From Bacteroidales bacterium (GTDB taxonomy: Bacteria; Bacteroidota; Bacteroidia; Bacteroidales; F082), in contig WFZS01000101.1 in the NCBI GenBank assembly GCA_015489465.1, positions 1 to 37,578 on the forward strand: a stretch of 37,578 bases of DNA. The letters run 5' to 3'. Below, piece by piece: positions 1 to 37,578 of the stretch (position 1 is the first letter of the stretch; every line of letters starts with the position of its first letter). The notes beneath the pieces are model-generated. The model was not told the origin of the DNA. It saw only the letters and a list, made by a program, of their open reading frames with translations, and made no database searches. The translations under genes and the position numbers were made by a program.

Positions 1-25
1 AGCGTCAGATGTGTATAAGAGACAG
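1..25 (+). other. Residual Nextera/Tn5 sequencing adapter
   Basis: Bases 1-25 match the 3' part of the Illumina Nextera read-1 adapter, including the whole 19-bp Tn5 mosaic end (GATGTGTATAAGAGACAG with its preceding base). They are library-construction sequence left at the contig end. Translating through them gives the well-known artefactual residues MYKRQ. Genomic sequence starts at base 26, so nothing can be inferred about what lies upstream. Confidence 0.97.
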
Positions 26-31
26 ATGCAA

Positions 32-268
32 ATGAATAAAGGTGCTAAAAAAATTAAACGTGATAGATTTGAAAAAGTGGCGGCAAAAAGAGTCGAAAAA
101 ATTATTCATTATCTAAACTTATTGGGAAATTGTTCAAATAAGAATAATTATGATTATACGGAAAAAGATGTCGAAAAAATGTTTAGAGAAATTCAAAGCG
201 CATTGAATCGTAATAAAACCAGATTTGAAATAGAATTATCAAGAAACAAGAATAAATTTGAATTTTAG
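32..268 (+). CDS. Small basic protein of the defence-type operon (5' context missing)
   Basis: About 78 residues, rich in Lys/Arg/Glu and predicted mostly helical. A distinctive central motif reads LGNCSNKNNYDYTEKDVEKM. I recall similar 'RF..VA..R...I...L..LGNCSN..NY.Y...DV..MF..I' small proteins in mobile or defence gene clusters but know no function or name. The reading frame continues upstream only through adapter sequence. The real start is therefore ATG 26 (touching the adapter), ATG 32, or a lost upstream codon; I use 32. The stop lies 2 bp before the start of the 657-residue ATPase gene, so the two are almost certainly co-transcribed. A DNA-binding or accessory role is a guess. Confidence 0.7.
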   Translation: MNKGAKKIKRDRFEKVAAKRVEKIIHYLNLLGNCSNKNNYDYTEKDVEKMFREIQSALNRNKTRFEIELSRNKNKFEF

Positions 269-270
269 CT

Positions 271-2244
271 ATGAGTAAAAAAAAATATTGCAATTGGCAT
301 TTTGACAAACAGGGTGTGCCCGATAAAGGTCCTAATAATCCTTTGGAAGAACATTTTAAAGCTCATCCTTATTATTCTATAGTAAGAGAAGCTATTCAAA
401 ATTCTTTGGATGCAGTTAATGATTTGTCAAAACCGGTAAAGGTAACTTTCCAATTCGGATATTTGAGTAGGAAGGAATATCCGAATTTGATTGAAGAATT
501 AAGGAAACATATTATTTGGAGTAAAGAATATTGGAAACATAATGCAGATGCCGAAAAAAAGTTTGATGAAATGTTAAGATTTCTTGACGGCAGTAAACAA
601 GGATTAAAAAAGTTGTTAATCCCATATTTAAAAATTTCCGACTATAATACCAAAGGTATGTTTTACAAACCGGATGATACTAATTCCACTTTTTATGCTT
701 TTTTAAAATCGGAAGGAAATAGTTCTAAAAGTGATAGTGGATCCGGTGGTTCATTCGGTTTCGGTAAAGCGGCATATTTCAGTTTATCACCGTTTCGTAC
801 AATCGTTGTCTCTACAAAGAATCTAAAAGATGAGTATATATTTGAAGGGGCCACGGTTTTAGCCACACATAAAAATTTCGAAACGGGGGATAAATTGAGT
901 GCTTACGGATACTATAATGAGGATGGTTTGAATCCCGTGATGAATATTTTCGATATACCGGATGATTTTATTAGAAATGAAAATGGAACAGATATATATG
1001 TTATTGGTTTGTGGGAAGAAGAGAATAGAAAAGACAAAATGATTAAATCGGTATTAAATAATTTTTGGCTAGCGATACACAATGAAAAGCTAGTAGTCGA
1101 AGTGAAAGGGGACTTAATAAACAGAGATACTCTCTCGGATTTTATTAATGAATATTACGAGGATGATATGGAAAAAGGGTCCGTTTCGGATATAAATAAT
1201 TGGAATCCCAGACCGTATTTTAATGCTGTAAGAAACTATGGTTTGGATACATCCAAGTATTTTCTTTTTGAAGAAGAATTGGAAACAACCGGAAAAGTAA
1301 AATTGTATGTGTACTTAAATAAAAATCTTCCAAATAGAATAGCATTTTTTAGAAAACCTCACATGTTGGTTTATAAGGAGACTAGAAAAAAGATAAAAGG
1401 GTACGTAGGTGTTTTTGTCTGTGAAGGAGAAAGAGGAAACGAGATATTGAAAAAAATGGAAAATCCTGCACATAATGAATGGAAAAAGGAAAATTACAGA
1501 GTTGATGGCAAAACACATCCCGATGCTGAAAAAGTAAGAAAAGAGATATATGATTTTATTTTATCCAAGTTAAATGAAATTTCTCGAAAAAATTTATCCG
1601 ATAAAATAACCGTTCCCGGACTGGAAGAGTATTTGAATATTCCGGCCGATTTATTGAGTGAAGACGAAAACTTCGACTATAAAGGTGAAAACGAGAATGT
1701 TAATAGTGGGGATTTAACGGATATAATTACCAAAAAAGAAACAAGTTCGGAGATTGCCGTAATTAAAGGGGTGAAAATAAATCCGAATATAAATAAGCAA
1801 GGAAATATTAATGTGGAAGCCGAAGGTATTTTAAGTACGGACGGAGAAGAAACCGAAGTAGCCGGTGGAGGTAAGAATAATACGGATGGAGGTACTTCCC
1901 CGGGATTTGAAGACACAGATATAATAAAAAAAACTATTAAACCAGAAGAAAATCATGTGATAAAAAAAGTATTACAAATTGAATTTAGGGTTATTGCGAC
2001 AAAAAATAAGCACAGAATAATCTTGTATAGCGATAAAAATTTTGACCGTGTCGGTTTAGAGTTTTATGCAGGGACGGATAATGGAAAGGCCGAACATATA
2101 AATATTTTAAGTTCTTCGATAGGTTCGATTTCGGGGAACAAATTAATTAATGTTGAGTTGCAAAAAGGTAAAAATATTTTGGATGTTGAATTTGATGATA
2201 ATATTCAGCATTCTTTAAATCTGAAAGCCTATGAATTACAATAA
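271..2244 (+). CDS. GHKL-fold ATPase, large (defence-island type)
   Basis: A 657-residue protein with an N-terminal GHKL (gyrase/Hsp90/histidine kinase/MutL) ATP-binding fold. The N-box is EAIQNSLDA (Glu40, Asn44, Asp47), and the glycine-rich lid is GSGGSFGFGK (residues 156-165). Between them DYNTKGM (Asp123-Gly128) stands where DxGxG usually lies, so the adenine-binding Asp is kept but the first Gly is lost. Residues about 170-460 resemble a transducer-like region. Residues about 500-570 are a low-complexity Gly/Asn/Glu linker, and the last about 90 residues form a separate beta-rich domain. There is no recognisable nuclease motif. The gene follows the small protein by 2 bp and overlaps the next gene by 14 bp. 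An ATP-gated sensor or clamp in an anti-phage system is inferred from the fold and from the methyltransferase/Vsr operon opposite. Confidence 0.85.
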   Translation: MSKKKYCNWHFDKQGVPDKGPNNPLEEHFKAHPYYSIVREAIQNSLDAVNDLSKPVKVTFQFGYLSRKEYPNLIEELRKHIIWSKEYWKHNADAEKKFDEMLRFLDGSKQGLKKLLIPYLKISDYNTKGMFYKPDDTNSTFYAFLKSEGNSSKSDSGSGGSFGFGKAAYFSLSPFRTIVVSTKNLKDEYIFEGATVLATHKNFETGDKLSAYGYYNEDGLNPVMNIFDIPDDFIRNENGTDIYVIGLWEEENRKDKMIKSVLNNFWLAIHNEKLVVEVKGDLINRDTLSDFINEYYEDDMEKGSVSDINNWNPRPYFNAVRNYGLDTSKYFLFEEELETTGKVKLYVYLNKNLPNRIAFFRKPHMLVYKETRKKIKGYVGVFVCEGERGNEILKKMENPAHNEWKKENYRVDGKTHPDAEKVRKEIYDFILSKLNEISRKNLSDKITVPGLEEYLNIPADLLSEDENFDYKGENENVNSGDLTDIITKKETSSEIAVIKGVKINPNINKQGNINVEAEGILSTDGEETEVAGGGKNNTDGGTSPGFEDTDIIKKTIKPEENHVIKKVLQIEFRVIATKNKHRIILYSDKNFDRVGLEFYAGTDNGKAEHINILSSSIGSISGNKLINVELQKGKNILDVEFDDNIQHSLNLKAYELQ

Positions 2245-3100
2245 TATTAAATTTCCTTATCCGGTTCTGAAAAAAAATGATAACAGTATATTAAGTTATA
2301 TTGATTTTTCAAACGAAGACATAGAAATAACCCCATCGTATGATTTATTTAACTTTAAAATAAATTTAAGTAAAATAGATAACGATGATATTTTGAAATT
2401 GATAGAAACCGGAAAGACCGAATATTGTGTGGAAGTAAATTGCTCTTCCACATTATTCAGGAAAGTACATACAAGCCGTGAAAATATCATTGAATTTAGT
2501 ATTCCCAAATTATCATTAAGAGGTAAAGTCGAAGGGGATTGTCTGATTATTGCAAGAGAAAATATACCTGATTACAATAATTCACAGGCACACGAAGATT
2601 ATCAAGGTTTTTATTTTAACATCAAAAGAGGTAATATTCTTGCTTATTACGGTAGTTTTAATTTTATTGCCGATATTAATTATAAAAAATTAAAGGCTGT
2701 TGCATCCATCATGGAAATAACGGAAGGAGACGTAGAGTATCTAAACGTGGATTTGGATAATAACAAAATAACATTACAATTACCTAAGCAAGATTTCAAA
2801 ATTTATGCTCAACCGTTAATTTCAAAATATCCCGATTTGTCCCCGATTTTTCATTCATCAATAGTTTATGGTGCTCTTTTAACCGCTTTATACAACTTTG
2901 AAAATTATACCGATAAATTATGGGCACAAGCTATTTTATACAGAATGAAAGAAGAAGAAGAATTAAAAAAATTTTTAGGTAATGACGAAAAATTCGATAA
3001 AGCGGAGGTGCCGGATATTGCTCAGATTTTACTGGGTAACCCGGTAAGACGACTATTGAATCATTTGGATAAGGAAATTGAAACAACCGACGAAGAATAA
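2231..3100 (+). CDS. Uncharacterised protein coupled to the GHKL ATPase
   Basis: A 289-residue protein I do not recognise. It has no signal peptide or membrane segment. The first about 200 residues look beta-rich (alternating hydrophobic stretches such as EYCVEVNCSS and GFYFNIKRGNILAYYGSF). The C-terminal about 80 residues are helical, with an acidic tail (EIETTDEE). Its ATG lies inside the end of the ATPase gene (14-bp overlap), which suggests translational coupling and a possible complex with that ATPase. The following gene starts 5 bp after its stop. I see no catalytic motif, so an adaptor or structural role is possible but unproven. Confidence 0.75.
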   Translation: MNYNNIKFPYPVLKKNDNSILSYIDFSNEDIEITPSYDLFNFKINLSKIDNDDILKLIETGKTEYCVEVNCSSTLFRKVHTSRENIIEFSIPKLSLRGKVEGDCLIIARENIPDYNNSQAHEDYQGFYFNIKRGNILAYYGSFNFIADINYKKLKAVASIMEITEGDVEYLNVDLDNNKITLQLPKQDFKIYAQPLISKYPDLSPIFHSSIVYGALLTALYNFENYTDKLWAQAILYRMKEEEELKKFLGNDEKFDKAEVPDIAQILLGNPVRRLLNHLDKEIETTDEE

Positions 3101-3104
3101 AATC

Positions 3105-3848
3105 ATGGAAAAACAAAAAATATTTAAATCGAAATACGTCAAAAGGTTGAAAGAAAATTTGAAATCGAGGCATTCAATACATTTGTATTCAGAGCAAATT
3201 TTTCCCTTTGATGATGATGAAACATTGGTTCTATCGACAATATATAAGCCGAAAGATCTTTTAAAAAAGATGAATCCGGATAATGACCTCGATAGTGCTA
3301 TTGCCATTTATGAAGGATATAGGGAACTTACACTTTTACAGGCATCGGATGAGAGATTTTGGACATACCTTACTCATGTAGATTTATATCAATACATGAT
3401 AAAAAGATGGAATGCGCATATCGAAGGAAAAGCAAAAAATCCCGAAAAATATATTCGGGAGCACTGGTTCTTATTGTCGGAATCACAACAAAGTTTAATG
3501 AGGCATCCTTTGTCCGGCTTATGGTGGGGTGTTCATTTATCTATTGATGAAGAAAGAAATGATAAATACGAATTGACCAAAATACTATTCAGACAACTTG
3601 ATTTTGCCACCAGGACGCTTCCTACATACAGATTGGGAAGACATAAAGAAGCAATTATAGGAATTTTGGAATTTATAAAAAATAATGACGAGCTTTTTAG
3701 AAATTACTTTGAGGATAAAACGCGATTTGTTACCCGGTATTTGAATTTGATCGGCGGGACAGTTAATTTGGCTTATGTAGATAGAACCTTTTTTATTGGA
3801 AAATTAAATCGGGTTAAGGAGAAAATAAAACAAATCGGATCACGATGA
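3105..3848 (+). CDS. Uncharacterised defence-island protein, possibly DUF6339 family
   Basis: A 247-residue, mainly alpha-helical soluble protein. ATG 3105 is chosen because it follows the previous stop by 5 bp; an upstream TTG at 3078 would overlap that gene. Conserved-looking stretches are DERFWTYLTHVDLYQYMIKRW, HPLSGLWWGVHLS and YELTKILFRQLDFATRTLP, near residues 80-170. From memory this pattern resembles DUF6339, a family I associate with cytosine methyltransferase and Vsr neighbourhoods; that is recollection, not a search. It is the last gene of the plus-strand operon and converges on vsr with 20 bp between the stops. Function unknown. Confidence 0.75.
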   Translation: MEKQKIFKSKYVKRLKENLKSRHSIHLYSEQIFPFDDDETLVLSTIYKPKDLLKKMNPDNDLDSAIAIYEGYRELTLLQASDERFWTYLTHVDLYQYMIKRWNAHIEGKAKNPEKYIREHWFLLSESQQSLMRHPLSGLWWGVHLSIDEERNDKYELTKILFRQLDFATRTLPTYRLGRHKEAIIGILEFIKNNDELFRNYFEDKTRFVTRYLNLIGGTVNLAYVDRTFFIGKLNRVKEKIKQIGSR

Positions 3849-3868
3849 AATCATGTGATGTGAATCGT

Positions 3869-4285
3869 TTATTTATGTATATTACTTATTAACTCTGTCA
3901 GAGTTTGTGTTCTTAATTTTCGGTTTTTTAATTCGCACTGCCAAATTGTTATAACCCGCCACCCCAATCTTTCCAGTTCTTTTTTATTTCTTTTGTCTCT
4001 TGCTACATTTTCGGATATTTTCTTTTCCCAAAATTCTTTTCTGGTTTCCGGCAACTTACCGGCGGGACAATCATGACCGTGCCAAAAACAGCCGTGCACA
4101 AATATTACTGTTTTATATTTCGGCATAACTATATCGGGTTTTCCCGGATATCGTTTGTCATTTTTTCTAAACCTGAATCCGTTCGCAAACAAAAACTTCC
4201 TGACCAATATTTCAGGTTTGGTTTCTTTTCCCGAAATTTTGGACATAATTTCGGAGCGTTTTTGTTTGGAGAATATATCTGTCAT
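3869..4285 (-). CDS. vsr: Very short patch repair-type endonuclease (Vsr)
   Basis: A 138-residue Vsr-family endonuclease that nicks DNA 5' of T:G mismatches created by deamination of 5-methylcytosine. All key residues sit at E. coli Vsr numbering: Glu25, catalytic Asp51 in PGKPDIV, His64 and His69 in VHGCFWHGHDC, and zinc ligands Cys66, His71, Cys73 and Cys117. It is therefore likely active. The start ATG overlaps the stop of the GHKL ATPase gene by 4 bp (ATGA), so it is translationally coupled to it. In this locus it is the only recognisable nuclease. It may act in classical mismatch repair beside the methyltransferase or, as proposed for many RM-associated Vsr homologues, as the restriction nuclease. 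Both roles remain inference. Confidence 0.95.
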   Translation of the reverse strand: MTDIFSKQKRSEIMSKISGKETKPEILVRKFLFANGFRFRKNDKRYPGKPDIVMPKYKTVIFVHGCFWHGHDCPAGKLPETRKEFWEKKISENVARDKRNKKELERLGWRVITIWQCELKNRKLRTQTLTELISNIHK

Positions 4286-5919
4286 ACCGGTTCGGAATCA
4301 TCTAAGCGTCTCATTAAATGAGAAATAATACTTAATACATCCAAACAATCTTTTTCAGTAAACATACCTGATTCACGTAGATCTTCAATCTCCTCGTGAG
4401 CAACCGGATGTCGAGCACCTTTAACTACTCCCATCGAAAGAAATTTTTGTCCTTCTTCTATATTTTCTTTTGTAGAATCTTTAAAATCTTTTCTGTTAGG
4501 TCGTTTATATTTTTCCACAGTTTTCAAAACACCGTTTTTACCAAAAATTGATGATACTATATCTAATTCAGTTTCTTTATCAGTTCCTGATTTTTCTCTA
4601 ACTTTATTTACGTATCTTTTGATTGCTTCAAGAACAGCGCCATAATAATTTTTATATTCATAATAACTTTTGGAAACAGCAGCTATTTCAGGATGAATAT
4701 ATCTGTAATGATAATAAGTATATTCCGGTAGAAGTTGATGTAATGTACTAATAATAGTATTTGTTTCCGATTCACTCAATTCAGAATCTTCAACAATTTT
4801 TTCAACTATCGGCTTAATTTTTGTTTGTATGGGTTCAGGTGTTTTTGAGTACCAATCCTCAAAATTAACTGTTGTTTTTTTATTAATGCTTTGTTTCTTT
4901 TTCTCTCTTCTTTTATCTCTCCAATCTTTATGTAATTCCGTTAAAATACGAGCCAAAAATGATCGTAATTCACTGGTTTTCGGATTTTCCCAATCAAGAG
5001 ATTGACGGTTTGTGGAAATAACATCTTGTTCCCAAATATCTACAAAATCTACATCTAGCCAACCGGTTGTATATGAAAAAAAGTGACTTGACTCGGAACT
5101 ACCGAAAAATTCAGGTAGATTTACCATTCTTCCATTTGCAAAAAGTGTAATATCTCTTAAACCAGGTTTAAGTGGTTTTTCGGTAGTAATTATTTTTCCA
5201 CTGATATTTCTATATTCGGAATAATCCGTTAAATCCTTTTCTTCCAACCAACCCGGGAAATCCCATGAGAACTCTTCTTCAATTCCTTCATATTTAAGTT
5301 TATTGGTTATTTCTATTTTTTCACCATCATTCAATTGAAGATAAACTTTAAAATCATCCGGGAAATTAAACAGTTTGGCTAAATTCTTTGATAAATTATC
5401 TGTATCAAATCCCGACTTTCTTTTTAAATTGGTAAGAGTAATGGTTGTGCCTTTTTCATTCTCATTGCATTCTTCAATTTCAAATTTTGGTTTATACGGT
5501 TCTCCGGCTGTGTTCATTAATTCGTTCCAATCTAATGTAAAGATGGTTTTTTGTCCGTTTTTACAAGTTTCAATTGTAATTTTTTCCCCTATACCAAAAA
5601 AAGCTAATTTTCCCAGACCTTTTTTTCCTGTAACTATCCTTCCGCAAGATGAAAAATCACTTTCTTCCCTTCGGTTTCTTCCGATGACCAAAAATTTATC
5701 ATTTACTTCCTCGAATGTCATACCGTCGCCATTATCGGAAACTATAATTTTCTTTCCACATTCATTATCTATTAGACGAATAAAAACTTCACTGGCACAT
5801 GCATCATAAGCGTTAGCAATTAGTTCGGCAATAGCATTTGGAAGATATGAATACATTTTTATTCCCAAATGTTCAATAGTTTTGGGATCAAATGTCATTA
5901 AAAGTTCTTTACTCTCCAT
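4282..5919 (-). CDS. MutL/MORC-like GHKL ATPase associated with the methyltransferase
   Basis: A 545-residue protein with a full set of GHKL motifs: N-box AELIANAYDA (Glu32, Asn36, Asp39), DNGDGM (residues 62-67), a GRNRR segment and the lid GKKGLGK (98-104). This arrangement matches the RM-associated MutL-like/MORC-type ATPases described by Iyer, Abhiman and Aravind. The middle part (about 200-330) would be the S5-like transducer. A Lys/Arg-rich stretch near 335-350 and a helical C-terminus follow. It overlaps the upstream methyltransferase gene by 11 bp and the downstream vsr by 4 bp, so the three are one operon. E. coli Vsr functionally interacts with MutL, so a dedicated MutL-like partner for this Vsr is plausible. 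ATP-dependent DNA clamping or bridging is inferred. Confidence 0.88.
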   Translation of the reverse strand: MESKELLMTFDPKTIEHLGIKMYSYLPNAIAELIANAYDACASEVFIRLIDNECGKKIIVSDNGDGMTFEEVNDKFLVIGRNRREESDFSSCGRIVTGKKGLGKLAFFGIGEKITIETCKNGQKTIFTLDWNELMNTAGEPYKPKFEIEECNENEKGTTITLTNLKRKSGFDTDNLSKNLAKLFNFPDDFKVYLQLNDGEKIEITNKLKYEGIEEEFSWDFPGWLEEKDLTDYSEYRNISGKIITTEKPLKPGLRDITLFANGRMVNLPEFFGSSESSHFFSYTTGWLDVDFVDIWEQDVISTNRQSLDWENPKTSELRSFLARILTELHKDWRDKRREKKKQSINKKTTVNFEDWYSKTPEPIQTKIKPIVEKIVEDSELSESETNTIISTLHQLLPEYTYYHYRYIHPEIAAVSKSYYEYKNYYGAVLEAIKRYVNKVREKSGTDKETELDIVSSIFGKNGVLKTVEKYKRPNRKDFKDSTKENIEEGQKFLSMGVVKGARHPVAHEEIEDLRESGMFTEKDCLDVLSIISHLMRRLDDSEPV

Positions 5920-6943
5920 TCTCCAATTCTTTTATTATAGCTTCCCCGATTCTTTTTGCAAATTCCGGCGGTACGGCATTGCCTATCATTCGTGCGGTTG
6001 CTTGGATGCTATTGGTATAAAAAACATAATCTTTCGGAAACGTTTGTAATGTTGCTCCTTCTCGTATTGAAATGGCTCTGTCTTCTTCGGGGTGTCCGAA
6101 ACGGCCATTTGAAATACTAAAAAATTTTGTTGTTATTGTCGGGGCGGGTTTATCCCAACTCATACGGCTATAACTGTCTTTAAAACCCGAACCTTTGAAT
6201 TTTTTTCTTTGCTTTACACTGTTTCCACCGTCTTTGGGTGTGTTTTTTATTACCTCAAAATTTTCCTTACTTAAACCGGCCACCGTGTGCATGAATTCAG
6301 TATTATCTTTATGTCCTGCTTGTACTTTCGGAAACCCGTTATGTGATCCTATAAAATCACGAACAGTAGGTTTGTAGTCGGTTTTTCTCGGTTTGACTTT
6401 GTTTTTAGTTACACGGTTGGCTATTAAAGAAAACCGTTTTCTTGTTTGAGGCACACCATATTCATTTAAATTATATATTTCATAATGTACATTGTAACCT
6501 CTATTTTCCAAATCTCGAACGAATTCTTTTAACCCGCTTTCATCCGCTTTTCTTTCCAATCCGGGAACATTTTCCACAACCACAAAACCTGGGTTGTAAT
6601 ATTTTACGAAACGGTGAAACTCTATTAACAGGTCTTTTGATTTTTTTGCTTTTTCCTTTTTTGTGTTTATAATGGACCAATATTGACAAGGACTACATCC
6701 GATAAGAATTAAATCATCGTCATTTCTTTTTATGTCAATATATTTTGTCAAATCTACCTCATTTAATTTGAAAACATCGGCTTCTATAAATTTTGATCCC
6801 GTATTATTTTTTTCATAAGTTTCTTTGACATCAGGGTCATTATCAATTCCGGCAATAACATCGATTCCGGCTTGTCTCATTCCATAACTCATACCACCAC
6901 CAGAACAAAAGAAATCGATTGCTTTTACCTGACTTTTTTTCAT
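5909..6943 (-). CDS. DNA (cytosine-5) methyltransferase
   Basis: A 344-residue Dcm/HhaI-type C5-cytosine methyltransferase that would transfer a methyl group from AdoMet to cytosine in a target site I cannot predict. Motif I is DFFCSGGGMSYG (10-21), motif IV has the catalytic Cys86 in GCSPCQYWS, motif VI is VVENV (123-126), motif VIII is QTRKR (166-170), motif IX is REGATLQTFP, and motif X is GNAVPPEFA near the C-terminus. All are intact and the length is normal for a small monomeric enzyme. The ATG at 6943 is preferred to the GTG 6 bp upstream. It is the first gene of the operon with the GHKL ATPase (11-bp overlap) and vsr. It probably marks host DNA as self. Confidence 0.95.
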   Translation of the reverse strand: MKKSQVKAIDFFCSGGGMSYGMRQAGIDVIAGIDNDPDVKETYEKNNTGSKFIEADVFKLNEVDLTKYIDIKRNDDDLILIGCSPCQYWSIINTKKEKAKKSKDLLIEFHRFVKYYNPGFVVVENVPGLERKADESGLKEFVRDLENRGYNVHYEIYNLNEYGVPQTRKRFSLIANRVTKNKVKPRKTDYKPTVRDFIGSHNGFPKVQAGHKDNTEFMHTVAGLSKENFEVIKNTPKDGGNSVKQRKKFKGSGFKDSYSRMSWDKPAPTITTKFFSISNGRFGHPEEDRAISIREGATLQTFPKDYVFYTNSIQATARMIGNAVPPEFAKRIGEAIIKELENGE

Positions 6944-6963
6944 AAACACAAAATTAATTTTTT

Positions 6964-6971
6964 CAAATTTA
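6964..6971 (-). promoter_or_regulatory. Candidate promoter -7 box for the methyltransferase operon
   Basis: Read on the minus strand this is TAAATTTG, matching the Bacteroidota -7 consensus TAnnTTTG. It would start transcription about 15 nt before the ATG at 6943. I see no clear -33 TTTG at the right distance, and the region is very AT-rich, so a chance match is possible. Confidence 0.45.
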
Positions 6972-7028
6972 TATTCTATCCCAAATTAAATAATTTATTT
7001 TTATTTAAAATCAAATCCTATAACCTGC

Positions 7029-7064
7029 AAAAAGGCAGCCCAAAAAACCCGGGGTGCCTTTTTT
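7029..7064 (-). terminator. Intrinsic terminator downstream of pheS
   Basis: The arms AAAAAGGCA (7029-7037) and TGCCTTTTT (7055-7063) form a perfect stem whose loop contains a further CCC/GGG pairing. On the minus strand the hairpin ends in a U-run, 23 nt after the pheS stop. It would also work on the plus strand, so it insulates pheS from the defence operon that begins just beyond it. Confidence 0.85.
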
Positions 7065-7086
7065 GTTTTCTCTAAACCCTCTCCTC

Positions 7087-8106
7087 CTACAACGCCGACT
7101 CAAACTGTTTCAAAAATCTCATGTCGTTTTCAAAAAACAGTCTTAAATCATTAATTCTGTATTTTAACATTGTGATACGTTCTATGCCCATTCCAAAGGC
7201 ATAACCGGAATATTTCGTGCTATCGATGTTGCAGTTGCTCAAAACGTTGGGGTCAACCATTCCACAGCCGAGGATTTCAACCCAGCCGGTGTATTTACAT
7301 ACGTTACAACCTTTGCCGCCGCAAATGTTACACGAAACATCCATTTCCGCGGAAGGTTCCGTAAAAGGAAAGTATGAAGGACGAAAACGAATTCTTGTAT
7401 GTTCGCCGAAAAGCTCACGGGCAAAATAAAAGAGTGTTTGTTTAAGGTCGGCAAAGCTCACATCGGTATCAACGTACAAACCTTCAACCTGGTGGAATAT
7501 ACAGTGTGCACGTGCCGAAATAGCTTCGTTACGGAAAACACGCCCCGGGGAAATTGTCCTGATGGGCGGTTGAGTATTTTCCATAACCCTTACCTGTACC
7601 GACGAAGTATGAGTTCTCAGGGCAATGTCAGGGTCTTTTTCTATAAAAAAGGTATCCTGCATATCCCTTGCCGGGTGGTCGGGCGGGAAATTCAATGCCG
7701 TAAAGTTATGAAAGTCATCTTCTATTTCCGGACCTTCGGAAACGACAAATCCAATTCTGGAAAAAATGTCTATTATCTCGTTTCTTACTATTGAAAGAGG
7801 ATGACGGGTTCCCAACGGGGCTTCAACAGGCAACGTAAGGTCGTAACCCGAACTCTTGGTTTCGGTTGTTGAATCGAGTTTTTCTTTCAATGCAACTATC
7901 TTTTCCTGAACGGCTTTTTTCAAGCCGTTTATAAGCTGTCCCATCTCTTTCCTCTCTTCTGGAGCAACATTTTTAAAATCGGCAAACAGTGCGGGAATAA
8001 GACCTTTTTTACTTAAAAATTTCAGTCTGAATTGCTCCAGTTGGTCATAAGTTTCCGCATTAAAGGCTTTTACTTCTTCGAGATATTGATTTATTTTTTC
8101 TTTCAT
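7087..8106 (-). CDS. pheS: Phenylalanine--tRNA ligase alpha subunit
   Basis: A 339-residue class II aminoacyl-tRNA synthetase catalytic subunit that charges tRNA-Phe in the cytoplasm with PheT. The N-terminal about 90 residues form the tRNA-binding coiled coil. The catalytic core starts at GTRHPLS. It shows the motif 2 region (SPGRVFRNEAISARAHCIFHQVEGL), the Phe-pocket segment RPSYFPFTEPSAEMDVSC, a CxxCGGKGCNVC zinc-like cluster typical of many bacterial PheS, and motif 3 GYAFGMGIERITML near the end. The length is normal and the gene looks complete. It lies 35 bp downstream of the cyclophilin gene on the same strand. pheT is not in the window. Confidence 0.97.
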   Translation of the reverse strand: MKEKINQYLEEVKAFNAETYDQLEQFRLKFLSKKGLIPALFADFKNVAPEERKEMGQLINGLKKAVQEKIVALKEKLDSTTETKSSGYDLTLPVEAPLGTRHPLSIVRNEIIDIFSRIGFVVSEGPEIEDDFHNFTALNFPPDHPARDMQDTFFIEKDPDIALRTHTSSVQVRVMENTQPPIRTISPGRVFRNEAISARAHCIFHQVEGLYVDTDVSFADLKQTLFYFARELFGEHTRIRFRPSYFPFTEPSAEMDVSCNICGGKGCNVCKYTGWVEILGCGMVDPNVLSNCNIDSTKYSGYAFGMGIERITMLKYRINDLRLFFENDMRFLKQFESAL

Positions 8107-8141
8107 CGGATTTTTTTCAAAAAAATTTATGTGATAACGTA

Positions 8142-8774
8142 TTATTCCAGTATTTCTATTGACATTGTAACAGGTTCCAAAGGTTTATCACCGGGACCGG
8201 TTTTAACGGAAGCAATTTTATCAATTACGTCAAAGCCGTCAAGAACTTCTCCGAAAACCGTATAACCGCCGTCAAGATGCGGAGTGCCGCCAATTGTTTT
8301 ATAAACCTGACGTTCTTCTTTTGTAAATTTATGACCTGTAACGGCTTCCACTCTGTCAAGATATTGGTCTGTAACGACCTCGCCTTGAACAATATAAAAT
8401 TGCGAACCCGACGACCTCTTTTCAGGATTTACATTGTCTCCCATTCTGGCAGCAGCCAAAGCTCCCTTTTTATGAAAATGATTGGGTCTTATTTCAGCCT
8501 CTATGGTGTAACCCGGGTCGGTTCTGCCGTCTTTGTTACTCCCGCCTTGAATCATAAAATTTTTAATCACCCTGTGAAACGGTGAACCTTCGTACCATCC
8601 TTCTTTTACCAACTTTATAAAATTATCCCTGTGTTTTGGTGTATCATTATAAAGTTTGGCAGTGATATCACCGAATTTGGTATGAATTACAATCAGCGTT
8701 TCGGGTTTCGTGGTCTGTGCCATAATTTGAATACTTAATGTTAAAATCAATATTGAAATAATGTTTCTTAGCAT
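8142..8774 (-). CDS. Exported cyclophilin-type peptidyl-prolyl cis-trans isomerase
   Basis: A 210-residue protein. Residues 1-19 are a hydrophobic signal peptide ending in IMAQ, so it is probably exported to the periplasm. The cyclophilin domain follows, with GDITAKLYNDTPKHRDNFI, the active-site segment FHRVIKNFMIQGG (the catalytic Arg follows FH), GSQFYI and a final HLDGGYTVFGEVLDGFDVIDKI. It catalyses proline cis-trans isomerisation in folding proteins. A short insertion around HKFTKEERQVYKTIGG separates the domain halves, as in other Bacteroidota homologues. It may be transcribed together with pheS. Confidence 0.93.
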   Translation of the reverse strand: MLRNIISILILTLSIQIMAQTTKPETLIVIHTKFGDITAKLYNDTPKHRDNFIKLVKEGWYEGSPFHRVIKNFMIQGGSNKDGRTDPGYTIEAEIRPNHFHKKGALAAARMGDNVNPEKRSSGSQFYIVQGEVVTDQYLDRVEAVTGHKFTKEERQVYKTIGGTPHLDGGYTVFGEVLDGFDVIDKIASVKTGPGDKPLEPVTMSIEILE

Positions 8775-8918
8775 CGTAATTTATCTTTACCGTTGAATCT
8801 GCGAAATTAAAAAAAATAGGTTTACCAATTGTAATAAACCGTACAACCGGTTTCAATTGAAAGTGAATAAAAAAAGTTTCTTTCCTATTCCTGTGTATTA
8901 TTTTTTTAAGCCCCCTGT

Positions 8919-9000
8919 ATATCGATGTGTAATGGTTTGTTACGCTACCAATGACGTCTTTTTAGTTACCAGAATATCAATGTGTTAGTATTGTCACGCT
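8919..9000 (+). repeat. Pair of degenerate about 28-bp direct repeats
   Basis: Unit 1 is 8919-8946 and unit 2 is 8974-9000. Each starts with ATATC(G/A)ATGTGT, continues through a 5-6 nt variable stretch, and ends with TTGT(T/C)ACGCT. The units are 27 nt apart and differ by a few substitutions and one indel. The second unit runs directly into the palindrome at 8992. Confidence 0.7.
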
Positions 9001-9022
9001 GAGCTACGTCGAATGCGTGACA
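8992..9022. repeat. Palindromic intergenic element, copy 1
   Basis: Perfect 8-bp arms TGTCACGC (8992-8999) and GCGTGACA (9015-9022) flank a core TGAGCTACGTCGAA. The core resembles the TGAGCTTGTCGAA-type short palindromes I recall as scattered intergenic repeats in many Bacteroidota genomes. Confidence 0.65.
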
Positions 9023-9048
9023 GCGGGCGGGCAAATTCCTTTCCCTGC

Positions 9049-9071
9049 CATGGTTCGACCAGCTCACCATG
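9049..9071. repeat. Palindromic intergenic element, copy 2 (inverted)
   Basis: Arms CATGGT (9049-9054) and ACCATG (9066-9071) flank a core reading TTCGACCAGCTCA. This is the reverse complement of the copy 1 core apart from the central bases (TGAGCTGGTCGAA). The two elements are thus inverted copies of one family with different arms. Confidence 0.6.
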
Positions 9072-9401
9072 ACTGCCTGTTCCACCTTTTTACAACGTCA
9101 TTTACTGATTGTTGAAAATTTATTTTCTTCCCCCTCACTATGACTACCTCCTCAACCTCCCGACGTTTCCGACCTTCGACCTTTTTACATTCCGACCTTC
9201 CGACGACAGCACAATAACACTACGAAACACAGAGACAGCATACGGTTAACTCTGCCCGATTAACGAATAACTTTTAAGATACCCAACCTTTCAACTTTTG
9301 ACTCTCAGAGTTTCAACTATTTGCAAAAAACCCTTTTTTTACATTACTAATCGGCTCGATATTTGTTTTAATTTAGCTTTTTAAATTTCTCATTGATATT
9401 T

Positions 9402-12400
9402 ATGGTAAAAGCAACAGAAAAATATTTGCGGTTATTTATAACAATACTGTTGTTTCTTGCTGTTACTATGCCCGTAAAGTCACAGTTTTATAACGGAACC
9501 AATATGACTTTCGGCAAAAACCGGGTTCAGTACAGGCAATTTTTCTGGACATATTACAGGTTTGATGATTTTGATACCTATTTTTATTTAAACGGAAAAA
9601 ATCTTGCCATCTATCTTTCCAAATATGCTGACAAGGAGATTCCATTAATGGAAGATAAACTCGGTATAGGACTTAGCCATAAAATTAAGTTTATCGTTTT
9701 TAACAACCTTTCCGACTTCAAACAAAGCAACATAGGTCTGTATCAGGAAAATGAAGAAAACTCTAATGTAGGAGGAACCGTAAAAATTATAGGTTCAAGA
9801 GTTATGGTTTATTTTGACGGAAACTACAAGAACTTTGAAAAGCAGATACGCAGTGCCATAGCTCAGGTTTTGGTAAATGACTTGTTTTTCGGAGCTTCTT
9901 TGGGACAACAGGTTAAATCTTCCATTTTCGGTAATTTACCCGGATGGTACACGGAAGGCTTGATATCTTATTTGGCAGAAGACTGGGATGTGGATATAGA
10001 TAACAAAGTGCGTGACGGAATATTATCCGGAAGGTATAAAAAGTTGAAAAATCTTTCCGGTGATGATGCGGTGGTTGCAGGTCATTCTTTATGGCGTTTT
10101 ATTGCGGAAAGATATGGAAAAGCCACAATTTCCAATATTATTATGATGACCGGAAGCAGTTCAAATGTTAAAAAAGGATTCCTTTATGTTCTGGGAATAC
10201 CCTATAAAACATTGCTTAAAGAATGGCGCGACTTTTACGTAAACGAGTATTCAAACTTTCTCAATAATAAAAACGAACCTTTAAACAAGGTGAAAAAAAT
10301 AAAACATAAAGAAGATGTGGTTTATTACGGGCCTCACATAAATCCGCAAGGAAATATTTTGGCATACGTAGCCAATGAAAGGGGAAAATATAAATTGTTT
10401 GTATATGATTTGATAAGAAACAAAAAACGCAGGTTGTTTAAAAGGGGAACATTGTCAAGTACTAAAACCGATTACAGTTTTCCTGTAATGGCATGGCATC
10501 CCAATGGAAAAATCCTCGCTTTTGAAATAGAAAGAAAAGGTCTTTTGTGGTTGTTTTTTTACGATTTTGAACACAGGAAGTTTATAAAAAGGAGACTTTA
10601 TGAAGTTCAGAAAGTAACGGACATGTCCTATTCCGACGACGGGCAGACACTGGTAATGTCAGCTGTGGAAAAAGGTAAACCCGATATCTTTCTTTATAAT
10701 GTGGGAGCATCTTCGTTTGAAAGAATTACCAACGATTTCTATACAGATTTAAATCCTTCCTTTATAAATAATTCAACGAAAATAGTTTTCAGCTCCAACC
10801 GTCTTAGCGACACTTTAGGTGTTGACATGCCTGAGAATATGACAGAGCAGCCGTCGAATTTCGACCTTTTCGTTTACGATTATAAATCTGGAAATAAAAT
10901 TTTAAAAAGAATTACAAAAACGCCGTTGGCAAACGAAATTCAACCTGAAGAGGTTTCAAAAAATACCATTTCTTATTTGTCTGATGAAAGCGGAATTTAC
11001 AATGCTTATATGGCGTCTGTTGACAGCGCCGTTGAATCGGTTGATACAGTGGTCCATTACCGGTATTTTGTTACTAACAAGGTGTTGACAAACTATAACC
11101 GTAATATTATAGAGCAGCATGTCAGCAAACAGTCTCATAAAAAAGCTATGGTATTTTATAAAGACGGTTATAATTACATTTACACTGAGGACGTTCCCGG
11201 TTTCAATGAGGCCGAATCCGTTAAGCCGACATATACGAAATATATGCTGGAAAAAAAACGTGAATATAACAAGCTCTTGGCAAAACTGAAAAAACATAAC
11301 TCAAGAAGCCGTGAAGAAAAAATAGAGGAGCCCGTAAAACGAAAATTCAAAAGGTTTGAAATGGTATATGTTGATGAAAATGGAAATGAAGTAATCGGTA
11401 AACCTAAAAAAGAAAAAGTCATCAAGATAGATGCCAACGGACAGTTGTTGGTTGTCGATGAAGGGGAAAACTCCGGTAAACCGTTGGAAATTCCTATAAG
11501 GCGTAATTACTATACTCAATATTATATTGACAATATGGTTACGCAAGTTGATTTTACTTATTTAAATCAGGGATATCAGCCTTTTACAGGTCAAGGTGGT
11601 GTAGTAAATCAATATCCCGGATTTAATATGAATTTTAAGCTGGGTATAACAGATTTGATGAACGACCACAGGTTGATGGGAGGAGTGAGGTTTAATTTCA
11701 GTTTATTGAATAACGAATATTTGGCAAGTTACAGTGACCAGAAAAAACGTTTGGATAAAGAAATTATTTTTCACAGAAATACCATAGAAGGTTATGGAGC
11801 ACAATACCAATATATTAATGTTCATACCCATGAGGTGTTTTATAAATTAAAATGGCCTTTTAACGAAGCTTTGAGCATAAGGGGAACATTTCACTTACGT
11901 AATGATGCTTATGTAACTACGGCTACCGACATGATTAGCTTGACAACACCTACATATTACGAAAATTGGGGAGGGTTTATAGCATCTCTCGTATATGATG
12001 ATTCCAGAAGCTTAGGACTGAATTTGCATAGAGGGTGGCGATGGAAAATATTTGCGGAATACAATCAATTGCTTAAAAAAGGATTGAACAATCTAATTGT
12101 TTTCGGCTTTGATTTCAGGAATTACCTGAGAATACACAGGAACTTTATTTGGGCTAACAGACTTGCCGGAAGTGCGTCTATGGGAAACCACCGCTTGTTA
12201 TATTATATGGGAGGTGTGGATAATTGGATAGCACCTAAATATGACCATACTCTTATTGATCCCCGAGTGAGATACGGATTTCAAACCCTTGCAACAAATA
12301 TGAGAGGGCATTACCAAAATGTCAGAAATGGAAGTAATTTTATATTAATCAACAGTGAGTTGAGATTCCCGGTATTTCAATACTTTTCCCAAGCACCGTT

Positions 12401-12713
12401 AAGTTCGCAATTTTTGAGGAGTTTTCAAGTTGTTACTTTTGGTGATGTGGGAACTGCATGGACGGGAGTTTCCCCGTTTGCACCTTTTACATATTTTGTT
12501 GACAGTGGTCCTTATCATATTACCGTGGAAGTTCAGAAAGAACCCGTCGTTGCCGGTTTCGGTTTCGGAGCAAGGGCATACTTGCTCGGATATTTTGTAC
12601 GTGGTGACGTAGCTTGGGGTATCGAAGACGGTAAGATTGTTCAAAGGGTCAATAAAAAAGGAAGGCTTTCAAAAGCTCCTGTTTTCTATTTTTCTTTAAA
12701 TCTTGATTTTTAA
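9402..12713 (+). CDS. TolB-like beta-propeller outer-membrane protein
   Basis: A 1103-residue protein. ATG 9402 is preferred to a TTG 9 bp upstream. A signal peptide covers about residues 1-28 (ending PVKS). Residues about 30-290 resemble a peptidase-MA-like domain with LPGWYTEGLISYLAEDW, but the HExxH zinc motif expected upstream is absent, so it is probably inactive. WD40/PD40-type propeller repeats follow at about 300-540 (e.g. NPQGNILAYVANERGKYKLF, FINNSTKIVFSSNR). Then comes a charged Lys/Glu linker, and a C-terminal region (about 750-1103) with amphipathic strands ending FYFSLNLDF, like an outer-membrane beta-barrel. It is usually annotated in Bacteroidota as a TolB/biopolymer-transport homologue; exact function unknown. 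The TSUP gene starts 3 bp after its stop. Confidence 0.8.
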   Translation: MVKATEKYLRLFITILLFLAVTMPVKSQFYNGTNMTFGKNRVQYRQFFWTYYRFDDFDTYFYLNGKNLAIYLSKYADKEIPLMEDKLGIGLSHKIKFIVFNNLSDFKQSNIGLYQENEENSNVGGTVKIIGSRVMVYFDGNYKNFEKQIRSAIAQVLVNDLFFGASLGQQVKSSIFGNLPGWYTEGLISYLAEDWDVDIDNKVRDGILSGRYKKLKNLSGDDAVVAGHSLWRFIAERYGKATISNIIMMTGSSSNVKKGFLYVLGIPYKTLLKEWRDFYVNEYSNFLNNKNEPLNKVKKIKHKEDVVYYGPHINPQGNILAYVANERGKYKLFVYDLIRNKKRRLFKRGTLSSTKTDYSFPVMAWHPNGKILAFEIERKGLLWLFFYDFEHRKFIKRRLYEVQKVTDMSYSDDGQTLVMSAVEKGKPDIFLYNVGASSFERITNDFYTDLNPSFINNSTKIVFSSNRLSDTLGVDMPENMTEQPSNFDLFVYDYKSGNKILKRITKTPLANEIQPEEVSKNTISYLSDESGIYNAYMASVDSAVESVDTVVHYRYFVTNKVLTNYNRNIIEQHVSKQSHKKAMVFYKDGYNYIYTEDVPGFNEAESVKPTYTKYMLEKKREYNKLLAKLKKHNSRSREEKIEEPVKRKFKRFEMVYVDENGNEVIGKPKKEKVIKIDANGQLLVVDEGENSGKPLEIPIRRNYYTQYYIDNMVTQVDFTYLNQGYQPFTGQGGVVNQYPGFNMNFKLGITDLMNDHRLMGGVRFNFSLLNNEYLASYSDQKKRLDKEIIFHRNTIEGYGAQYQYINVHTHEVFYKLKWPFNEALSIRGTFHLRNDAYVTTATDMISLTTPTYYENWGGFIASLVYDDSRSLGLNLHRGWRWKIFAEYNQLLKKGLNNLIVFGFDFRNYLRIHRNFIWANRLAGSASMGNHRLLYYMGGVDNWIAPKYDHTLIDPRVRYGFQTLATNMRGHYQNVRNGSNFILINSELRFPVFQYFSQAPLSSQFLRSFQVVTFGDVGTAWTGVSPFAPFTYFVDSGPYHITVEVQKEPVVAGFGFGARAYLLGYFVRGDVAWGIEDGKIVQRVNKKGRLSKAPVFYFSLNLDF

Positions 12714-12716
12714 AAT

Positions 12717-13097
12717 ATGCAAAATAAAATGAGTTTATCGGTAGTATTGATTTTAATAACTATTGGCCTTGTTGCCGGAATTTTTAGCGGACTTATAGGC
12801 ATAGGTGGAGCCATAATAATAATACCTTCGTTAATATTTTTTCTTGGAATGGATCAATATGAAGCACAGGGGACGAGCTTGGCCACTTTATTGTTGCCAA
12901 TAGGATTATTGGCTGTTTACAATTATTATAAAGCCGGTGAGTTAAATATAAAATATGCCATGATAATTGCAGGAGCATTTTTTATAGGTGGTTATTTGGG
13001 TTCAAAAATAGCTTTAAACCTTCCTGTTGAAACGCTCAAACGTATTTTTGCTTTGGTTTTGATGTTTATCGCAATCAAGATGTTTTTAGGAAAATAA
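12717..13097 (+). CDS. Half-size TSUP (TauE/SafE) family permease
   Basis: A 126-residue integral membrane protein with four predicted transmembrane helices (about residues 6-33, 46-66, 79-99 and 104-123). It carries the TSUP signature GLVAGIFSGLIGIGGAIIIIPSL, followed by QGTSLATLLLP. Full-length TauE/SafE sulfite or organosulfur exporters contain two such repeats (about 250 residues). This protein has one and is not frameshifted, so it probably acts as a dimer, as proposed for other half-size TSUP proteins. Its substrate cannot be inferred. It lies 3 bp after the TolB-like gene, probably in the same transcript. Confidence 0.88.
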   Translation: MQNKMSLSVVLILITIGLVAGIFSGLIGIGGAIIIIPSLIFFLGMDQYEAQGTSLATLLLPIGLLAVYNYYKAGELNIKYAMIIAGAFFIGGYLGSKIALNLPVETLKRIFALVLMFIAIKMFLGK

Positions 13098-13330
13098 AAA
13101 TTTCCGTAATTTAAAATTGTGCCAAAGTTTTTAGGAATAAAATTTTTTTGAAAATAATTTTTAAAAGGCGCGTTTTTTAAGGCACATTTTTTATTAACAT
13201 ACCTCTTGTGGAAAAAAAAATTGGAGTCAAATTTTTTCTTGTCTTATATTGCCGAACTTTTGGTTGTCAAAGTGGTGAAAGTGAGTAATCTCATAATCAA
13301 TTAGTTAACCTTTTAAAAAATTATAAGTCC

Positions 13331-16174
13331 ATGGAACTTGATTTATTCTCGAGTGTTGAAGAGACAAAAAATGTTGAATCGGTAGAACAAGAAGGTAAAA
13401 AAACGGAAGAAAAAGAATTTTATGAAAAATTAAAAAATGAACGCAGGAAAAATGATCTTGCAGCCAACGTTGAGAAAAACGATTTACCGTTACAAAACGT
13501 ATCTTTTAAAAAAGAAGTTTTAAAAGGAGTAACGGAAGATAAAAAGGAAAAAGAGGCGGAAAATATTTCAACCGGGGCACCAAAGGTAAAACTCGATGAG
13601 AATAAATCGGAGAAAGAGGAGTTGAAACCTTTTTCCCATGAAGAAATTTTGGAATCATCCACAAAATATTTTGACGGAGATACTTTGGCGGCTAACGTGT
13701 GGATGAATAAATATGCATTAAAAGACAGTTCCGGTAATATTTACGAATTGAATCCGGACCGGATGCACCGTAGAATTGCACGCGAATTTGCCAGAATCGA
13801 GAAAAAATACCCTAACGGTCTTACTGAAGAAGAAATTTACGAGGTAATAAAAGATTTTAAATACATTGTGCCGCAGGGAAGTCCGATGGCAGGAATAGGA
13901 AATAATTTCCAGGTGTCTTCACTTTCAAACTGTTTTGTTATAGGTAATACAGGGAATTCCGATTCTTATGGCGGCATAATGAAGATTGACGAAGAACAGG
14001 TACAGTTGATGAAACGCAGGGGAGGAGTGGGACATGACCTTTCTCATATACGTCCCAAAGGAAGTCCAGTTCAAAATACCGCACTTACATCAACGGGCGT
14101 GGTTCCTTTTATGGAGAGATACTCCAATTCAACGCGTGAAGTGGCACAAGACGGACGTCGTGGTGCATTGATGCTTTCCATTAGTATCAAACATCCCGAT
14201 TCTGAGCATTTTATTGATGCCAAGATGGAATCGGGTAAAGTTACCGGAGCCAATATTTCCGTAAAGATTGATGATGAATTCATGCAAGCCGTTAAAGAAG
14301 GTAAAACATATGTTCAGCAATATCCGATAGATTCCGATAATCCGAAGTATAAAAAAGAGATTGATGCACGTAAGCTTTGGAATAAAATAATTCATAATGC
14401 ATGGGCATCAGCCGAACCCGGAGTTTTGTTTTGGGATACAATAATAAGAGAGTCTGTTGCGGATTCGTATGCCGAATACGGTTTTAAAACCGTTTCAACT
14501 AACCCTTGCGGCGAAATACCTTTGTGTCCGTACGACAGCTGCAGGTTGTTGGCAATGAATCTCTACAGTTATGTTAAAAATCCGTTTACTTCCGAAGCTG
14601 AATTTGACTTTGAATTGTTTAAAAAACACGTTCACATTGCACAGAGGTTGATGGACGACTTGGTTGACCTTGAAATAGAAAAGATTGACAGAATTCTCGA
14701 TAAAATAGCAAGCGACCCCGAGCCCGAAGAGATAAAATATGTTGAAAAACGTCTTTGGGAAAAAATACGTGAAAAAGCTTTGCAAGGTAGAAGAACAGGT
14801 ATCGGTATTACCGCCGAAGGCGATATGTTGGCTGCTTTGGGACTTCGTTACGGCTCCGAAGAAGCTATCAAATTTTCAGTAAGTGTTCATCGACTTTTGG
14901 CAATAGAAGCATACCGTTCTTCCGTGGATCTTTCGGCTGAAAGAGGGCCTTTCGGAGTTTTTGACTATGAGAAAGAAAAAGATAATCCGTTCATTAAAAG
15001 GATAGGTGAAGCTGCACCCGAGATAATTGAAAAAATGAAAAAGGTGGGCAGACGTAACATATCGATGCTTACGATAGCACCTACCGGTAGTGTTAGTATT
15101 TGTACACGTACTACCTCTGGAATAGAGCCCGTGTTTATGGTTTCGTACAAAAGAAGAAGAAAGGTTAATCCAAATGATAAAAATGTTGTTGTAAGTTTTG
15201 TTGATGAAGTTGGTGACGCTTGGGAAGAGTTTAATGTGTTTCATCCCAAATTCGAAGTGTGGTTAAAGAAAAACGGTTACAATGTTGAAGAAGTTAAAGG
15301 TTATGACGATGATAAATTGAACGAAATTATCAAAAAGTCACCTTATTATAAAGCGACTTCCGCCGATATCGATTGGTTGAGCAAGGTGAAGATGCAAGGA
15401 ATGATACAAAAATGGGTTGATCACTCTATAAGTGTTACGGTAAACGTGCCAAATGATGTTGACGAAAAACTTGTCAGCGATATTTATCTTACCGCTTGGG
15501 AAAGCGGCTGTAAAGGTATGACCATATACAGAGACGGATCGCGTGACGGAGTATTGATAAGTTCAAGTAAAAAGAAAGAAGATAAAAAGAAAGATGACGA
15601 TAACGGAGATGAAGTTTTCAAAGAAACAAAAGCTCCCCGTCGTCCTGCAATTCTTGAAGCCGACGTTATCAGATTCCAAAATAATTATGAAAAATGGATT
15701 GCTTTTATCGGTAAGTTGAATAATAAACCTTACGAGATATTTACCGGAAAAGCCGAAGATTTTTACTTGCCGCCTTGGGTTGATAAAGGTTGGATTATTA
15801 AAGTTAAAAATGCAAACGAAAAAGGCGAAACAAGATATGATTTCAGATTTAACGATAAACAGGGGTATAAAGTAACCTTTGAGGGTCTTTCACGTTCGTT
15901 TGATCCGGAATACTGGAACTATGCAAAACTTATTTCTGGTGTTTTGCGTCACGGTATGCCGATTCCTTATGCTATTGACTTGATTGATAACCTTAATGTA
16001 AAAGAGGATAACATTAATACTTGGAAAAACGGGGTGGTAAGAGCTTTGAAACGTTATATCCCAGACGGAACAAAAGCAAAAGGTACAAAATGTCCCGAAT
16101 GCGGTGAAGAGAGTGTTATCTATCAGGACGGTTGTTTAACATGTCAAAGTTGCGGATATTCAAAATGCGGTTGA
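13331..16174 (+). CDS. nrdJ: Adenosylcobalamin-dependent (class II) ribonucleotide reductase
   Basis: A 947-residue class II RNR that converts ribonucleotides to deoxyribonucleotides using a B12-generated thiyl radical. The finger-loop NPCGE begins at residue 391. Cys393 is the radical site, Glu395 the general acid/base, and Cys201 (SNCF) and Cys404 (YDSC) the redox pair; the 11-residue Cys393-Cys404 spacing equals that of the Thermotoga enzyme. APTGSVS lies near residue 580. The C-terminus carries the TSCPD-type domain (about 770-900) and a zinc-ribbon tail CPECGEES...CQSCGYSKCG with the re-reducing cysteines. Residues 1-105 are a highly charged, low-complexity extension that most family members lack. 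It stands alone, with a strong terminator after it. I see no cobalamin riboswitch in the 233 bp upstream. Confidence 0.96.
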   Translation: MELDLFSSVEETKNVESVEQEGKKTEEKEFYEKLKNERRKNDLAANVEKNDLPLQNVSFKKEVLKGVTEDKKEKEAENISTGAPKVKLDENKSEKEELKPFSHEEILESSTKYFDGDTLAANVWMNKYALKDSSGNIYELNPDRMHRRIAREFARIEKKYPNGLTEEEIYEVIKDFKYIVPQGSPMAGIGNNFQVSSLSNCFVIGNTGNSDSYGGIMKIDEEQVQLMKRRGGVGHDLSHIRPKGSPVQNTALTSTGVVPFMERYSNSTREVAQDGRRGALMLSISIKHPDSEHFIDAKMESGKVTGANISVKIDDEFMQAVKEGKTYVQQYPIDSDNPKYKKEIDARKLWNKIIHNAWASAEPGVLFWDTIIRESVADSYAEYGFKTVSTNPCGEIPLCPYDSCRLLAMNLYSYVKNPFTSEAEFDFELFKKHVHIAQRLMDDLVDLEIEKIDRILDKIASDPEPEEIKYVEKRLWEKIREKALQGRRTGIGITAEGDMLAALGLRYGSEEAIKFSVSVHRLLAIEAYRSSVDLSAERGPFGVFDYEKEKDNPFIKRIGEAAPEIIEKMKKVGRRNISMLTIAPTGSVSICTRTTSGIEPVFMVSYKRRRKVNPNDKNVVVSFVDEVGDAWEEFNVFHPKFEVWLKKNGYNVEEVKGYDDDKLNEIIKKSPYYKATSADIDWLSKVKMQGMIQKWVDHSISVTVNVPNDVDEKLVSDIYLTAWESGCKGMTIYRDGSRDGVLISSSKKKEDKKKDDDNGDEVFKETKAPRRPAILEADVIRFQNNYEKWIAFIGKLNNKPYEIFTGKAEDFYLPPWVDKGWIIKVKNANEKGETRYDFRFNDKQGYKVTFEGLSRSFDPEYWNYAKLISGVLRHGMPIPYAIDLIDNLNVKEDNINTWKNGVVRALKRYIPDGTKAKGTKCPECGEESVIYQDGCLTCQSCGYSKCG

Positions 16175-16203
16175 TTAATAAATAATTATAATTTTCACAA
16201 AAG

Positions 16204-16233
16204 AAAAACGGCTTCAAACGAAGCCGTTTTTTT
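16204..16233. terminator. Bidirectional intrinsic terminator between nrdJ and the T9SS gene
   Basis: AAAAACGGCTTC (16204-16215), a short AAAC loop and GAAGCCGTTTTTTT form a perfect GC-rich stem with U-runs in both orientations. It lies between convergent nrdJ (stop 16174) and the minus-strand gene ending at 16235. Confidence 0.95.
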
Positions 16234-16234
16234 A

Positions 16235-19159
16235 TTATTCTTTTATGATTTTGCCGGTGTAATTTATTTTTCCCGACGCTATTTTTATCAAATAAACACC
16301 TTTATCAAGAAATGACAAATCCAGACTAAAAATGTTTGAATTGAATTTTTTGTTCAACAGTCTGTTTCCGGTAACATCGTATATTTCAATATTTACGTTG
16401 TTTGTTAAAACCGGTAATTTAACATTTAAATTTCCGGACACGGGATTAGGACTTAATTTTACAAAACTATTACTGTTTTCGTCTATTCCCCAATGGTCAT
16501 TTACTAACAGGTTAAACGAACATGAGTCAAGTAAAGTTCCCGATGGATCCTTTAAATACCAGGTTATAACATAATTGCCGGCAGGAAATGATGCGCTGTC
16601 GAGCGTAGGCATATTGTTATAGCTGTTGGATAAAACAATATTGTATCCGCATTGATTTATTACACTGTCAGGATCAAATTCCCCGTTTTGAGCAACATAA
16701 GTGTCAGTATCATAAAGGTCTTTTGTTTGATCGTCAATACACATAATTTGTGTTTGTTTTTCGTAAATTGAAGCATATCCTGAATAATATACGCTATCGA
16801 ATTTATCGGTAACTTTACATCTGAACTTGTTTCCGAAAAGATTTTGAGGAATACTTGTAATGTTTAATTCGGCTTTTCCCGTTCCCTCAAAAGTTCCGTT
16901 ATCATCAATATCTTCCCATCCCGAACCGTTGTTCATTTGCCATTTCATACTTTTTGCACCTGCTGTAAGAACCGAGAAAAAAGCGTTGTTTCCGGCACAT
17001 GTAGTTACATCAACAGGAGAGGAAATAATTCTGAATAAAAAACTTTCAGCCCAACTCAAGTTTTCATCAGGCCACGAACCGATAACAAAATCATTGTAAC
17101 CGTCATTGTTCAGATCGGCAATTTGTGTTTGACGTATGGCAGCATCCAGTGCATAAGTTTTAATTTCAAAACTATCTGCTGCGTTAATGTTTTCGATGTA
17201 ATAAGCCCTGTTAATAAATCCGCTGGAACTTATTATGTCATCAAAACCGTCGTTGTCCATGTCACCTGCTTCCACCGAATAGCTTCCTCCCCATGTTTCA
17301 ATCACGTGATCTGTAAAAGTTCCGTCGTGATTATTAATTAACCAGTGCACGTAATCGGGATTGCAAATAATGTCGGTATAACCGTCGTTATTTAAATCCA
17401 CTGCTTTTACATTATCGGAATACGTACCGAAATCAACTACTTCACCTGTATTTTCAAAATTATTGTCACCTGTATTTTTTAAAATGGCTATTCCCGTTGC
17501 ATTTGAAAAAACAATGTCACGGTCACCGTCGTTATCAAGATCAAAAAATCTGGCACTTAACGGTGAAGAAACATTAGCTAACACCTCTTTACTGAAACTG
17601 CCTCCGTCATTTTTATAAAGTGCTATCTGATTTGCATTTACTATTGCCGAAATAAAATCCTGGTCACCGTCGTTATCTATATCGTAAAAGTCAATACTTG
17701 CGGGTCCGTCACAATTCTGATCGATATAAATGGGGCCGATGAAAGTTGTTTCCAAATTTTTAAAAAACATTAACACATCGCCCATTGCATCGGCTACAAA
17801 AAGGTCATCACGATTATCGTTATCTATATCCGTAAATTTCATATCATAAATATTGTATCCTGCCTGGAACAATATGTGTTCATCGCTAAAATCATTACCG
17901 TTGTTATTGTTTACTACCCATCTTATTTCCGAACCGTCCGAATAAAAAACGTCGATATCACCGTCGTTGTCGTAATCGTCTGTTGCAATTCTCCATGAAC
18001 TTATGGTTTTGTTAATGTTGTGAACCTTAAAAGCTCCGGCACCATTTTTAAACCAATAAATCATATTTTTATAACCCGACGACCAAGAATCGCAAGATAC
18101 TATGTCAATCATACCGTCGCTGTTAAAATCTCCGGTTGCAACTCCGTTGGGTTCCTTTGTTTCGGAAGAAATTAAAAAAGGTGTAAAATTCAGATTATCA
18201 TTTATGTAAGCAATAATCAGGTTATTATTAGGTGATGTTGCAACCAGGTCGATATCCCCATCCAAATCGAAATCGGCGGAAGCAAGACCCAATGCTAAAG
18301 ATAAAGTATCGGTAATAACAAATTGTGACGAAAAATTTCCCGAACCGTCAATATTTTTGTACCAAGCAAGTTTGTTATCATTTTTTGATGTGGAAACAAT
18401 ATCATTGTAACCGTCGTTATCCAAATCAACGGCGATTATATTTGAGACATAATCTATTTGTCCTTGGGTTACCGTATCATATTGTTGATTAAACGATGTG
18501 CCGCCGTTATTTTTAAAATATACAATATCGTCCGAAAGTCCGTTTCCGATAATAATTTCCGGATAACCGTCACCTGTTACATCGGTACAGCATAGGGCAA
18601 CTGGTATATGAAGATTTTCACCTACGTTGGCTGTTGAATCGAAGTTATCGTTTCCGTCATTTATTAATAACAGGGCACTTTCACTTTGTTTAAAAATACA
18701 TACCACATCATTGTCACCGTCCATGTCAACATCCGAAGCGGTAATTGCCGAAGGCATGGTATAAGAAGTTGTAAAATAAGGTTGTAATTGAAAGTTCCCG
18801 TTCCCTGTATTTTTATACCATCCCGTTTTGTTTCCCGTTTGTGAAATTGCTAAAATATCCTTTAATCCGTCGTTGTCAAGGTCGGCGGCAAACAAAGAAG
18901 TACAATAATGGAATTCCGTTCCCAAAACTATTGTTTGTGAAAATTTGTTTGAATCTGGATTAAAAAGATTGCAACTTATTTTGTTGTCCTGTATTGATGA
19001 ATAAATAACATCGTCATACCCGTCATTATTCAAATCCGCCGAGATTATTGCATAAGGTTCGTCGGGGGTTTCGCTAACAAGCGTTTGAGGGCTGAAAACC
19101 TGTCCGTTGACGGTAAATGATGTCAAAATAAATATCAGGTAAATTATGATTTTTCTCAT
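16235..19159 (-). CDS. Secreted FG-GAP/VCBS-repeat protein with T9SS sorting domain
   Basis: A 974-residue secreted protein. Signal peptide about 1-19 (ending VNGQ). Residues about 20-700 contain many FG-GAP/VCBS beta-propeller repeats with the Ca-binding pattern D-x-(D/N)-x-D-G-x-x-D (DLNNDGYDDV, DVDMDGDNDV, DIDNDGDQDF and others), probably two propellers. An Ig-like domain (about 720-810) and an HYR-like beta-sandwich (about 815-885) follow. The C-terminal about 75 residues (LSPNPVSGNL ... GVYLIKIASG) form a type A T9SS sorting domain, so it should be exported through the type IX system and attached or released at the surface. No catalytic domain is seen; adhesion or carbohydrate/protein binding is the usual guess. 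It starts 33 bp after the related 563-residue gene, probably in the same transcript. Confidence 0.93.
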   Translation of the reverse strand: MRKIIIYLIFILTSFTVNGQVFSPQTLVSETPDEPYAIISADLNNDGYDDVIYSSIQDNKISCNLFNPDSNKFSQTIVLGTEFHYCTSLFAADLDNDGLKDILAISQTGNKTGWYKNTGNGNFQLQPYFTTSYTMPSAITASDVDMDGDNDVVCIFKQSESALLLINDGNDNFDSTANVGENLHIPVALCCTDVTGDGYPEIIIGNGLSDDIVYFKNNGGTSFNQQYDTVTQGQIDYVSNIIAVDLDNDGYNDIVSTSKNDNKLAWYKNIDGSGNFSSQFVITDTLSLALGLASADFDLDGDIDLVATSPNNNLIIAYINDNLNFTPFLISSETKEPNGVATGDFNSDGMIDIVSCDSWSSGYKNMIYWFKNGAGAFKVHNINKTISSWRIATDDYDNDGDIDVFYSDGSEIRWVVNNNNGNDFSDEHILFQAGYNIYDMKFTDIDNDNRDDLFVADAMGDVLMFFKNLETTFIGPIYIDQNCDGPASIDFYDIDNDGDQDFISAIVNANQIALYKNDGGSFSKEVLANVSSPLSARFFDLDNDGDRDIVFSNATGIAILKNTGDNNFENTGEVVDFGTYSDNVKAVDLNNDGYTDIICNPDYVHWLINNHDGTFTDHVIETWGGSYSVEAGDMDNDGFDDIISSSGFINRAYYIENINAADSFEIKTYALDAAIRQTQIADLNNDGYNDFVIGSWPDENLSWAESFLFRIISSPVDVTTCAGNNAFFSVLTAGAKSMKWQMNNGSGWEDIDDNGTFEGTGKAELNITSIPQNLFGNKFRCKVTDKFDSVYYSGYASIYEKQTQIMCIDDQTKDLYDTDTYVAQNGEFDPDSVINQCGYNIVLSNSYNNMPTLDSASFPAGNYVITWYLKDPSGTLLDSCSFNLLVNDHWGIDENSNSFVKLSPNPVSGNLNVKLPVLTNNVNIEIYDVTGNRLLNKKFNSNIFSLDLSFLDKGVYLIKIASGKINYTGKIIKE

Positions 19160-19192
19160 ATACCAATGTTTAAATATTAACTGTAAACAATG

Positions 19193-20884
19193 TTACTCTT
19201 TTATTATTTTACGGGTAATACTGTTACCTTCCGATTTAATTGTTATAAAATATATTCCTTTTGGTAATTTCGAAATATCTATAAGGCTTCCGGTTTTGTA
19301 ATTTTCTAACTCAAGAACAGTGTTTCCGAGGATATTATTAATGGTAATATCGGCTTTTTCACCCTCTTTGGTGTTTACAGTTAACTTGTCAAAGGCGGGA
19401 TTCGGGAAAATGCTTATATCATTGTTATCCGCTTCGTCTATTCCCGTTATTACAACGTAATAACAATCGGACATTGCAGAACAAGAACCTTGTGTTATTA
19501 TTACGGCATAATATCCAGTTGTTTCGGGAATAAACATTTGACCGGTCGCACCTTCAATGATTGAAGTATCTGCACAATTTACCCATTGATATTCAACATC
19601 CGTGGCTTCCGCAATTAAAGTGTCACCCGTTTGTATTACGTTGGTGTTTATTTCATCGTAAAATGATAACGAAACTATTTCCACCGAGTCGCAGCCTATC
19701 GACCCGTAATAAGTTCCGGGCTCCGTTTCCCATATTCCACCTATTAAAAGACTGTCGGAGTAACATATCGTTGTATCTCTCGTTATTATTGTTCCGGGCT
19801 GGTAGGTAAACACTTTATCACCGTTACTGCTTGAAAAATTCCCTATGTATAAATCCAGGAAATTGTCGTTGTTGATATCGGCGGCTTCAAAATCATGTGA
19901 ACTTGTATTGAAATTACTACCCGATACATGAAAATGTCCCGGGTTTGACGGGTCGTTTTCAAAGATGTATTGATCGGTAATAATATCCGGAAGATTATCA
20001 TAGTTGATGTCTTTCAATTCAATATCGATAAAAAACTGCTGACCTCCGTCAAATATGGTATCACCTGGATAAAATGTCCCCAAACCGTCGTTATACCATA
20101 TTTCAATATATCCGTGCCAAGGAGCGAATACCAAATCTTTAAAGCCGTCGCCGTTAATATCGGCTGCATCCACACCTTCGCTATCGTCGGCCATTTCATT
20201 TTGGGCTTCGGTAAAATGTCCCGTGCCGTCGTTTATATAAAATTTTGCAGGGAATCCTCTTGCCACGGCTGCATCCAGGTCACCGTCATTGTCGGCATCA
20301 AAAAGCACTGCACTTTCGGGCGAACTACATGAAAGATCCTGTCCGTTATCAATAAAATTTCCTGTGCCGTCGTTAAGATAAATTCCCATTTTATCACTGT
20401 TAGGGAAAAGGATATCCAAATAACCGTCACCGTTTAAATCGCCTACTGCAAATTCATGTCCCGATGAATAATTGGCGGCATCATCCGATTTCAGAACAAA
20501 ATATCCGCTTCCAATATTTTTCCATACTTCCAGTCCGTAACTTTCGCTGTAAAAAGGTGCCGTTACAAAGTCCATGTCCCCGTCATTGTCGATATCGAAT
20601 GCTTCAACACCGAATCTTGCCCTGTCTTCTCCGAGGTTTACACCGTTTGTATCAATGTGTCCCGTACCGTCGTTAAAATATACGCTTATATCGTCATAAG
20701 CATTAATAACCACCACATCTTTCCATCCGTCGCCGTTAAAATCGGCTAACGAAACACCGAAAGTCGGCTCCGGTATTCCAATGTCATTTTGTTGAAGGGT
20801 GAAATTGATACAATTTTGTGATGTTAAATTTAATACCGGAAAAAGCAAGAAAAGAATTGAAAATACTAAGGTAGAAGTTCTCAT
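19193..20884 (-). CDS. Secreted FG-GAP/VCBS-repeat protein with T9SS sorting domain (shorter paralogue)
   Basis: A 563-residue secreted protein with the same design as its neighbour. Signal peptide about 1-22. Residues about 25-365 hold FG-GAP repeats (DFNGDGWKDV, DIDNDGDMDF, DLNGDGYLDI, DINGDGFKDL), enough for one seven-bladed propeller. A Cys-containing beta-sandwich (about 370-480; TTICYSDSLLIGG, GCDSVEIV) follows, then a type A T9SS sorting domain (about 490-563; ISIFPNPAFDKLTV ... KGIYFITIKSEG). It is the first gene of a two-gene transcript. Its C-terminal tail is clearly related to that of the longer protein, suggesting tandem duplication with divergence. Function is unknown beyond surface or extracellular localisation. 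Confidence 0.92.
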   Translation of the reverse strand: MRTSTLVFSILFLLFPVLNLTSQNCINFTLQQNDIGIPEPTFGVSLADFNGDGWKDVVVINAYDDISVYFNDGTGHIDTNGVNLGEDRARFGVEAFDIDNDGDMDFVTAPFYSESYGLEVWKNIGSGYFVLKSDDAANYSSGHEFAVGDLNGDGYLDILFPNSDKMGIYLNDGTGNFIDNGQDLSCSSPESAVLFDADNDGDLDAAVARGFPAKFYINDGTGHFTEAQNEMADDSEGVDAADINGDGFKDLVFAPWHGYIEIWYNDGLGTFYPGDTIFDGGQQFFIDIELKDINYDNLPDIITDQYIFENDPSNPGHFHVSGSNFNTSSHDFEAADINNDNFLDLYIGNFSSSNGDKVFTYQPGTIITRDTTICYSDSLLIGGIWETEPGTYYGSIGCDSVEIVSLSFYDEINTNVIQTGDTLIAEATDVEYQWVNCADTSIIEGATGQMFIPETTGYYAVIITQGSCSAMSDCYYVVITGIDEADNNDISIFPNPAFDKLTVNTKEGEKADITINNILGNTVLELENYKTGSLIDISKLPKGIYFITIKSEGNSITRKIIKE

Positions 20885-20920
20885 GATAATTAAATTTGAT
20901 TAAACAAATATTTATTAAAC

Positions 20921-20951
20921 CAAATTTAATTAAACTACGGTTTAAAATCAA
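20921..20951 (-). promoter_or_regulatory. Candidate Bacteroidota promoter for the T9SS gene pair
   Basis: On the minus strand a TTG (20949-20951) precedes TAAATTTG (20928-20921) by 20 nt, matching the -33 TTG / -7 TAnnTTTG arrangement of Bacteroidota. The start would lie about 30 nt before the ATG at 20884. A 10-bp inverted repeat (AATTAAATTT at 20888-20897, AAATTTAATT at 20922-20931) overlaps the -7 box. Confidence 0.5.
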
Positions 20952-20975
20952 GAAATATCAATCTTATTATCAGAT

Positions 20976-21010
20976 AAAAAAAAGACTGCCTAAACAGACA
21001 GCCTTTTTTT
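20976..21010 (-). terminator. Intrinsic terminator after the ExbB/ExbD operon
   Basis: An A-run followed by GACTGCCT, a short loop and AGACAGCC followed by a T-run. The stem pairs with two internal mismatches and is extended by A:U pairs. Read on the minus strand it lies about 20 nt after the last exbD stop and ends in a U-run. Confidence 0.7.
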
Positions 21011-21030
21011 ACGTTTATGAAAAATAAATA

Positions 21031-21504
21031 TTACTCGTCAATATTTTTCTTTGCTTTTCTGGCCGAATAGCTTATTTTCAAAGCACCGGCTTTACGAAGT
21101 TCTTGTTTAACATCGGTTACAATACCCATCTTTGTCGATTCGTCAACTTTAAGTGAAATGGTGATTTTGTTTCTATCGTTTTCACTTCTTGCTTGCCTTT
21201 CGCGTGCAACAAATTCACCGATATCTTTCACCGTTGCAAACTGATCGTCCAACTGAATACGTGCATTGTTACCGTAAACTCTTACATTAATAGGAGGACC
21301 TATTAAGATGTAACTCACTAACGACTTCTTTTCAAGTTTTTGAATCTCGGTAGCCTCGGGAACTTTGGTTTTAACCTTGGGGCTTGTTTCACGCATGGTA
21401 GTTGTTACCATAAAGAAGAAAAGAAGCATAAATATAATATCAGGCAAAGATGATGTATTAATTGCACCAACTTCCTTTTTTATTTTTTTCTTGATTCTTG
21501 CCAT
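21031..21504 (-). CDS. exbD: ExbD/TolR-family biopolymer transport protein (second)
   Basis: A 157-residue inner-membrane protein with one N-terminal transmembrane helix (about 22-40). It carries the ExbD proton-path aspartate in SSLPDIIFMLLFFFMVTTTM. A periplasmic domain follows (about 45-157; ITISLKVDESTKMGIVTDVKQELRKAG). With ExbB it converts the proton gradient into mechanical work for outer-membrane transport or envelope maintenance. It is the last gene of the operon, 1 bp after the first exbD and before a terminator. Two unequal ExbD subunits behind one ExbB are common in Bacteroidota. Confidence 0.93.
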   Translation of the reverse strand: MARIKKKIKKEVGAINTSSLPDIIFMLLFFFMVTTTMRETSPKVKTKVPEATEIQKLEKKSLVSYILIGPPINVRVYGNNARIQLDDQFATVKDIGEFVARERQARSENDRNKITISLKVDESTKMGIVTDVKQELRKAGALKISYSARKAKKNIDE

Positions 21505-21505
21505 T

Positions 21506-22084
21506 TTATTCTCCTCCTACGTTTTCAGGTTCTGCCTCTGAAATAGGTACCGGAACGAGCTTGTTAATAATTTTGATTTTTTTCTCGTCAACAAGCTGGT
21601 TATATTTCACACCGTAAAGTTGTAACGATTTTTCGTCTTTCATTTCATTGAAAGCTCTTGCAAGTTCGTTTTGTACCTTAATATACATACCGTACGAAGT
21701 ACCACGGTCGTTTTTCAACGATATTACCCCCTTTGAAAGAGGTACTTTTTTACCCAGTTCTTCTATGTATTTTTCTTTGATTTCGGGATATTTGGGGTTA
21801 TTAGGATGCAAAGCCATAAAGTCTTTTACTTTGTCTTTAAGCATTCTGATATCACCGCGTTCCCCGTTTATCAAAAGCTGGTCGCGACTGTTAACCAGGA
21901 TTTTCATAACGTTACGTTCTTTTACGTCAACGTTTTCCTGATTGTTTTCAACCGGTGGAGGCAGTTTCCTGATAATACCAGTATCAACATCCATTGTAGT
22001 TGTTACAAGGAAGAATATAAGCAAGAGGAATGCTATATCTGCCATTGAACCGGCATTGATTTCCGGAACTGCTCTTTTACTCAT
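21506..22084 (-). CDS. exbD: ExbD/TolR-family biopolymer transport protein (first)
   Basis: A 192-residue ExbD family protein. The short cytoplasmic N-terminus leads into a transmembrane helix (about 16-33) containing the functional Asp in GSMADIAFLLLIFFLVTTTM. The periplasmic part (35-192) is longer than in the second ExbD because of a charged insertion around FMALHPNNPKYPEIKEKYIEELGKK, and ends in an acidic tail. It is translated from the same message as ExbB, the 138-residue membrane protein and the second ExbD, with intergenic gaps of 1-8 bp. It probably forms an ExbD heterodimer in the pore of an ExbB pentamer, by family analogy. Confidence 0.92.
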   Translation of the reverse strand: MSKRAVPEINAGSMADIAFLLLIFFLVTTTMDVDTGIIRKLPPPVENNQENVDVKERNVMKILVNSRDQLLINGERGDIRMLKDKVKDFMALHPNNPKYPEIKEKYIEELGKKVPLSKGVISLKNDRGTSYGMYIKVQNELARAFNEMKDEKSLQLYGVKYNQLVDEKKIKIINKLVPVPISEAEPENVGGE

Positions 22085-22092
22085 GTTATATT

Positions 22093-22509
22093 TTATTTAA
22101 ATGCTTTAACTATTGCTGAATAAAGTATTACCAAAACTGCCAGACCTGAGAAAATATAAGTGGCAATTAGCCCTGTACCTACAAGTCTTGACGTTTGTGC
22201 CGTAATATGATACTCTTCCAATTGTAAGGAAGTAAGTTGATTTCCGGCTAAAGAATACGAAACACCGAATACAACAACAAAAATCACCGTACTAATGAGT
22301 AATTTTATTGCGCTTTTCGGTTTAGCGGCGATATTGAACAACGCACCGACTATTGTAATAACTGCTGCCGTTATTACCAGCCCGATGCCCATGTTTATCA
22401 AAGTGTCTTCCGATAAAGTTCCCGTGTAAAACATTATCCCCGCAATAGCGGATAATATTAACAGGATTATAAGAATCCACTTGGTTATATTATGAATTTT
22501 ATCTACCAT
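22093..22509 (-). CDS. Small four-helix membrane protein in the ExbB/ExbD operon
   Basis: A 138-residue integral membrane protein with four predicted helices (about residues 10-28, 40-60, 68-88 and 113-134) and a soluble loop after helix 3 (NQLTSLQLEEYHITAQTSR). I do not recognise a named family. Proteins of this size commonly sit between exbB and exbD in Bacteroidota. It lies 6 bp after exbB and 8 bp before exbD, so it is surely co-expressed and may be an accessory subunit of the motor complex (inference). Confidence 0.8.
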   Translation of the reverse strand: MVDKIHNITKWILIILLILSAIAGIMFYTGTLSEDTLINMGIGLVITAAVITIVGALFNIAAKPKSAIKLLISTVIFVVVFGVSYSLAGNQLTSLQLEEYHITAQTSRLVGTGLIATYIFSGLAVLVILYSAIVKAFK

Positions 22510-22515
22510 GATAAA

Positions 22516-23331
22516 TTATTTTTTTGCATAATTTGCTAAAAGATCAATAAATGAAATCGAGCTGTCTTCCATATCATTTACAAGACTGTCGATTTTGGAA
22601 ATAATGTAGTTGTAGAAAATTTGAAGAATAATAGCAACGATAAGTCCGAATACTGTTGTCAAAAGAGCAACTTTAATACCCGATGCAACAACTGTCGGAG
22701 AGATGTCACCTGCTGCGGCAATGTCATCAAATGCCTGGATCATACCGATTACGGTACCCATAAACCCGAGCATAGGTGCAAGTGCTATAAACAATGAAAT
22801 CCAACTTACTCCGGCTTCGAGTTTACCTGTAACTACACTTCCGTAAGCGAGGATAGCTTTTTCAACGTCTTCCATTCCGTTGTCAAAACGGTTAAGTCCT
22901 TCGAAGAAAATACTTGCAACAGGTCCTCTTGTGTTTCTAACAACTTCTTTTGCAGCTTCAATACCACCGCTTTTCAGAGCTTCGTCAACTTTTTGAAGCA
23001 GTTTGTTAGTATTAACGGTAGCTAAACTCAAATAAATAATACGTTCGATGGCAATGGCCAAACCAAAAATAAGGGTAAGTAAAACGATACCCATAAATTC
23101 GGGACCACCTTCTATAAATTTTTCTTTAAGAATTTGGTGGAAAGATTTTGGTTCGTCTGTTTTTTCCGTAACAGTTGTAGCAGTTTCAGTAGCTTGTACC
23201 GTGGCACTATCTGCTTTTTGAACTGTACTGTCAGTGGTTGCTGCAGTACTATCCTGCGCAAAACCGTTCTGCGATAACCCTACAAAGGTTATCATTGCAA
23301 CAATTGAAAGAAATGCAATTACTTTTTTCAT
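22516..23331 (-). CDS. exbB: MotA/TolQ/ExbB proton channel family protein
   Basis: A 271-residue ExbB/TolQ-type proton channel subunit. ATG 23331 is chosen over an upstream in-frame start at 23400, because a promoter-like element lies between them and a signal peptide-like MKKVIAFLSIVAMITFVGLSQNGFAQ begins here. A Ser/Thr-rich stretch (about 25-60) follows. A transmembrane helix lies at about 80-100. The conserved core has two more helices, with VSWISLFIALAPMLGFMGTVIGMIQAF and VASGIKVALLTTVFGLIVAII; TolQ/ExbB family members use the Thr/Gly residues in these helices. It is the first gene of the ExbB, 138-residue protein, ExbD, ExbD operon. The cleavable leader and extra N-terminal region are typical of Bacteroidota ExbB. 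Confidence 0.93.
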   Translation of the reverse strand: MKKVIAFLSIVAMITFVGLSQNGFAQDSTAATTDSTVQKADSATVQATETATTVTEKTDEPKSFHQILKEKFIEGGPEFMGIVLLTLIFGLAIAIERIIYLSLATVNTNKLLQKVDEALKSGGIEAAKEVVRNTRGPVASIFFEGLNRFDNGMEDVEKAILAYGSVVTGKLEAGVSWISLFIALAPMLGFMGTVIGMIQAFDDIAAAGDISPTVVASGIKVALLTTVFGLIVAIILQIFYNYIISKIDSLVNDMEDSSISFIDLLANYAKK

Positions 23332-23388
23332 GATTTTAAAATTGGTTTTTCTAATAAGTATTAACAAAATTTGATTTTGATATTTGAA

Positions 23389-23417
23389 CAAAAATAACAA
23401 TAAATTTTAATAAACAA
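23389..23417 (-). promoter_or_regulatory. Promoter of the exbB operon
   Basis: On the minus strand TTG (23417-23415), 18 nt, then TATTTTTG (23396-23389) match the Bacteroidota -33/-7 pattern. Transcription would start near 23382, about 50 nt before ATG 23331 and downstream of the alternative start at 23400. Confidence 0.6.
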
Positions 23418-23449
23418 GGAAAACATAGCGATGTTTATCCTTTTCTTTG

Positions 23450-23537
23450 CGGAGAGGGCGGGATTCGAACCCGCGATACCCTTTTGGGGTATACACGCTT
23501 TCCAGGCGTGCCTCTTCAGCCACTCGAGCACCTCTCC
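23450..23537 (-). tRNA. tRNA-Ser (GGA anticodon)
   Basis: An 88-nt tRNA on the minus strand. The acceptor stem pairs GGAGAGG (5') with CCTCTCC (3'), with G as the discriminator base. The anticodon stem-loop CACGC-CTGGAAA-GCGTG gives anticodon GGA, reading UCC/UCU serine codons. A long class II variable arm (TACCCC/GGGTA hairpin) and a T-arm GCGGGTTCGAATCCCGC are present. CCA is not encoded. The long variable arm fits serine. Confidence 0.97.
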
Positions 23538-23572
23538 GGTTTTTGTAACGTTTAGGTGTACAAACTAACGGG

Positions 23573-23580
23573 CAAATGTA
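23573..23580 (-). promoter_or_regulatory. Candidate -7 box for tRNA-Ser
   Basis: On the minus strand TACATTTG matches TAnnTTTG and is followed by GCCCG. It lies about 36 nt before the mature tRNA 5' end, in the gap after the asparaginase stop. No clear -33 element is seen because the region upstream is coding. Confidence 0.5.
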
Positions 23581-23589
23581 AAAAAATTT

Positions 23590-24615
23590 TTATTCCGTAA
23601 GCTCACCGCGTAACGAACGTTGCAACAAAGATTTAATTTTATCCTTGTCCTTGTACTCTCCCAATAAATACATCAACTTGGTTATTCCCGCTTCCGTTGT
23701 CATATCTTTTCCGCTGATAACTCCAATATCGTTAAGTTTCGTACTGGTTTCGTATTTCCCTTGTACAACGGAACCCATAATACATTGTGTTATATTAAGT
23801 ATTATTAAACCGTTATCTATTGCTTCTTTCAACGCGTTTATAAACCATTCTTCAGTTGGCGCGTTACCCGAACCGAAAGTCTCCATAACCAAGGCCTCTA
23901 TTCCGGAGTTAATTATCGATTTAACCGTATTCTCGGAAATACCCGGGAAAATTTTTAATATCCCTACGTTGGGATTTAACTTTTTTCGCACTTTAAGTTT
24001 CTTAAAGTTGGGTTTTAGTATGTAGTTGTGGTTAAATTTTATGTAAATACCCACATCGGCCAACGGCGGATAGTTTCCGGATACAAATGCATTAAAATGT
24101 TCAGCACTGTATTTAATTGTTCTGTTCCCTCTCAATAGTTTGTCCTCAAAATATATACACACTTCGGGAACTACAGGTGTGTCGTCTATTTTGGATGCCG
24201 CTATTTCGATAGACGCAATAAGGTTGTCTCTGCCGTCGGTTCTCAAATCCCCGATAGGTAGTTGCGAACCGGTTAGAATTACGGGTTTGTTGAGGTTATC
24301 CAGAATAAAACTCAATGCCGAAGCCGTGTACGACATGGTATCCGAACCGTGAAGAACAACAAAACCGTCATAATCATTGTAGTTGTTTTCAATTATTTCC
24401 GCAATTTTTATCCAATGCGACGGTTTTATATTCGAGGAATCCAGAATAGGGTCGAAACTGACAAAATCGAGGGTGCATTCGAATTTTTCCAAAATCGGAA
24501 TAAGTTCAAAAGTGTTTTTGAAGTTGAAGGGAATCAGCGAACCGGTTTTTTCATCTTTTATCATACCTATGGTTCCGCCAGTGTAAATAACAAGTATTGA
24601 AGGTGTTTCGTCCAT
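23590..24615 (-). CDS. ansA: Type I (cytoplasmic) L-asparaginase
   Basis: A 341-residue asparaginase that hydrolyses asparagine to aspartate and ammonia. The first catalytic Thr is in YTGGTIGM (Thr12/Thr15 region). The second motif is VLHGSDTMSYTASAL, and TGSQLPIGDLRTDGRDN carries the conserved Lys/Asp-equivalent region. There is no signal peptide, so it is cytoplasmic as in the AnsA class. The C-terminal domain has METFGSGNAP, typical of AnsA dimers. The start ATG abuts the tatD stop (0-bp gap), placing it last in a three-gene operon with DUF1232 and TatD. Confidence 0.95.
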   Translation of the reverse strand: MDETPSILVIYTGGTIGMIKDEKTGSLIPFNFKNTFELIPILEKFECTLDFVSFDPILDSSNIKPSHWIKIAEIIENNYNDYDGFVVLHGSDTMSYTASALSFILDNLNKPVILTGSQLPIGDLRTDGRDNLIASIEIAASKIDDTPVVPEVCIYFEDKLLRGNRTIKYSAEHFNAFVSGNYPPLADVGIYIKFNHNYILKPNFKKLKVRKKLNPNVGILKIFPGISENTVKSIINSGIEALVMETFGSGNAPTEEWFINALKEAIDNGLIILNITQCIMGSVVQGKYETSTKLNDIGVISGKDMTTEAGITKLMYLLGEYKDKDKIKSLLQRSLRGELTE

Positions 24616-25389
24616 TTATATTTCCGTTTTAAATAAATTTAACGCATTATTTGTTGTGATTTCCGCAATTTCCGCAATGTCTTTATTTTTTGTCAAAGCT
24701 ATTTTTTCAGCTATATATTTAATGTATGAACTTTGATTTCGTTTTCCGCGAAATGGAACAGGAGTTAGAAAAGGCGAATCGGTTTCAAGAACCAAATGTT
24801 CAGTAGGTATATCTTTTACCGTTTTATCAAGTCCTGAATTTTTAAAAGTTACAACACCTCCTATTCCCATAAAAAAACCGATGTCCATTATTTTACGGGC
24901 ATCGTCAAAAGTGCCTGTAAAACAATGAAAAACACCTGTTAAATCACCGGTAAGTTCTTCTTTAACTATTCGGTAAGTTTCCTCAAAAGAGTTGCGTGTG
25001 TGTATTGAAACCGGTAATTTGAACTTTTTGGCGAATTTTAATTGGCTTCTAAAAGCATCCAATTGTTGTTCCTTGAATGTTTTGTCCCAATATAAATCTA
25101 TTCCTATTTCACCGACGCCGTAATATTTACCTTTTTCAAGTTCTTTTTCCACAATTTCAAGTTCTGACGTGTAATTCTCTTTTACGGATGTAGGATGCAG
25201 CCCCATCATCGGAAAGCAAATACCGGAATAATTTTCGGTTAAATAATTTAACTCTTTTATTGTGGAACTGTCGATATTGGGATTCAACAAAATATCGACA
25301 TTATCCTCAACTGCATTTTTTATAACAATATCCCTGTCGTCATCAAAATCGTCAAGATATAAATGTGTGTGGGTGTCAACGAATTTCAT
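24616..25389 (-). CDS. tatD: TatD family metal-dependent hydrolase
   Basis: A 257-residue TIM-barrel metallohydrolase. Metal ligands are DTHTH (His7, His9), Glu in GVGEIGIDLYWD, His in SIHTR and HCFTG, and Asp in LETDSPFLTP. The family comprises 3'-5' exonuclease or deoxyribonuclease enzymes acting in DNA repair or tRNA quality control. The length is standard and all ligands are present. The start overlaps the DUF1232 gene stop by 4 bp, and ansA starts immediately after its stop, so translation is probably coupled. Confidence 0.95.
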   Translation of the reverse strand: MKFVDTHTHLYLDDFDDDRDIVIKNAVEDNVDILLNPNIDSSTIKELNYLTENYSGICFPMMGLHPTSVKENYTSELEIVEKELEKGKYYGVGEIGIDLYWDKTFKEQQLDAFRSQLKFAKKFKLPVSIHTRNSFEETYRIVKEELTGDLTGVFHCFTGTFDDARKIMDIGFFMGIGGVVTFKNSGLDKTVKDIPTEHLVLETDSPFLTPVPFRGKRNQSSYIKYIAEKIALTKNKDIAEIAEITTNNALNLFKTEI

Positions 25390-25826
25390 TTATTTTTTTC
25401 TTTTTTGCCCGGTAAATTCGAAAGTATTTCGGGAGAAACGGTTTCGTTTACAAGCTCCTCAAGTTTTTTCTTGGCTTTTTCTTTAATTTCGGGAGTTATT
25501 GAGTTTGAAACGCTCATCAAAGCAAAGCTTAAAAATGCCGCATCATCCGTAAATCCTAAAACGGGTATAAAATCGGATATGATGTCGGTAGGTAAAATGA
25601 AATAGCCTAAGGCTCCCATTATTACCAGTTTATTTTTTATAGTCACTTTTTCATCACTCAAAACATAGAATAATATCAAAGCGTAAAACAAAATTTCCAT
25701 CCCTACTTTGACACTCCAACCTTTGATCTTTTTAAAAAGGTCGTTCTCGCTGTAAAAATCGATATATCTTCCGAGTGAAGAAAAAAACGATTCTTTCTTA
25801 TTTCTTTTTGCAGGCCAGTTATACAT
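25386..25826 (-). CDS. YkvA/DUF1232 family membrane protein
   Basis: About 146 residues from ATG 25826 (MYNWPAKR). An in-frame ATG at 25877 would give 163 residues, but a TAnnTTTG box lies between the two, favouring the shorter form. The DUF1232 signature is YFILPTDIISDFIPVLGFTDDAAFLSFAL (about residues 74-102), preceded by a hydrophobic segment (MEILFYALILFYVL). The C-terminus is Lys-rich and probably cytoplasmic. Function is unknown; family members are membrane-associated. It is the first gene of the operon with tatD (4-bp overlap) and ansA. Confidence 0.88.
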   Translation of the reverse strand: MYNWPAKRNKKESFFSSLGRYIDFYSENDLFKKIKGWSVKVGMEILFYALILFYVLSDEKVTIKNKLVIMGALGYFILPTDIISDFIPVLGFTDDAAFLSFALMSVSNSITPEIKEKAKKKLEELVNETVSPEILSNLPGKKEKNK

Positions 25827-25847
25827 AAAAGTATATTTTGTTTGTTG

Positions 25848-25855
25848 CAAAAGTA
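25848..25855 (-). promoter_or_regulatory. Promoter -7 box for the DUF1232-tatD-ansA operon
   Basis: The minus strand reads TACTTTTG followed by CA, a good match to the Bacteroidota -7 element TAnnTTTG. Transcription would start near 25841, about 15 nt before ATG 25826. No convincing -33 TTTG is visible. Confidence 0.5.
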
Positions 25856-25897
25856 ATATTTTACCGTTAATTGCCATTTAAAGTTTATTTTTGAATT

Positions 25898-26578
25898 ATG
25901 TGCGGAAGGTATCAATTATCGGTAAAGGGTAAACAAATTTCCGAACGTTACAATGTTGACGTTTACGAGGATAAATTTGTGCCCAAATATAATTGTGCTC
26001 CCGGCCAACTGTTACCCGTTATTGCAAATGACAATCCGGGTGAAGTCAGGTTTTTCAGGTGGGGACTTATTCCGTATTGGGCTAAGGATCCGTCAATCGG
26101 CTTTAAGTTGATAAATGCCAGAGCCGAAACAATAGATATTAAGCCTGCTTTTAAAAAGCCGTTTGAAAAACAGCGTTGCTTAATTCCGGCAAACGGTTTT
26201 TACGAGTGGAGAAAAGAGAATAAACAACCTTACAGGATTGCTTTTAAGGACGAAAAAATATTTTCGATGGCGGGAATATGGGATGTCTGGCTTGATGCAG
26301 AAGAAAGGTCCGTTTACTCATTTGCCATAATAACGGTTCCCGCAAACAATATTTTAAAGGATATACATACAAGAATGCCCGCCGTTTTAGACGAAAAAGA
26401 TGAATGGAAATGGCTTGAAAGCAATGATAAAAAGGTGTTGAAAAACTTGTTAAAACCGGTGGCTGATGACAAAATGAAAATATATCCGGTAAGTAAAAAA
26501 GTTAATTCGGCTAAAAACGAGGGAGAGGAATTGATATATCCTCTAAGCGATAAAGGTTTTAAAACTCTTTTCGATTAA
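25898..26578 (+). CDS. SOS response-associated peptidase (SRAP/HMCES/YedK family)
   Basis: A 226-residue SRAP protein that crosslinks covalently to abasic sites in single-stranded DNA through its N-terminal cysteine. Catalytic residues match YedK: Cys2 (MCGRY), Asn73 (LINARAET), Glu103 (GFYEWR) and His157 (IHTRMP). Cys2 must be exposed by Met removal, which fixes the start at 25898. WGLIPYWAKDP is the conserved DNA-binding segment. Length is typical. A TATTTTTG box at 25886-25893 sits so close to the ATG that the message would be almost leaderless, so it may be a chance match. The 3' end overlaps the convergent IPExxxVDY gene by 20 bp. Confidence 0.96.
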   Translation: MCGRYQLSVKGKQISERYNVDVYEDKFVPKYNCAPGQLLPVIANDNPGEVRFFRWGLIPYWAKDPSIGFKLINARAETIDIKPAFKKPFEKQRCLIPANGFYEWRKENKQPYRIAFKDEKIFSMAGIWDVWLDAEERSVYSFAIITVPANNILKDIHTRMPAVLDEKDEWKWLESNDKKVLKNLLKPVADDKMKIYPVSKKVNSAKNEGEELIYPLSDKGFKTLFD

Positions 26579-27047
26579 ATTTATTTTCCTCAAACTTTCT
26601 CAGGGTTTCCGTTTCGTGAATTTCCAATTGTTCGTGAAGTATTTCAATGTTTTTAACGATAGAAACATCCAAAGAATAAGCTCCCGTCACATTATTTATT
26701 TTCCGTATGTTTTCCAGTAAATATTCTTTTAATTCATCGTCAAAATAATTTTCATAAAAAATCAAATAGTCTATTTGTTTGAATTTGGGTAGTAACTTTT
26801 GTTTGGAGTTATTATTACTTACAAGATGTAATTTTGTCTTGAAATCCTCGAAATTGCAATAAAACCAAGAATATCCGTTTTCATCCGTTTCCGGAAAAAT
26901 AAAATCGTCATATCTTTTAAAGCCGGTGTTTAACGATTTATTTAAAAGGTTGGCAATCATATAATCTGGTAAAGCGGTAACAATACCGATAATTTTCAGG
27001 TTACTGTTGTCATCATCAATTAATTGCAACTTTTTTTTAGCTGTCAT
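26559..27047 (-). CDS. IPExxxVDY family protein
   Basis: A 162-residue protein. ATG 27047 (MTAKKKLQL) is preferred to the ATG at 27065. It belongs to a Bacteroidota-restricted family of unknown function named for the IPExxxVDY motif, seen here as LPKFKQIDYLIFYE. The N-terminal part (KIIGIVTALPDYMIANLLNKSLNTGFKRYDD) is also typical. It is soluble, about 160 residues as usual, with a charged helical C-terminus. Its 3' end overlaps the SRAP gene tail by 20 bp in convergent orientation. Confidence 0.78.
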   Translation of the reverse strand: MTAKKKLQLIDDDNSNLKIIGIVTALPDYMIANLLNKSLNTGFKRYDDFIFPETDENGYSWFYCNFEDFKTKLHLVSNNNSKQKLLPKFKQIDYLIFYENYFDDELKEYLLENIRKINNVTGAYSLDVSIVKNIEILHEQLEIHETETLRKFEENKFNRKEF

Positions 27048-27092
27048 ACACCGCTTTTTTAACAAAGTTCAAAATTAGTAAATAATAGAAAC

Positions 27093-27100
27093 TATATTTG
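27093..27100 (+). promoter_or_regulatory. Promoter -7 box for the P-loop kinase gene
   Basis: TATATTTG followed by CA matches TAnnTTTG. Transcription would start about 12 nt before ATG 27120. No clear -33 element is seen. Confidence 0.5.
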
Positions 27101-27119
27101 CATTTAAAGAGTTAATATT

Positions 27120-27674
27120 ATGATTATAGGTATAACAGGAACGCTTGGCGCGGGTAAAGGTACGATAGTTGAGTATCTTGTAAAAAACAAAGGTTTTAAA
27201 CACTATTCGGCACGTGATTTTATTGCCGGAGAAGTTAAAAAAAGAGGGCTTCCTTTAAATCGTGATACTTTAACCGGAGTTGCCAACGATTTGCGCGAAA
27301 AACATTCACCCGAATATGTTATTGAACAGCTTTTTTATAAAGCTCAAAAAAACGGAGGTAATGCTGTTATTGAAAGTGTTAGGACACCGGGCGAGGTTGA
27401 ATTTCTTAGAAAACAAAAGGATTTCCGGCTTTTTGCCGTTGACGCCGACCCTGAAATAAGGTATAAAAGGATTGTTCAACGCGGCAGCGAAACGGACCGG
27501 GTAAGTTTTGAAACTTTTATGGCAAATGAAAAACGCGAAATGACTTCGGACGACCCGAACAAACAAAACCTTTCAAAATGTATAGAAATGGCCGATTTTG
27601 TTTTTTACAATAACGGCACCGTAGAAGACTTATACACCGAGGTGGAGAAAGTTCTTAAACAACTCGGGTTATAG
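27120..27674 (+). CDS. P-loop nucleoside/nucleotide kinase-like protein
   Basis: A 184-residue P-loop NTPase of the NMP kinase/dephospho-CoA kinase-like group. Walker A is GTLGAGKGT (residues 7-15). A substrate-lid-like ARDFIAGEVKKRGLPLNRDTL follows, then a strand-end Asp/Glu-containing AVIESVRTPGEVEFL, RLFAVDADPEIRYKRIVQRG and a final base-binding-like NNGTVEDLYTEVEK. The pattern is close to putative dephospho-CoA kinase/dCMP kinase-like proteins widespread in Bacteria and Archaea whose substrate is unsettled, so I give no gene symbol. It stands alone, with a short gap to the convergent enoyl-CoA hydratase gene. Confidence 0.85.
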   Translation: MIIGITGTLGAGKGTIVEYLVKNKGFKHYSARDFIAGEVKKRGLPLNRDTLTGVANDLREKHSPEYVIEQLFYKAQKNGGNAVIESVRTPGEVEFLRKQKDFRLFAVDADPEIRYKRIVQRGSETDRVSFETFMANEKREMTSDDPNKQNLSKCIEMADFVFYNNGTVEDLYTEVEKVLKQLGL

Positions 27675-27691
27675 TTTCAATTTTTAACGGA

Positions 27692-28483
27692 TTATTTTTT
27701 ATTCCAATACGGTTTTCTTTTTTCAAGAAAAGCTGCCATACCCTCTTGACCTTCTTTTGAAGCTCTTAATTCGGCAATTAGTTCAGCCATATCTTCAATT
27801 GTTGAATCCAAACTACCGGAAGATATTACTTTTTCAATGAGTTTTTTAGTGGTTTTTACAGCTTCCGGTGCCGAAGTTAAAAATTGATCGATGTATTCGT
27901 TTAAAACCTTTTCAAGTTCTCCATCTTTAACGGCTTTGTTTATCAAATTCCATCTTTCCGCCTCTTTTGCCTTAAATCTTTTTCCGGTGGTCATAAGTTC
28001 TTTAGCACCGTACTCGCCAATTCTTTTTATTACGAAAGGTGATATTGTGGCGGGAGCTATTCCTATTTTCACCTCCGAAAAGGCAAAAGTTGTATTTTCC
28101 TCTGCAATTGCTATGTCACAGGCAGCTATAAGTCCGTTGGCTCCGCCGTAAGAAGCGCCGTGAACAACTGCAATTGTCGGTACGGGACAGTTGTATATCG
28201 TTTTAAAAAGGTTTGCCAGTTTTTTACCGTCTTTTACATTTTCTTCAAAACCGAATTGCGCAATCCCTTTCATATAATTCAAATCGGCACCTGCACAAAA
28301 CGACTTACCGTTACCTTTTAATATTATTACCCTTGAGTTTTCATTATCGTAAAAACTTTTAAACGTATTTGTAAGTTCGGAAATCATTTCCTCGTTCATT
28401 GCATTATGAACTTCGGGGCGGTTAAGCGTTACCCACGTAATGTTCCCGGTATTTTCAACTGTTATGGTTTTAAAATCGGTCAT
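27692..28483 (-). CDS. Enoyl-CoA hydratase family protein, probably methylglutaconyl-CoA hydratase
   Basis: A 263-residue crotonase-fold enzyme. The oxyanion-hole segments are GKSFCAGADLNYM (about 60-72) and HGASYGGANGLIAACDIA (about 110-127). SEVKIGIAPATISPFV (about 140-155) supplies the catalytic Glu and closely resembles bacterial LiuC-type methylglutaconyl-CoA hydratases. The first Glu of classical crotonases is replaced in GGANGL, as in that subgroup. It would hydrate 3-methylglutaconyl-CoA to HMG-CoA in leucine breakdown. It follows the carboxylase beta gene on the same strand with a 33-bp gap, and the HMG-CoA lyase homologue lies on the other side of that gene, which supports the pathway assignment. 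Confidence 0.88.
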   Translation of the reverse strand: MTDFKTITVENTGNITWVTLNRPEVHNAMNEEMISELTNTFKSFYDNENSRVIILKGNGKSFCAGADLNYMKGIAQFGFEENVKDGKKLANLFKTIYNCPVPTIAVVHGASYGGANGLIAACDIAIAEENTTFAFSEVKIGIAPATISPFVIKRIGEYGAKELMTTGKRFKAKEAERWNLINKAVKDGELEKVLNEYIDQFLTSAPEAVKTTKKLIEKVISSGSLDSTIEDMAELIAELRASKEGQEGMAAFLEKRKPYWNKK

Positions 28484-28516
28484 TGTTAAATTTTTGTAAA
28501 GCGTAAATGAAATTGT

Positions 28517-30124
28517 TTACATTCTGAACACGCCGTATTTTTGTTCTGGATATTTGTTGTTTAACGACATTGCAATACCCATTGCTATAACTTTTCTGGT
28601 GTCAACGGGGTCCAATATTCCATCGTCCCAAAGTCGTGAAGTGCTGTAATACGCCGAACCTTCTCTTTCGTATTTTTCAAGGATGGGTTTACGTAAGGCT
28701 TCTATTTCTTCTTGAGACATCTCCATACCTCTGGCTCTGTATTGCTCTTGTTTAACCGTAACAAGTACCGTTGCCGCCTGTTCGCCTCCCATCACCGAAA
28801 TTTTGGCGTTGGGCCACATAAAAAGCAATCTGGGATCATAAGCACGTCCTGCCATACCATAATTTCCCGCACCGAAGGACCCTCCGAAAATAACGGTGAA
28901 TTTGGGAACATTGGTGTTTGAAACGGCATGTACCATTTTTGCACCGTCTTTTGCTATTCCTTTCCTCTCAAACTCTTTACCCACAATAAAACCTGTAATG
29001 TTTTGCAAAAACAGTAACGGTATTTTACGACTTGTACAAAGCTCTATAAAATGGGTAACCTTTAAAGCCGATTCGGAAAATAACACGCCGTAATTAGCGA
29101 TAATTCCCACCGGAAAACCCATTATGTGAGCAAAACCGGTAACTACCGTAGGAGCATATTTTTCTTTAAATTCCTGGAATCTGCTGCCATCAACAATTCG
29201 CATAATGATTTCCCTGGGGTCAACAAGTTTTCTTAGATCCACTGGAGCTATACCGTAAAGTTCTTCGGGGTCGTAAACGGGGTCTTCCGGAGTGATTATA
29301 TCAAGTTGTTGTTTCTCTTTATAATCCAGGTTTTCGAAAATATTACGACAAATTTGAATGGCATGAACGTCGTCATTTGCAAAATGGTCTGCAACTCCCG
29401 AAATAGAGGTATGAACTTCTGCACCACCGAGTTCTTCGGCTGTAACTTCCTCGCCGGTAGCGGCTTTTACCAAAGGAGGTCCGCCTAAAAAGATGGTTCC
29501 TTGCTCTTTTACTATTATCGTTTCGTCGCTCATAGCGGGAACATAGGCGCCACCGGCGGTACACGAACCCATAACAATTGATATTTGAGGTATCCCCATA
29601 GCCGACATGCGGGCTTGGTTATAAAAAAACCTCCCGAAATGATTTTTGTCGGGGAAAACCAAATCCTGTTCGGGCAAAAAAGCGCCTCCCGAATCAACCA
29701 TATAGACACAAGGCAGGTGGTTTTCCATTGCTATTTCCTGAGCCCTTAAATGTTTTTTTATGGTGTATTGCATATATGTGCCGCCTTTTACGGTAGCGTC
29801 GTTGGCTATGATAACGGTCTCCCTGCCGTGTATAATTCCTATTCCCGTAACGATTCCGGCAGAAGGAAATTCGTTATTGTATTGATTATAAGCGGCAAGC
29901 GGTGACAATTCCAAAAAAGGAGTGTTGGGGTCTATCAGTAAATTTATTCTGTCCCGTGCAAGTAACTTACCTCTTGAAATATGTTTTTCAATGGCTTTTT
30001 CAGACCCTCCTTTTGTAACTTGCGATAATATTTGTTTGTATTCGTTTAAAAGTTTAAGAAACTCTTCTTTGTTTTTTTTGAACTCGGTTGAGTTTACATC
30101 AATCTTGCTTTTTAATCTCTTCAA
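28517..30124 (-). CDS. mccB: Methylcrotonyl-CoA carboxylase, carboxyltransferase (beta) subunit
   Basis: A 535-residue acyl-CoA carboxylase carboxyltransferase subunit with N- and C-terminal crotonase-like halves. [20 protein letters not shown] and [13 protein letters not shown] (about 120-155), the oxyanion segment [48 protein letters not shown] and [20 protein letters not shown] match MCC beta rather than the propionyl-CoA carboxylase pattern. It would transfer carboxylate from biotin to 3-methylcrotonyl-CoA in leucine catabolism. The partner biotin carboxylase/carrier (alpha) gene is not in this window. It leads a two-gene operon with the hydratase and is divergent from the HMG-CoA lyase homologue. 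Confidence 0.93.
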
Positions 30125-30296
30125 TTTGATAGGATTTTTAGTGTTACGATTGCAATGTTAATGAAAATCGGGTAATTTTAAAAGATGCCGGATGTCTTAT
30201 TTTTATTGTTGATAGTTATTTTGGTGGAAACACTTATAAAGTAAGTTGTTTTATTTAATTATTTTAGCAAGTCCTAAAACCGGAAATTTTAAAATT

Positions 30297-31307
30297 ATGA
30301 AGTATCCTAAAAAAGTAACTATAGGTGATATAACTGTAAGGGACGGATATCAGCACGAAGAAAAATTTATTCCCACCGGCGCAAAACTCTGGATGCTCGA
30401 AGAGCTTGTCTTGGCGGGCTTTAAGCATCTGGAAGTCACTAACTACGGTAACCCCAAAGGAATGCCGCAGTTTAAAGATGCCGATGAGCTTTTCAGAATG
30501 TTGCGCAACAGCAAAAGGGTAAGGGACAAACTTGATGATGTTGTTTTAACGGCTGTTACAATCAGGGAGCGTGCCATTGAGCGTGCCATTGAAGCGAAAA
30601 AAGAGGGTTACGGTCCCGACAGAATATTGTTAATGGTTTCCACGAGCGAATCGCATCAAAAGAAAAACTCGGGACTTACTTTAAAAGAATATTGGTCAAT
30701 GGCCGAAGAATGGGTTAAAAAAGCGCGTGATGCCGGACTTTATGTAAACGGTACCGTAAGCACCATTTGGGGTTGTCCCATAGAGGGTCCGACAAAAATG
30801 GAAGATGCCGTTGCTTTCACAAAAAGATGGTTTGATATAGGTGCCACTGATGTAGAGCATGCCGATCACGACGGTTCCGCTTCACCCGACAGGGTATATA
30901 AATATTTTTCCATGCTTTTGGATGCGGTGGATAATCCCGAAAAACAAATAGCTCATTTTCATACCACCAGAGGTTGGGGATTGGCAAATGTGCTTGCCGC
31001 TCTGCAGGCCGGAATGACCAATTTTGAATCGACGATGGGAGGTATAGGAGGACAACCTGCCAATTTTGTTGACGGAACACCCGTTTCAGGTACGGGAGAA
31101 TATTATTATAAAGACCCGAACGGAGTGGGGTTGGTTTCAACGGAAGATATGGTTGTGATGATGGATGAAATGGGTATTGACACCGGTTTGGATATTGACA
31201 GAATTCTGAAAATAGGCAGGATGAATGAAAAAATAGTGGGAAGAAGACTGCGTTCGGAAACCATAAATCAAGGACGGATTCCCAAAGAAATGAGCGGTAG
31301 AAAGTAA
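30297..31307 (+). CDS. HMG-CoA lyase-like DRE-TIM metallolyase
   Basis: A 336-residue TIM-barrel protein of the HMG-CoA lyase/pyruvate carboxyltransferase family. ATG 30297 is chosen; an upstream start at 30246 would add 17 residues of unlikely sequence. Arg15-Asp16 in ITVRDGYQ correspond to the RDG metal/substrate motif, and His220 and His222 in HFHTTRGWG to the metal-binding HxH. The position of the HMG-CoA lyase catalytic loop (GLGGCPYA) reads GIGGQPANF, with Gln253 where Cys is expected and an insertion after it. The neighbours encode the two preceding steps of leucine degradation, so HMG-CoA cleavage to acetoacetate and acetyl-CoA is the likely role. The missing Cys means a related lyase reaction is possible. 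Confidence 0.82.
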   Translation: MKYPKKVTIGDITVRDGYQHEEKFIPTGAKLWMLEELVLAGFKHLEVTNYGNPKGMPQFKDADELFRMLRNSKRVRDKLDDVVLTAVTIRERAIERAIEAKKEGYGPDRILLMVSTSESHQKKNSGLTLKEYWSMAEEWVKKARDAGLYVNGTVSTIWGCPIEGPTKMEDAVAFTKRWFDIGATDVEHADHDGSASPDRVYKYFSMLLDAVDNPEKQIAHFHTTRGWGLANVLAALQAGMTNFESTMGGIGGQPANFVDGTPVSGTGEYYYKDPNGVGLVSTEDMVVMMDEMGIDTGLDIDRILKIGRMNEKIVGRRLRSETINQGRIPKEMSGRK

Positions 31308-31366
31308 TGGCGTTTTTGCATAGAGCTTATAATATTAATAAGGTGTACAAAAAACATCTTTTTGTT

Positions 31367-31374
31367 TATCTTTG
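31367..31374 (+). promoter_or_regulatory. Promoter -7 box of the DUF4290 gene run
   Basis: TATCTTTG followed by CA is the textbook Bacteroidota -7 sequence (TAnnTTTG). The start near 31380 would give a leader of about 90 nt before ATG 31472. A -33 TTTG is not evident at the expected distance. Confidence 0.6.
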
Positions 31375-31471
31375 CACTTTAATATCTTGATAAATAACAA
31401 AACAATATTTAATAACGGCATGTTAAAGTCGAGAGGTTATGTGCCGTATCATTAACTATCCTTTTATATAA

Positions 31472-32107
31472 ATGGAATACAATACACAAAGAGAGAAACT
31501 TATTATTCCCGAATACGGTCGTAATATTCAAAAGATGATTGAATATACCGTTGGGGTGGAAGACAGGGAAAAAAGGAACAAGTATGCCAGAATAATAGTG
31601 AATATTATGGCTCAGATGAATCCCTCGATCAGGGAACAAAGCGATTACGTTCATAAACTTTGGGATCATCTTTTTATTATCTCCGATTTTAAACTGGATG
31701 TGGATTCGCCGTATCCCCCGCCGAGTAAAGATGTTTTGGTAAGAAAACCCGACCCCATTAAATACAGCGACAATAAAATCAAATATCGTCCTTACGGCAA
31801 ATATGTTGAAAGGATGATAGAAAAAATAGCTGAAATGGATGATAGTCCCGAAAAAGAAGAACTTATCAGGATTATTGCCAATCATCTTAAAAAATCTTAC
31901 CTTAACTGGAACAGGGATTCCGTTAATGACGAAACCATCTTAAAACATCTTGAAGAACTTTCGGGCGGACGTTTGAAACTTACCGAAGATCAGGAATTGG
32001 TATCCACATCAGAACTGCTTGCTCGTAACAGGAGTCGTAAGAAAACATCGGGGTATCGCCAAAACAACAACGGTAAACGCAGAAATTACAATCAAAAGAG
32101 ATATTAA
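31472..32107 (+). CDS. DUF4290 family protein
   Basis: A 211-residue soluble protein. The N-terminal part (MEYNTQREKLIIPEYGRNIQKMIEY, then NKYARIIVNIMAQMNP) is the hallmark of DUF4290, a Bacteroidota-specific family of unknown function. The body is helical. The last about 30 residues are basic and low-complexity (Arg/Lys/Asn-rich, ending QKRY), possibly binding nucleic acid. It is followed by the PASTA gene after about 100 bp with no terminator, so they may share a transcript. No function is known to me. Confidence 0.88.
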   Translation: MEYNTQREKLIIPEYGRNIQKMIEYTVGVEDREKRNKYARIIVNIMAQMNPSIREQSDYVHKLWDHLFIISDFKLDVDSPYPPPSKDVLVRKPDPIKYSDNKIKYRPYGKYVERMIEKIAEMDDSPEKEELIRIIANHLKKSYLNWNRDSVNDETILKHLEELSGGRLKLTEDQELVSTSELLARNRSRKKTSGYRQNNNGKRRNYNQKRY

Positions 32108-32207
32108 GATTTTTTTTAAAGTCGTAGAGTATTTTAACTAATACGGGAACAATAAAAATTTTAAAAAGTTGTTATCAAGATAAACCCCGGTTCCGAAAAA
32201 ATAAACT

Positions 32208-33056
32208 ATGGGATTTTTTCATTTTTTAAAAGAGAAGAAGTTTTACAAACATTTGTTGATAGCAATTTTATTAACGGTTGTTTTATTTTGGCTTGCTTTA
32301 TTCGGTCTTGACAAGTACACACGTCACGGGGAGGTTTATAAAGTACCCGATTTTAAAGGAAAAACCATTGCCCAATTGAAAAAGGAGGGAATGGACGAAT
32401 TTTTCCAGTTTATTATTATCGACTCGGTTTATGATAAAAATTTAACTCCGGGTGCAGTATTAATGCAGAATCCCGAACCCGGCTCCAAAATAAAAAAGGG
32501 TAGAAGAATGTATCTTACCATTGTTGCTGTTATGCCCGACAAGGTTGAAATGCCGGACCTGAGAAACTTGTCATTACGCCAGGCGTTAGTAACTTTGGAA
32601 GTAAAAGGTCTTAAAGCCGGAAATCTTAAATATGTCGATTATTTTGCACGTAATGCGGTTATTGACCAGATGATAGATAACGAACCTGTGGATCCGGGGA
32701 CGGAAATATACAAAGGTACAAAGGTTGATTTAGTTGTGGGTAAAGGTAAGATGACCGTAGAAATTCCGGTTCCTTTTTTAATAGGAGAAACACCTGCGGA
32801 GGCAGAGCGGAAAATTCATTATGCGTCGCTGAATATAGGCAATCAAGTGTATATGGATGATGACAAGGAAAATGCAAGGGTTTATAAAACCGAACCTCCA
32901 CAGCTTTCCGGCGTAAAACTTAAACTCGGGGATACCGTTGATGTTTGGTACAGATCGGCTAAAGATTTTGATTTTGACAATTACATAAAAGAGATGCTCG
33001 GAGACACTTTGGAGGCTGACTCTTTGAACAACATACAGGATATCAATTTAAAATAA
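32208..33056 (+). CDS. PASTA domain-containing membrane protein
   Basis: A 282-residue protein with a short cytoplasmic N-terminus, one transmembrane helix (about 15-34) and three extracytoplasmic PASTA domains (about 39-106, 107-176 and 180-248; VPDFKGKTIAQL, MPDLRNLSLRQAL, VPFLIGETPAEAE). An acidic tail follows. PASTA domains bind peptidoglycan fragments or beta-lactams in Ser/Thr kinases and PBPs. Here there is no kinase or transpeptidase part, so it may be a cell-wall sensor or scaffold. The stop overlaps the start of the T9SS gene by 1 bp, so translation is coupled. Confidence 0.92.
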   Translation: MGFFHFLKEKKFYKHLLIAILLTVVLFWLALFGLDKYTRHGEVYKVPDFKGKTIAQLKKEGMDEFFQFIIIDSVYDKNLTPGAVLMQNPEPGSKIKKGRRMYLTIVAVMPDKVEMPDLRNLSLRQALVTLEVKGLKAGNLKYVDYFARNAVIDQMIDNEPVDPGTEIYKGTKVDLVVGKGKMTVEIPVPFLIGETPAEAERKIHYASLNIGNQVYMDDDKENARVYKTEPPQLSGVKLKLGDTVDVWYRSAKDFDFDNYIKEMLGDTLEADSLNNIQDINLK

Positions 33057-35224
33057 TGACTAAAATTTTTTCCATATTACTGCTGTTTGTTTTCTTAATT
33101 CCGGTGACATATTCACAGGAAGTGCTTACGGGTATTACCGTTAACGAATTGATTAAAAATAAATCGCCTGAAATAAAAAAGAAATGCGGATGCAAAGGTG
33201 AAAGTAAAGAAAGTGCTTTACACTTGCCGTTTTTGGAAAGATTTTCAGGTAAAGGCGTTTTTCCCGATGAATCGAAATGGGAGGATAAAAACGTTTTTAT
33301 CAATCAAAGTTTTCCGTTTAGGTCTGTTGACCATGGGGTTGCAACTTTTGATGCATTGAACAGTAACGGCGAGATGTATGACGATGCCAACTGGGTTTCG
33401 TTTAAAGCCGATTACCTGACGTCAAAAACCATTAGAACGGACTCGGTATTTGAACCGGTAGCCAAAAAACTGGAAATATCCGACTCGCTATATTTGAGTT
33501 TTTTTTACCAGCCGCAGGGCAGGGGAGACGAGCCCGAACCTTGGGATTCATTGGTACTTCAGTTTGGATACCCGTCAGGTGATACGGTGTTTTCGCATAT
33601 GGACTCCATAGATGTTTTAGTTGATTATTATCTTCAACTTTATAATACCGATACGATTTTTCCCGGCGATACTCTTTGGGCTCCTCCGGGTTGTAACCCC
33701 AATGTTTTTTCAATTAGTTATACATATTTATCTGACCCGAATGCTTGGGTAAAGGTTCCTTGCGATTCCGTTTTTGTTCCCGAAATAAAATGGCAAACGG
33801 TTTGGCAAACCGAAGGAATGAAACTTATTGATTTTCAGAAAAAATATAAAAGAAACTTTGTTCAGGTTTTGATTCCGCTCGACAGCTCCAAATTTTTATC
33901 ACCGCTTTTCAGGTTCAGATTTTACAATATAGCAAGCATAGCAAGCGATATTGTTCCCTCGTGGAAAAGTAATTGTGATCAGTGGAATATCGACCGTGTT
34001 TACCTTAATTACGGAAGAAGTATTGACGATACCGCTTATCAGGAAGTTGCTTTTGCCGACAGGGCACCTTCTTTTTTAAGAAGGTACAGGGCGATGCCGT
34101 ATCGTCAATATGTTTCGGATGCTTATAATTCCATTTCGGAAAGTTTTAAAATGTATTATAACAATCTGGACAATATTCCCCATCAGGTCAATTACCGATA
34201 TGTTGCTAAAAGAATAGGAGGAGACGAAGGCTATTCGTATCCTCAGGGAGGTTTGGATTTTACGTTGCAACCCTATTCGGCGGAGCAATTTTCCGATACT
34301 TTGGAACCTTGGAAAATTGATGCCGAACCTTGCCAGGAGGATTACCAATGTCCTTTTGTAGGTCAATATTTCCCGCTTTACTATGATATTGATTCAATGT
34401 CGTATTTGATAACGCATTATCTGGAAATAACCGACCCGGGTGGAACGCAATATGTCGATTCCGTTTCTTCCGTGCAAGGTTTTTATAACTATTACGCTTA
34501 CGATGACGGTGTGCCGGAATTGGGGTACAGCGTGGTGCCTGCAGGTGCACAATGTGCTTATAAGTTTACGGTTAACAAACCCGATACTTTAAGAGGTGTT
34601 CAGATATATTTTAACAGAACCGTTGACAATGCCAACGAAGTTTATTTTAAACTGAAAGTGTGGCGCGACAACAACGGTGTTCCGGGACAAGTTATTTATT
34701 CTGAAGAAAATGTAAAAGTCAAATGGAATACCGGCACTATTTACGGGTTTTATTATTATAAGTTTACCGAGCCTGTTGTTGTACAAGGTGATTTTTACGT
34801 TGGTTGGGAACAATATCAAAATGTAAGTCTGAATATAGGTTTTGATGCCGATAGTGATGAAAACGATAAAATATTTTACACCCTTGACGGCGATTGGCAA
34901 CAGAGCTCTTTTCACGGTGCGTTGTTAATAAGACCTGTTGTCGGCTTTAAAGGTTTTGTCGGGATTGAAGAAAATACTTCCGGTAACGGTTTGAAGTTTA
35001 ATGTTTATCCTAATCCCGCCGCCGGAGTTATCAGATTTGACAAATTTTTCGTTTCCAATTCGGATGCCGACAGGTTGGTAATAATTGATCTGTTCGGCAG
35101 AAAAGTTAAATCCGTATCATTGAATAACAATGTAGTTGATGTTTCTTTGTTGCCACCGGGATTTTATATTGTAAATATTTTAAAAGGCGGAAAGAGTTAT
35201 ACTTCACGTTTCCTAAAAAAATAG
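33056..35224 (+). CDS. Secreted T9SS type A sorting domain protein
   Basis: A 722-residue protein. Signal peptide about 1-20 (ending TYSQ). The middle part lacks a family I can name. It contains jelly-roll-like, Trp/Tyr-rich beta regions (e.g. DSLYLSFFYQPQGRGDEPEPWDSL, LYVGWEQY-like segments), typical of Bacteroidota surface proteins. The C-terminal about 80 residues (FNVYPNPAAG ... LPPGFYIVNILKGGKSYTSRFLKK) are a type A T9SS sorting domain that directs transport through the outer membrane. It overlaps the PASTA gene by 1 bp and is followed 4 bp later by the pseudouridine synthase gene. I recall the order PASTA, T9SS protein, RluA-type enzyme in other Bacteroidota. Confidence 0.9.
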   Translation: MTKIFSILLLFVFLIPVTYSQEVLTGITVNELIKNKSPEIKKKCGCKGESKESALHLPFLERFSGKGVFPDESKWEDKNVFINQSFPFRSVDHGVATFDALNSNGEMYDDANWVSFKADYLTSKTIRTDSVFEPVAKKLEISDSLYLSFFYQPQGRGDEPEPWDSLVLQFGYPSGDTVFSHMDSIDVLVDYYLQLYNTDTIFPGDTLWAPPGCNPNVFSISYTYLSDPNAWVKVPCDSVFVPEIKWQTVWQTEGMKLIDFQKKYKRNFVQVLIPLDSSKFLSPLFRFRFYNIASIASDIVPSWKSNCDQWNIDRVYLNYGRSIDDTAYQEVAFADRAPSFLRRYRAMPYRQYVSDAYNSISESFKMYYNNLDNIPHQVNYRYVAKRIGGDEGYSYPQGGLDFTLQPYSAEQFSDTLEPWKIDAEPCQEDYQCPFVGQYFPLYYDIDSMSYLITHYLEITDPGGTQYVDSVSSVQGFYNYYAYDDGVPELGYSVVPAGAQCAYKFTVNKPDTLRGVQIYFNRTVDNANEVYFKLKVWRDNNGVPGQVIYSEENVKVKWNTGTIYGFYYYKFTEPVVVQGDFYVGWEQYQNVSLNIGFDADSDENDKIFYTLDGDWQQSSFHGALLIRPVVGFKGFVGIEENTSGNGLKFNVYPNPAAGVIRFDKFFVSNSDADRLVIIDLFGRKVKSVSLNNNVVDVSLLPPGFYIVNILKGGKSYTSRFLKK

Positions 35225-35228
35225 ATTT

Positions 35229-36287
35229 ATGACTGAAGAAAGACCTGAAATAGTCAGGGAAGAAGGTGCCGACCTTTACGAGCATCACAGAATAGAGGTG
35301 GATCCCGGGCAAGAGCCCGTGCGTATTGATAAGTTTTTGTTTAATAAGCTTTCCGGAGTTTCCAGAAATAAAATACAGCAGGCTGCAAAGGCGGGAAATG
35401 TAATAGTCAACGGAAAAGTGGTAAAGCCGAATCATAAAATCAAACCCGGCGATGTTATCTCGGTGGTGATGAGTTATCCTCCTAAAGAGGTTGAGATAAC
35501 TCCCGAAGATATACCGCTTGACATTGTTTATGAAGACAAGGATGTTATTATAGTTAATAAACAGCCCGGACTGGTTGTTCATCCCGGTCATGGAAATTAC
35601 ACGGGAACTCTTTTAAACGGTTTGGCTTATTATTTTGAAAAAACGGGTAAAAAAGGTGAAGAGGTAGAAAACGGATTCGGCTATTTGGTTCATCGTATTG
35701 ACAAAGATACTTCGGGACTTTTGCTTATTGCAAAAAACGAGATGGCTCAAACAAAACTTGCAAAGCAGTTTTTCTATCATACGATAGAAAGGTCGTATGT
35801 CGCTTTGGTATGGGGTGATGTTAAAGATGACGAAGGAACTATAACCGGTCATATCGGTAGAAGTTTAAAAGACAGAAGGGTTATGACGGTTTTTCCCGGT
35901 GGTGAATACGGTAAAGAGGCGGTAACTCATTACAAAGTGTTAAAGCGCTTCGGTTATGTTACTTTGGTGGAGTGCAAGCTTGAAACCGGTCGTACCCACC
36001 AGATAAGAGCCCATTTCAAATATATAGGTCATCCTTTGTTTAATGATGCCCGGTACGGAGGAGACCAAATACTTAAAGGTACCACATTTTCGAAGTATAA
36101 ACAGTTTGTTATAAATAGTTTTAAACTTGTTCCCAGACAGGCATTACATGCCAAATCATTGGGTTTTATACATCCCGGAACCGGTGAATATATCTTTTTC
36201 GATTCGGATTTGCCGGCGGATATGATGGCCGCCGTTGAAAAATGGGATAAATACACATCCAATCGTTTGAGAGAAGACGAGTATTAG
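35229..36287 (+). CDS. RluA/RluD family rRNA pseudouridine synthase
   Basis: A 352-residue pseudouridine synthase. The N-terminal S4 RNA-binding domain (about 30-90) has RIDKFLFNKLSGVSRNKIQ and GNVIVNGKVVKPNHKIKPGD. The catalytic domain contains HRIDKDTSGLLLIAKN, whose Asp is the nucleophile, then GRTHQIRAHF and HPLFNDARYGG. It isomerises uridines in RNA; S4-containing members are often RluD-like (23S rRNA), but the exact target cannot be read from sequence. It starts 4 bp after the T9SS gene. Complete and of normal length. Confidence 0.95.
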   Translation: MTEERPEIVREEGADLYEHHRIEVDPGQEPVRIDKFLFNKLSGVSRNKIQQAAKAGNVIVNGKVVKPNHKIKPGDVISVVMSYPPKEVEITPEDIPLDIVYEDKDVIIVNKQPGLVVHPGHGNYTGTLLNGLAYYFEKTGKKGEEVENGFGYLVHRIDKDTSGLLLIAKNEMAQTKLAKQFFYHTIERSYVALVWGDVKDDEGTITGHIGRSLKDRRVMTVFPGGEYGKEAVTHYKVLKRFGYVTLVECKLETGRTHQIRAHFKYIGHPLFNDARYGGDQILKGTTFSKYKQFVINSFKLVPRQALHAKSLGFIHPGTGEYIFFDSDLPADMMAAVEKWDKYTSNRLREDEY

Positions 36288-36317
36288 TGGGGATTGGGAT
36301 ATTTATTGAAAAAATTC

Positions 36318-36370
36318 AAAAGGAAGGACACCTTTTTTAAACTTGTTTAAGGAAAGCAAAAAAATGCTTT
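36318..36370 (+). terminator. Weak hairpins after the pseudouridine synthase gene
   Basis: AAAAGG (36318-36323) pairs with CCTTTT (36331-36336) and is followed by further T residues, about 30 nt after the preceding stop. A second hairpin, AAAGCA/TGCTTT (36353-36370), has no U-run. The first could be a weak terminator; both stems are short and AT-rich. Confidence 0.35.
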
Positions 36371-36433
36371 AAAGTAATTATTTATTATTAGGTATAAGAG
36401 TAGTTAATACCGTAATTGATAGGAGAAAAAACA

Positions 36434-36628
36434 ATGAACCTGTTAAAATTAATAGGAGGACTGCTTGTTTTGGTCATTTCGGTTCTTCTTTTTATTTATT
36501 TGTATAAGCATCCTATTCCCAAAGGAGAGGACACAAATTTACATATGTTTCAAGGGTATCTCGCTGTTATTGGTGGATTAATTATTGGATTGGTTTTAAT
36601 AATTAATGAACTTAGAACTATACTTTAA
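36434..36628 (+). CDS. Small two-helix membrane protein
   Basis: A 64-residue protein from ATG 36434, preceded by a good Shine-Dalgarno AGGAG (36421-36425); an in-frame TTG at 36416 is less likely. There are two hydrophobic helices (about 3-23 and 41-59) with a short polar loop (YKHPIPKGEDTNLH) between them. I know no family. Its stop lies within sequence that, in another frame, already encodes RHS-like residues, so the gene abuts, or was joined to, the RHS fragment. Confidence 0.6.
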   Translation: MNLLKLIGGLLVLVISVLLFIYLYKHPIPKGEDTNLHMFQGYLAVIGGLIIGLVLIINELRTIL

Positions 36629-36651
36629 CCCCCGAAGGAAAGGCCGTACCG

Positions 36652-37578
36652 ATGAAAAAAAGGTTTGAATATCAGTACTTTTTAAAAGATCACTTGGGCA
36701 ACACCCGCGTGGTTTTAAGCCAAACCGGCAAAACCCTGCAACAAAACAGTTACTACCCCTTCGGCATGCTCATGGACGGTCTCCCCCAACCCGAAGAAAA
36801 CCACGACAACAAATACCTCTACAACCTGCCTGGCCGGCAGGCAGGCGGCAAAGAGCTACAGGATGATTTTAAGCTGGGGTGGTATGATTATGGAAAGAGG
36901 TTTTATGATGCTGAGGTGGGGAGGTTTACCGGAATTGATCCCGTAGCCGATACATTTGCTTTTGTTACACCATATAATTATACGGAAAATTCGCCTATTG
37001 CAAATTTAGATTTATGGGGATTGCAAAAAGTATTTTTTCAGAAAAGTCTTAACAATAACCTTAATTTCAAAACAGTATATAAAATACAAAGGGAAACTAG
37101 AGGAGGCAAGGCATTTACAAGGGCTCTTTCTGAACAACAAAAGTTTAATGCATTTTATTATGAGTTTTCTTCTGATGCTTTACCATCAGGAAAACATAAT
37201 ACTTTTACAAATTTAAGTGATTTTAAAATAGCTAAAAAAAATGATTCTTATGGTGTATTTGGAGATGTTAAAGAATCCGATATTGAATCCGCATTTGAAA
37301 ATAATAAAAAGGGAGTAGTAGCAATAGGCATTGAAAAAATTACTTCAAAAGATACAGACAATAAAACTAAGTTAGCAGAAAAAGTCTTTACGTTAAATCA
37401 TGAAGAAGTTGCCCATGGATTAGAAGTATTAATAAATGGTAAACAAACAAAAACAAATGAAGAAGGGCATAAGTTTTATTTTGGAAAAGCAGAGTGGAGT
37501 TCTCCCTCATTAGACAAAGTTTTAAATAGTAAAGATTATAATGGAACAATTGCTAAAGATCAAGCAAAGGAAATTATG
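36652..37578 (+). CDS. 5'-truncated RHS core with variable C-terminal tip (partial, runs off window)
   Basis: An open frame of 309 codons with no stop before the window end. Residues 10-19 (FLKDHLGNTR), YYPFGMLMDG, GKELQDD, WYDYGKRFYDAEVGRFTGIDPVAD and PYNYTENSPIANLDLWG are the RHS repeat-associated core. From about residue 124 an AT-rich unrelated tip begins (186 residues visible), as in RHS/YD-repeat polymorphic toxins. The thousands of upstream YD-repeat residues of a normal RHS protein are absent. RHS-like residues LTPEGKAVP extend upstream in frame to about 36622, with an in-frame stop at 36613. It is thus an orphan tip or displaced cassette, possibly a pseudogene; AAGGA at 36635 could act as a poor ribosome site. 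The toxin activity cannot be assigned. Confidence 0.8.
   Translation, partial: MKKRFEYQYFLKDHLGNTRVVLSQTGKTLQQNSYYPFGMLMDGLPQPEENHDNKYLYNLPGRQAGGKELQDDFKLGWYDYGKRFYDAEVGRFTGIDPVADTFAFVTPYNYTENSPIANLDLWGLQKVFFQKSLNNNLNFKTVYKIQRETRGGKAFTRALSEQQKFNAFYYEFSSDALPSGKHNTFTNLSDFKIAKKNDSYGVFGDVKESDIESAFENNKKGVVAIGIEKITSKDTDNKTKLAEKVFTLNHEEVAHGLEVLINGKQTKTNEEGHKFYFGKAEWSSPSLDKVLNSKDYNGTIAKDQAKEIM
36825..36845. repeat. 21-bp GC-rich palindromic insertion in the RHS core
   Basis: The bases CCTGCCTGG...GCAGGCAGG form a palindrome that is perfect except for one extra G near the centre. Removing these 21 bases restores AAC GGC AAA GAG (Asn-Gly-Lys-Glu), the canonical RHS motif YNGKELQ. The element thus adds seven residues (LPGRQAG, 59-65) without a frameshift. 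Similar GC palindromes are, from memory, common dispersed repeats in environmental genomes. Confidence 0.8.

Follow-up and report, generated by a model that had tools for sequence, protein, structure and literature searches.

Seven genes at the start of the window, by which we mean the whole 37,578-nucleotide stretch of DNA analysed here, form two separable cassettes, M-G-V and s-A-B-C, and not the one fixed system proposed in the initial annotation. We favour, with an even degree of belief and doubt, the view that these are two self-contained defence cassettes standing tail to tail, s-A-B-C being a mobile companion of restriction-modification (R-M) units that may use the methylation of its neighbour as a self mark.

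Organization of the locus

All seven genes were present on the strands first reported. The features are as follows.

1..25, no strand: non-genomic sequencing adapter at the contig end; its 19-bp motif at 7-25 is the Nextera transposase end
26..268, plus: s, small conserved protein (80 aa or fewer) that opens s-A-B-C (16-row alignment)
271..2244, plus: A, 657-aa GHKL ATPase, paraMORC2-like by its motifs (invariant boxes; ExxxH, E397/H401), PDC-M33A (PDLC04582, 342 bits)
2231..3100, plus: B, 289 aa, predicted FN3-like beta-sandwich (about residues 1-147) and helical C-terminus, PDC-M33B (PDLC04583, 183 bits)
3105..3848, plus: C, 247-aa DUF6339 protein, predicted mostly helical, PDC-M33C (PF19866, 178 bits; PDLC04586, 121 bits)
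3869..4285, minus: V, Vsr mismatch endonuclease, 138 aa (PF03852, 130 bits; TIGR00632, 152 bits, cut-off 97.85)
4282..5919, minus: G, 545-aa GHKL (paraMORC-type) ATPase with C-terminal Ymh/HEPN domain (PF13589, 85 bits; PF09509, 61.6 bits)
5909..6949, minus: M, C5-cytosine DNA methyltransferase (MTase), 346 aa from GTG (PF00145, 206 bits; TIGR00675, 147 bits, cut-off 100.65)

Since window base 1 is also contig base 1 and true sequence starts only at base 26, after the adapter, no view upstream of s is possible. Truncation of s by the contig end was considered and rejected, as its homologues begin at approximately the same place and 14 of them fit the 16-row alignment, in which the row of locus L063 misfits. 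The intergenic distances agreed with the initial annotation (2 bp between s and A, overlaps of 14 bp between A and B, 4 bp between Vsr and G and 11 bp between G and M), except that B and C are separated by 4 bp and not 5, C being read from the ATG at 3105. The stop of Vsr (3869) lies 20 bp from that of C, which ends at 3848, and the two operons are thus arranged tail to tail, as previously described.

The minus-strand operon resembles an R-M unit

The identities of M and Vsr were confirmed by Pfam, and both proteins exceed the cut-offs of the TIGR00675 and TIGR00632 families, giving the C5-MTase and Vsr expected of a type II R-M system with Vsr. The residues of the PCQ, ENV and QxRxR motifs are invariant across 8 aligned MTases. 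G is assigned to the GHKL ATPases by HATPase_c_3 (PF13589), far above the cut-off of 25 bits, and its residues 407-539 form a Ymh/HEPN domain scoring above the PF09509 cut-off, the R..H motif of which (R503, P505 and H508) is invariant in 6/6 aligned rows. The combination of a GHKL domain and a C-terminal Ymh domain, adjoining a C5-MTase and Vsr, fits the paraMORC-Ymh (HEPN) architecture. Anantharaman et al. (2013, PMC3710099) propose that such fusions in R-M loci serve as HEPN effectors, comparable to PrrC and RloC; G is like them in architecture and company and unlike the cases described there in being paired with s-A-B-C. Our literature search found no activity test for a Ymh-HEPN paraMORC protein.

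G, whose C-terminus is HEPN, is the only restriction-enzyme candidate among the seven genes. It might belong with the BbrUII/HgiDII type II restriction enzymes and cut DNA, its HEPN domain having no action on RNA, a proposal that we regard as possible but doubtful. Consistent with it, residues 8-377 match NF050001 (BbrUII/HgiDII; E 4.9e-64, 217 bits), residues 8-352 match the PADLOC REase_II model (99 bits), and an operon made of MTase, GHKL and Vsr resembles a type II R-M unit. However, the 217 bits miss the equivalog cut-off of 550, and positions 401-659 of the 659-position profile are unmatched by G, where the C-terminus differs and is the Ymh/HEPN domain with its invariant R..H motif. This question bears on the minus-strand operon only, and a DNA-cutting G is compatible with the other explanations discussed below.

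Membership of the MZA system was rejected by the marker tested, as the MzaB model NF041932 gave 24 bits for G against a cut-off of 850 and no match for A; Pfam detected neither Z1 nor AIPR among the seven proteins of this contig, whose sequence begins at base 26. A single-protein search of viral contigs yielded no confirmed GHKL-Ymh protein.

A-B-C corresponds to the candidate system PDC-M33

The initial annotation had recognized no named system. The A, B and C proteins nevertheless match the M33A, M33B and M33C models of PDC-M33 (PADLOC-DB 2.0.0) near full length, consecutively and in the same order, and the classifier thereby places these three plus-strand genes in an existing system, though one that is itself a candidate only. 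According to PMC12988326, PDCs derive from a guilt-by-embedding screen. Unlike PDC-M33, the window holds a conserved fourth gene, s, which matches no M33 model. A full-text search under PDC-M33 or DUF6339 returned no paper, and the original PDC preprint (Payne 2024, as cited in PMC12988326) may say more; no source was found that states a C5-MTase/Vsr link of PDC-M33 or a paraMORC2 identity of its A protein.

No Pfam family matched A. All 9 aligned homologues (9/9) share invariant boxes (V38-R39-E40, Q43, N44 and D47; D124, T127 and G129; G160, G163, G165 and K166) that we read as GHKL boxes, so that the presence of two different GHKL ATPases in the locus holds. In addition, E397 and H401 of an ExxxH motif, as defined in PMC2292703, are invariant in our alignments A1 and A3. 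Judged by these motifs, A is a paraMORC2-like ATPase.

In s, residues F15, A19, R22, N38, Y42 and F78 are kept in at least 90% of the 16-row alignment, one row of which misfits. Of 75 genome loci, 28 have an s in the vicinity of A by the profile search, and 27 have one at most 600 bases upstream and on the strand of A. The predicted structure of B (pLDDT 92.8) suggests an FN3-like sandwich followed by a helical C-terminus: residues 1-147 resemble FN3/GH2-type sandwiches (best Z 7.9, best Foldseek E 0.0033), a range that may reflect a common arrangement only and makes the fold match not decisive. C is predicted to be mostly helical (pLDDT 96.1) and had no convincing match in the PDB (best Foldseek E 4.8; best Z 3.8 over 81 residues), a result that does not amount to a new fold. 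Solved-structure profile searches with A, B, C and s gave nothing convincing, and neither these nor Pfam revealed a nuclease or other effector domain in the four proteins.

Distribution of the cassette and its linkage to MTase and Vsr

We surveyed the best 80 of 265 A matches, of which 75 of 79 loci were counted; L104, L114 and L125, whose contigs equal those of L046, L060 and L061 in length, were treated as duplicates of them and dropped beforehand, as was L140, in which A escaped the open reading frame and profile step. The profiles that called the seven families (E 1e-5) were iterated on these same loci, and distant members may therefore be missed. The Vsr profile overlooked annotated Vsr genes in L066 and L067.

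A, B and C occurred on the same strand and in the same order in 73 of the 75 loci (exceptions, L130 and L148), and chance proximity of these genes was rejected on this ground. The co-occurrence with MTase and Vsr that the initial annotation had suggested was only partly borne out. A C5-MTase lay within 10 kb of the cassette in 44/75 loci, the nearest one being less than 0.5 kb away in 33 of the 44 and 5-10 kb away in a single one (nearest gene per locus only, with 70.8 kb and 352.8 kb of flank surveyed, respectively). The remaining 31/75 loci lacked both a C5-MTase and a Vsr in this 10-kb range, and short contigs cannot explain all of them, because 13 have at least 8 kb of flank on both sides. 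Selected neighbouring proteins were identified around these 31 loci (40 scanned overall, L061 being outside the 31). They included type I R-M (L087, L139), MmeI (L137), Z1 (L108), a SNF2/PLD helicase with an Eco57I-type methylase (L094) and AAA/OLD-like genes (L081, L091), and at some loci the one or two neighbours scanned included no defence gene. This goes part of the way towards one finding that the initial annotation named as refuting its proposal, plus-strand genes common without the methylase, ATPase and Vsr trio and outside defence islands, as does the PDC-M33 assignment towards the other, a classifier placing the locus in a described system. The R-M types seen beside A-B-C include HpaII, AlwI, MutH/Sau3AI, MmeI and type I.

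In a sample of the window's phylum, Vsr was found within 10 kb of 6/10 A places, compared to 0/150 of the best-scoring listed places of HsdR, itself a type I R-M gene (Fisher 4e-9 for 6/9 A genomes against the 150 listed HsdR places). Among ten distant loci from two genome samples, the profiles recognized B at 6, C at 8, s at 3, MTase at 7 and Vsr at 6 loci; the B and C proteins of L052 match no M33 model. A single-protein search of viral contigs found no A homologue, and A, B and C were absent from 10/10 viral-contig loci found via the MTase and examined (10 of 13; L169-L171, at 25% identity, lie outside this set).

Association with one MTase subfamily

Of 11 relatives of A with at least 41% identity (L104 counted as L046), 9 have an MTase no more than 1.2 kb from the cassette, and these nine MTases are 60-81% identical to M. 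The MTases beside more distant A homologues belong to other subfamilies, mostly at 22-34% identity. In a tree of 21 MTases, presence of the cassette requires 2 changes, against a mean of 7.1 for shuffled labels (0/500 as low), a clustering that is partly due to ascertainment, since the rows with a cassette were found via A and the remaining rows by different searches, and any tree will group near relatives. The tree omits L079 (a 151-aa fragment), L161 (a near-copy of L160), L158 (the gene of L073), the broken L155 and L167, and L175. The identity matrices of A and MTase are correlated (r 0.60, 1/2000 permutations), and the two genes accompany each other in records from both Bacteroidota and Chlorobiota.

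By contrast, the third partner is exchanged: it is GHKL-HEPN in the window, a HEF_HK gene with a Response_reg_2 gene in L073, HpaII in L046 and L077, and HNH_2 in L075. In close relatives of the cassette and MTase, the GHKL-HEPN gene is usually absent or replaced, and a full-length GHKL-Ymh gene was missing from 9/10 searched genomes with close cassettes, several of which are draft MAGs. One MTase subfamily thus stays with s-A-B-C while other ATPase partners, of the HEPN-fusion or HEF_HK type, change. A 5.6-kb contig, L072, carries the whole set in the order V-s-A-B-C-M, its Vsr at 80% and its MTase at 81% identity, and a search of this 1.8-Mb genome for GHKL-HEPN, the one restriction-enzyme type sought there, found no full-length gene and one weak 257-aa match. 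In Sphingobacterium (L158/L073), GHKL-Ymh (52%), MTase, A-B-C and Vsr share one island. The 42%-identity MTase of L173/L175, from the same genus as the window, is uninformative: it sits at the edge of a 4.7-kb contig that shows none of A, B, C, s, Vsr and G.

Interpretation of the two cassettes

An obligate seven-gene system, as first proposed, would account for the compact layout with its 20 bp between stops and for the gene sets of L072 and Sphingobacterium, yet it is very improbable and was rejected, as the distribution of the genes speaks against it. M-G-V occurs without s-A-B-C in the stretch seen (L054-L056, L159 and L167), A-B-C lies beside very different R-M types or with no defence gene among its scanned neighbours, partner genes are exchanged, and full-length GHKL-Ymh is found in 1/10 genomes carrying close cassettes. 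Alternatively, two unrelated defence systems may share an island, s-A-B-C acting alone and leaving the methyl mark unread. We consider this conceivable but tentative: the 31 loci with no C5-MTase or Vsr in view, with other genes nearby, are in its favour, as are the five loci in which M-G-V is seen on its own, whereas the adjacency of MTase and cassette (below 0.5 kb in 33/44) is much tighter than island-level clustering, HsdR shows no comparable proximity to Vsr, and MTase and A stay together across two phyla.

That s-A-B-C is instead a regulator or guard of R-M, restraining or licensing an effector or answering anti-restriction, and not a defence arm, appears improbable. The variety of R-M types beside it, the failure to recognize a nuclease in it and its small first gene, which could be regulatory, are compatible with such a role; on the other hand, the cassette also occurs where no R-M gene is seen, and four genes with an ATPase are large for a regulator. 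Somewhat less improbable, though still unlikely, is that s-A-B-C would be a new class of restriction effector, with no known nuclease, in which a paraMORC2 clamp and DUF6339 attack or silence DNA that lacks the 5mC of the neighbour. This reading is drawn from L072, where the cassette occupies the slot held by GHKL-HEPN in M-G-V and no full-length GHKL-HEPN was found in the genome.

The best reading remains that s-A-B-C stands by itself as a clamp-like partner of R-M units and has here long been passed on together with one MTase subfamily; its frequent recurrence beside MTases in other bacteria suggests that the two cassettes might cooperate through methylation against phages. In the proposed mechanism, the minus-strand operon would be an R-M-type unit in which 5-methylcytosine set by the MTase identifies self DNA and Vsr repairs T:G mismatches arising from its deamination, whereas GHKL-Ymh would act as the effector, an ATP-driven dimerising sensor releasing its HEPN RNase on unmethylated or damaged DNA. 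The paraMORC2-type A would clamp around DNA; together with the putative FN3-like adaptor B, the helical C and the small s, it could form a second arm reading the neighbouring methylation as a self mark. For the PDC-M33 candidate this yields a concrete proposal, namely an ATPase cassette of MORC/MutL type working with, and maybe reading, cytosine methylation. Eukaryotic MORC proteins act in the silencing of methylated DNA; if our reading is true, the cassette would provide a bacterial counterpart, amenable to experiment, of these proteins, whose prokaryotic relatives have been little tested.

Relation to known systems

The defence-type character of the locus stands, and MutL/MORC-like ATPases with cytosine methylases and Vsr in R-M loci were already known (Iyer, Abhiman and Aravind 2008, PMC2292703). 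A resembles the paraMORC2 family of that study in its GHKL boxes, in an ExxxH motif C-terminal to the ATPase domain and in loci with DNA methylases and Vsr. The family is also tied there to SFII helicases, none of which is among the seven genes, and is mainly cyanobacterial and Gram-positive, whereas many A relatives in our sample, which left cyanobacteria outside, are from Bacteroidota and some from Gram-positives. No paper joining GHKL, anti-phage, restriction-modification and cytosine methyltransferase was found. As reported in PMC12137116, VcSduA, a paraMORC3-type Shedu, similarly needs its GHKL ATPase domain, with a nuclease domain, for anti-phage activity, but is described there as a single protein with a DUF4263 nuclease and with neither methylase nor A-B-C.

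The locus L155 has the M-G-V order, with MTase pieces at 57-63% and Vsr at 60% identity, and is possibly the NgoAXIII remnant of Neisseria gonorrhoeae described in PMC6789123; unlike the window, its frames are broken and no s-A-B-C occurs in the 11.6 kb seen. Finally, the HEF_HK/Response_reg_2 system (Bellieny-Rabelo 2021, PMC8011034) is absent from the window. In L073, the slot of G beside the same MTase subfamily contains a HEF_HK gene with two HATPase domains and, after it, a Response_reg_2 gene; this slot is taken in L075 by a two-HATPase gene with no HEF_HK match and in L105 by a gene of similar size.

Gene content of the locus

The seven genes at positions 26-6949 are arranged in two tail-to-tail operons as described in the initial annotation, except that the gap between B and C is 4 bp and not 5.

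Genes of the two operons
s, plus strand: small protein
A, plus strand: 657-aa GHKL ATPase; PADLOC PDC-M33A, 342 bits
B, plus strand: 289 aa; PADLOC PDC-M33B, 183 bits
C, plus strand: 247 aa; PADLOC PDC-M33C, 121 bits; Pfam DUF6339
M, minus strand: C5-methyltransferase (MTase), family match
G, minus strand: 545-aa GHKL ATPase with C-terminal Ymh (PF09509), family match
V, minus strand: Vsr, family match

The small protein s looks complete as judged by homologue alignment. Window base 1 is the contig start and bases 1-25 are leftover Nextera adapter, so the sequence covers no gene upstream of s. The G+C content is 31.6% in 26-3848 and 33.6% in 3869-6949 compared to 37.0-37.6% across the remaining window, and the lower values of both operons fit acquired DNA. 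The MTase adjoins genes that we take, from their translations alone, to be pheS and a peptidyl-prolyl isomerase; farther along the window, past the MTase side, 0/10 larger genes scanned matched a defence family.

Protein A has the GHKL boxes and, in homologue alignments, an invariant ExxxH, the mark of paraMORC2 according to Iyer et al. (2008, PMC2292703). The N-terminal part of G resembles the BbrUII/HgiDII restriction enzymes with a score of 217 bits, below the cut-off of 550, and its HEPN-type R..H motif is invariant in 6/6 aligned sequences. Ymh-paraMORC ATPase fusions in R-M neighbourhoods were already reported by Anantharaman et al. (2013, PMC3710099). The model of B (pLDDT 92.8) shows an FN3-like sandwich followed by a helical C-terminus, and that of C (pLDDT 96.1) is mostly helical and gave no convincing match in the PDB. 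None of s, B and C shows a recognisable catalytic domain; the polar residues D61, H91, R101, Y155, T158 and N214 of C, conserved in at least 90% of 59 rows, could form a site. The locus is real, well-formed and of defence type, and each half is of a kind previously described or predicted.

The two halves occur apart

M33A was found in 9/395 genomes of a phylum sample and 5/395 of a class sample, three genomes (including the window's own) being common to both. Among ten loci from the two samples, the profiles called B at 6, C at 8, s at 3, the MTase at 7 and Vsr at 6. A wider scan with A gave 265 matches; the best 80 correspond to 79 loci, and 75 of these are the basis of the counts out of 75 that follow for the cassette (s-A-B-C). 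B was near A in 74/75 and C in 73/75, the order A-B-C on a single strand was kept in 73/75, and a strict profile detected s in 28/75.

The initial annotation regarded all seven genes as one system. Against this speak 31 of these 75 loci from the best 80 matches, which have neither C5-MTase nor Vsr in view, although 13 of the 31 are flanked by 8 kb or more on either side. The scanned neighbours of the 31 loci include type I R-M (L087, L139), MmeI (L137), a SNF2/PLD helicase with an Eco57I-type methylase (L094), Schlafen-type helicases (L096, L141), Z1 (L108), AAA/OLD-like genes (L081, L091) and HpaII (L077), and are all non-defence-like at several loci. Such occurrences mean that the cassette is able to work with other partners or on its own. 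Conversely, A, B and C were found in 0/10 examined viral-contig loci retrieved via the MTase. M-G-V was present there in the same order in two (L159, and L167 with broken frames), and four carried instead a 979-999-aa GHKL gene, two of the four being near-copies. L054-L056 have the MTase, GHKL-Ymh and Vsr genes and no cassette within 17-kb stretches. We conclude that the seven genes come together here as a local combination.

By Pfam, A-B-C of L139 immediately follows HsdS of a type I operon (HsdR, HsdM, HsdS), and two small genes lie between HsdR of such an operon and A-B-C in L087. Sigma-70 region 4 neighbours flank A-B-C in L138 and L146, with RNA polymerase alpha-CTD domains also in L138. 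L155:4107-7072 and L167 hold a gonococcal-type M-G-V operon of the same gene order, with broken MTase and GHKL-Ymh frames and an open Vsr, possibly an NgoAXIII remnant (PMC6789123). In L168, a 75-aa s-like gene adjoins MTase and Vsr, with A, B and C not called; s may have a role separate from the cassette.

Association of the cassette with methylases

Within 10 kb of the cassette, 44/75 loci have a C5-MTase and 14/75 have Vsr (15/28 and 4/28, respectively, where at least 8 kb is available on either side), again among the best 80 of 265 matches. In these 44 loci, the nearest MTase is at most 0.5 kb away in 33 and at 5-10 kb in one; it is upstream in the same direction in 25. Vsr, found at 130 places in 116/395 genomes, lies within 10 kb of A at 6/10 places and of HsdR at 0/150 among the places listed. 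A plasmid search gave 22 records; of 9 examined, 8 are annotated, and these show C5-MTase, AlwI, MutH/Sau3AI, other type II and adenine-type R-M genes near the cassette.

Eleven of the best 80 of 265 matches are close A relatives (at least 41% identity: L046, L072-L080, L105). In nine, an MTase 60-81% identical to that of the window lies within 1.2 kb of the cassette; L046 has a different MTase (25%) and HpaII, and the 6-kb contig of L077 carries HpaII, with no MTase visible. In L072, from Chlorobiota, the gene order is V, s, A, B, C, M, and the MTase and Vsr are 81% and 80% identical, respectively, to those of the window. When cassette presence is mapped as a label onto a tree of 21 MTases, 2 changes suffice, whereas shuffled labels need 7.1 on average (0/500 shuffles as low), which demonstrates clustering of the label and nothing further. 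The identity matrices of A and MTase correlate (r 0.60, 1/2000 permutations; 10 loci, with partial MTases in three). The third gene is exchanged for a HEF_HK and a Response_reg_2 gene in L073 and for a two-HATPase and an HNH_2 gene in L075; a search of the genomes of L072-L080 and L105 found a full-length GHKL-Ymh in that of L073 alone, 9 kb from A.

Since the cassette prefers the immediate flank of methylases and accompanies one MTase subfamily, we favour its coupling with methylation. We infer a mechanism in which M would mark self DNA, V would repair deaminated 5mC, G would detect unmethylated or damaged DNA and release its HEPN RNase, and A-B-C-s would be an ATP-driven clamp reading the mark of M as self. 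In the literature searched, the PDC preprint apart, we found no mention of the small fourth gene s, of M33A being a paraMORC2 protein, of how closely MTases adjoin the cassette or of their co-inheritance with partner exchange.

In eight loci (L111, L112, L132, L137, L139, L145, L048, L061), C (DUF6339) is 430-667 aa long, apparently with an extra part, and is accompanied by a shorter A of 544-590 aa; the two proteins may have exchanged a domain there. The cassette at L049:7372-10160 is decaying, with both A and B broken up into several frames.
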